From NCBI GenBank assembly GCA_020629835.1, contig JAHDCO010000003.1, positions 97,852-161,851 of the forward strand: DNA of 64,000 bases, written 5' to 3'. This DNA is from Granulosicoccaceae bacterium (GTDB lineage Bacteria; Pseudomonadota; Gammaproteobacteria; Granulosicoccales; Granulosicoccaceae). Within the stretch, counting starts at the first letter, position 1; every line of letters begins with the position of its first letter. The notes beneath the pieces are model-generated. The model was given only the letters and a program-made list of their open reading frames with translations. It was not told the DNA's origin and did no database searches. The position numbers and the translations under genes were made by a program. Of the stretch, positions 1 through 64,000 are shown one piece after another.

Positions 1-64
1 CGCGGTTTGCGCGGTTTGCGCGGTTTGCGCGGTTTGCGCGGTTTGCGCGGTTTGCGCGGTTTGC
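1..64. repeat. 9-bp tandem repeat (cgcggtttg), about 7 copies
   Basis: Seven perfect copies of the 9-base unit cgcggtttg run from the first base of the window to the end of the Thg1-like gene, whose stop codon lies a few bases further on. The array is cut by the window edge, so its full length is unknown. It shows no coding or hairpin signal and looks like a simple minisatellite formed by slippage. Confidence 0.9.
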
Positions 65-69
65 AAAGC

Positions 70-852
70 TTACCCTATTGCGCTTAGCTCACCGTACTTA
101 ATCAAAGCACTGATTAGCTGCGTATAACTGTCCTTCATGGGCAGTTCAGTATCGACTTTTATCTGTGCGCGAGTGGACGATGTGGCTTCGCCAGTTATGG
201 GGTTTGAACCTTCGATTGGGGTTCGCTCTTTGTACACGCCAATGCCGCGTCGCTGCCAGCACGGTAGATCGTTAAAGTTAATACCCATTTTTTCGAATAG
301 AAAATCGTTTTTCTGCGCAACAGAAAAACCCATTAAGTAGGCGTTCGCTTCATCTGCGTTCATACCATCATGGCGTAGTGACCAATAGCAATGTCCATTT
401 AACGCATTGCGATGTGCATCTTCGGCGCGCCAGCGAAAATAATCCAACACGGTTTGTTCATTGGGTAGCTGGCACATACGGCAATCAAACGCAGCTACAG
501 CACCTAGCTCGTGGGAGAACTTTGCACTGGCTTCACCCGCGAGCACTGATAGATACTTACGCATCTTTCGACCAAAGGTGTTGTCCTCTAAGTGAAATAA
601 CAGCGAGATTTCATCGCTTTGGGTATACCCGTAAACAACACGAAATCCGCAATCCATCAAATGGACAACGGTGGCTACCATGCAGTCTCGAAAACGCTCG
701 TCGTAGGGCGCTTCGAATTGATCGGCATTGCGGGTTAATTGCGAAAAGGTTCGACCATCAATGCGCGCAACCATGTGGATACCCGGCAATACGAAGGTAT
801 CATTCTGGGCCTCAAACACCCGCATGGTTTTATCAAGCTGGTCGAAATTCAT
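70..852 (-). CDS. Thg1-like 3'-5' RNA polymerase (tRNA-His guanylyltransferase family)
   Basis: Thg1-family proteins add nucleotides to RNA 5' ends in the 3'-to-5' direction; bacterial Thg1-like proteins are known to repair 5'-truncated tRNAs. The 260-residue product has the two metal-binding signatures of the palm domain: RIDGRTF (Asp32) near the N-terminus and YTQSDEISLLF (Asp80, Glu81). The eukaryotic HINN motif is not clear (HRNALN stands near that place), as expected for a Thg1-like protein rather than a true Thg1. A GTG 24 bases upstream is in frame but lies in the T-tract of the sucD terminator, so the ATG at 852 is preferred. The gene is on the same strand as the suc operon but separated from it by that terminator. 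The RNA substrate cannot be told from sequence. Confidence 0.85.
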   Translation of the reverse strand: MNFDQLDKTMRVFEAQNDTFVLPGIHMVARIDGRTFSQLTRNADQFEAPYDERFRDCMVATVVHLMDCGFRVVYGYTQSDEISLLFHLEDNTFGRKMRKYLSVLAGEASAKFSHELGAVAAFDCRMCQLPNEQTVLDYFRWRAEDAHRNALNGHCYWSLRHDGMNADEANAYLMGFSVAQKNDFLFEKMGINFNDLPCWQRRGIGVYKERTPIEGSNPITGEATSSTRAQIKVDTELPMKDSYTQLISALIKYGELSAIG

Positions 853-870
853 GGGTTGGATTATGCCAGC

Positions 871-905
871 AAACACAAAAAAGCCGGGGCAAGCCCGGCT
901 CTTTT
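871..905 (-). terminator. Rho-independent terminator of the suc operon
   Basis: On the minus strand a perfect 7-bp GC stem (AGCCGGG / CCCGGCT, 882-900) with a 5-base loop is followed by a run of seven T with further T-rich sequence. It lies about 80 bases after the sucD stop and before the Thg1-like gene. It is the clearest intrinsic terminator in the window. Confidence 0.85.
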
Positions 906-984
906 GAAGTTTTTCGTAACCGTTTTGGCTACTCAGTTGTACTAGCTAGCTGAACTACTTAGTACTTAGTTATTACCTAATGAA

Positions 985-1853
985 CTACCAACCTGTCGCT
1001 GTCTTCACTGCCAGGCCCAATTCACTCGGTGAACGAGTGGTGGTTACACCGGCTGCCTCTAACGCTTTGAACTTATCGTCTGCGGTTCCTTTACCGCCAG
1101 CGATGATGGCGCCTGCGTGACCCATGCGCTTTCCTGGGGGTGCAGTAACACCAGCGATGTAGGCTGATACAGGCTTAGTTACGTTGGACTGGATGTACTC
1201 GGCTGCTTCTTCTTCAGCGGTACCGCCGATCTCACCTACCATCAAAATCGCTTCGGTTTGCGGATCTTCCTGGAACAGTGCTAACGCATCTTTAAAACTG
1301 GTACCCGGGATGGGGTCACCACCGATACCAATACATGTGCTTTGACCGTAACCTAAGTCAGACGTTTGCTTAACACACTCGTACGTCAAAGTACCTGAAC
1401 GAGACACGATGCCAACTTTACCGGCGTTATGCATGGGCCCTGGCATGATACCGATCTTGCACTCATCGGGTGTGATGATTCCAGGGCAGTTGGGGCCGAT
1501 TAAGCGCACACCGTTTTGCTCAACGGCGATGCGTGCTTCCAACATATCTAACGTAGGGATACCTTCAGTAATGCAGACAATAAGTTTTACACCAGACTCA
1601 GCTGCTTCGGTAATGGAGTCTTTGCAGAATGCCGCAGGTACGTAGATTACGGTTGCATCCGCGCCAGTTTCGCTTACCGCGTCTTTCATGGTGTTGAAAA
1701 CGGGTAGATCCAGATGCGTGCTACCGCCTTTACCCGGGGTAACTCCACCTACCATTTGCGTACCGTATTCAATGGCCTGCTGCGTATGGAAAGTACCCTG
1801 GCTGCCGGTAATACCTTGACACAGCACTTTGGTGTTTTTGTTGACTAGAACGC

Positions 1854-1857
<4 letters not shown>
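985..1857 (-). CDS. sucD: Succinyl-CoA synthetase (ADP/GDP-forming) alpha subunit
   Basis: SucD binds CoA and carries the phosphohistidine intermediate in the reversible conversion of succinyl-CoA to succinate with ATP or GTP formation. The 290-residue product has the normal family length. The N-terminal CoA-binding Rossmann domain (TGSQGTFHT near residue 18) is followed by the ligase domain with the active-site histidine in GHAGAII (His247; His246 in E. coli). Its ATG overlaps the end of sucC by 4 bases, so the two subunits are translationally coupled. It is the last gene of the TCA operon. Confidence 0.98.
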
Positions 1858-3023
<1,166 letters not shown>

Positions 3024-3103
3024 CGTTTATTCCGTTGGGTGATCGTTTGGCTTGGTAAGCTGCCCCGCCTACCTGCCCCTTTAGCAGTAATCTACAGTGG
3101 TTA

Positions 3104-4561
<1,458 letters not shown>

Positions 4562-6160
4562 TTATAAATCGAAAACAACGCGAGCTGGCTCTTCAACAAT
4601 CTCTTTGATCGTTTTCAAAAAGCCGACAGCGCCTTTGCCATCCACAATGCGATGATCGTAGGACAACGCAACGTACATCATCGGCCGAATCACAACCTCG
4701 CCGTTCTCGGCAATGGGGCGCTGCTGCGTAGCGTGCATACCCAGGATCGCGCTTTGCGGTGGATTCAAAATGGGCGTAGACATCATTGACCCAAACACTC
4801 CACCGTTCGACACCGTGAATGTTCCGCCCGTCATTTCATCAATACCGAGCTTGCCATCGCGTGCTTTTGCAGCGTACTCGCTAATGCCCTTTTCCATATC
4901 CGCTAGCGACATGTTTTCGGTGTTTCTAAGCACCGGCACGACGAGCCCGCGTTCCGAACTTACCGCAACACCGACATCGCAGAAGCCGTGATACACAATG
5001 TCGTCTCCATCGATGGAGGCATTTATATCCGGGTAACGCTTTAATGCTTCGGTAGCGGCTTTAATAAAGATGGACATGAACCCAAGCTTTACACCGTGGG
5101 TCTTTTCAAACAGGTCTTTGTACTGACTGCGAAAATCAATGAAGCCCTGCATGTTCACTTCGTTAAACGTTGTGAGCATGGCTGTCGTTTGTGAAGCTTC
5201 CAACAGACGTTCGGCGATACGCTTTCGCAGCCGAGTCATGGGTACGCGACGCTCTGTGCGGTCACCCGCCGGCAGATCCATCGCGGCACTGGATGAAGAT
5301 GCTGCCGCGGCCGGAGCGGGTGTGGATGACGCCGACGACGAGGTGCTGGCAGCCGAAGCCGCATCGCTCTTTACAGACGCCGCAGCTTTCTCTACATCTT
5401 CTTTCGTGATTCGCCCGTTCTTACCGGTACCAACGATCTGATCGGCAGTTAGGCCGTGCTTAGCCATCACTTTGCGCACTGAAGGACTGGTTTGACCGCC
5501 GGTCTCCCCGTCATTATCAGATGCGGTGTCCGCACTGGCCGAACTGGCTGTAGCAGCCGGGGCGGCGGCACCTTCAGCGATGATCCCGATAACCTGATGT
5601 GCTGCAACCGTTTCGCCTTCAGCTTCTACGATAGATGCCAACACGCCCGACGCGGCTGCGGGGACTTCCAAAACCACTTTGTCGGTTTCAACATCAACCA
5701 AAATTTCATCGCGCGATACCGCATCACCTTCGGCTTTATGCCACTTAACGATCAATGCATCAGCGATAGACTCAGGCAGTGTAGGCACCTTGACATCAAT
5801 CTTTGCACCATCCGACGATGAAGCAGATGCCGCGGCTGCCGTTGATGCGGTACCTGCGGATTCAGCAGCAGTTTTCTCGGCCGCGTCAGCGGCTGCCACA
5901 GCGCTTGCCTTGCCAGCTGCATCCGCAGTTTCAATGGTGCCTATGACCTGGTGAGCTGTGACGGTCGTCCCTTCACCTTCAATGATTTTTCCCAACACAC
6001 CGTCTTTTTCAGCCGGTACTTCAAGTACCACCTTATCGGTTTCAATTTCGACCAGGACCTCATCACGGCTAACCGCGTCGCCTTCGGCTTTACGCCACGT
6101 CACCACTAACGCATCGGCGATGGATTCTGGCAGGGTGGGCACTTTGATTTCTGTGCTCAT
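4562..6160 (-). CDS. sucB: 2-oxoglutarate dehydrogenase E2 (dihydrolipoyl succinyltransferase), two lipoyl domains
   Basis: E2 carries succinyl groups on lipoyl-lysine and passes them to CoA. The 532-residue product has two nearly identical lipoyl domains ([11 protein letters not shown] at about Lys43 and Lys161) where E. coli SucB has one, each followed by an Ala/Ser-rich flexible linker. A peripheral subunit-binding domain follows (about 225-265), then the catalytic domain ending in SYDHRIVDG (His503, Asp507). The ATG at 6160 is chosen over an in-frame GTG three codons upstream because AGGAAG lies about 8 bases before it. The gene lies between sucA and lpdA. The very similar lipoyl domains suggest internal duplication. 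Confidence 0.96.
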
Positions 6161-6185
6161 TGATGTCACTTCCTAAGTGTCCGCT

Positions 6186-9044
6186 TTAGCGGGTTTGCGA
6201 ATTCTCAATCAAGCCCAAGGCTTCTTGAACCAATTGTTTTTGCTGCTGTATGTGGATGTTGTTGTAACCGACGGCAGGTGAGGCTGACGGCCCACGACCG
6301 GCGTATTCCACCTCCATTCCATCGGGCAACGTACGCTCGATACGATGACGGTTAGCACGCCACGCGCCCTGGTTTCGGGGTTCTTCCTGGCACCAAACAA
6401 TGGAATTAACGTTGGAATAGCGCTTCACCACCGCTGTAATTTCATCGTACGGAAATGGGTATAACTGCTCCATTCGAACAATGGCAACATCATCCAGCTC
6501 TTTCTCCCTGCGATGCTCGAGCAAGTCGTAATACACTTTGCCACTGCACATGATGAGTCGCTTTACTTTATCTGGCGATATCTCGCTATCTATCTCATCA
6601 ATAACCGGTAAGAATTTACCCTCACACAAATCTTCCAGCGTTGAGGTGGCTAGCCGGTGACGCAACAAACTCTTTGGAGACATGACAATCAACGGGCGCC
6701 GCATCGGACGGAGCATTTGGCGTCGGAACATGTGGTAAGCATTAGCCGGTGTGCTGGGTACCAACACCTGCATGTTGTCCTCTGCACACAACTGTAAAAA
6801 CCGTTCAAGTCGAGCTGACGAGTGCTCTGGGCCCTGGCCTTCGTAGCCGTGCGGAAGCAACATAACCAATCCGCACAAGCGGCCCCACTTCGTTTCACCT
6901 GAACTGATGAACTGATCAATAACCACCTGGGCGCCGTTGGCAAAATCACCGAACTGCGCTTCCCAAATCACCAGGGTGTCAGGGTCAGCGGTTGCGTAAC
7001 CGTATTCAAACCCCAATACCGCCTCTTCAGACAATAACGAGTCAATGACAAGAAACGATTTGTCGCGCTTTGCACCTAATTCCCGCAATGGCACATAAGC
7101 GCCTCGCTCGTTTTGATTGTGTAACACCGCATGCCGGTGCGCAAAAGTACCGCGTCCGCTGTCCTGGCCTGTGAGCCGAACTGCATAGCCGTCATCCAGC
7201 AACGTGGCGTATGCCATGGTTTCTGCAAAACCCCAATCTACCGGTAACGCGCCGGCTGCCATTTTGCGGCGATCTTCAACGATTTTATTGACTCGTGAAT
7301 GCAATGCAACGCCATCAGGTATGTTGTGCAGCTCATCAGCCAAACTCTTTAAGCGCTCCTTCGACACCCGTTGTTGGTAGTCCATGCGCCAATCAGTGCT
7401 TTGAAACTTCTCCCAATCGATCACAAGCTCTGGTGCTTCGTTCACACCAACTAAGACATCCGGTGCAACGGTCTCACCATTATCCAGTCGTTCACGGTAC
7501 TGACTAACCATGTGATCAGCGGTTGCTGCATCAATGACGCCTTGTGCTTCCAGCAAGTTGGCATACAACTGTCGCGTCGTTGGTGTAGCTTTAATCGCCT
7601 TGTACATGATGGGTTGAGTAACCGACGGTTCATCGGTTTCGTTATGACCATGACGGCGGTAACACACCATGTCGATAACGACGTCTTTTTTAAACGTCAT
7701 TCGAAAATCAAACGCTAACTGCGTAACAAACTGCACAGCTTCCGGGTCATCACCGTTCACGTGAAAGATTGGCGCGTTAATCATTTTCGCCACATCCGTT
7801 GCGTATAACGTAGAACGAGCGTCTTTCGCGTTACTGGTGGTAAAACCAATCTGGTTGTTGACGATGATGTGTACGGTTCCCTTCGTCGAAAAACCACGCG
7901 AATCCGCCATATTGAACGTTTCTGTTACCACGCCCTGGCCAGCGAATGCCGCATCACCGTGAATGGCAACCGCTATCACCTTATCGCCATCTTTATCGCC
8001 GTAACGATCTTGTCGGGATCGGACCGAGCCTTCAACAACCGGCGATACGATTTCTAAGTGCGACGGGTTGAATGCCAACGACAGGTGCATATGACCATGC
8101 GCAGACTTTAGGTCTGAACTGAAGCCCTGATGGTATTTAACATCACCGTTGACCAACCGCGAATCCTGCTTATGTTTACCTTCGAATTCAGAAAACAACT
8201 CAGCCGGGTTTTTACCGAGGATATTGACCAGAACATTTAACCGGCCTCGGTGCGCCATGCCAATGACCATGTCTTTAACACCGGCATCGCCTGCGCGTTT
8301 GAGCATCTCACTCATGATCACAATCAGGCCTTCGCCACCTTCTAATGAAAAGCGCTTTTGTCCTGCGTAACGGGAGCCCAGGTGCCGCTCCATACTTTCA
8401 GCAGCCGTTAAACGCTCAAGCAACCATGTTTTGGTGTCGTGGTTGAGGCTGGGCGATGAGGCTACTGATTCGATACGCTGCTGCAACCACAGTTTCTGTG
8501 GTGTGTTATCAACGTACATGTACTCGTAACCAATGCTGCTGCAATAGCATCGTTCTAAATGCTTGATGATGTCTCGCAGCGTGGCAGAACCCAAACCTTC
8601 TAATGACGGCGTTTGGAAAACGGTATCCAAATCCGATTCTGAAAGCCCGTTTTGCTCTAAGCGCAGTTCGCGCACCATGGCGTCTTGAATCGATCCCAAC
8701 GGATCGGTTTTCGCTAACTGGTGACCACGAACCCGGTACGCATTGATCAACTGAGTAACACGGATCTGTTTGAGTTCTTGTGGCGACATTCCAGAGGCAA
8801 CAGACGCTGCCGCCGCGGTACGTGCACCGCCACCGTTCCGAGTCAGTTGTAAAAACTGAGCACGGACTTCTGAATGCAGCGTGTCCTGACCGTGATCCCC
8901 AACCATGGGCAAGGTCTGGAAGTACTCTCGCCAGCTTTCATCAACGCTATTGGGATCGGTCAGGTACTGCTCGTACAACACTTCAAGATAAGGAGAATTT
9001 GCCCCACCCAGAATTGTGGAATCGCGTTCAGTTTTTGTCGCCAT
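6186..9044 (-). CDS. sucA: 2-oxoglutarate dehydrogenase E1
   Basis: Thiamine-diphosphate-dependent E1 decarboxylates 2-oxoglutarate and succinylates the lipoyl group of SucB. The 952-residue protein is full length. It shows the N-terminal E2-binding helix (SPYLEVLYEQYL, residues 17-28), GMAHRGRLNVL (262-272), GDAAFAGQG (363-371) and the TPP/Mg loop HVNGDDPEAV (428-437), followed by the transketolase-like pyrimidine-binding domain and C-terminal domain. It starts 20 bases after the isocitrate-dehydrogenase-like gene and ends 25 bases before sucB. Confidence 0.98.
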   Translation of the reverse strand: MATKTERDSTILGGANSPYLEVLYEQYLTDPNSVDESWREYFQTLPMVGDHGQDTLHSEVRAQFLQLTRNGGGARTAAAASVASGMSPQELKQIRVTQLINAYRVRGHQLAKTDPLGSIQDAMVRELRLEQNGLSESDLDTVFQTPSLEGLGSATLRDIIKHLERCYCSSIGYEYMYVDNTPQKLWLQQRIESVASSPSLNHDTKTWLLERLTAAESMERHLGSRYAGQKRFSLEGGEGLIVIMSEMLKRAGDAGVKDMVIGMAHRGRLNVLVNILGKNPAELFSEFEGKHKQDSRLVNGDVKYHQGFSSDLKSAHGHMHLSLAFNPSHLEIVSPVVEGSVRSRQDRYGDKDGDKVIAVAIHGDAAFAGQGVVTETFNMADSRGFSTKGTVHIIVNNQIGFTTSNAKDARSTLYATDVAKMINAPIFHVNGDDPEAVQFVTQLAFDFRMTFKKDVVIDMVCYRRHGHNETDEPSVTQPIMYKAIKATPTTRQLYANLLEAQGVIDAATADHMVSQYRERLDNGETVAPDVLVGVNEAPELVIDWEKFQSTDWRMDYQQRVSKERLKSLADELHNIPDGVALHSRVNKIVEDRRKMAAGALPVDWGFAETMAYATLLDDGYAVRLTGQDSGRGTFAHRHAVLHNQNERGAYVPLRELGAKRDKSFLVIDSLLSEEAVLGFEYGYATADPDTLVIWEAQFGDFANGAQVVIDQFISSGETKWGRLCGLVMLLPHGYEGQGPEHSSARLERFLQLCAEDNMQVLVPSTPANAYHMFRRQMLRPMRRPLIVMSPKSLLRHRLATSTLEDLCEGKFLPVIDEIDSEISPDKVKRLIMCSGKVYYDLLEHRREKELDDVAIVRMEQLYPFPYDEITAVVKRYSNVNSIVWCQEEPRNQGAWRANRHRIERTLPDGMEVEYAGRGPSASPAVGYNNIHIQQQKQLVQEALGLIENSQTR

Positions 9045-9064
9045 AGCTTAAAGCCGATCTCAAA

Positions 9065-10102
9065 TCACAAATGTGCGGGGATGTTTTCAATGACCCGCTT
9101 AGTAAACTCGTCTGTATTCAATTTACCGCCGAGATCTCTTGTGCAATGACCCGCTTCAATCAACCCCAATAAGCTCAGGCGAAGTGCGTGTCCTAAGTCA
9201 TAGCGATCAACATGATCCAGCAACATGCCAAACGCCAGTAAAACGGCGGCAGGGTTAGCGACATTCTTGCCAGCGATATCGGGCGCTGTGCCACCGGCTG
9301 GATCGAACATCGCTATGTCGACCTGATTATTTGCATCGAACGAATAGTTTCCGCTGGCACCCGTACCCAGACTACCAACCAGGCCCGAAGCCATGTCTGA
9401 GAGGAAGTCACCGTATTCGTTCAACACGAGCACCACCTCATAAGAGGATGGGTCGATGATGATTTTGGCAAGCAACGCATCAAAGAGTTCAACGTGGTGT
9501 TCGACATCGGCATAGTCTTTATGAACACCGGCGACGACGGACTCAAACAACCCATCGGTCACACGCTGAATGGTGTGCTTGGATGATGAGGTCATGGTGT
9601 AGTGGCCATCGCCGTAGGTCAGACCTTTTTTTCGTGCCAGTTCAAACGCAAATCTAGCCGCTTGCTCGCAGGGCTTTCGTTCCACCATGCGCAGGGAAAC
9701 TGCGGCGTCATCGCCAATAAACTGCCCCGGGTCATCGTAGGTGCCTCCGGTGGCAATTCGAACGATGTGAAGATTCACATCTTCTTTAAAGTTAGAACTG
9801 ATGCCTTTAATAGAGATAGCGGGCCGGTAAATAACGCTGAAGTTGCAGGCCCTGCGAATGAGTGCGTTCGGACTGCGTTTTTTGGTGATCGTGGGGTATT
9901 TCACCGCCAGTTTGGTCTGCCGCATGGATTCGACAGCTTCGTCAATCGCGTCATCGCCGCGACGTTCACGGGTTTCCAAACTCCAGTCGATAGGAACAAA
10001 CTCGAGTTCCGCCGGTAACGCGTCGGCAACCGCATGCACCGAGTCTGCTAACTCAGGGCCGATACCATCGCCTAATAATTCAGTTATTTGTATTTTGCTC
10101 AT
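9065..10102 (-). CDS. Isocitrate/isopropylmalate dehydrogenase family protein, probable NAD-type isocitrate dehydrogenase (divergent)
   Basis: Beta-decarboxylating dehydrogenases of this family oxidise isocitrate, 3-isopropylmalate or related hydroxyacids. The 345 residues show the N-terminal GDGIGPE, the metal-binding aspartates in NEYGDFLSDMA (Asp232, Asp236; Asp208 upstream) and the nucleotide loop GTAPDIAGKNVANP (271-284). The usual RENTEG(x)Y signature is changed to VRIATGGTY (114-122), keeping Arg and Tyr but losing the Glu-Asn-Thr-Glu. The Lys after it is kept (Lys175 in SSSKHTI). As first gene of the operon, 20 bases before sucA, it most likely makes 2-oxoglutarate from isocitrate, but isopropylmalate, homoisocitrate or tartrate activity cannot be excluded from sequence. 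Confidence 0.75.
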   Translation of the reverse strand: MSKIQITELLGDGIGPELADSVHAVADALPAELEFVPIDWSLETRERRGDDAIDEAVESMRQTKLAVKYPTITKKRSPNALIRRACNFSVIYRPAISIKGISSNFKEDVNLHIVRIATGGTYDDPGQFIGDDAAVSLRMVERKPCEQAARFAFELARKKGLTYGDGHYTMTSSSKHTIQRVTDGLFESVVAGVHKDYADVEHHVELFDALLAKIIIDPSSYEVVLVLNEYGDFLSDMASGLVGSLGTGASGNYSFDANNQVDIAMFDPAGGTAPDIAGKNVANPAAVLLAFGMLLDHVDRYDLGHALRLSLLGLIEAGHCTRDLGGKLNTDEFTKRVIENIPAHL

Positions 10103-10180
10103 GACAACATGACTCAGGTCGTTTGACGCGAATCGATTGCAGGCGAGTGTGGTCTGAAAGAAGGGTGTAACCGTACACCA

Positions 10181-10208
10181 AATCTAGCCGTATGCCCACC
10201 GCAGACAA
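10181..10208 (-). promoter_or_regulatory. Possible sigma70 promoter of the TCA operon
   Basis: On the minus strand TTGTCT (-35-like) is separated by 16 bases from TAGATT (-10-like), about 80 bases before the start of the isocitrate-dehydrogenase-like gene. Both boxes match only four of six consensus bases, so this is a weak call supported mainly by position. Confidence 0.25.
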
Positions 10209-10224
10209 GACGCATCGATGTTAA

Positions 10225-10246
10225 CGCCAAGGCACGAATCCTGGCG
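10225..10246 (-). terminator. Weak hairpin after the DUF6231-like gene
   Basis: An inverted repeat (CGCCAAGG / CCTGGCG, one-base bulge) lies about 20 bases after the end of the DUF6231-like gene on the minus strand and is followed by only two T. It may end the upstream transcription unit before the TCA operon promoter. Confidence 0.3.
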
Positions 10247-10265
10247 AAGAATGAACGCAGTATGG

Positions 10266-10733
10266 TTATAGATGAAAACGCTCGGGATGCGCCCAGAATC
10301 TAGCGTTCAACCAATCTGGCACCAGTTTATAGTTCGATAACTGAAATTCGAAACAGCGAGAATCTCGCTGAAATTCCCCTAAACCTGCCACCCGCTCATC
10401 GCCTTGACTCGCGTGATTGGCAAACTTTCGAAAGCCATAAGCAAAAAATTGCTCATCTGTCGCCGCTACCTGCAGGCTCAGTTCAACCACCACACCCTTC
10501 GGAAACGTTCGACACAAATTACCCAAACGCCAATCCAGAGGCACGTCCGAAGGTGCCAGATACGCCAACGCTATCCCGGCACTGGCAGCTAACTCCAGCG
10601 CCGACTCGTCAAACTCTGCCCAGCTCAGCGTGCGCACGTTATCACCAGCCGACTGCGATACCGCGTCAGCCCAGTCAAGATCGTCAGCGATACAAATCAG
10701 ACCTGCAGATCCTTCAGCAGATGACTGCGCCAT
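10266..10733 (-). CDS. Uncharacterised protein, DUF6231-like
   Basis: A 155-residue soluble protein with no recognised catalytic motif. Its tail (FEFQLSNYKLVPDWLNARFW) looks like a conserved end. It resembles the small uncharacterised proteins that commonly follow DUF1244 genes in gammaproteobacteria; the DUF6231 label comes from this context and general likeness and is tentative. The ATG at 10733 overlaps the TGA of the DUF1244 gene by one base (TGATG), so the two are translationally coupled. A GTG one codon earlier is an alternative start. Confidence 0.7.
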   Translation of the reverse strand: MAQSSAEGSAGLICIADDLDWADAVSQSAGDNVRTLSWAEFDESALELAASAGIALAYLAPSDVPLDWRLGNLCRTFPKGVVVELSLQVAATDEQFFAYGFRKFANHASQGDERVAGLGEFQRDSRCFEFQLSNYKLVPDWLNARFWAHPERFHL

Positions 10734-11074
10734 CACTGGTCCGCATCAGTCGCAGCCGCTTTGTTTTTGTTTTGACTGGCGTACTCGGCGGCCTGCTCAG
10801 GTGTTGCTTCGGTTTGATACTTCGATTTCCAATCGGCGTAAGGCATGCCGTATACATGCTCTCGTGCTTCTTCGTAGTCCAACGCCACATCGCGTTCTTT
10901 TGCCGCAGCAACCAGATATTTAGATAAACAATTGCGGCAGAAGCCCGACAGGTTCATCAAATCAATGTTTTGAACGTCAGTGCGTTTGCGCAGATGTTCT
11001 ACCAGCGTGCGAAAGGCGGCCGCTTCAAGTTCAGTTTGCGTGGCCTCATTAATGGAATCGTTGGGCGTTGTCAT
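10733..11074 (-). CDS. DUF1244 family protein
   Basis: A 113-residue protein with the family signature LRKRTDVQNIDLMNLSGFCR and NCLSKY in the first 60 residues, followed by a conserved HVYGMPYADWKSKYQ segment and a polar tail. The two cysteines in GFCRNCLSK are invariant in the family as remembered and might bind metal. The function is unknown. The ATG at 11074 is preferred; an in-frame GTG lies eight codons upstream. It is divergent from the DUF3301 gene and coupled to the DUF6231-like gene. Confidence 0.88.
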   Translation of the reverse strand: MTTPNDSINEATQTELEAAAFRTLVEHLRKRTDVQNIDLMNLSGFCRNCLSKYLVAAAKERDVALDYEEAREHVYGMPYADWKSKYQTEATPEQAAEYASQNKNKAAATDADQ

Positions 11075-11105
11075 CAGATCCGGGTTCACTTGCAACACGA
11101 TAGGG

Positions 11106-11498
11106 ATGCCCGCATTATCCCGACTACTTTTCCTGTTGTCAGTGATTCCTGATTTGAACGCCTTTTACCCCCAGTTGCTGCTGGTACTGCTCGCCGGTGC
11201 AGGCATCGGATTTTGGTGGAGCAGCCTGCGAGCGAGAGAGTTGGCTGTGCAGACGGCAAAACAACGCTGCCAGCGAGAAAAAGTGCAATTGCTGGATCAG
11301 ACAGTGGCCTTGTCCCGGATCAAACCGATTCGACTCAATTCTGGCAGCCTCGGCTGGCAACGGCACTACCGTTTTGAATTCACCGACGACGGGGCACACC
11401 GTGACGGGGCACACGTCACATTGGAAGGAAATCGAGTCACTGTGGTGCGCTTCCCATTTACACGTGGTGAAGACGGGATACGCGTTTACACCCACTGA
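11106..11498 (+). CDS. DUF3301 family membrane-anchored protein
   Basis: A 130-residue protein with one N-terminal hydrophobic segment (LLLVLLAGAGIGFWW) followed by RARELAVQTAKQRCQREKVQ and LLDQTVALSRIKPIR, the typical DUF3301 pattern, and a beta-rich end containing YRFEFTDDG. The function is unknown; the anchor suggests an inner-membrane protein with a soluble domain. An in-frame GTG at 11142 is an equally plausible start and would leave more room for a divergent promoter. YchJ follows 53 bases later. Confidence 0.8.
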   Translation: MPALSRLLFLLSVIPDLNAFYPQLLLVLLAGAGIGFWWSSLRARELAVQTAKQRCQREKVQLLDQTVALSRIKPIRLNSGSLGWQRHYRFEFTDDGAHRDGAHVTLEGNRVTVVRFPFTRGEDGIRVYTH

Positions 11499-11551
11499 AG
11501 CGGCTGCGCTACACTTTCACGCCGGACACACCTAATTTATATGAGTAAGCA

Positions 11552-12046
11552 ATGAACAATTGCCCTTGCGGCTCCGGCAAAACTTTGGATGCCTGCTGCG
11601 GACCCTATCTCAGTGGTCAAAAAAAGCCTGAAACGGCAGAGCGACTGATGCGTGCTCGCTATACCGCACACACGCAAGCCAACATGGGCTTTATTCTTCG
11701 TACACATCATCCTGCCACGCGCACTGATATTGATGAGAATGCCACGGCTCGATGGGCTCGTGAATCAGAGTGGTTGGAACTGGATGTGCGTCAAGTGGAC
11801 GGTGGCTCCGAAGACGATAACGAAGCACGCATAGAATTCATGGCGCACTACCGGGACCCTCAGAAGCGTCGCCAAACGCATCATGAGCTGGGTGTATTCG
11901 AACGCTACCAAGGCGACTGGTATTTTCGTGACGCCGAGATGCCGGATATCCAGCCGTTTAAACGCAATGAACCAAAACTCGGACGAAACGATCCGTGCCA
12001 CTGTAACAGTGGGAAAAAATTTAAAAAATGCTGCGGTATGGCGTGA
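11552..12046 (+). CDS. ychJ: YchJ family SEC-C motif protein (UPF0225)
   Basis: A 164-residue protein with a zinc-binding SEC-C motif at each end: [16 protein letters not shown] (residues 4-19) and [17 protein letters not shown] near the C-terminus. Between them lies the NTF2-like YchJ core ([26 protein letters not shown]). SEC-C motifs in SecA bind zinc and contact SecB and ribosomes; the job of YchJ is not established. Length and architecture match E. coli YchJ. Confidence 0.93.
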
Positions 12047-12080
12047 TTACGCCTAGCCCTTCGAAAACTTGGAGATAAAT

Positions 12081-13748
12081 GTGGACAAACCTTGGCTAAA
12101 TTCTTACCCGCCCGGCATGCCGGCTGACATCGACACCAGTCAGTACGACTCGGTAGTTGATATTTTCACAGAAGCCACGCGTCGATTCGCCGATTCCCCG
12201 GCTGTCCACAACATGGGCAAAACGATCAACTACAGCGAGCTCGATCAGTTAACGCAATATTTCGCGTCTTATCTACAACATAAAACCGACCTGGAACCTG
12301 GCGATCGTATCGCCATCATGATGCCCAACTTGCTGCAATATCCGGTTGCCGTCTTTGGCGCTATGCGAGCCGGGTTAGTGGTAGTGAATACCAACCCCTT
12401 GTACACCGATCGCGAACTACAGCATCAACTAAAAGATTCTGGCGCTAAAGCCATCGTCGTGGTTGAGATGTTTGCCAGCACGGTGGCCGATGTGATTGAG
12501 CACACCGATGTAAAAACCGTTATCACCACTCGTGTGGCGGATATGCTGGATTTTCCGAAGTCCATGATCGTGAACTTTGTCATCAAGCACGTTAAAAAAA
12601 TGGTGCCGCCGTTCAAACTGCCACAAGCTGTGTCTTTCAAAGACGCCTTAAGTCAGGGGGCATCGTTACCTCCAGCAAAAGCGGAATTGAACAAAGACGA
12701 CATCGCGTTCTTACAGTACACCGGCGGAACAACGGGCGTTTCCAAAGGTGCCATCCTAAGTCACGGCAACATGGTGTCAAACATTGAGCAGGCGTATCAG
12801 TGGATTACTAACGATGGAAAAATACAAGAGGGTAACGAAGTCATCATTACGGCCTTACCGCTCTATCACATCTTTTCGTTAACCGCTAACTGCTTAACGT
12901 ACATGCGTCTCGGTGCTCTGAATGTACTCATCACCAACCCGCGTGATATGCCGGGCTTCGTTAAAGAACTGAACAAACATAAATTCACAGCATTCACTGG
13001 CGTTAATACCTTGTTCAACGGCTTGATGAACACCCCGGGTTTTAAAGACATTGATTTTTCACACCTGCGCATGGTGCTCGGCGGAGGCATGGCCGTACAA
13101 AAAGCGGTAGCCGAACGCTGGAAAGAAATCACTGGCTTACCGCTCATTGAAGCCTATGGCCTGACCGAAACCAGTCCGGCAGCCTGCATCAACCCCACCA
13201 CTTTGCAAGACTATAACGGCTCCATTGGTTTACCGATTTCCGCTACCGAAGCCTCGGTACGCGATGAAAATAACAACCCACTGGGCGTAGGCGAAGCCGG
13301 TGAACTGTGTATACGCGGCCCGCAGGTTATGGTCGGATATTGGAACCGGCCTGAAGAGACGGCGAAGACCATTGATAGCGATGGCTGGCTTCACACCGGT
13401 GACATCGCCGAGATGGATGCGGATGGTTACTTCCGCATTGTTGACCGATTAAAAGACATGATTTTGGTTTCCGGCTTCAACGTTTACCCGAATGAGATTG
13501 AAGGCGTATTAGCCACGCACTCTGGCATCCTGGAAGGCGGTGCGATTGGTATACCCGATGATCATTCAGGTGAAGCGGTGAAAGTTGTTATCGTAAAGAG
13601 CGACCCGAATTTAACCGAAGAAGATGTACTGGCTCACTGCAAAGAACATCTAACAGGTTATAAGCGCCCGAAGGTTGTGCAGTTTGTGGATGAACTTCCA
13701 AAGACTAACGTGGGCAAGATTCTGCGCCGCGAACTTCGCGAGCTATAA
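12081..13748 (+). CDS. fadD: Long-chain fatty acid-CoA ligase
   Basis: FadD activates long-chain fatty acids as acyl-CoA through an acyl-AMP intermediate at the inner membrane. The 555-residue product has the AMP-binding loop YTGGTTGVSKG (213-223), the YGLTETSP motif, the HTGDIAEMD hinge region and the FACS signature around DRLKDMILVSGFNVYPNE, and ends with the catalytic-lysine region PKTNVGKILRREL. The GTG at 12081 is chosen because GGAG lies 7 bases before it and the product then begins VDKPWLNSYP, matching E. coli FadD; a TTG four codons earlier overlaps the ribosome site. Confidence 0.96.
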   Translation: MDKPWLNSYPPGMPADIDTSQYDSVVDIFTEATRRFADSPAVHNMGKTINYSELDQLTQYFASYLQHKTDLEPGDRIAIMMPNLLQYPVAVFGAMRAGLVVVNTNPLYTDRELQHQLKDSGAKAIVVVEMFASTVADVIEHTDVKTVITTRVADMLDFPKSMIVNFVIKHVKKMVPPFKLPQAVSFKDALSQGASLPPAKAELNKDDIAFLQYTGGTTGVSKGAILSHGNMVSNIEQAYQWITNDGKIQEGNEVIITALPLYHIFSLTANCLTYMRLGALNVLITNPRDMPGFVKELNKHKFTAFTGVNTLFNGLMNTPGFKDIDFSHLRMVLGGGMAVQKAVAERWKEITGLPLIEAYGLTETSPAACINPTTLQDYNGSIGLPISATEASVRDENNNPLGVGEAGELCIRGPQVMVGYWNRPEETAKTIDSDGWLHTGDIAEMDADGYFRIVDRLKDMILVSGFNVYPNEIEGVLATHSGILEGGAIGIPDDHSGEAVKVVIVKSDPNLTEEDVLAHCKEHLTGYKRPKVVQFVDELPKTNVGKILRRELREL

Positions 13749-13762
13749 CCCGATAACGCGTC

Positions 13763-13794
13763 GCGCCTGAGCCAGATCGTGTTGGCTCAGGCGC
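13763..13794. terminator. Perfect 12-bp hairpin between convergent fadD and nitroreductase genes
   Basis: GCGCCTGAGCCA and its exact reverse complement are separated by 8 bases, flanked by a further CGCG pair after a 2-base mismatch. It lies 15 bases after the fadD stop. There is no T-run on either side, so it may act as a bidirectional stem blocking read-through or as an RNA 3'-end stabiliser. Confidence 0.65.
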
Positions 13795-13841
13795 AACGCG
13801 CAAAGAAGGCATTTCAAGTCAGGCAAAGCCAGCTGCCAGCG

Positions 13842-14579
13842 CTACTTTGTGGCAAATCCCTGATCGGCCAAAAACCCTTTCATGTGAGGTCGCGATTCCT
13901 TCCCAACTAAGGCGCGCATCTCTTCACTCCAACTGCTGTCCTTATTACCTCCCGTGCGAGTCTGGTAATAGGTACGCACCTGCTCATCGTACTGAGCGAC
14001 AAGCTCCCGCTGCTGTGCTTCGCTGTACACATTCTTCATCAGCACCGCATCAACCGGCAATCGCGGCTTCACCTCAGGGTCCTGATCGGGATACCCTAAA
14101 CACAAACCAAACACGGGATACACCTGCTCGGGCAACTGCAACAAAGCCGACACGTCTGCTGGGTTGTTGCGTAAACCACCGATATAACAGATACCCATGC
14201 CAAGGGATTCAGCTGCAACCACCGTGTTTTGCGCAGCCAGCGCAACATCCACACTGGCAATAAGAAAGTGTTCCATCATGCCAGCTGAGAAATCGCCGCC
14301 CTGCGATTCACACGCATTTTTCGGCCGGCGTAAATCAGCACAATAGACAACAAAGGCACCCGCATCAGCCACATACGGTTGGCCGCCAGCAAGCGCTGCG
14401 AGCGATTCGCGTTTATCCGTATCGGTTACATGAATGACGGTTACTGCCTGAACATTGCTGGAAGTCGCCGCTGCTTGACCACACTGAACCAGGGTGCGCA
14501 AGACCTCATCAGAAATCGGCTCGCTGGTAAATTTGCGAATCGAGCGGTGTCTTAACAGAAGTTCTATTGTTTCATTCAT
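13842..14579 (-). CDS. NADPH-dependent nitroreductase / flavin reductase, NfsA type
   Basis: FMN-binding nitroreductases of the NfsA/FRP type reduce nitroaromatics, quinones or chromate with NADPH. The 245-residue protein starts with RHRSIRKFTSEPI (the FMN phosphate-binding segment), has QAAATSSNVQAV and GMGICYIGGLRNNP, and the later CLGYPDQDPEVKPRLP, all typical of NfsA-like enzymes. Its ATG overlaps the Nudix stop by 4 bases (ATGA). It is the last gene of a four-gene minus-strand group. The physiological substrate is not known. Confidence 0.9.
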   Translation of the reverse strand: MNETIELLLRHRSIRKFTSEPISDEVLRTLVQCGQAAATSSNVQAVTVIHVTDTDKRESLAALAGGQPYVADAGAFVVYCADLRRPKNACESQGGDFSAGMMEHFLIASVDVALAAQNTVVAAESLGMGICYIGGLRNNPADVSALLQLPEQVYPVFGLCLGYPDQDPEVKPRLPVDAVLMKNVYSEAQQRELVAQYDEQVRTYYQTRTGGNKDSSWSEEMRALVGKESRPHMKGFLADQGFATK

Positions 14580-15163
14580 GTGTGTCTCACAATCTTCAGA
14601 GGTTCACCCGGGCGGCTGTAAATGTCAGCCAACTGCACTTGATGAACGCGTTCGGTATGTCTTTCACAGTATCGAGTAAGCGCTTCGGTCACCACCGGAA
14701 ACGCCAGTTCATCCCATGGGATGTCCTTCTCATCAAACAATCTAACGTCCAGGGTTTCTTCGTTGGCTTTCGCATAGCCTTCACTTAGCCTGCCGTAGAA
14801 CATCACATACACTTGGCTGATACGAGGTAAGTTGTACACACCAAACAGCTTTAAATCCTCGCACGTGGCGGTGGCCTCTTCGTACGCTTCACGCGCAGCA
14901 CCGTCACGAGTAGATTCTCCGTTTTCCATAAACCCCGCTGGCAACGTCCAGTACCCGTAACGCGGCTCGATACCTCGTTTACACAACAGGATATTGCCTC
15001 GCCACTCCAGTAAACAGCCCACCACATTTTTAGGATTTTCGTAATGAATAGAACCGCAAGCATGACACATCAATCGTGGCCGATTATCACCATCAGGAAT
15101 GCCTTGAGTGTTTGGCTTACCACAGTGACAACAGTAACCATGCGGAGCAATCGGGTTAACCAT
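14576..15163 (-). CDS. Nudix hydrolase with N-terminal zinc ribbon
   Basis: Hydrolase of nucleoside diphosphates linked to another group, possibly ADP-ribose or NADH. The 195 residues start with a zinc ribbon (CCHCGK then CHACGSIHYENPK, residues 11-45) and contain a Nudix box with the GX5EX7REXXEE pattern (GFMENGESTRDGAAREAY then EEAT); the final glycine of the consensus is threonine here. The product is shorter than NudC (about 257) and lacks its SQPWPFP-type motif, so NADH pyrophosphatase activity is doubtful. It overlaps the nitroreductase gene by 4 bases. Confidence 0.9.
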   Translation of the reverse strand: MVNPIAPHGYCCHCGKPNTQGIPDGDNRPRLMCHACGSIHYENPKNVVGCLLEWRGNILLCKRGIEPRYGYWTLPAGFMENGESTRDGAAREAYEEATATCEDLKLFGVYNLPRISQVYVMFYGRLSEGYAKANEETLDVRLFDEKDIPWDELAFPVVTEALTRYCERHTERVHQVQLADIYSRPGEPLKIVRHT

Positions 15164-15187
15164 ACCTGTACAACCTATACCAGTGTA

Positions 15188-15628
15188 TTAAGGGTTTAAC
15201 TGCTTGACCACCGAGTCAGGCAATGGAATGGATGTGTTCTTTACTGTGTCAATCCAAACTACTTTAGCGTACGCTTTGGTGTAGATTTCATCGTTCACAC
15301 TGAGTGTATAAGTACTCATAAACGAACTGCGACCGGGCGAGTGCCCTGCCATTCGCACGGTGACTGTGGATGGCCACGTCACTGGGCGCAAGTATTCAGC
15401 AAAGTTATTGACGATTACAAACCCATCGTTGGTGTTACCCAACACGCCACAGCCACTCTCGTGATACCACGTTAAGCGTACCTGTTCAAAAAAGCGGAAA
15501 TAGTTGGCGTTATTCACATGCCCCATGGCATCCATGTCACCCCACTTCACAACGATGTCCATCGTGTGTAAGGGCACACCTTCTGGAACAATGGCGTTGT
15601 TGGTGGAAGCGTTGTTATCAGAGCTCAT
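15188..15628 (-). CDS. Acyl-CoA thioesterase, 4-hydroxybenzoyl-CoA thioesterase-like hotdog fold
   Basis: A 146-residue single hotdog-domain protein. WGDMDAMGHVNNANYFRFFE (residues 30-49) is the signature of the 4HBT/YbgC class, with the catalytic aspartate in the DxxGHVNN motif. It likely hydrolyses acyl-CoA esters; the chain specificity cannot be read from sequence. It lies 24 bases before the Nudix gene and 34 bases after the MFS-acyltransferase gene, so it may share their transcript. Confidence 0.88.
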   Translation of the reverse strand: MSSDNNASTNNAIVPEGVPLHTMDIVVKWGDMDAMGHVNNANYFRFFEQVRLTWYHESGCGVLGNTNDGFVIVNNFAEYLRPVTWPSTVTVRMAGHSPGRSSFMSTYTLSVNDEIYTKAYAKVVWIDTVKNTSIPLPDSVVKQLNP

Positions 15629-15662
15629 GCCGACCTACCTATCCTGCGAATAATTCTCACCA

Positions 15663-17648
15663 CTAGCGCTTATCCCCACGCAGGCTGTGAACCGTTCGGT
15701 GTAAATCATTTATGTCTACGTTATTCGGCGCTATTGGTTCGCCCACCACCAGTTCAATCTTGGCAAAAAAACGTCGCGGTAACTTAAAAAATGCACGTCC
15801 GCCCGAACGACTGAACAAACTGCCCCATAAGCCACGCAGCGCCATGGGTACAACCGGTACGGGTCTATCGCTTATCAGTGTGGTTACACCGGGTCGAAAC
15901 TCATTCATATCGCCATCGCGGGTAATTTGCCCTTCAGGAAAAATACAAACCAACTCGCCGTTATCAAGGGCTTGCCGCATACGTTCGAACGCCTGTTCGT
16001 ACATGGCTGAATCTTCTTTTCGCCCTGCGATGGGAATAGCACGCGCGGTTCTAAAAATGAAATTAAGTAACGGTATTTTGAAAATCTTGTGATACATAAC
16101 AAATCGAACCGGCCGTTGCACACTGCCGCCGATAATTAACGCATCCACAAAACTCACATGGTTTGCCACCAGAACGGCTGCCCCGGATTCAGGAATGTTT
16201 GCCAGATCTTTAGTGCGCACGCGATACAGGGTGTGTATCAGAATCCAAATCAAAAACCGCATTAAAAATTCAGGCACCTGCCTGAATATATAAAGAGCGA
16301 CGCAAGTATTCAGTATGACCAGGGTCAGAAACAATCCAGCAATGCTGACACCCATAGCCGTTAATGCGATGGCAAGGGCCGCAGACAGCACCATAAAGAC
16401 GGCGTTCATAATGTTGTTGCATGCGATGGCGCGGGCCAGGCGATCCGGGCGGCTGCGTGCCTGAATAACCGCATACAAAGGTACGATGTAAAAACCACCG
16501 AACACACCGATTCCCAGCACAGCAGCAACGATAGATTGCCCATTAGAGGTGGACAAAAACTCTAACAAACCGATTCCAACACCCAACGGCTCAGCCGGAG
16601 TTGCCAGATACAACCAGGCACCAAAGAACGTCAGACCAAACGAACCAAAAGGCACTAACCCTATTTCCACACGCCCATGAGATAACCGTTCGCATAAAGC
16701 CGAACCCACCCCAATCCCAACCGAAAACAAGGCCAATAACAACGTAAACAGATTGCCTCCTGCCTGCCCGGAACCCCCTCCCAACACATCGGAAGCAAAT
16801 ACCGGGAACTGAGCCAGGTAGGAAGCGCCCATAAACCAGAACCAGGAGATACCCAGAATGGATTGAAAGATGACCCGGTTTTTGTAGGTGTACTTCACCA
16901 GCGACAGGTTGTTTTTCAACCAATTCATGGACACCTGAAGATCAGGATCGTTAGCAGGCGATTCTGGAATGGAGCGACTGGACAGATAACCCGTAACGGC
17001 CACAACAATCAAAATGATGGAGACTGGCCAGGTATTGCCATCCGCTGCGCGCACGATGCTTTGCGTACCAACGATGGTACCCAACAAGATGGCCAAAAAA
17101 GTACCCAGTTCAACCAGGCCATTTCCACCGACCAACTCCTGCTTGGACAGATGCTGAGGCAGGATTCCGTATTTGATGGGCCCAAAAAATGCCGATTGCA
17201 CACCCATTAAAAACAGCACGGCAAACTGCAGCGGTAAATTACCGATGGCAAAGCCGACAATGCCTGTGATCATGATGACAATTTCAGCCAGTTTGATCCG
17301 GCGAATCAGGAACGACTTTTCGTATTTATCGGCCACATTACCGGCGATGGCTGAAAACAGGAAAAACGGCAAGATAAATAAACCCGCGGCCAGGTTTATC
17401 AGCATGGTGGCTTGCCCTGCAGAAGAGGCTCCGGAGGCGATCCCGGAAAATGCGATGAGGGCAACTAATGCGTTTTTGTATACGTTGTCATTAAACGCAC
17501 CCAAGACCTGGGTGACAAAATACGGGGCAAAGCGGCGCTGCCGCAGCAGTTGGAATTGAGAGGGGTGCCCGTCGGCGCTGGATGAACCCGCTGAAGCAGA
17601 TGAACTGTCAGTAGGTGATTCGGACGTGTGCCTGGATTCTGAGCTCAT
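15663..17648 (-). CDS. MFS transporter fused to a PlsC-type acyltransferase (LplT-Aas-like)
   Basis: A 661-residue fusion. After a Ser-rich start, residues 35-450 form an MFS transporter (VLGAFNDNVYKNALVAL is typical of LplT lysophospholipid flippases). Residues 480-661 form a 1-acylglycerol-phosphate-type acyltransferase with block I NHVSFVD (His497, Asp502) and block III FPEGQITRDG (570-579). In E. coli, LplT and Aas do this as separate proteins: lysophospholipid is flipped inward and re-acylated. The AMP-binding ligase domain of Aas is missing here, so acyl-CoA or another ACP-acylating enzyme must supply acyl groups. No good ribosome site is seen; a GGGGG/CCCCC inverted repeat sits directly before the ATG. 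Confidence 0.9.
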   Translation of the reverse strand: MSSESRHTSESPTDSSSASAGSSSADGHPSQFQLLRQRRFAPYFVTQVLGAFNDNVYKNALVALIAFSGIASGASSAGQATMLINLAAGLFILPFFLFSAIAGNVADKYEKSFLIRRIKLAEIVIMITGIVGFAIGNLPLQFAVLFLMGVQSAFFGPIKYGILPQHLSKQELVGGNGLVELGTFLAILLGTIVGTQSIVRAADGNTWPVSIILIVVAVTGYLSSRSIPESPANDPDLQVSMNWLKNNLSLVKYTYKNRVIFQSILGISWFWFMGASYLAQFPVFASDVLGGGSGQAGGNLFTLLLALFSVGIGVGSALCERLSHGRVEIGLVPFGSFGLTFFGAWLYLATPAEPLGVGIGLLEFLSTSNGQSIVAAVLGIGVFGGFYIVPLYAVIQARSRPDRLARAIACNNIMNAVFMVLSAALAIALTAMGVSIAGLFLTLVILNTCVALYIFRQVPEFLMRFLIWILIHTLYRVRTKDLANIPESGAAVLVANHVSFVDALIIGGSVQRPVRFVMYHKIFKIPLLNFIFRTARAIPIAGRKEDSAMYEQAFERMRQALDNGELVCIFPEGQITRDGDMNEFRPGVTTLISDRPVPVVPMALRGLWGSLFSRSGGRAFFKLPRRFFAKIELVVGEPIAPNNVDINDLHRTVHSLRGDKR

Positions 17649-17649
17649 T

Positions 17650-17672
17650 GGGGGAGTTTGCCATATACCCCC
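17650..17672 (-). promoter_or_regulatory. G5/C5 inverted repeat before the MFS-acyltransferase start
   Basis: On the minus strand GGGGG is followed after 13 bases by CCCCC, which ends one base before the ATG of the MFS-acyltransferase gene. No Shine-Dalgarno sequence is visible at the usual distance, so this stem could affect initiation. This is inference from position only. Confidence 0.3.
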
Positions 17673-17690
17673 TCAGCCGACAGGCTACTG

Positions 17691-17716
17691 CCGGGCCTAT
17701 CCTGGGATAGACCCGG
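17691..17716 (-). terminator. Stable hairpin after the cold-shock gene
   Basis: A 12-bp stem (CCGGGTCTATCC / GGATAGGCCCGG on the minus strand, one G-U pair) closes on a 2-base centre, about 25 bases after the cold-shock gene stop. There is no T-run. It is more stable as minus-strand RNA than as plus-strand RNA, which fits a 3' end for the cold-shock transcript. Confidence 0.5.
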
Positions 17717-17741
17717 TCGATGCAACAATTGCTGCGCTCGA

Positions 17742-17960
17742 TTACGACTCAGCCGTCGGTGTTACTTCTGACGCTTGCCACCCCTTTTCGCCCTGACTGG
17801 CCACGAATTCCACCACTTGCCCTTCAGCTAACGAACGATAGCCTTCGCCGACAATGGCACGGTAATGTACAAAAACGTCTTCGCCGGAAGGGCCAACGAT
17901 AAATCCGTACCCTTTAGCGTTGTCAAACCATTTAACGGTTCCAGATTGTTTATCCGACAT
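17742..17960 (-). CDS. Cold-shock domain protein (CspA/CspD-like)
   Basis: A 72-residue single cold-shock domain that binds single-stranded RNA or DNA. The RNP1 motif KGYGFI (residues 16-21) and RNP2-like DVFVHY (28-33) are intact, and [10 protein letters not shown] is the usual start. The protein acts as an RNA chaperone; whether it is cold-induced is not visible from sequence. It has a gap of about 260 bases before it to pepN that contains a spaced inverted repeat. Confidence 0.95.
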
Positions 17961-18127
17961 ACTTCCTTACTCTCGGTGATTACAACATATAACGCGATAT
18001 CCCTGCCTACAGCCACAGGCATTACTTAGTGGTAGAAAGCTAGCACGCACCTTTCCAGGACGTTCAGATATTCAAGTGCTGTTTATAGTTGTTTACATTG
18101 AGAGACAATTGTTAGCGGTTGAACTAG

Positions 18128-18219
18128 CCAATGGTCAGTCTGCTACAAGAAGCGCTCCGTCGCCTGCACCACTACCGCTAACCTAAAATGCATGTCACCG
18201 TTCAGCAACTGACCATTGG
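18128..18219. repeat. 12-bp inverted repeat with a 68-base spacer
   Basis: CCAATGGTCAGT (18128-18139) and its exact reverse complement ACTGACCATTGG (18208-18219) flank 68 bases in the 261-base gap between pepN and the cold-shock gene. The right arm ends two bases before the pepN stop. It may form a long stem, be a pair of protein-binding sites, or mark an old insertion. Confidence 0.6.
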
Positions 18220-18221
18220 TC

Positions 18222-20864
18222 TTACGCCTGCGTCAAAGATTTGGAAACTAACTCCAACACATCGGTAGACACGGTCTCGCTGCGTTCAATGCGCCTGAGC
18301 GCCTCTTGCATCTCGCCCGCATTCGCGGCTGGCATTTTTTGCCAGCGGGTAAGCGGTGTCACAAGGCGCGCAGCCACCTGAGGGTTTTTGGCATCGACTT
18401 GCATCACCGCATCGCTTATCCATCGATAACCTGACCCATCCACAGCATGGAACAACGCTGGGTTGGCATTAGCAAAAGCGCTATACACCGAGCGCAGACG
18501 ATTGGGGTTGGTTGCATCGAACGACGGGTGCTCGATCAGGGCTTGTATGTCACCCAGTGCGTTGTCGTAATCGGCACAGGCCTGCACTGCAAACCATTTA
18601 TCGATTACCAGCTTATGCTCAGAAAACGAATCATGAAAATCCTTTAAGCAACCATCCCGCACAGCACCAGGTATTTTTGCCAGCACGCTAAGCGCGCCCA
18701 TGCGGTCCGTCATAGACTGGCTATTGCGGTAACGCTGCTCGGCAGTGGATAGCCAATGGTCTTCACTTAATACCGATAACGCTGACAGCGCGGCGTTCGC
18801 TAACGCACGACTGGCCATGGCCGAATCGGACAGTGCATCGTCAAAGTGCTGATCCACTGGTCGCGCTGCTATGAGTGCGTTGAGCTGCGCAGCGCAGCGC
18901 TGTGCGACCGCAATGCGCAATTCTTTACGTGCTGCCAATATCGAGTGAACTTCGATTGTGTCACGCGATAACGCAATCGCGTCAAAGGTTGGTGGCGTAA
19001 TGATTTCTGCTTTCAGTGCATCGTCAATCTGTTCGTCCACTATGACTTGCTCAATCGCATCCAGGTAAACCCCCAAGGACGAACGCGTGCCGGCTTCCAA
19101 TTCTTCAATTACACGCGTCGCCAGGCGCTGCCCTGCTTCCCAACGATTGAAGGTATCGGTGTCTCTGGCCAACAGGAGGCTCAACGTATCAGCGCTGTAG
19201 TCAAAGTGTACTTTTACTGGCGCCGAAAACTGCCGAAGCAATGACACCACAGGCGCGTCGTCTAAGTCAGTAAATGTCCAGCTTTGCTCACGGTCTGTTA
19301 ATGACAACAGCGCACCGCCTCCGGGCGTTGGTGCAAGCGACTCATCTGAAACCACAGTTTGCGGGGTACCTGCTGCATCAAACAAAGCGACATCGACTGG
19401 AATGTGTAGCGGCAGCTTATTTTTTTGGCCCGGCGTATCTGGCGTGCGTTGAGACAACGTCAATTGATACTGGCGATTGTCTGCATCGTATGTTCCGTGC
19501 GCGGTAACTTCGGGAGTACCCGCCTGGGAATACCAGCGGCGGAACTGCGACAGGTCATGCTCTGTTACCGCTTGCATCGCATCAAGAAAATCGTCACACG
19601 TTACCGCCTGACCATCATGCCTCTCAAAATATAGGCTCACGCCTGCTCGGTAAACCTCAGCACCCAATAACGTATGCAACATACGAATAACTTCAGCACC
19701 CTTTTCATACACCGTCAGTGTGTAGAAATTATTAATTTCTACATAACTATCCGGCCGTATGGGGTGAGACATCGCACTGGCGTCTTCAGCAAACTGGTGA
19801 TTTCGCAATAGCTGAACATCTTGAATCCGCTTCACCGTGGCAGAATGATGGTCAGCCGTGAAACACTGATCGCGAAACACCGTTAGGCCTTCTTTTAAAC
19901 TCAGCTGAAACCAATCTCTGCACGTCACACGATTACCAGACCAGTTATGAAAGTACTCGTGCGCGATCACCGCCTCAACACCAATAAAGTCACTATCTGT
20001 TGCGGTTTCATAACTGGCCAGAACAAACTTGGAGTTGAAAACATTCAACCCCTTATTTTCCATTGCGCCCATATTGAAATCATCTACCGCAACAATCATG
20101 AAGCGATCTAGATCGTATTCCAGTCCATAAGCCTCTTCGTCCCAAGCCATTGAACGTTTTAGAGCACCCATGGCGTAATCACACAAATGCTTGTTGTGCG
20201 CTTCTACGTAAATTTGTAACAACACCTCACGACCACTGCCCGTGGTAAAGCTATCTTCAATAACTTCCAACGTGCCCGCTACCAATGCAAACAAATAACA
20301 TGGCTTGGGATGTGGGTCATGCCATACCCATTGGTGTCGCTCACCGCTCAACCTCTGATTAGAAACCGGATTGCCGTTGGATAACATGACCGGCAATTCG
20401 TTAAAGTCCCCTTCCAAAGTGACAGTGAACACGGACAACACATCGGGCCTGTCCAGGTAATAAGTAATCTTACGAAAACCTTCCGCTTCACACTGAGTAC
20501 AAAAGTTTCCGCTGGATCGATACAAGCCTTCCAGGGCCGTATTGGTATCGGGCGCAATTTCTGTCACGACAGACAGCGTAAATGCGGATGGCAAATGAAA
20601 TAGCGTAAGCGTTGTATCCGTTACGTCATAGTCTGACGATGCTAACGGCACCCCATCGACACTTACTGAAATCAATTTGAGCTCCACACCGTTTAATTCC
20701 AATGGCGTATCACTGGACACGCCTTCGGACCGCACAACCGACAGTTGGCTTGTCACCCGCGTGTGCATGGGGTGCAGATCAAACAACAGATTGGTTGTTG
20801 GGATTTGGTAGTGCGGCGCGGTATAGCTGTCGCGCTGAATGACAACGGTTTCAGACGTTCTCAT
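18222..20864 (-). CDS. pepN: Aminopeptidase N
   Basis: A cytosolic M1-family zinc metallopeptidase that removes N-terminal amino acids from peptides. The 880-residue protein is the length of E. coli PepN (870). It shows the exopeptidase motif GAMEN (266-270) and the zinc site HEYFHNW (His302, Glu303, His306) with the third ligand Glu325 in LKEGLT, that is HEXXH-X18-E. The bacterial PepN-type C-terminal helical domain is present. It is monocistronic and divergent from the metalloprotease gene that follows. Confidence 0.97.
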   Translation of the reverse strand: MRTSETVVIQRDSYTAPHYQIPTTNLLFDLHPMHTRVTSQLSVVRSEGVSSDTPLELNGVELKLISVSVDGVPLASSDYDVTDTTLTLFHLPSAFTLSVVTEIAPDTNTALEGLYRSSGNFCTQCEAEGFRKITYYLDRPDVLSVFTVTLEGDFNELPVMLSNGNPVSNQRLSGERHQWVWHDPHPKPCYLFALVAGTLEVIEDSFTTGSGREVLLQIYVEAHNKHLCDYAMGALKRSMAWDEEAYGLEYDLDRFMIVAVDDFNMGAMENKGLNVFNSKFVLASYETATDSDFIGVEAVIAHEYFHNWSGNRVTCRDWFQLSLKEGLTVFRDQCFTADHHSATVKRIQDVQLLRNHQFAEDASAMSHPIRPDSYVEINNFYTLTVYEKGAEVIRMLHTLLGAEVYRAGVSLYFERHDGQAVTCDDFLDAMQAVTEHDLSQFRRWYSQAGTPEVTAHGTYDADNRQYQLTLSQRTPDTPGQKNKLPLHIPVDVALFDAAGTPQTVVSDESLAPTPGGGALLSLTDREQSWTFTDLDDAPVVSLLRQFSAPVKVHFDYSADTLSLLLARDTDTFNRWEAGQRLATRVIEELEAGTRSSLGVYLDAIEQVIVDEQIDDALKAEIITPPTFDAIALSRDTIEVHSILAARKELRIAVAQRCAAQLNALIAARPVDQHFDDALSDSAMASRALANAALSALSVLSEDHWLSTAEQRYRNSQSMTDRMGALSVLAKIPGAVRDGCLKDFHDSFSEHKLVIDKWFAVQACADYDNALGDIQALIEHPSFDATNPNRLRSVYSAFANANPALFHAVDGSGYRWISDAVMQVDAKNPQVAARLVTPLTRWQKMPAANAGEMQEALRRIERSETVSTDVLELVSKSLTQA

Positions 20865-21039
20865 GCTGATGGGTACCTGGGTGGCTGGGGTTAAATGGAG
20901 TTGGGGACTGCTTCACGCTTTGCGCGGCACAGCGGCAGAAAACGGCGACTGCAAACGCAGCCTGAGAACAGACCATTACAGCGCCTGCAGCCGTGACCCG
21001 ACAACAGCTAAAGCATACACCGGTGTAGGGGCCTAGCGT

Positions 21040-21852
21040 TTGGGACGTTTTGCAAGAATTCGGGTAACAGTTCTGCTGATCGCCCTGCTTGGGTTTGGCT
21101 TCGTAGCCGCTCATCAGTTGGTATACACGCGCAACTGGAACCAAACGTTGGAAGTGACGGTATTCCCCATCAATGCCGACGGCCATCTTGCGACTGCAAA
21201 ATACATTGATGCTCTGAGCGATAATTCGTTTCGGATCATTAACGAGTGGGGCGTTCGAGAAGCCACGCGGCACAATTTAACCTTGGCTCAGCCCTTCAAT
21301 GTTCGCTTGGGTGACACCATCACCCAACGACCACCGGCATTTCCACAAGACGGCACACCGGCTGATGTGTTGCTTTGGGGGCTGCGATTTCGCTGGTGGG
21401 CATTTCGTAATACACCCGATGATGGCGGCAGCCTAACGCGAGTGCGTTTGTTCGTGATGTATTACGAAGGTACGGCAGACCAAACCCTTGCTCATTCTCT
21501 GGGCATGCAAAAAGGACTTATGGGGTTGGTCCATGCGTTTGCCGATCGGCGCCAAACCCAACAGAACAACGTCATTATTGCTCACGAAATACTCCACACC
21601 GTAGGCGCCCGCGATAAATACGATGCCAGTGGCAACCCGCAGTTCCCCATCGGCTACGCAAGGCCTCACCGAGAACCGTTGTTTCCTCAACGTAATGCTG
21701 AAATTATGAGTGGCCGTATACCCACCTCGTTTTGGAATTCGTACATGGCAGAGTCACTGCGCAGTGTCACGATTAACCCATTCACAGCACGAGAGATAAA
21801 CTGGGTAACCGACGATCCACCACCCAACCTGGCCGTTGTTGCCGAGCGTTAG
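21040..21852 (+). CDS. Membrane-anchored putative zinc metalloprotease (HEXXHXXGXXD)
   Basis: A 270-residue protein of no family I can name. An N-terminal hydrophobic segment (VTVLLIALLGFGFVAAH, residues 9-25) with Arg residues before it suggests a membrane anchor or uncleaved signal, with the rest outside the cytoplasm. Residues 182-195 read HEILHTVGARDKYD, matching the HEXXHXXGXXD zinc-site pattern with Asp192 as probable third ligand. The TTG at 21040 is the only plausible start, since a stop codon lies two codons upstream; GGGG precedes it. It is divergent from pepN and followed 41 bases later by the PGPGW gene. Protease activity is inferred from the motif only. Confidence 0.75.
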   Translation: MGRFARIRVTVLLIALLGFGFVAAHQLVYTRNWNQTLEVTVFPINADGHLATAKYIDALSDNSFRIINEWGVREATRHNLTLAQPFNVRLGDTITQRPPAFPQDGTPADVLLWGLRFRWWAFRNTPDDGGSLTRVRLFVMYYEGTADQTLAHSLGMQKGLMGLVHAFADRRQTQQNNVIIAHEILHTVGARDKYDASGNPQFPIGYARPHREPLFPQRNAEIMSGRIPTSFWNSYMAESLRSVTINPFTAREINWVTDDPPPNLAVVAER

Positions 21853-21893
21853 ACGCTACACTTAGGCGCATGCGGAAACAGCGCTCATAAGAC

Positions 21894-22298
21894 ATGTTGG
21901 AAGGGATACTCACCTTTGCAGAGCGTTACGCCGGACTGATCGCTATCGTTGGTGCGGCATCGGTTGGTATGTTGATGATTTCTGCACTTATCACACCCTG
22001 GTTTGTGGCCCAATTGCCAGCCGATTACTTCTCTCGTCCAACCCCCACCGTTCAACCCCGATCATTCCAACGCTTGTTGCTTCAGTTAGCTCGCAATGTT
22101 CTGGGCGCTATTTTACTGGCCGCTGGATTACTGATGATGATCATTCCTGGGCCTGGGCTGATCACGTTGGTGCTTGGGTTAACCGTTAGTGACTTTGCCG
22201 CCAAGCAAAGGGTCATTCGGCACTTCCTGAACAAACCGGGTGTTATGGATTCGTTAAATTGGATGCGGCGGAAATACCACAGGCCACCATTTAACTGA
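21894..22298 (+). CDS. PGPGW-type transmembrane protein
   Basis: A 134-residue inner-membrane protein with three hydrophobic segments (about 12-40, 67-86, 88-105). The conserved IIPGPGLITLVLGL (residues 83-96) is the core of the PGPGW family (putative transmembrane protein PF09656). The C-terminus is basic (RKYHRPP). The function is unknown. It shares orientation with the metalloprotease upstream and might be cotranscribed with it. Confidence 0.8.
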   Translation: MLEGILTFAERYAGLIAIVGAASVGMLMISALITPWFVAQLPADYFSRPTPTVQPRSFQRLLLQLARNVLGAILLAAGLLMMIIPGPGLITLVLGLTVSDFAAKQRVIRHFLNKPGVMDSLNWMRRKYHRPPFN

Positions 22299-22458
22299 CC
22301 CATGGCTTTGGGCCATCATCGCTTAAGTTTTACTGCAGGGTTGCTACCGACCATTTGCAGCCTATGCGGCAGTAAATAAGCACATCGCACTTGTACCTGA
22401 CGTCTTTACGCGCTCTGGTAATGCCCTTTTATAACCGCCCTGCACTAAACTAAAACGC

Positions 22459-23709
22459 ATGACGTTCACTAACCTCTCAGATGGCTCCACCAGCCGGTCT
22501 CTAGTTTATTGGCTAATGAACAACACCTGCGTAAAAGCCCTACCGCTCGTGGTGATCGCGGGTGTCTCCCTATTGATTGCGTTCAACGCATCCGCAGAAA
22601 CCTCCGACGCCCAAACGCCCCAGGATTTAATCAGCGTTGAACAACAAATTCTGGACACCGCCGAGAAGATAAAAGCACTGGACGAACAGCTGGCCAAAAA
22701 CCGCAACACGCGAACACGGCTGGAACAAACAGCCGCCGACGTGACCGGCAAAGTATCCGAGCGCGATGCGCGCGTAAAGCAGTTACGCAATGAAATAAAT
22801 CGGTTTAACGGAACGCTAAAAGAATTAGAAGCGCAGGTTGCAGCAGAACAACAGCAACTGGCCAAGCGTAAGTCTATTCTGGCCAATGCACTGCGCCAAC
22901 AACAGAACATCCAGAGCGGGACCGGACTGCGTTTAGTCTTGCAGCAGGATAATCCGGCCATTTCAAACCGGATCGGCGTGTACACAGACTTTTTCGTCCG
23001 TGCTCAAAATCGCCAAATCGAACAACAGATTGCGATGATTTCGAAAGTGGAGCAAGCCCACGCAACCGCCTTAAAGGACCGAAATTGGCTGAACCACATT
23101 CAACGCAAAGCTTCAGCTCAGCATCAGGCGTTAGTGAAAGAGCGCGAGAGTGTGAGCTCTGAAATTCAGCGCGTGGATGAAGACACTCAAACAAAAACCC
23201 GAACGGTAGCCGAACTGAAAGCAGACAGCAGCCGGCTGCAAACACTCATGGAAGAGCTGAAATCGCTGCAAGTGGCTCAATCGGGGTACTTCACATCCGG
23301 TCGTGGTACCTATGCAATGCCAACCAACGGGAAAATCTACGCCCGATACGATGACGTAAAGTCAGTGGGCAAGGTGCGCTGGAAAGGTTTATTCATTACC
23401 GCTACCCAAGGTGCGCCGGTTCGCGCGATTGCCGATGGCGAAGTGGTCTACAGTGATTGGCTGCAGGGTTTTGGCGAATTGGTCATTTTGGACCACGGCG
23501 ACAGTTTCATGACGCTTTACGGTGGCAACAAGGAAACGCTCGTGTCGGTTGGCGATTGGGTGGATTCAGGTCGGCCCGTTGCAACTGTTGGCGCCACCAG
23601 TGGTCATAGACTACCAGGGCTGTATTTCGAGATCCGTCAGGACGCCAGCCCCATTGATCCTGAGCCTTGGCTGGCTTCACCGGTGAATACAGCCAGCGCC
23701 AGCCAGTAG
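22459..23709 (+). CDS. envC: Murein hydrolase activator EnvC (degenerate LytM domain)
   Basis: EnvC recruits and activates amidases at the division site in the periplasm. The 416-residue product has an N-terminal signal segment ending FNASA (cleavage near residue 46), a long coiled coil (about 60-270, e.g. QQILDTAEKIKALDEQLAK), and a C-terminal LytM/M23 domain (about 295-405). Zinc ligands are lost: the usual HLHFEIR-like end reads GLYFEIR. This marks an activator, not an enzyme. An ATG at 22516 would give a cleaner 27-residue signal peptide and may be the real start; neither has a good ribosome site. ctpA follows, a common gammaproteobacterial pairing. Confidence 0.93.
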   Translation: MTFTNLSDGSTSRSLVYWLMNNTCVKALPLVVIAGVSLLIAFNASAETSDAQTPQDLISVEQQILDTAEKIKALDEQLAKNRNTRTRLEQTAADVTGKVSERDARVKQLRNEINRFNGTLKELEAQVAAEQQQLAKRKSILANALRQQQNIQSGTGLRLVLQQDNPAISNRIGVYTDFFVRAQNRQIEQQIAMISKVEQAHATALKDRNWLNHIQRKASAQHQALVKERESVSSEIQRVDEDTQTKTRTVAELKADSSRLQTLMEELKSLQVAQSGYFTSGRGTYAMPTNGKIYARYDDVKSVGKVRWKGLFITATQGAPVRAIADGEVVYSDWLQGFGELVILDHGDSFMTLYGGNKETLVSVGDWVDSGRPVATVGATSGHRLPGLYFEIRQDASPIDPEPWLASPVNTASASQ

Positions 23710-23820
23710 GCGTTGAACGAATAAAAAACGGTAGACTGGAACCAATGTGTGCAGCGTGTCCGATTCTTGCGTGACCGATGCTGGACTGAACACCCATAAC
23801 AGGCCATCCGGCAGGGCCTG

Positions 23821-23836
23821 ACGGCGAATTCGCCGT
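23821..23836. promoter_or_regulatory. 16-bp perfect palindrome upstream of ctpA
   Basis: ACGGCGAATTCGCCGT is a perfect dyad without spacer, centred about 47 bases before the ctpA start in the envC-ctpA gap. Its shape fits a dimeric regulator site near a promoter, but no known operator is recognised. It could also form a short RNA stem. Confidence 0.4.
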
Positions 23837-23875
23837 TATTCTGTCAAACGAACTCGCATTCGGAGCTGTGTAACT

Positions 23876-25186
23876 ATGACAAGAATTCGTACCGCATCCA
23901 TGGTGCTGGCTGGGGCCGTACTGGGCGCCACGCTGACCGTTGGGCAAAATGTACTTGCAACTAAGAATGCCAGTTCCAATGCCTTACCACTGGAGCAGAT
24001 GCGTACCTTTACGGACGTCATCACACGTATCAAGAACAATTACGTCGAGGAAGTGTCCGACGACGAGCTATTTGAAAACGCCATCCGCGGCATGCTCAGT
24101 GGCCTCGACCCGCACTCGGCTTATCTCAACGCTGAAGAATTCAGCGAGCTGCGTATCGGCACCACCGGCGAATTTGGCGGACTGGGCATTGAAGTGGGCA
24201 TGGAAGACGGTTTTGTTCGCGTGGTCTCCCCCATTGACGATACTCCGGCTCAACGTGCCGGTATGCAAGCCGGTGATTTAATCATTCGGTTGGACGACAC
24301 TCCAGTTAAGGGCCTGACGTTAAATGATGCTGTGAAGCTGATGCGCGGACGACCAGGCAGCATCATCAGCCTCACCGTCATTCGTGAAGGCGAAGATCAA
24401 CCACTGAACATTGATATCGAACGCGCAGTTATCAAAGTTACGAGCGTACGAAGCCGAATGCTGGATGATGAATTTGGTTATGTGCGAATTTCAAATTTCC
24501 AAACCAAAACAACCGCAGACATGCTGAAATCCATCAAGAAGCTGAAGCAGGAAAATGATGGCTTAAGCGGCTTGGTACTCGACCTGCGCAATAACCCGGG
24601 TGGCGTTTTATCCGGCGCGGTCGGTGTATCTGATGCATTCTTAAACGATGGCATGATTGTCTACACCGATGGTCGTGAAAGCGATTCGCAGCTTCGCTAC
24701 GACGCCACCTCCGGTGACATTCTTGACGGTGCACCATTGGTGGTTCTGGTGAACGGCGGTTCGGCGTCAGCCTCTGAGATCGTGGCTGGTGCAATGCAGG
24801 ATCACGAACGCGCCATCATCATGGGCACAAAGACGTTTGGTAAAGGCTCAGTACAAACCATCCAGGACTTACCTGGCGGAGGCGCGGTAAAACTCACCAC
24901 CAGCCGCTACTACACACCGCAGGGACGTTCAATTCAAGCACTGGGCATCGAGCCTGATATTGATACACAACCAGGCACCTGGACGCGCGCTGAAGGCAAT
25001 GGGTTTACGCCATTAAGCGAAAGCAACTTGAGCGGCCATTTATCCGGCGGTGATGAAGAAACAGCCGAAGGCGCTGAAGGTGAAGCGGGTGAACGCAAAG
25101 CCGACTTAGCGACTGATGACTATCAATTGTTTGAAGCGCTGAACCTATTGAAAGGCCTGGCCATTCTGAATAAGCGCAGCGGCTAA
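23876..25186 (+). CDS. ctpA: C-terminal processing peptidase, S41 family
   Basis: A periplasmic serine protease of the CtpA/Tsp type that trims or degrades proteins from their C-termini. The 436 residues hold an N-terminal signal or anchor (about 7-28), a PDZ domain (about 95-185; GGLGIEVG) and the S41 catalytic core with Ser298 in NGGSASASEI and Lys323 in TFGKGSVQ, 25 residues apart as in Tsp. The C-terminal tail is acidic and low in complexity. In Pseudomonas, CtpA works with a lipoprotein adaptor to control murein endopeptidases, which fits the envC neighbour. Confidence 0.95.
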   Translation: MTRIRTASMVLAGAVLGATLTVGQNVLATKNASSNALPLEQMRTFTDVITRIKNNYVEEVSDDELFENAIRGMLSGLDPHSAYLNAEEFSELRIGTTGEFGGLGIEVGMEDGFVRVVSPIDDTPAQRAGMQAGDLIIRLDDTPVKGLTLNDAVKLMRGRPGSIISLTVIREGEDQPLNIDIERAVIKVTSVRSRMLDDEFGYVRISNFQTKTTADMLKSIKKLKQENDGLSGLVLDLRNNPGGVLSGAVGVSDAFLNDGMIVYTDGRESDSQLRYDATSGDILDGAPLVVLVNGGSASASEIVAGAMQDHERAIIMGTKTFGKGSVQTIQDLPGGGAVKLTTSRYYTPQGRSIQALGIEPDIDTQPGTWTRAEGNGFTPLSESNLSGHLSGGDEETAEGAEGEAGERKADLATDDYQLFEALNLLKGLAILNKRSG

Positions 25187-25204
25187 TTCGAAAGCAACAC
25201 GGTG

Positions 25205-25226
25205 AGCCCAACTTCACGGTTGGGCT
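25205..25226 (+). terminator. Hairpin after ctpA
   Basis: A perfect 7-bp stem (AGCCCAA / TTGGGCT) with an 8-base loop lies 19 bases after the ctpA stop. It is followed by TCC rather than a T-run, so termination here is likely helped by the stronger terminator about 80 bases further on. Confidence 0.4.
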
Positions 25227-25287
25227 TCCACCAAAAGACTGATGCGGTAGTACGCAATAACATTACCCGCATTGCACGACCCAAATC

Positions 25288-25312
25288 AGCGCCCGTCCAG
25301 GGCGCTTTTTTG
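25288..25312 (+). terminator. Rho-independent terminator after ctpA
   Basis: AGCGCCC and GGGCGCT form a 7-bp GC-rich stem with a 5-base loop directly followed by TTTTTTG. It lies about 100 bases after ctpA and well before the alcohol dehydrogenase gene, so it separates the two transcription units. The remaining 150 bases to the next gene hold no clear feature. Confidence 0.8.
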
Positions 25313-25464
25313 TGGGCGGCTTAAAGCAAGGATAGACATTAAAAAACCCAAATCCACAGAGCGAAACATCAGCGCTTCAGTAAACCCCAATTACGTGATT
25401 TTGTATCGCGACTACGTTCTTTGATACAGTCAGAACTTAGCGAAACCACACAAGTGTTGATCTA

Positions 25465-26769
25465 ATGGGTTGTCAGTACTACGCACCTTGCCAAAACGGC
25501 GCTACCAGTTTTACGGTTGCGATGCCAAAACTCACCTTTGGCCGCGGATGCCTGTCTGAGTTGGGTCAACGCCTTACTCAGCAGCAACTCAAACGCGTCG
25601 CTGTGTTTACCGATCCCAACCTGTTGAACAGTTCGATTATGGACACGGTTAAAACGTCCTTAACGCAACAAAACATCGAGTATGAAATCTTTCATGAAGT
25701 TCGTGTTGAGCCCTGCGACGACACCGTGACCAATGCGGCGGCCTTTTATGCAGCCGGTCAATTTGAAGGTGCAGTTTCAGTCGGTGGCGGCTCGGTGATC
25801 GACACGACAAAGGCGGCCTTGGCAGTGGCAACTTACGACACACCCGTGATGGAGTTCTTCGCACAACCCATTGGTGCGGGCAAAGCCATACCAGGGCCTG
25901 TGCCATACCACATCGCCTGCCCGACAACGTCTGGCACAGGCAGTGAAAGTACCTCGCTCTCCGTACTGCGCGTTAACGCGCTGGATACAAAATTTGTCAT
26001 TGCGCACCCGTGGTTATTACCCGATGCTGCCTTGGTAGACCCCGCCACGTGCGATAGCTTACCGTCAAATGTTGTGGCTTCTTGCGGTTTTGATTTGTTG
26101 TGCCACGCCTTGGAGTGCTACACGTCAAAAGCACACACACAATGGACACAGGTAGAAGACCCCAACGCAAGGCAGCTCATACAAGGTGCCAATCCGTTCA
26201 GTGATTTGTTCGCACCTGAAGCTCTGCGCATTGCTGATCAATATCTCGCTCGCGGCGTAGCTGATGCAACGGATTCTGAAGCACGGGACAAACTTATGTG
26301 GGGTGCAACCTTAGCTGGCATTGCATTCGGCAACACAGGCACACACCTGCCTCATGCTATGTCTTACGGTATTACCCACTTAATGAAGAACATCACAACC
26401 AGGGATTACCCGAATCCCGACCCGTTTGTGCCTCATGGCATCAGCGTGATCGTAAACGCACCCACAATTTTTGAATATACAGCCAGCGCTACGCCCAACC
26501 GGCACATGGAAGGTGCGACGTACCTGGGCGCGGATGTCAAAGGCGCCACACCCGACGATGCGGGTGAAGTGCTGAGTAAGCGACTGATTGAGTTGATGCA
26601 GGCTACCCATATGCCAAATGGGTTACTCGACTTAGGTTTTACCGAAGCCGATGTCAAACCCATGGCCGAATCTTCGTTTCGGCAAAAACGTGCCATTGCC
26701 AATGCGCCACGTGATTCGAATCTGGTTGATCTGGAAATTATCTATCAAGGCTCACTCAGTTATTGGTAA
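25465..26769 (+). CDS. Iron-containing alcohol dehydrogenase, hydroxyacid-oxoacid transhydrogenase-like
   Basis: A group III metal-dependent alcohol dehydrogenase. The 434-residue product begins GCQYYAPCQNGATSFTVAMP, which is the characteristic start of the ADHFE1/HOT subgroup; that enzyme couples 4-hydroxybutyrate oxidation to 2-oxoglutarate reduction. SVGGGSVIDTTKAA (residues 109-122) binds the nucleotide, and the metal-ligand histidines lie in CHALECYTSK and THLPHAMSYGITH. The subgroup call rests on the N-terminus and overall likeness; a simpler alcohol dehydrogenase role is possible. A HAD phosphatase gene follows 42 bases later. Confidence 0.85.
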   Translation: MGCQYYAPCQNGATSFTVAMPKLTFGRGCLSELGQRLTQQQLKRVAVFTDPNLLNSSIMDTVKTSLTQQNIEYEIFHEVRVEPCDDTVTNAAAFYAAGQFEGAVSVGGGSVIDTTKAALAVATYDTPVMEFFAQPIGAGKAIPGPVPYHIACPTTSGTGSESTSLSVLRVNALDTKFVIAHPWLLPDAALVDPATCDSLPSNVVASCGFDLLCHALECYTSKAHTQWTQVEDPNARQLIQGANPFSDLFAPEALRIADQYLARGVADATDSEARDKLMWGATLAGIAFGNTGTHLPHAMSYGITHLMKNITTRDYPNPDPFVPHGISVIVNAPTIFEYTASATPNRHMEGATYLGADVKGATPDDAGEVLSKRLIELMQATHMPNGLLDLGFTEADVKPMAESSFRQKRAIANAPRDSNLVDLEIIYQGSLSYW

Positions 26770-26811
26770 CAACAGAGTTAAGCGAATCACTAACCTTAAG
26801 CGCGCCATAAG

Positions 26812-27483
26812 ATGAAACTGATTCTGTGGGATATGGATGGAACACTTATCCAGTCCGCTCATGTTGTGCCTGATGCATTCAGGCATACCGCCGAACAGTT
26901 TGGTCATCCAGGCTACAGTCGACAAGACATTATTGATCTGTATCCGCTGGGCGTACCGGAGAACGTGTTTGCTCACATCTTCGGCGTTGACCGGCCTGCA
27001 GGCCAGGTCAATGCTCAAGTCAATACTCAAGTCAATGCCGAGGGGCGTACGGATGTAATGACGTACTTCTACAATCAGTTGGCAGAGAATAGTCACCGTA
27101 TCAAGGTGTACGAAGGCATTGTCAATTGCCTTACCGCTTTGCGCAATCACGTTAAGTTAGCTGTCTTCACCGGTGCCAGCCAACGCTCTGCAGATGTTTT
27201 GCTCAGTGCACTTAAACTCGACGACTACTTTGATTTAATTTTAGGTGGCGATGACTACCCTGCTAAGCCTGACCCTGCCGGATTAGTCGCCGTGGCAAAT
27301 CGGCTGAATGTGCCACCAGAGCAAACCGTGTACGTAGGGGATGCACACACGGATATAGAAGCTGCGAGAGCTGCGGGCATGTTACCGGTAGCCGCAGGCT
27401 GGGGCCATTTATACCAAGCCGATAACGGCTACGAACATATTGCACTCACACCATTGGATGTTTTACCGCTAGCATCACAGTGA
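26812..27483 (+). CDS. HAD-superfamily hydrolase (phosphoglycolate-phosphatase-like)
   Basis: A 223-residue HAD phosphatase. DMDGTL (residues 7-12) holds the nucleophile Asp7 and general acid Asp9; TGASQ is motif II; Lys in DDYPAKPDP is motif III; GDAHTDIEAARAAG is motif IV. The helical cap lies at about 17-85. Residues 66-77 are QVNAQVNTQVNA, encoded by three 12-base repeats (27006-27041), an insertion not expected in the family. The substrate is unknown; phosphoglycolate or a nucleotide monophosphate are candidates. Confidence 0.88.
   Translation: MKLILWDMDGTLIQSAHVVPDAFRHTAEQFGHPGYSRQDIIDLYPLGVPENVFAHIFGVDRPAGQVNAQVNTQVNAEGRTDVMTYFYNQLAENSHRIKVYEGIVNCLTALRNHVKLAVFTGASQRSADVLLSALKLDDYFDLILGGDDYPAKPDPAGLVAVANRLNVPPEQTVYVGDAHTDIEAARAAGMLPVAAGWGHLYQADNGYEHIALTPLDVLPLASQ
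27006..27041 (+). repeat. Three in-frame 12-base repeats inside the HAD gene
   Basis: The units ggtcaatgctca, agtcaatactca and agtcaatgccga follow each other without gap and encode the repeating pattern Q-V-N-A/T. They lie in the cap region of the HAD phosphatase. The length keeps the reading frame, as expected of a slippage-derived insertion tolerated by the protein. Confidence 0.7.
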
Positions 27484-27509
27484 GACCCATGCTGCGTGCG
27501 CACCCGAAA

Positions 27510-27572
27510 GTGTAAATCGCCAAGGTACGAAGGTACGCAACCGCGTTCGTACCTTGGCGGTATGATTTACAC
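27510..27572. terminator. Large imperfect hairpin between convergent genes
   Basis: The left arm (27510-27531, GTGTAAATC then GCCAAGGTACGAA) pairs with the right arm (27546-27572, TTCGTACCTTGGC, a 5-base bulge, then GATTTACAC), giving 22 paired bases around a 14-base loop. It fills most of the 95-base gap between the HAD gene and the convergent GMC gene. There is no T-run directly after either arm. It may terminate both genes or be a remnant or copy of a small palindromic repeat. Confidence 0.75.
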
Positions 27573-27578
27573 AGTTGC

Positions 27579-29150
27579 CTATAAATTCTTCTGATTCATT
27601 TCGCTTGCAATGTGTTCCGCTTGACGCATAGCTAAGGCGACGATTGTCAACGTCGGATTTTCTGCCGCCCCCGTTGTGAACTGCGAACCATCCGATACGA
27701 ACAGATTCGACACATCATGTGCCTGACCCCATCGGTTCACGACACCGTCCGCCGGCTTATCAGACATGCGATTGGTTCCTAAGTTATGCGTCGATGGATA
27801 CGGGGGCGTTGGCATGGTACGGGTAGCACCTGCTGCCTCATACACGGCCATACCTTGTTTATAAGCATGGTTTCTCATGGCAACATCATTGGGATGATCA
27901 TCGAAGTGAACATTAGCAACGGGTAAACCATATTGGTCAGTTACGTCAGTGTTCAGCGTGATGCCATTACTCTCTTGCGGCATATCCTCACCCACAAGCC
28001 ACATCCCTGCCATATTCTCATAGCCATCAAGTGCCGTCGTAAATTCACGTCCCCAGGCGCCAGGATTCAGAAACGCCGCCATAAACGGAATACCCAAGGC
28101 CAGGGTTTCCATTTCATAGCCGCCCACAAAGCCCCGTGATGGGTCATGAATGGATTCATCCTGAATGATGCCTGCCATGGTCGTACCGCGCCACATCTTT
28201 ACTGGCTTATCGAACAACGCGTAAACAGAACCTGTCATGTGACGCATGTAGTTTCGACCCACTTGCCCAGACGAATTAGCAAGACCATCCGGAAACAGGG
28301 TTGACGCCGAATTCAGCAATAAACGCGGGCTTTCAATCGAGTTACCCGCCACACAAACTACCCGCGCTTTTTGCAATTGCAGATTGCCGTCTTTGTCGAA
28401 GTATTCAACTCCGTTGGCTTTACCCTGATCATCGTGAAGAATACGTGCTACGTGAGCGTTTTCACGAACTTCCAGATTACCGGTGGCTTCTCCGCGAGGC
28501 ACATCGGTATAAGCCGATGACCATTTTGCGCCCCACTTACAACCTTGAAAACAAAAGCCAGTTTGTCGACAAGCGGCGCGTTCATCGTTGGTTGCAGAAT
28601 TAATCGCCATGTTGCCAGTATGCACTTGGGTGTAGCCCAAGGCTTTAGCACCCTTTTCAAACACCAGGTAATTGTTATTCCCCGGCAATGGTTCTCTGCC
28701 ACCCGTATTCGTTACGCCCAGTTTTTCTTCCGCTTTGTCATACCATGGCGCCATTTCAGCAGCGTCTATCGGCCAATCTAATAAGCTTGCGCCTTCAACG
28801 TCACCATAAACGCTAGCGGTTTTCCATTCGTGTTCTTGAAAGCGTAGTGACGCACCAGCCCAGTGAGTGGTGGACCCACCAATCGCTTTTACAATCCACG
28901 CGGGCAACCCTGAAAAATCCTTAGCAACACGCCAATCGCCGCTGGTGGTTCTGGGATCTGTCCAGGCCAGTTGACCAAAGCTCTCCCATTCATCGTTAAC
29001 GTAATCTTGAGGTAAGTAACGTCCGCCCGCTTCGAGTGCGACGACACTAACCCCTTTCTGTGCAAGTTCATTCGCTAATACGCCACCACCGGCACCAGTG
29101 CCGATAATAACCACTACATCGTTATCCGTTAAATCAAAAGGTGCAGCCAT
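27579..29150 (-). CDS. GMC-family FAD-dependent oxidoreductase (gluconate-dehydrogenase-like large subunit)
   Basis: A 523-residue FAD enzyme of the glucose-methanol-choline class. The FAD motif VVIIGTGAGGGVLANELAQK lies at residues 13-32 and the C-terminal GMC region has FVSDGSQFTTGAAENPTLTI. CRQTGFCFQGCKWGAKW is a Cys-rich segment seen in the gluconate/sorbose dehydrogenase-like subgroup. It has no signal peptide. The gene directly upstream encodes a Tat-signal protein of the gluconate 2-dehydrogenase subunit-3 type, so the folded complex is probably exported together. A GGAGAAG ribosome site precedes the ATG. The sugar or alcohol substrate is unknown. Confidence 0.9.
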   Translation of the reverse strand: MAAPFDLTDNDVVVIIGTGAGGGVLANELAQKGVSVVALEAGGRYLPQDYVNDEWESFGQLAWTDPRTTSGDWRVAKDFSGLPAWIVKAIGGSTTHWAGASLRFQEHEWKTASVYGDVEGASLLDWPIDAAEMAPWYDKAEEKLGVTNTGGREPLPGNNNYLVFEKGAKALGYTQVHTGNMAINSATNDERAACRQTGFCFQGCKWGAKWSSAYTDVPRGEATGNLEVRENAHVARILHDDQGKANGVEYFDKDGNLQLQKARVVCVAGNSIESPRLLLNSASTLFPDGLANSSGQVGRNYMRHMTGSVYALFDKPVKMWRGTTMAGIIQDESIHDPSRGFVGGYEMETLALGIPFMAAFLNPGAWGREFTTALDGYENMAGMWLVGEDMPQESNGITLNTDVTDQYGLPVANVHFDDHPNDVAMRNHAYKQGMAVYEAAGATRTMPTPPYPSTHNLGTNRMSDKPADGVVNRWGQAHDVSNLFVSDGSQFTTGAAENPTLTIVALAMRQAEHIASEMNQKNL

Positions 29151-29171
29151 AAGTCTTCTCCTCGTCTTGGC

Positions 29172-29720
29172 TTACAGCCAGTTGATGTCGTTGAACCCAC
29201 GATCCAGATAGCCACCCTGGGTGAAGCTTTCCCCCTCATAACCGAACAGTGGCCACACCGCCTTCTGGTTATACAGCCCCGTCACCAATCCGCCACGGAC
29301 CTGTTGAAAAAACGGAAGGTTCTGCATGATCTCCAGTACCTCGACACGTTCAGCCTCCCAACCAGCACCTAGATAACTGGTGTGGCCTTTAATTCTTGCT
29401 GCCGCGTTTAAGGTTGCAATTCCTGCCTCGGTGGCCTTTGCGTGCTGTTCGGAGTCATAACCTTTAACCGCAATGACATAGTATTCATCAGCAATATGAT
29501 CATGCGGGTATATGTCGCGAGCCATTTGCACAAGCGTTGCAAATGTTTCGGGCTTCAACGCATTGAGTTCAGTCGCCCAGGCGGCATCAGACGCAGCCAA
29601 GAATCCGGTACCAGTCACAAAGGTCGTACCTAACGCGGTAGCGCCTTTCAACAACTCTCTTCGGGTCATGCCTGACTTGGGCACCTGCCTGTCGACCCTT
29701 GTAATCGTTTTAACAGTCAT
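29172..29720 (-). CDS. Tat-exported small subunit, gluconate 2-dehydrogenase subunit 3-like
   Basis: A 182-residue protein with a twin-arginine signal (MTRRELLKGATALGTTF, residues 18-34) and a likely cleavage after SDAAWA. The mature part contains FATLVQMARDIYPHD, typical of the subunit-3 family that partners GMC dehydrogenases. It ends 21 bases before the GMC gene. The partner lacks its own signal, so this protein probably carries it through the Tat pathway. A GAGGAGA ribosome site precedes the ATG. Confidence 0.87.
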   Translation of the reverse strand: MTVKTITRVDRQVPKSGMTRRELLKGATALGTTFVTGTGFLAASDAAWATELNALKPETFATLVQMARDIYPHDHIADEYYVIAVKGYDSEQHAKATEAGIATLNAAARIKGHTSYLGAGWEAERVEVLEIMQNLPFFQQVRGGLVTGLYNQKAVWPLFGYEGESFTQGGYLDRGFNDINWL

Positions 29721-29738
29721 ACGTATTCTCCTCTTTAC

Positions 29739-30134
29739 TTATTTGAAACGCCCACCCCTCTCCAACACTTCAATTTCATAACCATCGGGATCGGTTATAA
29801 AAAAGAAACGAGCGATTAATTCACCATCAGGTGCAAACTCAACGAGTTTTCTTGGAGATAAACCTGCAGCCTCTAAACGGGCATGCTCCGCAGCGACATC
29901 ATCAACGGATACAGCAAAGTGCCCATAACCCGAACCTAACTCATAGGGCTCTGATTGGTCTTTGTTGATCGTGAGTTCTAATTCGAATTCGCTTTCGGAA
30001 TTACTAAGATAAACGAGCGTGAAGCTGGAAAAATCTAAACGATCAGCTACCTCTAAGCCGAACGCTGTTTTGTAAAACGCAATTGATCGATTTTCATCGA
30101 CCACACGGACCATCGAATGGATGGCTTTTGCCAT
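29739..30134 (-). CDS. VOC-family protein, glyoxalase I-like
   Basis: A 131-residue vicinal-oxygen-chelate protein. It starts with AIHSMVRVVDENRSIAFYKT and ends with FFFITDPDGYEIEVLERGG, the two-halves pattern of glyoxalase I (lactoylglutathione lyase), with His6 and Glu near 125 as likely metal ligands. It lies 18 bases upstream of the Tat subunit gene and is likely cotranscribed. Whether it uses methylglyoxal-glutathione or another substrate linked to the GMC enzyme is not known. Confidence 0.85.
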   Translation of the reverse strand: MAKAIHSMVRVVDENRSIAFYKTAFGLEVADRLDFSSFTLVYLSNSESEFELELTINKDQSEPYELGSGYGHFAVSVDDVAAEHARLEAAGLSPRKLVEFAPDGELIARFFFITDPDGYEIEVLERGGRFK

Positions 30135-30255
30135 AGCATTAACCTGTGCTAACGAATGGCTTATGAGTGTGCCGAATGAAAAGGCCTTACGGGTAGTATG
30201 GGTTTACTACTCGCTGATTCGCCCTTTGTTCTTGCTATTTGTGCCGCACGCGGGT

Positions 30256-30558
30256 TCAGCTGGCAAGGTCTGCCGAAACGGGATAACCGTTTTGGCTCTG
30301 CGAAAGTTCTTTAAACTTTAAACACGTGCAGCGAAGTAGCGACGTGAAATTACCTTCATGACCCCACAATTCAACCACTTCTGAATGCAACGTAGAAATG
30401 AAACTGGACGTGGTAACACCTTCGGATGCCGCCATCTCATCCAGTGTTTGCCAGAAGGCATTCTCTAATCGAATACTGGTGCTTTGACCATTCAATCGAA
30501 GTCGCCGGGTTTGGCACGCATAGCGCTCTGGGTCTTGCCCCGCAAACACCTGGCACAT
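30256..30558 (-). CDS. Ribbon-helix-helix DNA-binding protein
   Basis: A 100-residue protein with a ribbon-helix-helix domain: STSIRLENAFWQTLDEMAAS (residues 26-45) gives the beta strand and first helix, and VTTSSFISTLHSEV the second helix. Such proteins of the PF13467 type bind DNA as dimers; the targets are unknown. AAAGGGGGA lies just before the ATG. The gene lies upstream of the VOC-Tat-GMC set on the same strand with a gap of about 120 bases, so it could regulate that set. Confidence 0.8.
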   Translation of the reverse strand: MCQVFAGQDPERYACQTRRLRLNGQSTSIRLENAFWQTLDEMAASEGVTTSSFISTLHSEVVELWGHEGNFTSLLRCTCLKFKELSQSQNGYPVSADLAS

Positions 30559-30881
30559 TCGTCCCCCTTTAGTTTTGTCGTATTTTTATTTCCACTACCG
30601 TCTCAGCTTAACGGATATGCAGATTGCCAGACACCCCAAACGGACGATTTCTACCATAACCTCCAATACCGGCGTTTCCTCTACGCCCGTAAGCAACTGG
30701 CAAGAGCCAGCTCATGAATCTATGGAAAAATTAACAAGGAATTCGACGCGATTACAACCACTACGGACTTATCAGTTACCACGTGGTGAGAGTGGCTGTT
30801 TACTCTGGATTCCGACGACGCCCTTACTTAGAACGTCAAATACTTGGAACCTCAGAGCAAACAAGCCAAGTGGAAAAGCCG
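30559..30881. other. 323-base gap between the RHH gene and the cyclase gene
   Basis: No supported gene is seen. A plus-strand open frame of 123 codons (30575-30946) runs into the cyclase gene, lacks a ribosome site and shows no family motif, so it is not called. A weak 6-bp stem (ACTTGG at 30842, CCAAGT at 30866) lies just after the cyclase stop. The promoter of the RHH gene must lie in this stretch; no strong sigma70 boxes were picked out. Confidence 0.5.
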
Positions 30882-31715
30882 TTAGACCATCGCAAAAATT
30901 CGTGCTGGCCCACCAGTTCCGCCACGATGCTTCGGTGCCCCGATGACTAAGGTGGCGCCTGATGCAGGCACACTATCCAGGTTCGCCAGATTTTCTATAC
31001 CGAAACGCCCCGTAGGTAACCACGCGTAATGCGTTGCGAAGTCTGCTGATATGCCATGGTCAAGCGACAAGGTATCTACACCAATAGACATAGCACCCGT
31101 CTCCTCCATTAACATGCTCACAGCATCCACATGAAATCCAGGGTAGTGCTGTGCGCCATCGGCGTCCACGTTGCGAAAACCATCACCGCCGACTTTATCG
31201 GACCAGCCCGAGTTCATCGCAACACACGCGTTTTCTGGAATGTCCCCATTATCAGCAATCCATTGTTTAAGATCTTCAGGGGTAACTTGTGTGTCCGCAT
31301 CTTCAGCTGCACGAGCTTTGATATCAATAACGCATAACGGCACTACCAAGCTGGACACCGGTATTTCCGCAACAGACATACCATCTTCAGAAAAGTGTAG
31401 CGGTGCATCAATATGCGTTCCGGTGTGTTCGTTGACCGTTAGCTCAAACAAATTGAACTTATGCTCATCCCAATTGAACTTGGATGTCATACTGAATTGT
31501 GATTCCCCAAAATAGGTAGGAAAATCTTCATGCAGCTCATGGGTCATATCCATGACAGAACCGTGTCCACCCGCCAATGCCGGAGACGACGTTAACAGCC
31601 CACTACCGGTAGCCGCAGCTGTCGCTGCAGCCCCAACAGCAGCTGACGACTTAAAAAAATCACGCCGAGAAAGCATTTTCTGCTTGACTGCGTTCATTAC
31701 ACAGATGTCGCACAT
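30882..31715 (-). CDS. Tat-exported cyclase-family (kynurenine-formamidase-like) hydrolase
   Basis: A 277-residue metal-dependent hydrolase of the cyclase family (PF04199). The metal-binding motif HTGTHIDAPLH is at residues 97-107 (His97, His101, Asp103, His107), matching HXGTHXDXPXH. The N-terminus has a Tat signal with SRRDFFK (16-22) and a long Ala-rich core, preceded unusually by MCDICVMNAVKQKM with a CxxC. The product would act in the periplasm, so it is unlikely to be the tryptophan-pathway formamidase. AGAGGATAA precedes the ATG. It is divergent from the HupE-like gene. Confidence 0.88.
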   Translation of the reverse strand: MCDICVMNAVKQKMLSRRDFFKSSAAVGAAATAAATGSGLLTSSPALAGGHGSVMDMTHELHEDFPTYFGESQFSMTSKFNWDEHKFNLFELTVNEHTGTHIDAPLHFSEDGMSVAEIPVSSLVVPLCVIDIKARAAEDADTQVTPEDLKQWIADNGDIPENACVAMNSGWSDKVGGDGFRNVDADGAQHYPGFHVDAVSMLMEETGAMSIGVDTLSLDHGISADFATHYAWLPTGRFGIENLANLDSVPASGATLVIGAPKHRGGTGGPARIFAMV

Positions 31716-31928
31716 TTTATTATCCTCTGGTGAATTGAAACAAGAACGAACTACACGCCGTCATGAACAGAATAAGCGTGTTCCGGCGACGTTGTCACTT
31801 AAGGTATCATTAATCACAGACGGTTTTTCTGGCCGGTTTGTACCCTGCCGACGTAAGAATCAGGGCTTACCCCCATTTCTCGGGCAAAACAAGCAACACC
31901 CGTCCCTTCCGGATCATTGAGTACTTCC

Positions 31929-32642
31929 ATGGCACGTCCAACGTTCAAACCGAACTTCTCAGCCCTTGTGGCTACATTTATTGCGGTGGCGTTGTCAATG
32001 AACCTGGCATACGCGCACGACGTAACGCCAGGGGATGCCGGATACATTCAAGAGATTTGGGGTGTTCACATCATACCGTTCATGTATCTTGGCGCTAAGC
32101 ATATGGTCACGGGGTATGACCATATTCTGTTCTTATTCGGCGTGGTTTTTTTCTTATACAAATTTCGTGACGTTGCACTTTATGTCAGTCTTTTTGCGCT
32201 AGGCCATTCAATTACGATGTTACTTGGTGTGTGGTACGGCTGGGGCGTAAGCGCGTACATTGTTGATGCCATTATTGGCTTTTCCGTGATTTATAAAGCA
32301 CTCGATAACTTAGGTGTGTTTACACAATGGTTTGGGTACCAACCCAACACAAAAGCGATGACATTTCTTTTCGGGTTAATCCACGGAACCGGCCTGGCAA
32401 CGAAAATTCTGGAATACCAAATTTCAGAAGATGGACTGTTACCCAATTTGTTAGCGTTCAATGTAGGCGTTGAAATCGGTCAGATACTCGCGTTGTGCGT
32501 GATCCTTATTGTTATGGGCTACCTACGCAGAAGTAACCGTTTTCCCAAATACGCTGTAAGTGCAAACGTTGTTATGGTGTTTCTCGGTATCGCACTTATG
32601 GCGCAACATATTGTCGGTTACCTTCATTCTCATACACATTAA
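31929..32642 (+). CDS. HupE/UreJ-like membrane protein (type 2)
   Basis: A 237-residue protein with a signal peptide (ending NLAYA, then HDVTPGDAGY) and about six membrane segments. It belongs to the HupE/UreJ-2 group; relatives are nickel or cobalt permease-like proteins near hydrogenase or urease genes, but neither system is present here. Histidine pairs such as MVTGYDHILFLFG and FALGHSITMLLG lie in membrane segments and could handle metal. The C-terminus ends in a His-containing tail (HSHTH). A TTG four codons earlier is an alternative start. The membrane-anchor gene follows 12 bases later. Confidence 0.85.
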   Translation: MARPTFKPNFSALVATFIAVALSMNLAYAHDVTPGDAGYIQEIWGVHIIPFMYLGAKHMVTGYDHILFLFGVVFFLYKFRDVALYVSLFALGHSITMLLGVWYGWGVSAYIVDAIIGFSVIYKALDNLGVFTQWFGYQPNTKAMTFLFGLIHGTGLATKILEYQISEDGLLPNLLAFNVGVEIGQILALCVILIVMGYLRRSNRFPKYAVSANVVMVFLGIALMAQHIVGYLHSHTH

Positions 32643-32654
32643 CGTTTATCGATT

Positions 32655-33269
32655 ATGTTCACGATAGAAAAGCCCAACCTGAAAGACCTTCCAAGTCTTA
32701 ACCAGCTGAAACGCTCAACGGTTATCGCAGTCATTGGTGCCGGATTAATTCTTGTATCAATTGTGCTCCCGGCAGAATACGGTATTGACCCTACGGGCGC
32801 TGGGCGCGTATTAGGTTTAACCGAGATGGGCGAAATCAAGCACGAGTTACATCACGAAGCTGAATCTGATAAAGCCAACCATCAAGACAATCATTCTCTC
32901 AACCGTTTTGAACGCGCACTTAACGTTTTTATCAATAGCGCACTAGCTGAAGAGGCTTGGGACCACACCATTACATTTACACTGGAACCCGGAGAGCACA
33001 CAGAAACCAAGCTTGTCATGCAGCAGGGAGACGACGCAAACTACACCTGGATCGCCTCCGGAGGCAGAATCAACTTTGACCTCCACGCACACGGTAACGG
33101 GCAATCGGAAACGTATGAAAAAGGCCGGGGTGCAAAAGACGGTGAAGGCGGCTTTGTAGCCGCATTCGACGGTGAACACGGCTGGTTCTGGCGCAATCGT
33201 GACAAATCCGTTGTTACCGTCACTTTGAGAATACGTGGAAACTATCAGGAAATTATTCGAAGCGAATAG
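32655..33269 (+). CDS. Membrane-anchored extracytoplasmic protein, partner of HupE/UreJ-like genes
   Basis: A 204-residue protein with one N-terminal membrane segment (STVIAVIGAGLILVSIVLPA, residues 21-40), a His/Glu-rich linker (IKHELHHEAESDKANHQDNH) and a beta-rich C-terminal domain with YTWIASGGRINFDLHAHGNG and FDGEHGWFWRNR. I recall this type as an uncharacterised transmembrane anchor protein found next to HupE/UreJ-like genes. The His-rich linker suggests metal handling. It lies 12 bases after the HupE-like gene and is clearly in the same operon. Confidence 0.82.
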   Translation: MFTIEKPNLKDLPSLNQLKRSTVIAVIGAGLILVSIVLPAEYGIDPTGAGRVLGLTEMGEIKHELHHEAESDKANHQDNHSLNRFERALNVFINSALAEEAWDHTITFTLEPGEHTETKLVMQQGDDANYTWIASGGRINFDLHAHGNGQSETYEKGRGAKDGEGGFVAAFDGEHGWFWRNRDKSVVTVTLRIRGNYQEIIRSE

Positions 33270-33297
33270 GATCAAGCCAACCGGCTAGAGCACTCTT

Positions 33298-33813
33298 GTG
33301 AGTCAACCACACTACATCGTTAGCACTCTGGGTCTGGGCTCGTTATCGATCATGCCCAAGCCTGATGTAACCGATTCACCTTCGGCCTTTTTCGCATCAC
33401 TACGCAGCTCAGGTGTTACGCATATTCTGTCCTTACTCAGTGAACAGGACATAGCCAAACTCAAATTAGAACTTGAAAGCCAATGGTGTGAAAACGAGGG
33501 CATACACTTCAGCCACTTTCCTATTGTCGATTATTCAGTACCCGAATCGTCTTCAGAATTTTTAGATAAAGCGAAGGTATTGCACGAGGCTATTTCATCC
33601 GGTCAACACTGGCTAATTCATTGCCACGGAGGAATCGGTCGATCGGGCATGATGGCAGTCGCCATTTTGATTCAGGAGGGTTATACCCCGGCTGAGGCAA
33701 TCAAAAAAGTATCCAGCGCGCGCGGCGTACCGGTTCCGGATACCGATGTGCAAAAGGAATTTCTATTGAATCTAAAACTGCCCCAGAACACTGGGGACGG
33801 CTTTTTCTGTTAG
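33298..33813 (+). CDS. Dual-specificity / tyrosine phosphatase-like protein, C-terminus altered by an insertion
   Basis: A 171-residue cysteine phosphatase with the active-site loop HCHGGIGRSG (Cys109, Arg115) and a likely general acid Asp78 in VDYSVP. Substrates may be phosphotyrosine proteins or small molecules. It starts at GTG 28 bases after the anchor gene. From position 33774 the coding sequence runs into the left end of the IS1-like element, so the last 13 residues, about LPQNTGDGFFC onward, are supplied by the element and the native end is lost. The catalytic domain is complete, so the protein may still work. Confidence 0.8.
   Translation: MSQPHYIVSTLGLGSLSIMPKPDVTDSPSAFFASLRSSGVTHILSLLSEQDIAKLKLELESQWCENEGIHFSHFPIVDYSVPESSSEFLDKAKVLHEAISSGQHWLIHCHGGIGRSGMMAVAILIQEGYTPAEAIKKVSSARGVPVPDTDVQKEFLLNLKLPQNTGDGFFC
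33774..33796. repeat. Left terminal inverted repeat of the IS1-like element
   Basis: AAAACTGCCCCAG, AACA, CTGGGG. It lies inside the 3' end of the phosphatase reading frame. The CCCCAG/CTGGGG stem is followed by ACGGC and five T, so it could also act as a transcription stop in the plus direction. Confidence 0.75.
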
Positions 33814-33846
33814 GGTGTTTGTTCCAACAAATTAGCAGAGGTTCGC

Positions 33847-34770
33847 ATGGACGCGACCACACAATGCCCGCGCTGCGATGCGCCCAGACGATCGCTTGTT
33901 CGTGACGGCTTCTATCATAGGGCCGACGATTCAAAATCCATTCAGCGCATCCGCTGCAAAGACTGCGGCAAGAAATTCTCTAACGCGACCTTCACACCCA
34001 CCTATAGGCAGAAACGCCGGCGCATAAACGAAACGATTCGATTTTGCCTGGCCAGCAACATGTGTCCACGCGACATTGCGGAATTGGTGGGAGTGAATAT
34101 CAAAACTGTCGCGGCACGGTTAATCTGGCTGGCTGAGCGTTCTCGGGAGAAAAATCAACGAAAGCTTCAGGCCTACCTTGATGTACATGGGCCCGTAAAA
34201 ACCGTGCAGTTCGATGACCTACTCACGTTTGAGCACACCAACTGCAAACCGTTGACGGTGCCATTGGCTGTCATTGATGGCGCCCGAATACCCTTGGGGT
34301 TTAAAGTCGCCTCAATCCCTGCTTTTGGCCGTCTGGCGGCAATTGCAAGGAAACGTTATGGCAAGCGTGCCGACCATAGCATCCAGGCTCGAAATGAATT
34401 ATTTGAAGAGCTAAGAGCGATTCTGCCGCCAGAGGTTCACTTCAAAATAGACGGCCACAAACACTATCCCCGATTGATCAAACAGTATTTTCCTCAGGCT
34501 ACCCACAGCGTGCACATCAGTGATCGGGGCTGCGTGGTGGGTCAAGGAGAGTTAAAGAAAACCCGGTTCGACCCGTTGTTCTCGGTGAACCATTCGTTTG
34601 CCAACATCCGTGCGAAAGTCAACCGTTTAAATCGTCGGACATGGTGCACAACAAAACGGCCAGATCGACTGGCTGATCACATCGATGTTTATATTGACGT
34701 GCTGTGTGATCGATTAGAAAGCGATCGCAAAAAACAATGCCGGCGTGCAAACCAATCCTTAATTCGATGA
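33847..34770 (+). CDS. IS1-family-like transposase (zinc ribbon, HTH, DDE-type catalytic domain)
   Basis: A 307-residue single-frame transposase. An N-terminal zinc ribbon (CPRC, residues 7-10; CKDC, 37-40) is followed by a helix-turn-helix (CPRDIAELVGVNIKTVAARL) and a catalytic domain with QFDDLL, KIDGHKHYPRLIK and the IS1-like end NIRAKVNRLNRRTWCTTKRP. Classical IS1 needs a frameshift between InsA and InsB; here the two parts are one reading frame, as in some IS1 relatives. No premature stop is seen, so it may be active. Clear inverted repeats bracket it. Confidence 0.82.
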   Translation: MDATTQCPRCDAPRRSLVRDGFYHRADDSKSIQRIRCKDCGKKFSNATFTPTYRQKRRRINETIRFCLASNMCPRDIAELVGVNIKTVAARLIWLAERSREKNQRKLQAYLDVHGPVKTVQFDDLLTFEHTNCKPLTVPLAVIDGARIPLGFKVASIPAFGRLAAIARKRYGKRADHSIQARNELFEELRAILPPEVHFKIDGHKHYPRLIKQYFPQATHSVHISDRGCVVGQGELKKTRFDPLFSVNHSFANIRAKVNRLNRRTWCTTKRPDRLADHIDVYIDVLCDRLESDRKKQCRRANQSLIR

Positions 34771-34786
34771 TTATTGACCTAGTTAG

Positions 34787-34809
34787 CCCCAGTCAACTGG
34801 GGCAGTTTT
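34787..34809. repeat. Right terminal inverted repeat of the IS1-like element
   Basis: CCCCAG, TCAA, CTGGGGCAGTTTT: a 6-bp stem extended by G-C at its base, followed by TTTT. It could terminate the transposase transcript. Its last base is shared with the stop codon of the convergent HDOD gene. Confidence 0.75.
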
Positions 34810-36086
34810 CAGCCGGCTTTTAGCATTTGTTGCGTATTAACAATCTTCGTGGTCGCGGCGCGCATGATTTCACCTGGGTTCTTTAAGTCGATACCGGCTT
34901 GTTGCAAACGCCTGGCGAGCAATAAGTTATCAACGCTTGGAATACTGCTTTGCTCAGACTCTGGCATCTCCGCTTGAATGATAAGCAGCGAAGCGGTAAC
35001 CAGATCCGTGTAGGTGATTTCACCACTGTGGTTACGATACCAATCACGGGCTTTATAGCTGGACTCAATATAGCTCTCGGGGAAATCCCAACTGGCGAGC
35101 ACCCATCCATTCAGCACCGTTCGTAGGTTTTCAATAGTAGATGTTAGCGTTGCGATGTCTTCAAACTTATCAGCGAACTTATTGGCGTGTGTCAGCACTA
35201 ACAACTCACCAATATCAGACATCATGGCAACGAGTGCTGCTTGCTCTCCCTTCAGATCAGGAATTGATCCAGAAAGTACCTGAGCGATGGCCGCCGATAA
35301 GGTCGTGCGCTGATGGAAGCGCTTATAACGTTGTGCAATAGCTTCATTGGCAGGCACGATAGTGTTCGACTTCAGTAACTCCACCATATTCAACTTGGTG
35401 TCTTCTACACCTAACCTGGAGATTGCACCGCGTACACTGTGCGCAGCATCAGAACCACCCGCATCAGCGCGGTTAGTAATCTTTAGGATATGTGCGGTCA
35501 AGCCTGGATCGGTCAGCATCACTTCGGCCAGCTCAGGCACGGCGTTCACACCGTCCACATTCATCAGGATCTTCTTGGCTGCTTCGCTGTAGGTAGCCAG
35601 CTGCAACTTGTTAGAAGCCATGGTCTCAATGATGTCATCCAACAACAGATTGTCATGTTCGGTTGTCTGCACATCGATGACATGAATGGCATTCTTTTGC
35701 TGTTCGCTAAGCAGAATATTAATTTGCTCACGTCCAAACTTCACCACTTTGGCAACGGCTGAAGTCTTGGCCAAGGTGTAGGCTGTTTTATCCTGGAATA
35801 AAGGCTTGAGTGCATCCGGTGTACGAGCGGTAACGGTGCCTACCTCTTCCTTACCGTTGTACAGTTGCAAAGAACCTTCTACAAGGTACATCAACCAACG
35901 GTTTGCAGCTTCTGGCTGTACCGGATCGTTGCGTTGCACGTGAACCAACTTGGCTGTCTTACACAGCGCAGCACGATTACTTTCATTCAATTCATTCACT
36001 GGCGATACGTTGCTGGCCGCCTGCAGCACCAGTTCGTAATTTTCATCAGTACTTGCCACTGATGCGGTGTTGTCTTTTTTAAGCAC
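34809..36086 (-). CDS. HDOD-domain protein with N-terminal cyclic-nucleotide-binding-like domain
   Basis: A 425-residue regulatory protein. The N-terminal part (about 25-135; LVHVQRNDPVQPEAANRWLM and LVEGSLQLYNG) resembles a cNMP-binding beta barrel. The middle and C-terminal part (about 165-400) is an HDOD domain, an HD-related fold without the full metal set, with LTDPGLTAHILKITNRA as the typical helical start. Such proteins act in signalling, often with cyclic nucleotides or two-component systems. The right end of the IS1-like element touches its stop codon, but the frame is intact. Its target is unknown. Confidence 0.85.
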   Translation of the reverse strand: MLKKDNTASVASTDENYELVLQAASNVSPVNELNESNRAALCKTAKLVHVQRNDPVQPEAANRWLMYLVEGSLQLYNGKEEVGTVTARTPDALKPLFQDKTAYTLAKTSAVAKVVKFGREQINILLSEQQKNAIHVIDVQTTEHDNLLLDDIIETMASNKLQLATYSEAAKKILMNVDGVNAVPELAEVMLTDPGLTAHILKITNRADAGGSDAAHSVRGAISRLGVEDTKLNMVELLKSNTIVPANEAIAQRYKRFHQRTTLSAAIAQVLSGSIPDLKGEQAALVAMMSDIGELLVLTHANKFADKFEDIATLTSTIENLRTVLNGWVLASWDFPESYIESSYKARDWYRNHSGEITYTDLVTASLLIIQAEMPESEQSSIPSVDNLLLARRLQQAGIDLKNPGEIMRAATTKIVNTQQMLKAG

Positions 36087-36201
36087 GTTTTAAAGCCTTA
36101 TGAATCAGTTATCGCGGTTTAGTCGCGCACGTCTCTACACGTTATGTCGGACAGTTCACACAGAAGTTAAGCCGTCTCTGTGATGAATCCTGCTCGATAT
36201 C

Positions 36202-38187
36202 TCAGTTTTCGTTTTGACAATCAAAATCCACGCCGTAGGGGCTTCGATGATTAGCCGGGGTGTTGTTCCAGTCTTCAATCACTGACGAGAGGGTGGGTAA
36301 TACCATTCGGTAGCCAGCTTCTGCTTCAACCCCGAATCCTGGCGCTCGCGCCACGATTTCAACCTCTGCCCACAAGGCGCTACTGGCGGGGTAAATCAGT
36401 TCGAATAACCCGGTACCCGTAGCATCAGTCACGATCTGCCCGCCTTCCAGCGTGGGTGAACCGCCGTCGATGGGTCCTAACAGAGACGGATCTTGTGGGT
36501 CCAGCACGCCATTGCCGTTGTTGTCCTCGCCTGCATCAAGCAAACGGTTACCGTTAATATCTTCAGCAATACAGCCCACGTAATACTGTCGCCACGAGGC
36601 CGCTTCCCAGAAACCGGTGACTTCGTTTCGGGTCAAACCGTTGATGTCAATTAAGTCCATATAACCTTTTCGGTAAGCCAGTGGACGCACGGATACTTCA
36701 ACAACGGCTTCATCCAGTGGTGCACCACCACCATCAGCCACCTGTACAACAAACGGAATGCCGTACTGTGTGCCCAGGGCACGTTCAGTGATGGTGTTTG
36801 ACGTACCGATGGTTAAGTTCAACACACGTTCAATGACAGTCAGTTGCGTATTCCCGGCAGCAGCACTACCCACCACTTGGGCCGACACATTCAGCTCTTC
36901 ATATTGCGTGGCTAAATTACCGGCTGTAAATGTCGTGGTAGCCATGCCTTCACTGTCGGTAACCGCAGAACCTGGGCTTAACTGTCCGCCGAACAGATTC
37001 GTGCTGGCAAAACTCACTTCTTGATTCTTGACCAGGTTGCCGTTCGCGTCAGTGACAGTCGCCGTCAATGTTACAGAGCCTAAGGTTGGTATTTGTGATC
37101 CCTCACTCGTCAGCGTTAAGTTCGCAGGCACGGTTGCAACAAATTCAACATCAATCGAATTTTCAACCGCACCATTTAACGCAGTCACTGTGAATGTGGC
37201 GGGGCCAGCGCTGTTTGACAGAATCGTAAAACGGGCTTCACCGTTGGCATTGGTGCGAAGCTCAGAAGCGGAAATCAATTGGCCTGCGGTTAGCGAGCCA
37301 CGTAAGTACTCTCCGGCAATCGGCGTACCGCTGGATGTCCAGGTGACAACCACATCGGTTGTATCACCCACCGCAATTTCTTCCCCAATGGTTACACCCG
37401 AGAAGTTCAGTAAATCAGTGACCACCGCTACTTCAGCCGAGGTTGTGGCTGTACCTTCTAACGCGGATACCGAAATGACATCGCTTGTCACCATATTCGT
37501 TATGGAAAAGCTCACCTCACCATCGGTATTGGTTTGAGCGTTTGTGACATCGATAGCGTGACCCTGCTGACTTGAGATAAGCACGGTCTCATTAGCGATG
37601 GGTGAACCCGCACCGGACAATAAAGTCGCGGTGAATTCTGCGACATCACCGATTGATAATCGTTGTGTACCTTCCAGAGTGACCGCAGAACCTTCGGCCT
37701 TAATCAAAGCGGTCGCTTCACCGGTGCCTGCATTCACCTGTACGGTGATGTCTTGATTTCGAAAATCGTTAGCCAATTGCAGTGTCGCCGTTGCCTCACC
37801 ATTTTCATCTGTGGTTGGCGTAATGTTTTGCAACAGCCCACGATCAGAACTCATTGTGACGGCTGCGTCTGACACAGAACCATTCGCATCGTTAGTCACA
37901 AACACGGTTAAGTTAGCAGGCGTTGTCTCACCGGTTGTCAAGGAGTCAGTATCACTGACCACACGAACGGTTAGAAAATCGGGTAAGGCGGCACCCAGAT
38001 CGGGGCCAAGATTCTCATTAACGTTGTCGCCGTTGGCGTTGTACTCGGCAGCACCGCCACCTTGGAGTTCGTCGTCTCGCGTTCCACAAGCCGAACTTAA
38101 AGCCACAGCCAGCAGCAGGCTCAAAAACGCTTTACCGCGAGATCGGCGGGTGTTGAAGACACCGGCATTTAATGAACGAGTAACCAC
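36202..38187 (-). CDS. Invasin/intimin-type Ig-like repeat lipoprotein
   Basis: A 661-residue lipoprotein. The signal peptide ends in a lipobox LSSAC with Cys34 as the lipidated residue. The mature part is a chain of bacterial Ig-like (Big_1) domains of about 95 residues from about 70 to 470, each with a pattern like VTDANGNLVKNQEVSF and DSEGMATTTF. A Ca-type segment DINGNRLLDAGEDNNGNG lies near residue 555. It probably sits on the outer membrane, outward or periplasmic. The GTG start overlaps the stop of the barrel-like gene by one base (TAGTG). Confidence 0.85.
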   Translation of the reverse strand: MVTRSLNAGVFNTRRSRGKAFLSLLLAVALSSACGTRDDELQGGGAAEYNANGDNVNENLGPDLGAALPDFLTVRVVSDTDSLTTGETTPANLTVFVTNDANGSVSDAAVTMSSDRGLLQNITPTTDENGEATATLQLANDFRNQDITVQVNAGTGEATALIKAEGSAVTLEGTQRLSIGDVAEFTATLLSGAGSPIANETVLISSQQGHAIDVTNAQTNTDGEVSFSITNMVTSDVISVSALEGTATTSAEVAVVTDLLNFSGVTIGEEIAVGDTTDVVVTWTSSGTPIAGEYLRGSLTAGQLISASELRTNANGEARFTILSNSAGPATFTVTALNGAVENSIDVEFVATVPANLTLTSEGSQIPTLGSVTLTATVTDANGNLVKNQEVSFASTNLFGGQLSPGSAVTDSEGMATTTFTAGNLATQYEELNVSAQVVGSAAAGNTQLTVIERVLNLTIGTSNTITERALGTQYGIPFVVQVADGGGAPLDEAVVEVSVRPLAYRKGYMDLIDINGLTRNEVTGFWEAASWRQYYVGCIAEDINGNRLLDAGEDNNGNGVLDPQDPSLLGPIDGGSPTLEGGQIVTDATGTGLFELIYPASSALWAEVEIVARAPGFGVEAEAGYRMVLPTLSSVIEDWNNTPANHRSPYGVDFDCQNEN

Positions 38188-38690
38188 TAGCGCAAACCTC
38201 CAACAAAGTATTGAATGCCGATTCCGGCTGACGTCAGGGCACCCGCACCCATGTTCAGAACATGCGCATTGATGGCTGTGTGCTTACTGCCGAACAGGTT
38301 GATGCCAAACCCCCAGGCATTGCCGCCATGCACGGGGTTGAGTCGGCTGTCCACGTCCAACCGGGCGTGCCCGAACAGCAGATACACCTCTTTGTTGTTC
38401 CAGGCGTGACTGAAGCGCACCAGGCCGGCTTGGTACTGCATCAGAGGCTCACTGAATATGCTGCCTGGCTCATCTGAGCCGGCACCAAAGGCGAGCTCCA
38501 GGCCGACACGATCCGTGATCTGAGTGCCTATGGATGCCGCGACCGTCCCGAGGCTACGGGAGCCATTACCGGGTACCTCGATGCTGCCATCGGTAAACCC
38601 GATGCCGTAATAGATGTTGGATTCCTGCGCTGCAGCGGGCATCCAAAGCCCACTCAGCAACACTATGATTCCTACCAGACACTTTCTCAT
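38187..38690 (-). CDS. Small outer-membrane beta-barrel-like protein
   Basis: A 167-residue protein with a signal peptide (MRKCLVGIIVLLSGLWMPAA, then AQ) and alternating polar/hydrophobic strands such as VGLELAFGAGS, EVYLLFGHARLDV and NAWGFGINLFG, ending in GIGIQYFVGGLR. This fits an eight-strand OmpA-like barrel or a lipid-binding barrel. The ATG at 38690 is preferred over upstream starts because of GGAG before it and the signal peptide. It is coupled to the Ig-like lipoprotein gene by TAGTG, suggesting that the two work together at the outer membrane. Confidence 0.75.
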   Translation of the reverse strand: MRKCLVGIIVLLSGLWMPAAAQESNIYYGIGFTDGSIEVPGNGSRSLGTVAASIGTQITDRVGLELAFGAGSDEPGSIFSEPLMQYQAGLVRFSHAWNNKEVYLLFGHARLDVDSRLNPVHGGNAWGFGINLFGSKHTAINAHVLNMGAGALTSAGIGIQYFVGGLR

Positions 38691-38873
38691 GCCCACTGCT
38701 CCGATCCGCGTTACGGCTGATTTCTCTTGCAAATGTCGGCATGTGTCCCAAAAGCTGTAGGAAGTGCCATCTGGTGCACACAAAGAATGGGCAGTAGCGC
38801 ACGCTGCCGCTCACCCGTTGGCCGGACACAGGTACCATTGAGGCGTAATTTTTTCCGCTGGGCAGGGGTCTAC

Positions 38874-39293
38874 ATGCTTTGGGTCAAAGCGCTGCACGTG
38901 ATTTTTATGGTGACGTGGTTCGCCGGGCTGTTTTACCTGCCCAGGCTATTTGTTTACCACGCCAGCACAGACAACCCGCAAACCTCGGAAACCTTCAAGG
39001 TCATGGAGCGAAAGCTCTTCGCCATCGCTACCCTGGGTGCGCTGCTGACGCTGGTGTTTGGTTTTGCCGTGTGGTTGGTTTGGCTGCCCGCGTACGCCTA
39101 CCAGACCTGGTTTTTGGTCAAATTGCTTCTGGTAGCGGCTCTGATCGTGTATCACGCTTGGTGCTGGAGCCTGATGCGGGCTTTTCGGGAGGACCGTAAC
39201 TCACACAGTCATGTGTGGTTTCGGTGGTTTAACGAGGTGCCCGTCCTGATGCTGTTTGGCATCGTTATTTTGGTTATCGTTCGGCCGTTCTGA
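38874..39293 (+). CDS. hemJ: Protoporphyrinogen IX oxidase, HemJ type
   Basis: HemJ oxidises protoporphyrinogen IX to protoporphyrin IX in the inner membrane during haem synthesis. The 139-residue protein has four membrane segments, the N-terminal LHVIFMVTWFAGLFYLPRLF with the conserved His7, and the conserved lysine in TWFLVKLLLV. Length and motifs match the family. AGGGG lies 8 bases before the ATG at 38874; longer upstream frames are not supported. Confidence 0.9.
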   Translation: MLWVKALHVIFMVTWFAGLFYLPRLFVYHASTDNPQTSETFKVMERKLFAIATLGALLTLVFGFAVWLVWLPAYAYQTWFLVKLLLVAALIVYHAWCWSLMRAFREDRNSHSHVWFRWFNEVPVLMLFGIVILVIVRPF

Positions 39294-39328
39294 ATTTTTA
39301 AGCGAACGGATCTGGCCGTCAAGGCTGT

Positions 39329-39351
39329 GCAGCTTGCGTTAAGCAAGCTGC
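39329..39351. terminator. Hairpin shared by convergent hemJ and rppH
   Basis: GCAGCTTGC and GCAAGCTGC form a perfect 9-bp stem around GTTAA, which contains the rppH stop codon. It lies 35 bases after hemJ. No T-run follows, so its terminator role is likely but not certain. Confidence 0.55.
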
Positions 39352-39815
39352 AACAGCGGTTGCAGTTCTGACAGCGCGCGCTTGTACACCTTGCGCTTGA
39401 AGAAAATCACCTTTTTCGATGGTTCCCAATAATCCACCCACTGCCAGTGATCAAACTCAGGCTTATCACAACACCCTAAGTCGAACGCCTGCTCGTCGGC
39501 TACCATTCTCAACATGTACCAAATTTGCTTCTGGCCTATACACATCGGCGTTTGATTTTTGCGCACGTAACGCTTTGGCAGCCGATACCTCAGCCAATCT
39601 TCAGTACAACCCAACACTCTCACGTGTTGCGGCTCAAGCCCCGTCTCCTCTCGGAGTTCTCGATACATCGCGTCTTCAGCCGATTCTTCTCGATCAATTC
39701 CCCCTTGAGGAAACTGCCAAGCGTCTTGACCGATGCGTCGGGCCCAGAACACCTCTCCTTTGTCGTTGCTGAGAATGATGCCAACATTTAGACGAAACCC
39801 TTCTTTGTCTATCAT
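39339..39815 (-). CDS. rppH: RNA pyrophosphohydrolase
   Basis: RppH removes pyrophosphate from the 5' end of mRNA and so starts RNase E-dependent decay. The 158-residue product starts [15 protein letters not shown], has WQFPQGGID and a complete Nudix box ([20 protein letters not shown] then TGL, about residues 37-59), and the length of E. coli RppH (176) minus part of the tail. The ATG at 39815 has AGGTG 7 bases upstream; a longer frame extends 20 codons further but lacks support. Confidence 0.94.
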
Positions 39816-40049
39816 GTGGCACCTCCCTATATTTCTACTGCGTTTGATTCTTCCAAATTTCAAGCCCATCCGCAAACATCATTTTTAGAATTCGAGAAAA
39901 AGAACGATGGCGGAAACCAACAGTGAAATAGTGCGCCTACCGGATAAGCGGACGCAACGGTGCTGGCAAGCTTTCGTGACTCAATTTACCTACTTAAGCA
40001 TAGGCTGAATTAACGGCAACCACAGAACGCATTTGTGAGCCGCTACTGG

Positions 40050-40068
40050 CGCATTTTTGGGAAATGCG
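40050..40068 (-). terminator. Weak hairpin after dcd
   Basis: CGCATTT and AAATGCG form a 7-bp AT-rich stem with a 5-base loop, 9 bases after the dcd stop on the minus strand. It has no T-run on that side. The rest of the gap to rppH (39816-40049) holds no clear feature beyond the presumed rppH promoter. Confidence 0.35.
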
Positions 40069-40076
40069 ACGGCAGG

Positions 40077-40646
40077 TCAGGTTTTTGGCAGCGTGACGCC
40101 CGTTTGACCCTGATATTTCCCGCCGCGGTCCTTATAGGAAGTCTCGCAGACTTCATCGCTCTCAAAAAACAGCATTTGAGCCACACCTTCGTTGGCGTAA
40201 ATTTTGGCCGGCAGCGGGGTGGTGTTTGAAAACTCCAAGGTCACATGGCCTTCCCATTCAGGTTCCAACGGGGTGACGTTCACAATGATGCCGCAACGTG
40301 CGTAGGTGCTCTTGCCCAGGCAAACGGTCAGCACGTTCCGCGGAATTCGGAAGTACTCAACCGTTCTGGCCAGTGCAAATGAATTTGGGGGGATGATGCA
40401 GGTGTCGGATTTCACATCCACAAAGCTGTCGAGGTCGAACGCCTTTGGGTCAACCACCGCGTGGTTGATGTTGGTGAAGATCTTAAATTCATCCGCGCAG
40501 CGAACGTCGTATCCGTAACTGGAGGTGCCGTAGGATACGATGCGCTCGTTCTGGCTATCCACCCTCACCTGGCCAGCTTCAAACGGCTCGATCATGGCAT
40601 CGGTCTGCGCCATGCGACGAATCCATTTGTCCGACTTAATACTCAT
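40077..40646 (-). CDS. dcd: dCTP deaminase
   Basis: Dcd converts dCTP to dUTP, the main route to dTTP precursors in gammaproteobacteria. The 189-residue protein shows [21 protein letters not shown], the catalytic-site strand [20 protein letters not shown] and a C-terminal [11 protein letters not shown] that closes over the nucleotide. The length is close to E. coli Dcd (193). It lies 36 bases after apbC on the same strand. Confidence 0.96.
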
Positions 40647-40682
40647 GAGGGTTCCTTAATCTAGCGCTGCCGCTGGCGCGTT

Positions 40683-41780
40683 TTACGTGTTCTGAATAAC
40701 GATCTTGGGGAAACTGGCGCTGTAGTCTTTGGCTTGCTTAGACAACCGCGCGGCGGCTTTCCTGGCAATTTCTCGGTAAATCTCGGAAGTTCGGCTGTCA
40801 GGATCTGATACCACCGTCGGCTTACCACTGTCCGCCTGCAAACGAATCGACATCTCCAACGGCAGTGCGCCTAAGAGATTGACACCCGCCTCTTCGGCCA
40901 TCCGTGCACCACCACCGTCTCCAAAAATGTGCTCCTCATGACCGCAAGAGCTGCAAATGTGCGTGGACATGTTCTCCACAATGCCAAGGATCGGTACCGC
41001 GACCTTTTCAAACATCTTCAGCCCTTTGCGCGCATCCAGCAGAGCAATGTCTTGCGGGGTCGTGACGATGACAGCACCACTGACCGGTACTTTCTGAGCC
41101 AGGGTCAGTTGGGTATCGCCGGTTCCTGGCGGTAAATCGATCAGCAAATAATCCAGGTCGCGCCAGTTGGTGTCATTAAGCAGCTGTTCCAGTGCCTGAG
41201 TCACCATCGGCCCGCGCCACACCATCGGCGTGTCTTCTTCAATCAAAAACCCGATGGACATGGTCTGCACACCGTAGTTTTCCATCGGCTCGATCGTTTT
41301 GCCGTCGGAGCTTTCTGGCTGACCCGACAAGCCCATCATGCGAGGCTGACTTGGCCCGTAAATATCGGCGTCTAATAAACCCACCACGGCACCTTCGGCG
41401 GCTAAGGACAGCGCCAGGTTGACCGATGTGGTGCTTTTTCCCACACCACCTTTACCCGAGGCGATGGCGATGATGTTTTTCACCCGCTCCATGCGCTTAA
41501 CGCCTTGCTGCACAGAGTGGGCAATGATCTTTTTATTGACCGTCAGCTTAACGCTAACATCGGCGTGGTCCGTTGCCGCACCAATGGCCGCTTGAAGCTC
41601 AGCTTGCAGGGTTTCCTGATAACGCGCAGCCGGGTAAGGCAACGTCAGAGTGATAACTACTTCACTGCCGTTGACGGCAACGGAATCGACAACACCGGCA
41701 TCAGCAAAGCTTTGCTCCAGGTGTGGATCAATGAACTCATTAACGGTGGATTCGACGCGGTCCTTGGACAGTTCAGACAT
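40683..41780 (-). CDS. apbC: Iron-sulfur cluster carrier protein ApbC (Mrp)
   Basis: ApbC/Mrp is a P-loop ATPase that holds and transfers 4Fe-4S clusters. The 365-residue product has an N-terminal MIP18-like domain (about 1-90), a deviant Walker A GKGGVGKSTTSVNLA (about residues 109-123), the DLPPGTGD motif and the C-terminal cluster-binding CSSC (in HICSSCGHE). It is divergent from metG with a 72-base gap, an arrangement common in gammaproteobacteria. Confidence 0.95.
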   Translation of the reverse strand: MSELSKDRVESTVNEFIDPHLEQSFADAGVVDSVAVNGSEVVITLTLPYPAARYQETLQAELQAAIGAATDHADVSVKLTVNKKIIAHSVQQGVKRMERVKNIIAIASGKGGVGKSTTSVNLALSLAAEGAVVGLLDADIYGPSQPRMMGLSGQPESSDGKTIEPMENYGVQTMSIGFLIEEDTPMVWRGPMVTQALEQLLNDTNWRDLDYLLIDLPPGTGDTQLTLAQKVPVSGAVIVTTPQDIALLDARKGLKMFEKVAVPILGIVENMSTHICSSCGHEEHIFGDGGGARMAEEAGVNLLGALPLEMSIRLQADSGKPTVVSDPDSRTSEIYREIARKAAARLSKQAKDYSASFPKIVIQNT

Positions 41781-41852
41781 GGTGTTTCGTGGCTCGCAGA
41801 AGGGCAGACTGTTAGACTGTAGAGCGAACCGCTAATCATACACCGAAGAGCA

Positions 41853-43898
41853 ATGACTCGACAGATTCTTGTGACCGCAGCCCTGCCGTACGCCAACGGC
41901 CCCCTGCACATTGGTCACCTTCTAGAGCACATCCAGACCGATATTTGGGTGCGCTATCAGCGCCTGGCAGGTAACGAATGCACCTGGGTGTGGGCCGACG
42001 ATGCACACGGCACCCCCATTATGCTCAAAGCCCAGGCCGAAGGCACCACGCCAGAGGCGCTTATCTCACAGGTAAAACAGAGCCATGAGGCGGACATCGA
42101 AGACTTTCTGCTCAGCCCGAACGTCTTCCACACCACGCATTCTGCTGAAAACAAAGAACTCGCAGAAATGATCTATAACCGGTTAAATGAAGCCGGTCAC
42201 ATTGTTAAGCGCACCATCAAGCAATTGTTTGATGAGCAGGAAAACATGTTCCTGCCTGATCGCTACGTCAAAGGTGAATGCCCCAATTGTGGAACGGCTG
42301 ATCAGTACGGTGATAACTGCGAAGTGTGCAGCGCCACCTACGACGCCACCGAATTAAAAAACCCGATCAGTCAGGTGTCCGGCCAGCCGCCGGTACTCAA
42401 AGATTCCGAACAGTATTTCTTTGCGTTAAGTAAATTTACCGACATGCTGAAAGCGTGGACCACAAGTGGCGCGCTACAGCCGGAAGTAGCCAACAAACTT
42501 AAAGAATGGCTGGACACCGGCTTACAGGATTGGGACATCTCTCGTAATGCGCCGTACTTTGGTTTTGAAATTCCAAACGCACCAGGAAAGTACTTCTATG
42601 TGTGGCTCGATGCGCCCATTGGTTACATCGCAGCGCACAAATATTTGGGCGATCAAAACGGTTTCGATTTTATGGAAACCTGGAAAGCCGACAGCGACCA
42701 CGAGGTGTATCACTTCATTGGTAAAGACATCGCTAACTTTCATTGTTTGTTCTGGCCAGCCATGCTGGAGAACGCAGGCTTAAGAAAACCCACCGGCGTG
42801 TTCTGCCATGGCTTTCTTACGGTCGACGGTGCCAAAATGTCTAAGTCACGGGGTACGTCCATCACGGCGCGCACCTGGTTAGACCACATGAGTCCCGAGT
42901 ATCTGCGTTACTACTTCGCAGCAAAACTCTCAAGCGCGGTAACCGATTTAAACTTAAACCTCGATGATTTTGTTACGCGCGTTAACGCTGATTTAGTTGG
43001 CAAGGTCGTTAATATTGCCAGCCGCTGCGCAGGGTTTATAACAAAGAAATTCGACGGGCAGCTGAGTGAAACCTATCCCGCCAGCGAGCGCGACCACTAC
43101 GACCAAATGGTGTCTGCGCAGAAAGTCATCCTCGATTACTACGAACAACGTGAATTCGGAAAAGCCATGCGTGAAATCATGCTGTTGGCTGAACAAGCGA
43201 ACACGTACATCAATGACGCTGAACCTTGGGTAAAAATTAAAAACCCGGAACTGCAAACTGAGGTGCAGGAAATCTGCACGGTCGGTCTGAATTACTTTCG
43301 CGTCATCATGACGTTCTTATCTCCGGTATTGCCTGAGCTTGCTAAAAAGACAGAAGCTTTTCTCAATACCGAACTGACGCTGGCCTCGTTACAGCAACCA
43401 CTGGTTAGTCACGGAATCAACAAATACAAACCGATGATGATGCGTGTGGAAGACAAACAGGTGCAGGCGGTACTGGAAGCTACCAAAGCATCGTCAAGTG
43501 ATTCCGGCAATGCAGCCGATGGCTCAGGTGCGAAACCAACCGCCATCGATCTTGGTTTGGATCCTTTAATGGATACGATTCAAATTGATGACTTTGCCAA
43601 GCTGGATTTCCGCATCGCTGAGATTGTGGATGCGCAACCAGTAGAAGGTGCGGATAAGTTATTACAACTTACGTTAGATATTGGTTTTGAACAGCGTAAT
43701 GTATTTGCAGGCATTAAGTCCGCGTACTCTCCTGCGGATTTGGTGGGGCGCAAAACTATCATGGTAGCGAACCTGGCCCCTCGAAAAATGCGCTTTGGTT
43801 TGTCCGAAGGCATGGTCATGGCGGCGGGCCCAGGCGGTTCTGACTTGTACCTTCTATCACCGGACGATGGCGCAAAGCCTGGCATGCGCGTGAAGTAG
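41853..43898 (+). CDS. metG: Methionyl-tRNA synthetase
   Basis: A class I aminoacyl-tRNA synthetase. The 681-residue protein has the HIGH motif in [12 protein letters not shown] (residues 14-25), zinc-binding CPNCG and CEVCSATY in the connective domain (about 145-165), the AKMSKSRG motif near 331, and a C-terminal EMAP-like tRNA-binding domain (about 580-681; [15 protein letters not shown]) joined by a Ser/Ala-rich linker. Full length, similar to E. coli (677). rsxA starts 3 bases after its stop, so the Rsx genes may be read through from metG. Confidence 0.98.
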
Positions 43899-43901
43899 TG
43901 T

Positions 43902-44477
43902 ATGAGTGACTGGCTACTGATCGTTATCAGTGCAGTATTCGTTAACAACTTTGTGTTGGTGCAATTCCTGGGGTTGTGCCCGTTCATGGGCGTATCAAAC
44001 CGTGTAGCTAATGCGCTGGGGTTAGGCATTGCTACAACGTTCGTACTCACATTGGCGGCTTTACTGAGCCACTTGTTGCACACCTATATCCTGGTACCAC
44101 TGGATGTTCAGTACCTGCGCATCATCGGTTTCATTTTTATCATTGCCGTTGTGGTTCAGTTTACTGAGCTGGTTATGCGTCGCCACAGTCCGTTGCTACA
44201 CCAGGTATTGGGCTTGTACTTACCGCTCATTACCACAAACTGCGCTGTACTTGGCGTAGCGCTGCTAACAACGCAACAACAGAACACCTTGTTTTCAGCC
44301 CTGTTACAGGGCTTTGGAGCTGCGGTAGGTTTTACCCTGGTTCTGATTTTATTTGCAGCCATACGCATGCGTTTAGACAAAGCCGATGTCCCCAAGCCCT
44401 TTCAAGGTGCTGCCATTGCTTTTATTACGGCAGGTATTCTGTCGTTGGCCTTTATGGGCTTTGCCGGGGTAACCTAA
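43902..44477 (+). CDS. rsxA: Rnf/Rsx electron transport complex subunit A
   Basis: RsxA is an integral membrane subunit of the Rnf/Rsx complex, with about six membrane segments, paired with RsxE around the ion path and a 2Fe-2S site between them. The 191-residue product begins [20 protein letters not shown] and has [17 protein letters not shown] and [16 protein letters not shown], with the conserved cysteines typical of NqrE/RnfA proteins. It is the first gene of rsxABCDGE. Confidence 0.97.
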
Positions 44478-44478
44478 C

Positions 44479-45018
44479 GTGACTTGGCTTGCATTAACCA
44501 GTTTACTGCTGCTGTGTCTTGCCATTGGCTACGGGTTTGCGCGCTTGGGCAACAGCCAAAGCTCAGAGGAAACCTTAATAGAACGCATTAACGATTGCTT
44601 ACCGCAAACCCAATGCGCGCAATGTCATTTCCCCGGTTGCAGGCCTTACGCTGAAGCCATTGCCGATGGCCGTGCCGGTATTAACCAGTGCCCACCGGGC
44701 GGAGACGCAACCATTCACGCGTTGTCCGAATTACTCGGCGTAGAGGCCCTCCCACTGGACAAACAATTCGGTGTTTCCAAACCACCGCTGGTGGCGCTCA
44801 TTGACGAGGCCGTGTGTATAGGCTGTACGCTATGCATTCCACCGTGTCCGGTGGATGCGATTGTGGGCAGCGGTAAATTGATGCATACCGTCATTGCCGA
44901 GGACTGCACCGGTTGTGAACTGTGTATTGCACCGTGCCCTGTGGACTGCATATCGCTGGTACCGGCCACCGCAGAAATCACCCAGTGGCGCCCGGCCGCC
45001 CCAGAGCAACGCTCGTGA
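44479..45018 (+). CDS. rsxB: Rnf/Rsx electron transport complex subunit B
   Basis: RsxB is the peripheral ferredoxin-like subunit. The 179 residues hold an N-terminal membrane helix (WLALTSLLLLCLAIGYGFA), a CxxC-type cluster motif (CAQCHFPGCRPYAEA) and two 4Fe-4S motifs (CIGCTLCIPPCPVDAI and CTGCELCIAPCPVDCI). It is separated by one base from rsxA and its stop overlaps the rsxC GTG start by GTGA. Confidence 0.97.
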   Translation: MTWLALTSLLLLCLAIGYGFARLGNSQSSEETLIERINDCLPQTQCAQCHFPGCRPYAEAIADGRAGINQCPPGGDATIHALSELLGVEALPLDKQFGVSKPPLVALIDEAVCIGCTLCIPPCPVDAIVGSGKLMHTVIAEDCTGCELCIAPCPVDCISLVPATAEITQWRPAAPEQRS

Positions 45019-46520
45019 ACGCACCAAAGCGCTTTGCCATGAAAGGTGGGTTGGCCTTATCACGACCAGCAAACTCCACCATTGATGACCAGATTCATAC
45101 GCTGCCGCTACAGGCAACTTACTATTTACCGGCGGTAAGTTATTCGCGTGCGGTGCTGCACAGTCAGTATGAACCGGGCCAGTCTGTGTTACGCGGAGAA
45201 TCGATTGCGCAAGGTGTCATCGCACCCACATCAGGCACTTTGCGGGCGCAAGTCAATCATGCATGGCCTCACCCATCACACCTTGAAGTACCGACGTGGG
45301 AACTGGAAGCGGATGGACTGGATACAGCGTTACCGCTGGCACCTCTTGCACAGAACGTAACCACTCAGGATAAGCTTTCAAGACTTACCATGGCTGGCGT
45401 GCAAGGGTTGGGTGGCGCAGGCTTTAGCACGGCAAAAAAAATTGAGCGAGTACTACAACACACCGAACGCACCCTCATCATCAATGCGGTTGAATGTGAG
45501 CCGGGCGTGGAATGCGATCGCATGCTTATGCAAAGCCATGCAAGTTCGGTCATCGAAGCGTGCCACGCGCTGGTGGAGTGGATACAACCTACGCAAACAC
45601 TATTCGCTATTGAGGACGACAAGCAGAGCGCTATCGACGCACTGACTAGTGACAAAACTCACCAACAAAACCCCGTCTTGACCTGGGTGACTTTACCCGC
45701 CGTGTACCCCAGTGGCGCTGAATCCTTACTGGTTCAGCGGTTAACCGGATTGCACTTAGCACCAAACCAACGAGCCGCGGATGCAGGCGTCTTATGCGTC
45801 AACGTGGGCACCGTAATGGCTATTTATAACGCCTTGAATGGAAACGCAGCGATTGATCGATTGATATCGGTGTCAACTCAGGACTTGATGCATACCACCA
45901 CCTTGAGCGTACGATTTGGCACTCCGTTGAATGCTGTCTTGAAATTTGCTGCATCACAGCATACTGGGTTAGCCGAGGCATTACGGCTTAACCCGACGGC
46001 TGTGCAAGTAGGCGGACCGCTAAGCGGTTTTTCACGGCCGATTGACAATGCGCCCATTCTGGCTGGCTGCAATGCGTTACTGATCGGGCCTTCACACCAA
46101 AGCCAACCACCCTCAGCCTGCATTCGCTGTGCTGAATGTGCAACGGTTTGCCCAGCCAATCTACTACCGCAGGAGTTGTATACCGCCGCCAGGAGTGATG
46201 ATCACGATGTGCTTAAGCACTATCGATTAGACGCGTGTGTGCTGTGCGGTTGCTGCGATGTCGTGTGCCCGGCACACATACCGTTGACCCAGTGGTTTCG
46301 GTTTGCAAAAGGCTCGGTCGCAGAACAGGCACAAAACGAAGCCGATGCCGCTTTAGCGCGTACACGTTCAGAACAACACGCCGCACGCGTCGAACAAAGG
46401 GCGTTAGAAAAAGCGGTTGCAGATGAACAACGGCGGAGCGCAGCCGCGGCGGCTAAACATGCAAAAGCGGATATTCAGGCAGCGCTGGCGCGTGTAAAAC
46501 GCAAGAAACCATCCGCATGA
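45015..46520 (+). CDS. rsxC: Rnf/Rsx electron transport complex subunit C
   Basis: RsxC is the peripheral NADH-oxidising, FMN- and Fe-S-binding subunit. The 501-residue product has the NADH/FMN-binding core (GVQGLGGAGFSTAKK near 133 and AVECEPGVECDRML) and two 4Fe-4S motifs (CIRCAECATVCP and CVLCGCCDVVCP), then an Ala/Glu-rich coiled-coil tail of about 60 residues, shorter than the E. coli extension. The GTG at 45015 overlaps the rsxB stop (GTGA) and fixes the start; longer frames would overlap rsxB. Confidence 0.96.
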   Translation: MNAPKRFAMKGGLALSRPANSTIDDQIHTLPLQATYYLPAVSYSRAVLHSQYEPGQSVLRGESIAQGVIAPTSGTLRAQVNHAWPHPSHLEVPTWELEADGLDTALPLAPLAQNVTTQDKLSRLTMAGVQGLGGAGFSTAKKIERVLQHTERTLIINAVECEPGVECDRMLMQSHASSVIEACHALVEWIQPTQTLFAIEDDKQSAIDALTSDKTHQQNPVLTWVTLPAVYPSGAESLLVQRLTGLHLAPNQRAADAGVLCVNVGTVMAIYNALNGNAAIDRLISVSTQDLMHTTTLSVRFGTPLNAVLKFAASQHTGLAEALRLNPTAVQVGGPLSGFSRPIDNAPILAGCNALLIGPSHQSQPPSACIRCAECATVCPANLLPQELYTAARSDDHDVLKHYRLDACVLCGCCDVVCPAHIPLTQWFRFAKGSVAEQAQNEADAALARTRSEQHAARVEQRALEKAVADEQRRSAAAAAKHAKADIQAALARVKRKKPSA

Positions 46521-47632
46521 TTCCTGCGCTGCAAAGCTACCGGCAAGCAAATCCAGCTCAACGCCGGGATACCACACGCATCATGACGCGTGTGTGTTGG
46601 GCCTTGGTACCAGGTACCGCGTTGATGGCCTTATGGTTTGGCCCGGGTGTAGTCACTAACGGTTTACTGCTCATACTGCTGTGCGTACTGTTCGAAGCCG
46701 GAGCCCTCTTACTACGACAGCGATCAATACGCCACGGCCTCAATGATGGCTCGATCGTATTGGCTGCCTGGCTGCTCGCCTTATGTTTACCGCCAGCGGT
46801 ACCGATGTTTGTTCTGGTAATTGGTGCTGCTGCAACAACCCTGTTAGGTAAACACGTGTACGGTGGCCTGGGGCAAAACCCATTCAACCCCGCCATGGTC
46901 GGCTACGCCGTACTGCTCATTTCGTTTCCGCAGAACACAACCCAATGGATAGAACCACAGTGGTTGGGTGGCTGGTTTAACCCAGACACTTGGGAACGCG
47001 TCTGGTCACAAATCACCGCATCCAGCGGCGTAACAAGCGCATGGGATGCGGTAACACAGGCTACGCCGCTCGATCAATTTCGTACAGCCACACACGCCGC
47101 AAGTAGTGCTACGACCAGCGCGTCGGGCATGTCGGGCATGTCGGGCATGTCGGGCATGTCGGGCGTGTCGGGCGTGTCGGGCGTGTCGGGCGTCAACGGT
47201 TCTAACACGGGAATCGGCATCGGCAGCGCTACTTCGATAGCCTGGATTAGTTTGAGCGCGGCGTGGTTAGCCGGTGGTTTGTATTTATTGTTTGTTGGGC
47301 TCATTCGCTGGCATTTACCTGTTGCCATGCTTGCTGCCGCTACAACGACGTATATCGTATACACCGTATGGATGCCGGACATAACACTACCTCTACCCTG
47401 GGTACTGTTCTACGGCGGCCTGATTTTTGGTGCCTTTTTCATTGCGACCGATCCGGTCACCGCCCCAAGTAGTCGAAGTGCACGGCTATGGTACGGCGCA
47501 GGTATTGGCATTCTTTGTGTGGTGTTACGCGTGCACTCCAATTATCCTGAAGGCGTCGCGTTCGCGGTACTACTCATGAACGCATGCGCGCCCTTATTAG
47601 ATCGCGTTTGCGTCCGGGATCAACCGCAGTGA
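46517..47632 (+). CDS. rsxD: Rnf/Rsx electron transport complex subunit D, with a tandem-repeat insertion
   Basis: RsxD is a membrane subunit carrying covalently bound FMN. The 371-residue protein has the flavinylation motif DAVTQATPL (Thr183 as probable FMN site, attached by an ApbE-type transferase) and about nine membrane segments. Right after it, residues 203-226 are four SGM and four SGV triplets from a 9-base repeat, followed by NGSNTGIGIGS before the next membrane segment. This periplasmic loop is longer than usual. The ATG overlaps rsxC by 4 bases. Confidence 0.95.
   Translation: MIPALQSYRQANPAQRRDTTRIMTRVCWALVPGTALMALWFGPGVVTNGLLLILLCVLFEAGALLLRQRSIRHGLNDGSIVLAAWLLALCLPPAVPMFVLVIGAAATTLLGKHVYGGLGQNPFNPAMVGYAVLLISFPQNTTQWIEPQWLGGWFNPDTWERVWSQITASSGVTSAWDAVTQATPLDQFRTATHAASSATTSASGMSGMSGMSGMSGVSGVSGVSGVNGSNTGIGIGSATSIAWISLSAAWLAGGLYLLFVGLIRWHLPVAMLAAATTTYIVYTVWMPDITLPLPWVLFYGGLIFGAFFIATDPVTAPSSRSARLWYGAGIGILCVVLRVHSNYPEGVAFAVLLMNACAPLLDRVCVRDQPQ
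47123..47194 (+). repeat. 9-bp in-frame minisatellite in rsxD, eight units
   Basis: Four units of tcgggcatg (47123-47158) are followed by four of tcgggcgtg, the last ending in c (47159-47194). Each unit codes for Ser-Gly-Met or Ser-Gly-Val. The two homogeneous halves suggest that a point change spread by slippage. The unit length is a multiple of three, so copy-number changes keep the frame. Confidence 0.95.
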
Positions 47633-48243
47633 ATGGCGGCGCGCACTTAGCCGTAACAGCCTTAGCCGTAGTCATCGGGGTAAGTGCTGTGGCCTGGTTA
47701 ACAAAGGATGCTGTGACGGCCAGCGAGCAACGATGGCTGGAACAAAGCCTGGCAGACATCGTACCCGCTGAAGCCCATGACAATCAGCTGGGCGCTAAAG
47801 CCTTCACCGTGAATCACGCAGAGCTTGGTTCGAGCGAACCCCAAACCGTTTATCCCATCGTAAAAGATTCGCAGTGGAACGGTGTTGCGCTGACAGCGGT
47901 AGCGCCAGATGGTTACACCGGGGATATTGAACTACTGATCGCAATCGATAGGAACCAAACGCTCATGGGTGTGCGTGTACTCAGGCATAAGGAAACACCC
48001 GGGCTCGGCGACGACATTGAACGTGCCAAGTCGGATTGGATTACGACGTTTGATGAAGCCTCTCTGGCCAGCTTGACCGATGTGCAGTGGCGTGTGAAAA
48101 AAGATGGTGGTGTTTTTGATCAATTTACCGGCGCTACCATCACGCCCCGAGCGGTTGTCAACACCGTGTACCGTGTACTTCGCTGGTATGAGGCGTCTGG
48201 CGAAGAATCGTTAAAAACCCAATTCTTTAAAGCCTCACCATGA
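47584..48243 (+). CDS. rsxG: Rnf/Rsx electron transport complex subunit G
   Basis: RsxG carries a covalent FMN on the periplasmic side. The 219-residue product has one N-terminal membrane helix (AVTALAVVIGVSAVAWL) and the flavinylation motif FTGATITPRAVVN near residue 180. The ATG at 47584 gives a basic N-terminus but overlaps rsxD by 49 bases. A GTG at 47629, which overlaps the rsxD stop as GTGA exactly like rsxC with rsxB, would give 204 residues, near E. coli RsxG (206), and is a strong alternative. Confidence 0.94.
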   Translation: MRALIRSRLRPGSTAVNGGAHLAVTALAVVIGVSAVAWLTKDAVTASEQRWLEQSLADIVPAEAHDNQLGAKAFTVNHAELGSSEPQTVYPIVKDSQWNGVALTAVAPDGYTGDIELLIAIDRNQTLMGVRVLRHKETPGLGDDIERAKSDWITTFDEASLASLTDVQWRVKKDGGVFDQFTGATITPRAVVNTVYRVLRWYEASGEESLKTQFFKASP

Positions 48244-48887
48244 GCGACTCAACCACCCCACAGCATCTCTTTTCAGTTCAACGCTGGCGCGAGGGCGTTT
48301 GGGACAGAAACCCCGCGCTGGTCATGTTGCTTGGCCTGTGTCCTTTACTGGCGGTCAGCAACACCGCAATCAATGGATTCACCTTAGCACTGGCAACGCT
48401 ACTGACGCTGTGCGTTTCCAATGGCGTGGTGGCCGCTTTCCGGCATCGGTTGGTCACGACGGTTCGAATACCGATGACCGTACTCATCATTGCAGGCACA
48501 GTAACGATAATTGAACAGTTATTGCTGGCCTACGCTACGCCCATCCATCGATCGTTGGGCTTATTTTTACCGTTGATCGTGACAAACTGTCTGATACTCG
48601 GTAGAGCGGAAGTCTATGCGCGCAATCACGGAGTTGCGGACGCACTGATTGATGGCCTGATCATGGGCGTAGGCTTTGGCATCGTTTTAATCGTGTTGGG
48701 TGCACTGCGCGAGTGGTTGGGGGGCGCCTTGTTGATTGCCCTGCTTCCTCCCGGGGCTTTTATCCTGGTGGGCTTACTGTTAGCTCTAAAAAACGCCATT
48801 GACCACTATGGGGTTTCAGCGACAAAGAAAATGGCTGGAGCCAATCATTCCTCCGCATTATCCACTGCCCGGAACTCTAAGGATTAG
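48240..48887 (+). CDS. rsxE: Rnf/Rsx electron transport complex subunit E
   Basis: RsxE is a membrane subunit homologous to RsxA. The 215-residue protein has six predicted membrane segments, NPALVMLLGLCPLLAVSN and LFLPLIVTNCLILGRAE with the conserved cysteines, and GLIMGVGFGIVLIVLGALRE. Its ATG overlaps rsxG by 4 bases. DUF1841 follows after 6 bases. Confidence 0.96.
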   Translation: MSDSTTPQHLFSVQRWREGVWDRNPALVMLLGLCPLLAVSNTAINGFTLALATLLTLCVSNGVVAAFRHRLVTTVRIPMTVLIIAGTVTIIEQLLLAYATPIHRSLGLFLPLIVTNCLILGRAEVYARNHGVADALIDGLIMGVGFGIVLIVLGALREWLGGALLIALLPPGAFILVGLLLALKNAIDHYGVSATKKMAGANHSSALSTARNSKD

Positions 48888-48893
48888 CACCGC

Positions 48894-49322
48894 ATGTTAT
48901 TCAGCGATGACAGAAAACAGCTCAGAGATCAGTTTCGGCAAGCGTGGAAGAAGAAGCTGGCCAACGAGCACCTTGAACCCTTAGAAAAGCAAATCGCCAC
49001 GCTCATCGAAGAACACCCGTGGTATCACCCCCTGATGGTGCAAGACGATGACGTGCTCGATCAAGACTTCACATCTGAACACGCGGACGAGAATCCGTTT
49101 TTGCATCTGTCACTCCATTTGGCACTACGCGAACAGGTGGGCACAGACCGGCCGGCCGGCATACGCAGCTTAACGCGATCCTTACTTTTGAAATATCAAG
49201 ACGGCCATGAAGTGGAACACAAGATGATGGAATGCCTGGCCGTATTTTTATGGGACGCGCAACGCCAGGGTGTTGCCCCTGACGAAGCGGCGTATCTAGA
49301 GCGGCTAAAAGCGTTGTTATAA
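48894..49322 (+). CDS. DUF1841 family protein
   Basis: A 142-residue soluble protein that matches the DUF1841 pattern: LFSDDRKQLRDQFRQAWKK at the start, then NPFLHLSLHLALREQVGTDR and HEVEHKMMECLAVFLWDAQR. The His and Glu residues of the last segments could bind metal. The function is unknown. It follows rsxE by 6 bases and is likely in the same transcript, an association seen in other gammaproteobacteria as I recall. Confidence 0.88.
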   Translation: MLFSDDRKQLRDQFRQAWKKKLANEHLEPLEKQIATLIEEHPWYHPLMVQDDDVLDQDFTSEHADENPFLHLSLHLALREQVGTDRPAGIRSLTRSLLLKYQDGHEVEHKMMECLAVFLWDAQRQGVAPDEAAYLERLKALL

Positions 49323-49326
49323 AAGT

Positions 49327-49545
49327 TTAGTCATTGCGCCACTTTAACTGGAACTCAATCTCTTCCTCGCCGTCCTCACGTTCGTGTTCGATATTGAACG
49401 TGGCCCTTACGGGAACGTAGATCCGTTCACCGGCAATTTGTATCTCAAATCTTTCACCCGATTCCAACGCATCAGCCAGTCGTCGTAGTTTTGATACAAA
49501 CTCTGCGGTGGAATACTCTTTTTCTATGTCTCTTTCGTCTTTCAC
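49327..49545 (-). CDS. Amphi-Trp domain protein
   Basis: A 72-residue protein matching the amphi-Trp domain: EFVSKLRRLADALESGE, then FEIQIAGERIYVPVRATF, and an acidic stretch before the end FQLKWRND with the conserved Trp. The function is unknown; similar small proteins occur alone in many bacteria and archaea. Its stop lies 4 bases from the end of the convergent DUF1841 gene. Confidence 0.82.
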   Translation of the reverse strand: MKDERDIEKEYSTAEFVSKLRRLADALESGERFEIQIAGERIYVPVRATFNIEHEREDGEEEIEFQLKWRND

Positions 49546-49712
49546 GATTAGTTACGATGACCCATGGAGACAACAACATAGCACCGCAGGTGGCATGAGT
49601 CATGGGTCCCTGCACTGAGCAAGTGGTTTCAAACGAGCTGGTAATAAACACCGTCATCAGGGTATGGCGATCTTGCGCTACCCGACTACATTGTTACCAC
49701 CCGTATTGACCC

Positions 49713-50873
49713 CTACGACCCATCTAACCTATCCATAACGTTCTGCAGTTCGAATGTGATCGTGTCGAAGGGTGATTCATCAGATCCTGTCGTTGATTCA
49801 CTGGATGAATTATCCAACACCACCAGGAGTTCATCGTCAGCAAAATCTCGGTATAGATAACTACTAAAACCTTGCCAAAGGCCCGTGTGTTCAACTGCGT
49901 TTTCAGAATGTATTACCCAACCAAAGCCATAACCGGTTTCCGAACCGTCATTCAATCGTCCGGAGCGATACGCCACGCCATAGACATCAACCGGCAGCAA
50001 AACACCCTCGTTTAACGCGTTGTGCCAGCGATACAAATCCAGGGCACTTGAATAAACGGCCCCATCCCCAACCACGCCATCGAAAACGTTTAGGTCATGC
50101 GGTATTTTTTTCTTAATGAACAGGGCTGGACGGTTTTTGTAACCGAAAACGCGATTCCTTGGCTCTTCGGAAGAGAGCAGGTTAAAAACCTGTGTATCGT
50201 CCATTCCTAGGGGTTCAAAGATAGTGTTCTGCATAAACTGCTCAAACGATTGACCCGATACTCGTTCGGCAATCTCGGCAAGTAGCACATAACCTGTGTT
50301 GCTGTAATCAAACTCATCACCAGGCGTGAAGTAGAGCTCAGGCTTTTGTTGACGAAACAAAGCAAGCATGTCGTCTACTGTAAAAATACTACCTTCTTCT
50401 ATATACTCGGATGCTAAACCAATGTAGTCAGGCATCCCTGAGGTGTGATGTAACAGATGCTGAACGGTGACTCCTTCATAAAAATCTAATTCGGGGATCC
50501 AATCCCCGAGGTCATCGTCATAGGAAAGCTGTGATTCGTGTTCTAACAACACAATTGCTAACGCTGTAAACGGTTTTGAAACCGACGCCAGATTAAACGA
50601 AGAATTTTTCGTTAAGGGTTTTACCGCGTCGCTGCTGTGGAATCCGTAAGATTTTGCAAAGCGTATGTCTCCATCCTTAGCTATCAGTACGGTTCCGTTA
50701 AATTTGTCAGCCTTATGAACACGAAGTAGCCAGTCGTCCAAACGGGCCAGGGTTTTCTGGTCTGATACATAGGGCCCCAGATTTGCAGACGGCATCTGTG
50801 CAGTTACAGAAACTGGCAGAAGGATACAAAGACTACCCAGTAACACAGCTACACGTAGTATTTTATTCACCAC
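49713..50873 (-). CDS. Class C beta-lactamase-related serine hydrolase (exported)
   Basis: A 386-residue penicillin-binding-protein-like hydrolase. An N-terminal signal (VAVLLGSLCILLPVSVTAQ) is followed by the SxxK motif in ASVSKPFTAL (about residues 96-105), the YxN motif in YSNTGY (about 195) and a HTG triad near HTGLWQGFSS (about 335). Relatives include esterases, D-aminopeptidases and AmpC, so antibiotic hydrolysis should not be assumed. It stands alone, with gaps of more than 130 bases on both sides. Confidence 0.87.
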   Translation of the reverse strand: MVNKILRVAVLLGSLCILLPVSVTAQMPSANLGPYVSDQKTLARLDDWLLRVHKADKFNGTVLIAKDGDIRFAKSYGFHSSDAVKPLTKNSSFNLASVSKPFTALAIVLLEHESQLSYDDDLGDWIPELDFYEGVTVQHLLHHTSGMPDYIGLASEYIEEGSIFTVDDMLALFRQQKPELYFTPGDEFDYSNTGYVLLAEIAERVSGQSFEQFMQNTIFEPLGMDDTQVFNLLSSEEPRNRVFGYKNRPALFIKKKIPHDLNVFDGVVGDGAVYSSALDLYRWHNALNEGVLLPVDVYGVAYRSGRLNDGSETGYGFGWVIHSENAVEHTGLWQGFSSYLYRDFADDELLVVLDNSSSESTTGSDESPFDTITFELQNVMDRLDGS

Positions 50874-50925
50874 ATTTCACCAGCAATGCACCGGAGGAAA
50901 CACCGGGGCAAACACCTGCAAAACA

Positions 50926-50955
50926 CCCGGAAAAACACCCGGAAAATCACCTAAC
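50926..50955. repeat. Short direct repeat (aaaacacccgg)
   Basis: Two adjacent copies of about 13 bases based on aaaacacccggaa lie in the gap between the serine hydrolase and SnoaL-like genes, with related acaccgg and acacctg sequences nearby. It looks like short A/C-rich slippage sequence with no known role. Confidence 0.5.
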
Positions 50956-51009
50956 AATATACCTGGCAACAAACCGCCAAGCCCTGAGTTTTGCCCCCCC
51001 CTCCACGCT

Positions 51010-51429
51010 CTACATCCAACCAAGCTCTTTCATGGCCCAAGGTGCGTTCCAAATCTTCACCATGTGCTCCACTTTACCTTGCTCGTTCATTTGAACGGCA
51101 TAGACGTAATGCGATGCGGTCGATTTGCCGGTTGGCGGCACTGGCCCGCCGTCACCGGTGTGCTTACCGTGATAAGTCGCATAGAACAGCGCTGTGCGGG
51201 TAGTTTCATCGTAGCTGGATGCGTGCAATTCGTAAGAACCCTCGGGTGATATCACGGTACCGAACCCGTGCATCCAATCGCAATAGCCTTGTACCGTATC
51301 AATGTCCACCAAGGGCTCGCTTTGTGCCGAAAACGTTGCCCCTTCAGCAACATATTCTTTACAGCCTTCCCAGCCCAAAGGAGTTTCGCAGGCCTCAAAA
51401 AATTTACTCGCCACCTCAAATGAATTCAT
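51010..51429 (-). CDS. SnoaL/NTF2-like protein
   Basis: A 139-residue NTF2-fold protein with FEVASKFFEACETPLGWEG at the start and YELHASSYDETTRTALFYAT in the sheet. Such proteins are small-molecule isomerases, cyclases or binding proteins; no catalytic residues were assigned. The ATG at 51429 is chosen because GGAG lies 8 bases upstream; a TTG five codons earlier overlaps it. A single-gene unit. Confidence 0.75.
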   Translation of the reverse strand: MNSFEVASKFFEACETPLGWEGCKEYVAEGATFSAQSEPLVDIDTVQGYCDWMHGFGTVISPEGSYELHASSYDETTRTALFYATYHGKHTGDGGPVPPTGKSTASHYVYAVQMNEQGKVEHMVKIWNAPWAMKELGWM

Positions 51430-51761
51430 AGTCTTAAGCTCCAAGAAGAAATCTGCACAATTCAGCCTATTATTAACACACTGAGTAGAGCTTTAGGTCA
51501 AGTCATTACCGAGTGGTGAAACTGGTTTTTTCATGCGCCCTTCCCGAACAGGAAAATCCAGAAACACACCATGTTCGAGCCCAAACCGTCCTGCGGTCGG
51601 TTGGGGCTGAAAATTGCTTGGATATCTTTTTCCGACAATGTTCTAATCTAGTGCAACACCTTCCCACATCCCCACAAACAGGCCGCTTAAGCAACCGAGT
51701 CAGGTGATGTATCGCCGTTTGTAAGCCACCAACCTAACTCGATGCAAAAAGGATTCTAGAC
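51430..51761. other. 332-base gap upstream of the glutamate dehydrogenase gene
   Basis: No supported gene. It must hold the promoters of the divergent SnoaL-like and glutamate dehydrogenase genes. An imperfect hairpin (AGCCCAAACCG at 51578; CGGTCGGTTGGGGCT ending 51608) lies about 155 bases before the dehydrogenase start and could be a leader stem. AAAAAGGA lies about 10 bases before the ATG at 51762. Open frames in this stretch are short and lack motifs. Confidence 0.5.
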
Positions 51762-54743
51762 ATGTCATCTTCCACAGATTCTGTCGCCGACACCATTCAA
51801 TCAACACTCAACGATTTTCAAACGCAGGCTGAACGGAACCTGGCCTGGATTCAGAGTGAGATGAGCCCATACTTTCTGAATCTCAATAAGGAAGAAGTGG
51901 ATGCACTGACGCTACTAACGCTGAGTCTGCATAAAATGGAGACGTTGGAGAGAATCACGTTATTGGATCGAGAGTCGCGCTTGATGATTGCGCAACTTTC
52001 CTCAGAAGGCTCTGTGTACAGAACCTTGAGCGAGCTCCCTGAGAAGCCACTTCAGTACGCTGAAATAACGACATCCTTTAATTCCTTACCCGGCAGCGAC
52101 CATGCCATGGAAACCCTACGCTGTGACTTCCAGGTAACAGAAGATGAGGGGACCACAGGAAAAGCTGTCGTATCCGTGCCCGATGCACTCCGGTCAGAAA
52201 TATTTAAGCATGTAAAACAGGGTCTACCGGATATTGCGGAAAAACGCATTCACGGGGCGATCGATGTTTTCATCGATAGTTACGCGGATTATGTACTGAC
52301 GTCTCCTCCTCTGCGTGTTGCACGCGTTGTCCGCCTGTACCTCAACACCCAGCGTAACGGGGGTATCTACTTAAATGTGGAAGACACTGAATACAAAGAG
52401 ACACGCGTATCGTTTGGAGTAACCAATCCTCCGCATTCCGGGTTTCTACAACAAGTCATCGAAGTGTTCCGACGACTGGAAATCGGAGTAAGACGGGCGT
52501 ATCACCTAAGTGTGAAAAATTCCATAACCCCGTACTTTCTGGCAACCTTCTACGTTAAACCCAATAACAAATCTGACTTAGCGGTAAATTCGCCACTGTA
52601 TACCAATCTTCAGCTGGAGCTCTACAGCACGCAAATTACCTCTACAACTGCCCCCAGTTACGCAAAACTGATCAGACTGGGCATTATGAGTGGCCCTGAC
52701 TCTACGCTGATTTCCGCCATGATCGGGTTCTGCCATACCAACCTTGCACACAATGCACCGCAAATCTACGAGCGCGACAATATAACCCGAGCTTTTTTAA
52801 ACAACCCAAGTGTCAGCCTAGCGCTCGTTGAGTTGTTCTATACACGCTTTGATCCAAACCTTACCGATCGCGAGACGGCTTATACCGAAAAACTTCAAAG
52901 CGCTCGTGACCTGGTTGATAACTTTAACTCGGGACGGCGAATCATCGATAATCTGCGCCGAGTCGTATTTCGGTGTGCGCTGTCATTTATCTCAAATTGT
53001 CTAAAAACAAATTTCTTTGTTATCGAAAAACATGCGCTGAGTTTTCGATTGGATCCTGCGTATCTAGAAGAACTCGATTCAAACTTAACTGAAAACCTCC
53101 CAACCGAGCGCCCTTTTCGAATTACCTTTTTCTCCGGCAGGCGTGGCAGTGGATTCCATATCGGTTTTTCCGATATCGCGCGAGGGGGTTGGCGAACCGT
53201 CATTACGCAAAGCGACGATGATTACGCGAACAACGCCAGCACATTGTTCAAGGAAAACTATGTACTAGCCCATACGCAACACCTGAAGAATAAGGATATT
53301 TACGAAGGTGGCTCCAAGATGGTGGCAATCTTGAACATTGATCCAAGAACAACCTCTGAGCAACGGGAACAATATCTGTACAAGCTTCAACAGGCATTCG
53401 CGAATGCTTTTCTGGATCTGTTTGTAACCGACGACACCGGTCGCGCTAAAGACCCACGAGTGGTGGACTACTACGGGCAAGCGGAGCCGATAGAGCTGGG
53501 CCCTGATGAGAATATGCACAATGTCATGATCGAGCGTATGGCTCGCTTGGCGGAGCGTCGCGGTTACCTGTTGGGTAAGGGCATCATGTCAAGTAAAGCC
53601 ATCGGCATTAATCACAAGGAATATGGCGTAACGTCCATCGGCGTTATTCGGTTTGCTGAGGTCACCATGAACGCCATGGGTATCGATATGCATGCCGATC
53701 CCTTTAGTGTGAAATTTACCGGCGGCCCCAACGGCGATGTCGCCGGAAACGGTATGCGTCTACTGCTAGAGCGTTGCCCAAAAGTAGCAATTAAACTGAT
53801 TGTGGACGGTACCGGCGCACTTTACGACCCACAAGGCTTGGATCGTGATGCCTTATCGGCCATCGTTTTATCCAGTGATATCGAAGGCTATGACCCAGCC
53901 GCATTACATACCGGTGGATTTATTCTTTATCGTTTAAAAACTCGCAAACAAGGCATCAGCGACGTTTACAAAAAACTAACTATGACCGACTCGGGATTAC
54001 AGGAGGAATGGGTTTCAACCGATAACTTTAATAAGACGTTCGGCAGTTTAATTTTCACGGTAGAAACCGACTTATTCATTCCTGCAGGCGGCCGACCTGA
54101 AACCATCAGTAACAGTAACGTAGATCGCTACTTTAATTCAGAAGGCACCCCCAGCTCGCAGGTGATTGTGGAAGGCGCCAACTCTTTTATTACTCCCACT
54201 GCACGACAAACTCTACAACAACGTGGGGTTGTTATCATGCGCGACGCGTCTGCTAACAAATGCGGGGTAATTTCATCGTCTTACGAGATCATTGCCAACC
54301 TACTGTTTTCAGATAAAGAATTTTTAACTCACAAAAATGAGTACGTCAGCGATGTCATCGATATCTTAAATGAGATGGCTGAAGTTGAAGCCAACGCCAT
54401 CATACGAAAGCACCGTGAACTGGATGGCAGTCAGTCGTACACAGACATCTCAAACCTACTTAGCCGAGAAATCAACGCACATTACGCACGGATGTACGAT
54501 TATTTCGAGTCCAACCCGGAACAGTTAACCTTACCCTTGCAGCAAAAAGCGATGCTTGCACATATGCCTAAAATTGTTCGAGACTCCGAAGACTTCAGCA
54601 ACCGTCTGCAAACAAACTTACCCGACAAAGTAAAATTTGCAATATTGGCCAGCAAGCTTGCGTCTGGGATGGTTTATACGGGTGACGATTCAAGTTTGTA
54701 CGGTGACATTATTGCTGCACAACTGAACCGAGTTACACACTAG
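51762..54743 (+). CDS. NAD-specific glutamate dehydrogenase, large (about 115 kDa) type
   Basis: Oxidative deamination of glutamate to 2-oxoglutarate with NAD+. The 993-residue protein is larger than hexameric GDH (about 450) and smaller than the 180-kDa bacterial GDH (about 1600), close to the yeast Gdh2 class. An N-terminal regulatory region of about 450 residues precedes the catalytic domain with SDIARGGWRTVITQSDDDYA, YEGGSKMVAILN (substrate lysine region), FTGGPNGDVAGNGMRLLLER (nucleotide fold) and EGANSFITPTARQ. It would feed the TCA operon with 2-oxoglutarate during amino-acid growth. Confidence 0.9.
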   Translation: MSSSTDSVADTIQSTLNDFQTQAERNLAWIQSEMSPYFLNLNKEEVDALTLLTLSLHKMETLERITLLDRESRLMIAQLSSEGSVYRTLSELPEKPLQYAEITTSFNSLPGSDHAMETLRCDFQVTEDEGTTGKAVVSVPDALRSEIFKHVKQGLPDIAEKRIHGAIDVFIDSYADYVLTSPPLRVARVVRLYLNTQRNGGIYLNVEDTEYKETRVSFGVTNPPHSGFLQQVIEVFRRLEIGVRRAYHLSVKNSITPYFLATFYVKPNNKSDLAVNSPLYTNLQLELYSTQITSTTAPSYAKLIRLGIMSGPDSTLISAMIGFCHTNLAHNAPQIYERDNITRAFLNNPSVSLALVELFYTRFDPNLTDRETAYTEKLQSARDLVDNFNSGRRIIDNLRRVVFRCALSFISNCLKTNFFVIEKHALSFRLDPAYLEELDSNLTENLPTERPFRITFFSGRRGSGFHIGFSDIARGGWRTVITQSDDDYANNASTLFKENYVLAHTQHLKNKDIYEGGSKMVAILNIDPRTTSEQREQYLYKLQQAFANAFLDLFVTDDTGRAKDPRVVDYYGQAEPIELGPDENMHNVMIERMARLAERRGYLLGKGIMSSKAIGINHKEYGVTSIGVIRFAEVTMNAMGIDMHADPFSVKFTGGPNGDVAGNGMRLLLERCPKVAIKLIVDGTGALYDPQGLDRDALSAIVLSSDIEGYDPAALHTGGFILYRLKTRKQGISDVYKKLTMTDSGLQEEWVSTDNFNKTFGSLIFTVETDLFIPAGGRPETISNSNVDRYFNSEGTPSSQVIVEGANSFITPTARQTLQQRGVVIMRDASANKCGVISSSYEIIANLLFSDKEFLTHKNEYVSDVIDILNEMAEVEANAIIRKHRELDGSQSYTDISNLLSREINAHYARMYDYFESNPEQLTLPLQQKAMLAHMPKIVRDSEDFSNRLQTNLPDKVKFAILASKLASGMVYTGDDSSLYGDIIAAQLNRVTH

Positions 54744-54831
54744 GGCTTTGGCTCAACACATAGAATCATCGAGTAACCAGAAAACGTTTCTGAACGCCGA
54801 CAACTCGGTATAGGTAAGTGTATTAACGAAA

Positions 54832-55071
54832 TTAATCCGCTCTAAGCTGTTCAAACAATTGGTCTTTAAGCGTTCGACGTTCGTGTTTCAGCTCTCGCAT
54901 ATCGGCATCTGAGATTGGGGATCCGTCCAGCTCAAGCTCTCGAATTTGGGCATCCAGAGCATCGTACCGATCACACTGTTTGCCAAACTCCGGATTGGCT
55001 TTTTTGAGCGACTGCACTTTCTCTGCATACTCTGGAAATTCATGCAGAATCGAATGGTCTTCTCCGAGCAT
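54832..55071 (-). CDS. YdcH-like small protein (DUF465)
   Basis: A 79-residue helical protein with the DUF465 pattern: LGEDHSILHEFPEYAEKV then FGKQCDRYDALDAQIRELE, and a basic HERRTLKDQLFEQL end. The function is unknown. It is a single gene between the glutamate dehydrogenase and 2OG-oxygenase genes. Confidence 0.88.
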   Translation of the reverse strand: MLGEDHSILHEFPEYAEKVQSLKKANPEFGKQCDRYDALDAQIRELELDGSPISDADMRELKHERRTLKDQLFEQLRAD

Positions 55072-55292
55072 AATTCCTACCTACTCAACTGATGGTGTGG
55101 ATTTAATTCTACCCGCTGTTGTGCTTGAATCATCGTTTGGGATTATTTGGAATTGGCGAAAACAGAACTCACAAATCGTGTGTTTAACTGGTCTGCCTTA
55201 CCACTTACATTGCTGACATTAGCGGCCGAGCAGCCCGTCAGGCCTGCCGATCGGTTATCCGTAACCACCTAACACTACAGCGAATTATCACT

Positions 55293-56204
55293 ATGACCAG
55301 TAATGCATTGTCGATGGCCCGTTCAATCGAACGGCCTACAAGAAACGCCATGCTTCAAAGGGACCCTTCCGTTCACCGGTTTTGGATGGAGAACCGACAC
55401 CTATTTGGTGACGCCTGGGCAGAATGGGAAGCGTCTAACAGCGAAGACCTTAACGTTCTGAGTAGCAGTCTATACGACGATAAGCTACGCACCGCAGTAG
55501 AGAGCGCCTGGGATGACCCGAGCAAAGAGACCGCCGTACGTGATCTTTGGAAGGAAGTATTCCCCGGTGTGTACGAAGCGCAGTTTTTCAATCCAGAACG
55601 CTTAGCGGTGTTAAGAACGTACCTCGACCATGTGGCGAACGCAGAGATCCCTCTGCGACCACCCTACGGAATTTCACTCAACCGGGGCGGGGCTATGTTG
55701 GACAGCCGTTCTGAGGGTTACTTGGCAGCGCCAAATTTTCAGGCGTTTTACCAGAACCTCATGAACGCCTACATGCGACCCATTTCAAGAATGCTCTTTC
55801 CAGATATTGTCGGCTACGACTCACAAACGTTTGGCTTCTCTATTCAATGGCAACCGGATACCGACACCTCGTTGCGAGCACATACTGATGCATCGTCGGT
55901 TACGTTGAACATAAACCTGAATCTGCCAGACGAGGCGTTTTCAGGTTCTGGCGTTCGCTTTTTTGACCGCGAAACCCAGCAGATTAGTGAACTAACTTTT
56001 GCTCCTGGCACCGCACTGATACATCACGGCAGCGTGCCACACGAATCGATGCCGATAACCGAGGGCGAACGTTCAAATTTTGTATTGTGGTTGTACGGTG
56101 AATCCGGGGCCATACCGCAACCTCAACGGGCACCGGAAGCAATCAGCGCAGAGGAACGATGGAGTGTACCGACCGTGGGCAGTGATGGTTTTGCACCCTT
56201 CTAA
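55293..56204 (+). CDS. 2-oxoglutarate/Fe(II)-dependent oxygenase
   Basis: A 303-residue double-stranded beta-helix oxygenase. RAHTDASSVTLNINL gives His197 and Asp199 of the iron site; HGSVPHESMPITEGERSNF gives the third ligand His250 and the 2-oxoglutarate-binding Arg260, ten residues on. The fold resembles prolyl hydroxylase-type enzymes (SGSGVRFF, GTALIHHGS). The first 110 residues are helical and family-specific. The substrate is unknown. It converges on the sulfotransferase gene. Confidence 0.85.
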   Translation: MTSNALSMARSIERPTRNAMLQRDPSVHRFWMENRHLFGDAWAEWEASNSEDLNVLSSSLYDDKLRTAVESAWDDPSKETAVRDLWKEVFPGVYEAQFFNPERLAVLRTYLDHVANAEIPLRPPYGISLNRGGAMLDSRSEGYLAAPNFQAFYQNLMNAYMRPISRMLFPDIVGYDSQTFGFSIQWQPDTDTSLRAHTDASSVTLNINLNLPDEAFSGSGVRFFDRETQQISELTFAPGTALIHHGSVPHESMPITEGERSNFVLWLYGESGAIPQPQRAPEAISAEERWSVPTVGSDGFAPF

Positions 56205-56262
56205 TTACAATGACTGATCTATTTACAATGGCTGACTTAAGTATTGTGCTTGGGTCAGCCAG

Positions 56263-57003
56263 TTAGGGTAACGTTCGATGTTGGTACAAGCGCTCGTAGT
56301 GCGGCTTCATTCTTCGATAGACTTGCTGCACCCGTTGCGGCGTTGCATCCAGATCCACATAACGTCGTTGCTGACGTTGCAACCCCGTGGACTCTCTTAA
56401 GTTCTTATGAAATGAGCCACCGTCCCACCAACTGTAATCTTCAGTCTGCGCACCAGGTTCCCAGCTTAAGGCACTTTCCATGTAGTCGATATTCACCGCC
56501 TCGCAGAACCTAGCTACCATTTCCTTCGGATTTTCCAACAAATCATCACTATCGAAAACAAACGGAGCTTTGCCGTGCAACGCACTGAGCAAATCAAATA
56601 ACGCACGTTGCTCTGGAAAGCCGACTTCGCCCTCATGAAAATCCGGCCATTTGTCGTACATCGATGTGATAGTCAGTGCCGGATCACGGATTAAAAACGC
56701 GTGCGTGAAATGAGATAGGAATGTCTCATCCCACATATGGCTAATGTAATGTGGGAAGTCTTTAATAAATACCGGGCCTCGTTCAGCGCGTTGTTGAATG
56801 TCTTCCCAAGTGCTTTGTAAGGTAAGCCCTGGCGTGACTTTATCGCCCTCCTTAAAGCGCTGCCACAAAGGCTCTTCACCCTGGTACCAGGCTTCGCCAA
56901 ACGGTTCATGTAAGCAGTCTAAATCACCTCGTTGACGCATCATCCATTCAAATGCCGTCGAGGTCGAACGCGGAACAGCCCAAAGCGCAATAATCGGGTG
57001 CAT
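56263..57003 (-). CDS. Sulfotransferase-family protein
   Basis: A 246-residue protein of the PAPS-dependent sulfotransferase fold. WAVPRSTSTAFEWMM (residues 8-22) is the 5'-phosphosulfate loop, and AFLIRDPALTITSMY (about 103-117) the 3'-phosphate motif. CLHEPFGEAWYQG near 30 is typical of a subgroup found with amino-acid or small-molecule enzymes. The acceptor is unknown. The ATG overlaps the stop of the maleate-isomerase-like gene by one base (TAATG), so the two are translationally coupled. Confidence 0.82.
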   Translation of the reverse strand: MHPIIALWAVPRSTSTAFEWMMRQRGDLDCLHEPFGEAWYQGEEPLWQRFKEGDKVTPGLTLQSTWEDIQQRAERGPVFIKDFPHYISHMWDETFLSHFTHAFLIRDPALTITSMYDKWPDFHEGEVGFPEQRALFDLLSALHGKAPFVFDSDDLLENPKEMVARFCEAVNIDYMESALSWEPGAQTEDYSWWDGGSFHKNLRESTGLQRQQRRYVDLDATPQRVQQVYRRMKPHYERLYQHRTLP

Positions 57004-57833
57004 TACAGTCTACTCAGCAGTTGGCCACAGGGTTTGATCGGTGCAATACCCAGCGTTTTCATGATTCGCCAGTACAAAGCGGTGTCGTTGCACACCACCG
57101 GTTTTCCGAGTTTTGCCTCCAAGCTTTCTGTTTGATGCAGCATGCGTTGTGGTTGCCCATTTGGACCAGTTCTGAAATTACACATCCCCAAACCCAGGTA
57201 GGCATCTGCATCCGGGGCGTGTTCTGCAACATAAGTGAAGCTTTTCTCAGCTAAATCCCCGTCAAACACCCAACGACAATCATTAACCTGCTGCTGCGAA
57301 CTGAACCAGCCTTGATCAGCAAAATTTCCCGCCCAAACTACATCGAAGCCTGCTTCTTTCAAGAACCCTACTGTGCCATTCCACCAATCAGGCCAGTGGT
57401 ATAAACCGTTTACCGCAATTTTTTCCACGTTTAGTTCACGCAACGCCTCAACCATAGCGTAGCCCGCCATGTGCAGTGGGACACCGAACTTCTCTTCAAC
57501 ATCCTTACAAAAATCGCGAATGCCGTTTACACCTAACCCGCTGGCGTGCACCCAGTTGGATCCAACCTGCCCACAGACATCCGCGCCGTTGTTTGCCATA
57601 CACTGCGCGAAGGATTCCAGCATTTCAAATTTTTTATTGCGTTGCGATAACTGGTGCTTGTAGTCCGGTACGTGCAACATCCAGCCATGCACTCCAACAG
57701 TATCCGGGCTGATACTGGAAAAATCACTGGGTGCTGCATCCCAGTCATGTGGCGGACAAGTAAAACCAACTTGGTAAGGAAACAGCTTATGTTCTGATTT
57801 CCAAACATCGGGCATGTGGTACGGCTCAGCCAT
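57003..57833 (-). CDS. Aspartate/glutamate racemase-superfamily protein, maleate isomerase / arylmalonate decarboxylase-like
   Basis: A 276-residue two-domain protein similar to maleate cis-trans isomerase. GADVCGQVGSNWVHASGLG (about residues 81-99) and LGLGMCNFRTGPNGQP (about 210-225) supply two cysteines in the places of the catalytic pair of this superfamily. KIAVNGLYHWPDWWNGTVGF lies between. The ATG at 57833 is preferred since AGGAAA lies before it and the upstream extension is unlike the family. The substrate could be a dicarboxylate, malonate derivative or hydantoin. It is the upstream gene of a two-gene unit with the sulfotransferase. Confidence 0.78.
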   Translation of the reverse strand: MAEPYHMPDVWKSEHKLFPYQVGFTCPPHDWDAAPSDFSSISPDTVGVHGWMLHVPDYKHQLSQRNKKFEMLESFAQCMANNGADVCGQVGSNWVHASGLGVNGIRDFCKDVEEKFGVPLHMAGYAMVEALRELNVEKIAVNGLYHWPDWWNGTVGFLKEAGFDVVWAGNFADQGWFSSQQQVNDCRWVFDGDLAEKSFTYVAEHAPDADAYLGLGMCNFRTGPNGQPQRMLHQTESLEAKLGKPVVCNDTALYWRIMKTLGIAPIKPCGQLLSRL

Positions 57834-58102
57834 CAATTTTTCCTGACTCTGTGTAACCAACGCTTCCAGCAGCGCAAACAAACAACAGTGCCGAACACTA
57901 ACCGACTCATAGCCTAAGTGCAATTCCCTTTGCATACGATGTGCGACATATTTAGAGATGTACTTCGATCTGCTGAAGCCCGCGCATTCATCAGCGTTTT
58001 AGAGGCGTTCCATGTTGACGTGTTGGTTGATAAAGAGTAACTCCGCGTACTGACAGTGGTTGTATTTCCCGTTATTAAGACCGATTAAAATTCAATGCTG
58101 GT

Positions 58103-59008
58103 TTACACATCTTCAGGCAAGTGGCTTAGATGTTCGAGTAGGAAGTCGATAAATATTCTGACCTTAGGTGTTAACACATTGGTCTTGGGATACAAAAGCC
58201 ACAACGCTGATTGATCATCGGCAATATAGTCTGGCAAGACACGTACAAGAGTTTTATCTTTTAACTCTTGATGAACGCTCCATATTGAATTCACTGAAAT
58301 ACCAACGCCTGCAATGGTTGCAAGCTTTTGACTTAGTCCATCGTCAATGGTTACCCGCCCCAGAGACGCGCCCGGATTGAATACACCCTCATCAGTTCCA
58401 TTTGCAATAAGTTTTTTCGCTGAAGTATCTTTGAATGCGATCAGTTGATGCTCGTTAAGTTCACGGGGATCTTTTGGGGTACCGAACCGTTTCAGGTAAC
58501 CGGGGGCAGCACACAGTATTCGCGTATCACTTGCAAGCTTTCGTCCTTTAAGGTTTGAGTCTTCAGATGCGGAATTGCGTAGCGCTAAATCAAAGCTACC
58601 TTCAATTAAAGACATTTGTAAATCAGTGAACCTTAGGTCTAGAGAGATCTCCGGTTGTTGCTCAAGAAACCTGGGAAGTAGTGGCGCGATATACATCTGT
58701 GCAAAGGTACCGGGTGCCGTGAATCGAAGTGTTCCCCTTGCGTACTTACTACCACGCCCCAGCGCTGCATAGGCCGCATCTTCTTGTGCCAGCATTTCCC
58801 GTGCGTAAGGTAAAAAATCACTGCCCTCCAACGAGAGCGACACCTGACGCGTAGAGCGATGTAGTAGCTCGGCCCCCATCTGTTTTTCAAGCTTTGCCAG
58901 CTTACTGCTAGCGACCGACGGCGCCATGCCCAGCTGATTTCCAGCAGCGCTGATGTTGAGCTTGTCGGCGGCCAACACAAACAGCCGCAGTGCTTCGGTG
59001 TCCATCAA
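58103..59008 (-). CDS. LysR-family transcriptional regulator
   Basis: A 301-residue regulator. The N-terminal winged helix-turn-helix (LNISAAGNQLGMAPSVASSK, residues 17-36) is followed by the effector-binding domain (about 90-295). LysR proteins usually control divergent or adjacent genes; here the neighbours on the same strand are the VOC and LysE genes upstream and the maleate-isomerase-like and sulfotransferase genes downstream. The effector is unknown. Confidence 0.93.
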   Translation of the reverse strand: MMDTEALRLFVLAADKLNISAAGNQLGMAPSVASSKLAKLEKQMGAELLHRSTRQVSLSLEGSDFLPYAREMLAQEDAAYAALGRGSKYARGTLRFTAPGTFAQMYIAPLLPRFLEQQPEISLDLRFTDLQMSLIEGSFDLALRNSASEDSNLKGRKLASDTRILCAAPGYLKRFGTPKDPRELNEHQLIAFKDTSAKKLIANGTDEGVFNPGASLGRVTIDDGLSQKLATIAGVGISVNSIWSVHQELKDKTLVRVLPDYIADDQSALWLLYPKTNVLTPKVRIFIDFLLEHLSHLPEDV

Positions 59009-59150
59009 TTATATCTGTTTTACGAATTTTGAAATCATATTAGCGCGTTTTATGCGTTTTGAAAAAATAATGGAGAGCTTTATCGGTAAGTTGTGCGGCT
59101 GACATTAAATAGCCGCCCATCGGCTGGTTACTAACAGGCATCTCACCACA

Positions 59151-59555
59151 TTAAGAATCGGCATAACAAACCGCTTGTAACTTATTACCGTCAGGATCCC
59201 GGACGTAAGCGGCATAGTAGTTAGGACCATAGTGATCTCTCAACCCTGGCGGCCCTTCGTCTGACCCTCCATTAGCCATGGCAGCCTCATAGAATTGGTC
59301 GACTTGGGTTCGAGTTTGTGCGTGAAACGCCACGTGCGTGCCATTGCCGACAGACGCTGGTTTACCATCAAACGGCTGATACAAATAGAGATGCGGCATT
59401 TCCCCTTCAACCGCATAAACAGGGGGCTTGCCTTCAGGCTTCGGTAATCGGGTAAATCGAAGTGGGGCTAAAGCAGCGTCATAGAAATCTATTGATCTCT
59501 CATAATCATTAGAACCCAACGTAATGTGACTAAGGATACTCATGGAATTACTCAT
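59151..59555 (-). CDS. VOC-family protein
   Basis: A 134-residue vicinal-oxygen-chelate protein with two beta-alpha-beta-beta-beta halves: SHITLGSNDYERSIDFYDAA at the start and YYAAYVRDPDGNKLQAVCY at the end. His10 and Glu residues may bind metal. It belongs to a group often annotated glyoxalase/bleomycin-resistance-like; a real function is not known. It lies 36 bases after the LysE gene on the same strand. Confidence 0.87.
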   Translation of the reverse strand: MSNSMSILSHITLGSNDYERSIDFYDAALAPLRFTRLPKPEGKPPVYAVEGEMPHLYLYQPFDGKPASVGNGTHVAFHAQTRTQVDQFYEAAMANGGSDEGPPGLRDHYGPNYYAAYVRDPDGNKLQAVCYADS

Positions 59556-59590
59556 GTGATAAAGAAACCCTTACATCTGCCAAAGCAATT

Positions 59591-60229
59591 TTAAACTCCA
59601 GTCCTGAAGGTGGCGAGCTTCGCTCCAAAACCTAAAAACGCCACACCTGTGACGCCCTTTATCCAGCGCTGGTACGAGTTCTTTCGAACGTTCTGCTTTA
59701 ATCGAGCAAATAGAATGACCATGCCAGAAAACCAAAGCGCATTGATAAGTGAGTGTATAAATACAAGCAATGCTGATGTTGAAATGGACGTGTCACCTTG
59801 CGTTATAAATTGAGGAAATGCCGCCAAGTAAAACATAGACACTTTTGGGTTGAGAGCATTAGTGATAAATCCCTCTACATAGGCAACACCTAATGTCTTT
59901 CGCGTTCCACTGCCTGGAGCCGTCTCTACAGGTTTATCACCTCGCCAAGCCGAGATCAACGCGCTTAACCCCATCCAACACAAATAGGCCGCACCGACAT
60001 ACTTCACCGTGGCAAAAGCTGTGGATGATTGCACCAAAATTACCGACAAACCGAAGATAGCCATGGCGCCGTGTAAGTAGAAGCCAGTTACAAAACCTGC
60101 AACATTTGCGAATCCAGCAGCCTTACCCGATGCGGAAATCGTTTTTCCAATAAGTACACCATTGGGTCCTGGTGACATTACCAGCAAGGTCGCAACGAAC
60201 GCGAAGGTGATCATATCAGCCGCTGTCAT
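59591..60229 (-). CDS. LysE/RhtB-family amino-acid exporter
   Basis: A 212-residue inner-membrane exporter with about six membrane segments. It starts with MITFAFVATLLVMSPGPNG, which holds the conserved SPGP motif of the LysE/RhtB family. Substrates in the family are lysine, arginine, homoserine, threonine or related amino acids; the one here is unknown. An ATGA overlap links it to a short upstream frame that is of doubtful reality. Confidence 0.92.
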   Translation of the reverse strand: MTAADMITFAFVATLLVMSPGPNGVLIGKTISASGKAAGFANVAGFVTGFYLHGAMAIFGLSVILVQSSTAFATVKYVGAAYLCWMGLSALISAWRGDKPVETAPGSGTRKTLGVAYVEGFITNALNPKVSMFYLAAFPQFITQGDTSISTSALLVFIHSLINALWFSGMVILFARLKQNVRKNSYQRWIKGVTGVAFLGFGAKLATFRTGV

Positions 60230-60363
60230 TCTTGCATGTCTGCTTGAAAATATTGAATTGTCATGGGACCGACTTCAATCACCTCGCCTCGCGATGACAG
60301 CGAATTAACGGTGGTAAAAAAGATCGTTACTCGCTCATACGAGTTCGCTACAGGATTACCCAT
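60226..60363 (-). CDS. Possible small ORF upstream of the LysE gene
   Basis: A 45-codon frame from an ATG at 60363 ends with an ATGA overlap to the LysE start, as a coupled leader gene would. It has no recognised motif and the coding pattern is not distinctive. It could be a real small gene, a leader, or chance; the 160 bases between the LysE and double-VOC genes hold nothing else. Confidence 0.25.
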   Translation of the reverse strand: MGNPVANSYERVTIFFTTVNSLSSRGEVIEVGPMTIQYFQADMQE

Positions 60364-60389
60364 TTCTGTATGAACACCGCAGTGCACTA

Positions 60390-61409
60390 TTAAAACGCAC
60401 CACCCAGTAGTAAATAAACAGACAAAACGACCCAGGCAGAAACGATTAACCAATAGTGCACAGGGTTATGTTGGCGCTCCACAAGCTCGAGAAAATATGT
60501 TCTTCCCGACTTAATATCAGGGATAACCCAAAACAGAAACAACGCACCCCATATCCAATTCGCCTCAAATAAAACGGCTGCCACAACCAAGAGCAAACCC
60601 AGTGTGGCGCGCCATTTAAACGCATGGTTAATGGACGATTTTCTTTCAGGTAGCTCATTACTCACTGCTTCAAGGATGTAGAAAGCTGCCCCTTGTGAAT
60701 CAAACGCCAAACACGCCCGTTGGCTGCCAAGTTGTTGTTCCGGGCCAACTTGTCCACCTTGCCGTTCGATCAATTCCACAGTCTTAGACAAGCTTTGAAC
60801 TGCAAAATAAACGCCCCAATATTCTTTGTCTCCTTTCTCTCGATTATCCGCTTGCTGAACACCGGCTATGGGTTCGGCATCAGAGGGGGACGCAAATATT
60901 TCATACCGATTGCCGGTACCCGTTGCACGAATATCCCATCCAAAAACGTCTGTATAAAAGGGTTTGATCTTACTGACATCAGATACATGCAGTTCATTCC
61001 AGACGCTACTACCTGCTTTTGCCAGCTGCTCCTTAGCTCCGAGCGGATCACCTTCGTAGCATGTAAATCCTGCTCCCATAGGATCCCTAATCAGTGCAAC
61101 CAACCCACCGCCGGGAGCAGCTTGCGGATGAACCTCAACTTTGCCGCCGCACTGTTCCGCTGAAGCTACCGCGTGTTGTATGTCGTCAACTTGGATGTAA
61201 GACATCCAGAATGAGAGCATACCCATAGACTGGAATTTTTCTGGCATCGCATATACACCAGAGCTTGAGTACCCATCACGCAACACACACGCAAAGTAAC
61301 TATCCCCCAGCTCGCGATATTCCCAATCAAAGCACGCACGATAGAACTGCTTTGCCGAGCCAAGATCGTATGTGGAAAGATCGCTCCAGATGAATGGATT
61401 GTCGCTCAT
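60390..61409 (-). CDS. Double-VOC protein fused to a C-terminal membrane domain
   Basis: A 339-residue fusion. Residues 4-125 and 135-255 are two VOC domains (DLSTYDLGSAKQFYRACFDW; NELHVSDVSKIKPFYTDVFG; both of the group with a paired arrangement). Residues 268-339 form a membrane region with three hydrophobic segments (ATLGLLLVVAAVLFEANWIW, GALFLFWVIPD and WLIVSAWVVLSVYLLLGGAF) around DIKSGRTYFLELVERQHNPV. VOC proteins are normally soluble, so the fusion is unusual. The ATG at 61409 is chosen as it begins the conserved domain. The palindrome upstream may be an operator. Confidence 0.82.
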   Translation of the reverse strand: MSDNPFIWSDLSTYDLGSAKQFYRACFDWEYRELGDSYFACVLRDGYSSSGVYAMPEKFQSMGMLSFWMSYIQVDDIQHAVASAEQCGGKVEVHPQAAPGGGLVALIRDPMGAGFTCYEGDPLGAKEQLAKAGSSVWNELHVSDVSKIKPFYTDVFGWDIRATGTGNRYEIFASPSDAEPIAGVQQADNREKGDKEYWGVYFAVQSLSKTVELIERQGGQVGPEQQLGSQRACLAFDSQGAAFYILEAVSNELPERKSSINHAFKWRATLGLLLVVAAVLFEANWIWGALFLFWVIPDIKSGRTYFLELVERQHNPVHYWLIVSAWVVLSVYLLLGGAF

Positions 61410-61442
61410 CGTTTTACGAAGCGATTCCTGAAACTGAAGGCA

Positions 61443-61458
61443 CACTTATTCATAAGTG
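61443..61458. promoter_or_regulatory. 16-base palindrome upstream of the double-VOC gene
   Basis: CACTTAT and ATAAGTG are separated by two bases, centred 41 bases before the double-VOC start. This is the size and position of an operator for a dimeric regulator. The nearby LysR or an unknown repressor might use it; there is no direct evidence. Confidence 0.4.
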
Positions 61459-61625
61459 CTCATATCTATGCTTCCATCTGATTATTGTCCACGTCTAATA
61501 ACAAATTTATACGCTTATTACAACGCCTTCAACTCAAAGCAAGGACCCAGTTTGTTGGCCTCTGCAAGTCACGTTAACTCGCAGTGGTCTCGTACTCATC
61601 AGTTTCTAATTTATCAAAATTCCTT

Positions 61626-62750
61626 TTAAGCCATTAAGCTTCTTGCTTGCTCCGGGCTTAGCGCCTCAGGCCGTTCGCAACGGGTGGACATCGTCAGCAC
61701 TTGATTCGTTTCACCGGCAGTCAAAATAGCCGCCATCACTTCAATCACATGGGTCGCAAACTCGGCGCCGCATCTGTGATCCTGTCCTGCCAGGATGGAG
61801 AGGGCCATATCGGCCAATCCGGCACCACGATAGTTGGCGTGTACTTCTTCGAAGTTGGGCACTGCAAATGGATGCTCCCATGCGTGTTCAGTCGCTTCGT
61901 CATCGTCCCGTGACTTCACTTTTAAAACGCCGCCAAACCAATTCGGATCTGGAATATTCATCGTGCCTTCAGACCCATAGAGTTCCATGATCGGGTGTTC
62001 ATTCGACCAGACGTCCCAGCTGGCTAACAAGGTGATAATGGCACCGCTTTCAAATGACAGCAGCGAGTGGATGGTAGTTGGTGTCTCTACAGGAATTTCT
62101 TCACCATCCCGAGGACCGTTTGCAATGGTCCGTGTTTCTCTGACAATGCTTGCAAAGCTACTGACTTGTTTAACCGGCCCAAGCAATTGAATCAGGTTAC
62201 ACAGATAGTAAGGCCCCAAGTCCAGGATAGGCCCACCACCTTTTTGGAAAAAGAAATCCGGGTTCGGGTGCCAGTCTTCCATCCCGTGAGACATGACGAT
62301 AGCGGTACCCGAAGCGACGGAACCAATCTCACCATCATCAATAAGTTTGCGTGCTAGCTGATGACTAGCCCCAAAAAATGTATCTGGTGCTGAGCCAATA
62401 CGCAGTCCTTTAGCCTTGGCGAGTTCACTTAGGTCTTGCGCTTCTTCAAGACTTAATACAAACGGTTTTTCAGAATAAACGTGTTTTCCTGCTTGCAGAA
62501 TTGCTCGCGAGACTTGTACGTGCGCCAACGGAGTGGTTAGGTTAATCACCAGATCAATATCATCCTCTGCGAGAAGCTCCTCAACGGTTTGCGCGCGCAC
62601 ATCAAACTCAGCTGCTCGCTCGTTGGCGTTATCCATATTGATGTCGGCCACGGCTAGAATGTCATAGCCGTTAAATAAGGGCGCTAACTCTAAATACGCC
62701 GCTGAAATATTTCCGCAGCCAATGATACCAACCCCAAGCTTGTTACCCAT
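61626..62750 (-). CDS. Gfo/Idh/MocA-family sugar oxidoreductase
   Basis: A 374-residue NAD(P)-dependent dehydrogenase. The N-terminal Rossmann fold (VGIIGCGNISAAYLEL, residues 7-22) and the sugar motif EKPFVLSLEEAQ (about residue 98) with the catalytic lysine are clear. The C-terminal domain includes GGPILDLGPYYLCNLIQLLG. Members oxidise inositol or other sugars. The ATG at 62750 overlaps the isomerase stop by 8 bases, and the isomerase frame covers the longer alternatives. Confidence 0.92.
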   Translation of the reverse strand: MGNKLGVGIIGCGNISAAYLELAPLFNGYDILAVADINMDNANERAAEFDVRAQTVEELLAEDDIDLVINLTTPLAHVQVSRAILQAGKHVYSEKPFVLSLEEAQDLSELAKAKGLRIGSAPDTFFGASHQLARKLIDDGEIGSVASGTAIVMSHGMEDWHPNPDFFFQKGGGPILDLGPYYLCNLIQLLGPVKQVSSFASIVRETRTIANGPRDGEEIPVETPTTIHSLLSFESGAIITLLASWDVWSNEHPIMELYGSEGTMNIPDPNWFGGVLKVKSRDDDEATEHAWEHPFAVPNFEEVHANYRGAGLADMALSILAGQDHRCGAEFATHVIEVMAAILTAGETNQVLTMSTRCERPEALSPEQARSLMA

Positions 62751-63507
62751 TGGTGGCCTCCCACAACGCGTTAAATGCCGTTGCTGAGCGACTGGCATAC
62801 CCTACTGGGTCCGCAGGTTTATCGTGTTCAAGGATATACAGCAAATCACTATTTGCCGATCGACACGCTTGTAGTAGTGCTGCCCAGTCCATCGTACCCT
62901 TGCCAAGGTCAGACCAGCCGTCTTCGTCCAGGTTAGTGCCATCCGCCGCAATATCCTTTACGTGGATTGCTGACATCCGACTTCCATACTTTTCAACGTA
63001 CGCCATGGGATCGCTATCGCCCCGCACAATCCACGCAAGATCCGCTTCCCAGGCGATATCTGGTGCGTGCTCCAATAAAATGTCCATGGGCTTAGCGCCG
63101 TCCTCAAGCGCCACAAATTCAAAGTCATGGTTATGCCAGCCAAACGATATTCCGTGATCGGTAAAACGCGCCGCGGCTACGTTCAGTTTTTTCGCCAAGG
63201 CGATATAACCCAAATTCGTTGTCGGTCGATCAGCCTCGTCCAGATACGGGGCATAAACTTTACTCATACCCAGGGTTTTTACTATCTGCATCATGGCATC
63301 AAAGTCTGTTTCAATATCATTCAGTGCCAGATGGCCCGACGGCATGGAAATACCATTGGCATCCATCGCTTCTCTGTACGCAGCGGGATCGCCATAAACC
63401 CCGCCGTATCCCTCAACACGGGTTATTCCAATAGCAGGAAGCTGGTTTAACAAGGCGATCTGATCCGTGCAATCGCGCATTGAATACAGTTGGAGTGAGA
63501 CTGTCAT
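62743..63507 (-). CDS. Sugar phosphate isomerase/epimerase (xylose isomerase-like TIM barrel)
   Basis: A 254-residue TIM-barrel protein of the inositol-catabolism / AP-endonuclease-2 group. GISFGWHNHDFEFVALEDG and DLAWIVRGDSDPM hold metal-binding His and Asp residues, and ILEHDKPADPVGYA the C-terminal Glu-His-Asp set. The exact sugar is unknown. It lies 18 bases after the ABC ATPase gene and overlaps the Gfo/Idh/MocA gene by 8 bases, forming one catabolic operon. Confidence 0.9.
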   Translation of the reverse strand: MTVSLQLYSMRDCTDQIALLNQLPAIGITRVEGYGGVYGDPAAYREAMDANGISMPSGHLALNDIETDFDAMMQIVKTLGMSKVYAPYLDEADRPTTNLGYIALAKKLNVAAARFTDHGISFGWHNHDFEFVALEDGAKPMDILLEHAPDIAWEADLAWIVRGDSDPMAYVEKYGSRMSAIHVKDIAADGTNLDEDGWSDLGKGTMDWAALLQACRSANSDLLYILEHDKPADPVGYASRSATAFNALWEATNG

Positions 63508-63524
63508 AGTGTTTTTTCTAGGGG

Positions 63525-64000
63525 TTAAAGTCGTGTTTCAGTTTGACTGTCGAAAAGATGCAATCGTGCGGCATCAAAACCGATAGTCACAGATTCACCG
63601 GGTGTTAAACCCGATTGACCTTCTGTGCGTACCCGCACGGGTTGTCCAGCAAAATCTATCCAAACCAAGGTATCCGAGCCCATGGGTTCCAGGATGTCGA
63701 TTTCAGCGTTACAGGAAAACGTGGCGCCATTAGCTGCCTCGCCTGTAACGATATGTTCGGGTCGAATACCCAACCATGCGTCACCCTCACGGCGACTGTG
63801 GGTATCGAAATCATACTGGCTTACATCAACAGTGAATCCTTCACCGTGAAATGTATCCCCAGACAGCTGACCTTTGAACATATTCATGGCTGGGGAGCCG
63901 ATAAAGTCCGCAACGTATTTATTGCACGGCCTGGAATAAATCACATCCGGCGTATCCAACTGTTCAATCATGCCGTTTTTCATGATGGATATGCGATCGG
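63525..64000 (-). CDS. Sugar ABC transporter ATP-binding protein, C-terminal part (cut by window end)
   Basis: The last 157 or so residues of an UgpC/MalK-type ATPase. The segment begins in DRISIMKNGMIEQLDTPDVI, follows with NKYVADFIGSPAMNMFKG, and then the regulatory OB-fold domain with LGIRPEHI and GFDAARLHLFD. The Walker motifs lie outside the window. It is the upstream gene of the sugar operon; the permeases and binding protein would be further upstream. Confidence 0.9.
   Translation of the reverse strand, partial: DRISIMKNGMIEQLDTPDVIYSRPCNKYVADFIGSPAMNMFKGQLSGDTFHGEGFTVDVSQYDFDTHSRREGDAWLGIRPEHIVTGEAANGATFSCNAEIDILEPMGSDTLVWIDFAGQPVRVRTEGQSGLTPGESVTIGFDAARLHLFDSQTETRL

Follow-up and report, generated by a model that had tools for sequence, protein, structure and literature searches.

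The window, by which we mean the whole stretch of 64,000 nucleotides that was analysed, carries a complete insertion sequence between a dual-specificity-phosphatase-like gene and an HDOD-domain gene (Table 1). The two terminal arms of the element are 23 nt each, 87% complementary (20/23) and 990 nt apart, and CCCCAG-4 nt-CTGGGG was found in both of them, in agreement with an earlier note on this DNA that had described 23-base ends with 20 identical positions and a stem in each. That note had also stated that the boundaries meet both neighbouring genes and that no target duplication is visible, and both observations were confirmed. The phosphatase frame extends 36 nt into the left end of the element, the HDOD stop is the complement of 34809-34811, with the last base of the right end forming part of it, and no target duplication was found around the window copy.

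Table 1. Positions of the element, its parts and its neighbours within the window
Feature	Position	Strand	Remarks
Complete insertion sequence, about 1.03 kb	33774..34809	+	Boundaries common to diverged same-genome copies and to relatives in other phyla
Left terminal inverted repeat AAAACTGCCCCAGAACACTGGGG	33774..33796	+	Contains stem 33781-33796, followed by a T run (terminator-like)
Right terminal inverted repeat	34787..34809	-	Stem GCCCCAG/CTGGGGC at 34786-34803
AACTGCCCC motif	element end		Linear motif distinct from the stem
Transposase, 307 aa, single frame	33847..34770	+	Zinc ribbon, HTH, DDE/RNase-H fold (predicted); invariant D123, D202, GQGE235LK, N248-H249
Left 9-bp target footprint	33765..33773	+	Inside the phosphatase frame; -12..-4 from ACTG; family-wide flank signature R(-11) / not-G(-5)
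Right 9-bp target footprint	34810..34818	-	In the last HDOD codons; sequence differs from the left footprint
Dual-specificity-phosphatase-like neighbour gene	33298..33813	+	Last codons and stop come from the element
HDOD-domain neighbour gene	34809..36086	-	C-terminus MLKAG* as in relative G021; stop abuts the right end

Copies and distribution of the element

Because diverged copies in the same genome carry the same ends, the boundaries of the window element are real. The window genome (G000, 149 contigs) holds full-length or nearly full-length copies at 83, 75 and 74% nucleotide identity, which match the window element from the first base of its left end and whose ends agree with it, and additionally contains incomplete copies located at contig edges, as well as relatives that are more distant, at 42% protein identity. 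A scan of the whole genome with the end pattern returned 10 sites compared to 0 for the reversed control pattern. The earlier note had proposed searching genomes with the transposase and both ends, and this search yielded diverged copies with the same ends at unrelated sites. Together with the one intact 307-aa frame, these copies bear out its description of an IS1-like mobile element with a single-frame transposase. A resident gene that is no longer mobile and is flanked by terminators has next to no chance of being the correct explanation. The left hairpin and its T run do look like an intrinsic terminator, but this reading is refuted by the multiple copies, which lie at unrelated sites with common ends, and it is further opposed by orthologous sites that are unoccupied.

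Among 115 relatives, the element is carried by 22 genomes, all of them from one family and there confined to two genera; a single genome holds up to 20 matches, many of which are partial. The named loci belong to uncultured Granulosicoccaceae and to Granulosicoccus, with many others in Bdellovibrionota (Bdellovibrionales, Bacteriovoracaceae and Oligoflexia) and some in Fibrobacteria. A survey of 369 gammaproteobacterial genomes located the element in the window's genus only, and no relative was found in the plasmids, phages and viral contigs searched. The genus has few transposases of other types: 12 genomes yielded 17 matches to rve and 3 to DDE_Tnp_1.

Transposase, ends and family placement

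The window protein combines a CPxC/CxxC zinc ribbon with a helix-turn-helix region. All 32 aligned members of the lineage match the NCBIfam IS1 model (best 1.1e-14), but the window protein reaches only 31.9 bits with this model (P0001) against a cut-off of 100 and thus stays below the threshold for IS1 membership. No Pfam catalytic-domain model is matched by several of the 32 members, and among the Pfam matches listed for them DDE_Tnp_IS1595 is absent and the zinc ribbon alone appears, in 3 members. A match to an ISL3 transposase covers residues 31-105 only, with 17.4 bits against a cut-off of 180, and is therefore not a whole-length match. The AlphaFold model (mean pLDDT 85.8) has a DDE/RNase-H fold, for which the nearest solved structures are the ISCth4 transposase and retroviral intasomes and integrases; a PDB sequence search with the transposase returned no match. 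D123 and D202 are invariant, as are N248, which is located on a helix, and E235 of GQGELK, which is located in a low-confidence loop of the model. We take N248 to occupy the position of the catalytic E of IS1, based on an alignment made by eye; either N248 or E235 may complete the active site.

Judged by its model matches and its predicted fold, the transposase is a member of the IS1/IS1595 superfamily. IS1 itself uses two frames joined by a frameshift, makes target duplications of 8-9 (10) bp and has ends with a GGnnnTG-type consensus; single-frame IS1 members exist in ISfinder. The element resembles IS1 (InsAB') in its N-terminal zinc ribbon and HTH, in the near-9-bp duplication of those copies that have one, and presumably in a C-terminal block, SVNHSFANIRAKVNRLNRRTW in the window, which we aligned with a similar 20-residue block of IS1. 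It differs from IS1 in its single 307-aa frame without a frameshift, in its AACTG[CG]CCC ends in place of the GGnnnTG type, in the N at the apparent position of the last catalytic E, in the sub-threshold NCBIfam score, and in that most copies lack a duplication and are placed at stop codons.

With the IS1595 family (IS1016 group), the element shares a single transposase gene and the IS1/IS1595 zinc domain, which is matched by 17 of the 32 members. The IS1016-type ends GGGGCTGTACTAGA of ISApl4 (PMC12561309) and the ends AAAACTGCCCCAG of the element have the CTG-Y-N-C-Y-AG spacing in common. Features of the IS1595 family are ends that start with GG and 8-bp duplications (PMC8101967, PMC12561309), whereas the ends analysed here lack the initial GG, no 8-bp duplication rule applies and the DDE_Tnp_IS1595 domain is absent from the listed Pfam matches. 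The element works in the manner of an IS1/IS1595-type DDE element, but because several defining features of each family fail, the lineage was filed as a member of neither IS1 nor IS1595, and it deserves a group of its own within the superfamily. A search of the available literature for ISMhu11 or Granulosicoccus transposases found nothing relevant.

The earlier note had further suggested that the ends are perhaps recognised as hairpins, and this part of it did not hold. Folding of the ends as single strands (+ strand) gave z-scores of -3.1 and -3.4, and the window copy and its subfamily carry a stable hairpin at each end, but strong hairpins were found in only 12 of 64 left and 10 of 64 right ends overall, and covariation of the end-stem pairs was not above that of shuffles. 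The conserved end feature is linear instead, consisting of AACTG[CG]CCC, which is kept across phyla, and a second block near TG.TG. Because hairpins sit in few subfamilies and the stem pairs show no covariation, we reject recognition of hairpins, and consider single-strand or structure-recognising transposition to be extremely improbable; the predicted fold, which is DDE/RNase-H and not the HUH fold of the tyrosine transposases of IS200/IS605, elements with hairpin ends and no duplication, also argues against it. The left stem of the window copy, which together with its T run resembles an intrinsic terminator, could possibly have an insulating role or terminate transcription of the neighbouring gene, and not serve as a recognition signal.

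Two further observations concern the ends. A 38-bp remnant in the window genome (L059, G000:C133:18336-18373) consists of a left end plus CAGTT between two convergent stops and is apparently a bare hairpin terminator. At one right end (L101, G012:C22) and two left ends (L070 and L072), extra partial end copies lie beside the true end, as if insertions recur there.

Joints at stop codons and target duplications

The earlier note had described the contact of the ends with both neighbouring genes in the window, but not that such contact is family-wide. A convergent gene context was found for 33 of the 57 copies with both neighbours callable and for 12 of 14 copies in a second, separately fetched set; in the pooled data, 45/71 copies were convergent compared to 41/250 background gene pairs (16%) in the same sequences (p about 1e-18). 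With one crude common procedure, 2/12 other IS in the genus were convergent compared to 46/77 for this lineage (p 0.01). To place the joints relative to stop codons, we used the 105 ends met by a gene frame that is open 30 bp before the element, with the other two frames at the same joints as the control. The gene-frame stop was located within -5..+1 of the conserved core ACTG at 65 of these ends (62%) compared to 21 of 210 other frames (10%; p 9e-22), with same-genome copies not being fully independent in this count or in those of the gene context. Because the other frames stop there in 21/210 only, A-rich ends by themselves are insufficient to account for the stops.

The host groups with gene-end placement are marine Granulosicoccaceae and relatives of predatory bacteria. 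When we compared the genes at six loci (L001, L061, L067, L115, L117 and L124) with their orthologues by reading the printed tails, the genes that stop at the joint were found to end within a few residues of these orthologues. The exception among the compared orthologues is the window phosphatase, whose tail is lost and whose frame runs into the element. The spacing left over at occupied sites did not differ significantly from background convergent gaps (p 0.13) with crude ORF calls, because simple ORF calling produces many false overlaps.

With the boundary placed at ACTG, 61 copies were scanned for target duplications. Clear duplications of 9, 10, 10 and 14 bp were present in 4 of them and the remainder was at chance level, while a match of at least 6/9, as expected of decayed duplications, was found in 12 of the 61 compared to 2.2 expected. 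Both flanks share a weak palindromic signature, with a purine at -11 and, at -5, a pyrimidine or at any rate a base other than G, which was detected in 88/122 flanks compared to 5-41 at other offsets and is present in two independent taxonomic groups. Of the 4 duplications, 3 have the same centre as this signature, which lies 8 bp before ACTG, and the fourth (L174), located in a T run, is shifted from it by one base. The lineage is capable of producing a duplication. In the simplest interpretation, the enzyme cuts with an approximately 9-bp stagger, but the two ends of most copies were joined to different targets. When the left flank was compared with the reverse-complemented right flank of the same copy as a test for hairpin targets, no excess over other copies was observed.

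In G024, two copies (L070 and L135, G024:C24:38700-41900) lie head to tail. Because the same TTAAGCAAGCCAG stands after each right end, either the insertion of the second copy produced a duplication of 13-14 bp or the unit as a whole underwent duplication. In the same genome, several left ends (L125, L126, L128, L130 and L133) have runs of at least 4 G (up to nine) no more than about 50 bp away.

Unoccupied sites and possible replacement of gene-end DNA

Empty sites in relatives, which the earlier note had named as a way to check the boundaries, were found as orthologous unoccupied sites, and less intergenic DNA is present at the occupied ones where the two can be aligned. In all comparisons at four loci the occupied site is shorter, with 7 bp between the stops compared to 26 bp in relative G021 (L067), an alignable gap of 40 bp compared to 63 bp in G011 (L124), 69 and 80 bp compared to 96 and 98 bp (L133), and 89 and 161 bp compared to 130 and 237 bp (L117). 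The proposed loss of DNA at occupied sites is based on comparison with these relatives, whose intergenic DNA has diverged. A further locus, L118, was withdrawn as a sign of a large deletion; because two relatives hold different DNA between the same genes, gain is as likely there as loss.

At the window locus, G021 and G008 have the gene order phosphatase - aquaporin Z - HDOD, whereas G000 lacks the aquaporin gene and has the element in its place; another aquaporin (62%) is encoded elsewhere in G000. Because G000 is far more similar to G021 than to G008 (82 and 66% HDOD identity, respectively), loss of the aquaporin gene in G000 is the simpler history. However, the phosphatases of the window and of G021 share only 40% identity (40-44% among all three genomes) and the upstream neighbours are not syntenic, so that a larger rearrangement may be involved at this site.

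As a rule, insertion sequences integrate at widely spread positions and create a short duplication, and adjacent deletions are a known habit of IS1. The reading that we favour with moderate confidence, as one joint statement, is that the element is an autonomous DDE-type insertion sequence of a lineage filed in neither IS1 nor IS1595 and that its copies are replacements of gene-end DNA by a mechanism that we infer. Each end of a typical copy would be joined to its own target and the DNA between the two targets would be lost, either by adjacent deletion or by two-target joining, which would be why a duplication is not seen. At the window, the lost segment would have held the aquaporin gene. Adjacent deletion is an established reason for missing duplications: in a long-term E. 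coli evolution experiment, duplications accompanied 69/69 IS insertions without a large deletion and 0/14 insertions with deletions (PMC11708052).

An ordinary IS1-like insertion with a 9-bp duplication that was later lost by decay or recombination between copies, with selection purging insertions away from gene ends, is possible but appears somewhat unlikely. Some duplications survive, the many copies per genome ease recombination, a tandem pair exists in G024, and other natural IS are likewise without duplications once recombination or deletion has occurred (PMC11708052). However, duplications are absent from near-identical, recent copies in G024 too, which lie directly against stops, and selection alone would scatter the joints across the whole gap, whereas the stops pile up at -5..+1. 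Synteny across the element at several sites, by which both flanks belong together, argues against this reading as well. Assembly artefacts, with contigs joined through collapsed repeats, are a very unlikely cause of the missing duplications: most of the assemblies are metagenomic and several copies lie at contig edges, but no full-length copy in the genome is closer to the window copy than 83% identity, the flanks are adjacent at orthologous unoccupied sites, and two copies on a 3.26-Mb contig (L168 and L171) lack duplications as well.

Because adjacent deletion alone leaves the stop-codon precision unexplained, the replacement of gene-end DNA would need either directed targeting or strong selection. 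Termination of transcription or convergent transcription, for example, may guide the transposase to gene ends; alternatively, very strong selection may filter the insertions of an enzyme with weak selectivity. The wider proposition of a DDE transposase that targets gene ends generally and swaps the DNA between two stops for the element, using two separate targets and not the two strands of one staggered cut, is put forward as a speculation that we hold to be distinctly unlikely.

Tn7 at glmS and group IIC introns after terminators use gene 3′ ends as safe sites where little damage is done. Some IS are reported to target REP palindromes (PMC1525189). The lineage resembles all three in its insertion at gene 3′ ends but differs from them because no common sequence or hairpin marks its sites, many different genes are involved, and stop codons adjoin the element at each of its two ends. 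A lineage that meets stops on both sides, mostly without a duplication, would show a low-harm way of spreading and would tie target choice to gene ends with no need for a specific att site. The element would supply ready-made terminators and cause small gene losses between convergent genes.

Three sites deserve mention in their own right. The same convergent pair in two relatives (L239 and L240, G014:C140 and G009:C40) encloses quite different cargo genes and forms an insertion hot spot; one of the two holds a transposase fragment of this lineage. Between the neighbours of the L061 site in another relative (L194, G025:C32), a 63-bp convergent gap looks like a mini-element in which both degraded ends are kept, and full elements occupy this gene pair in G000 and G003. 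An unoccupied site in G021 (L195, G021:C4:151800-153400) has a perfect 10-bp inverted repeat, GAGCTTCTAG/CTAGAAGCTC, one arm of which is the end of the neighbouring gene.
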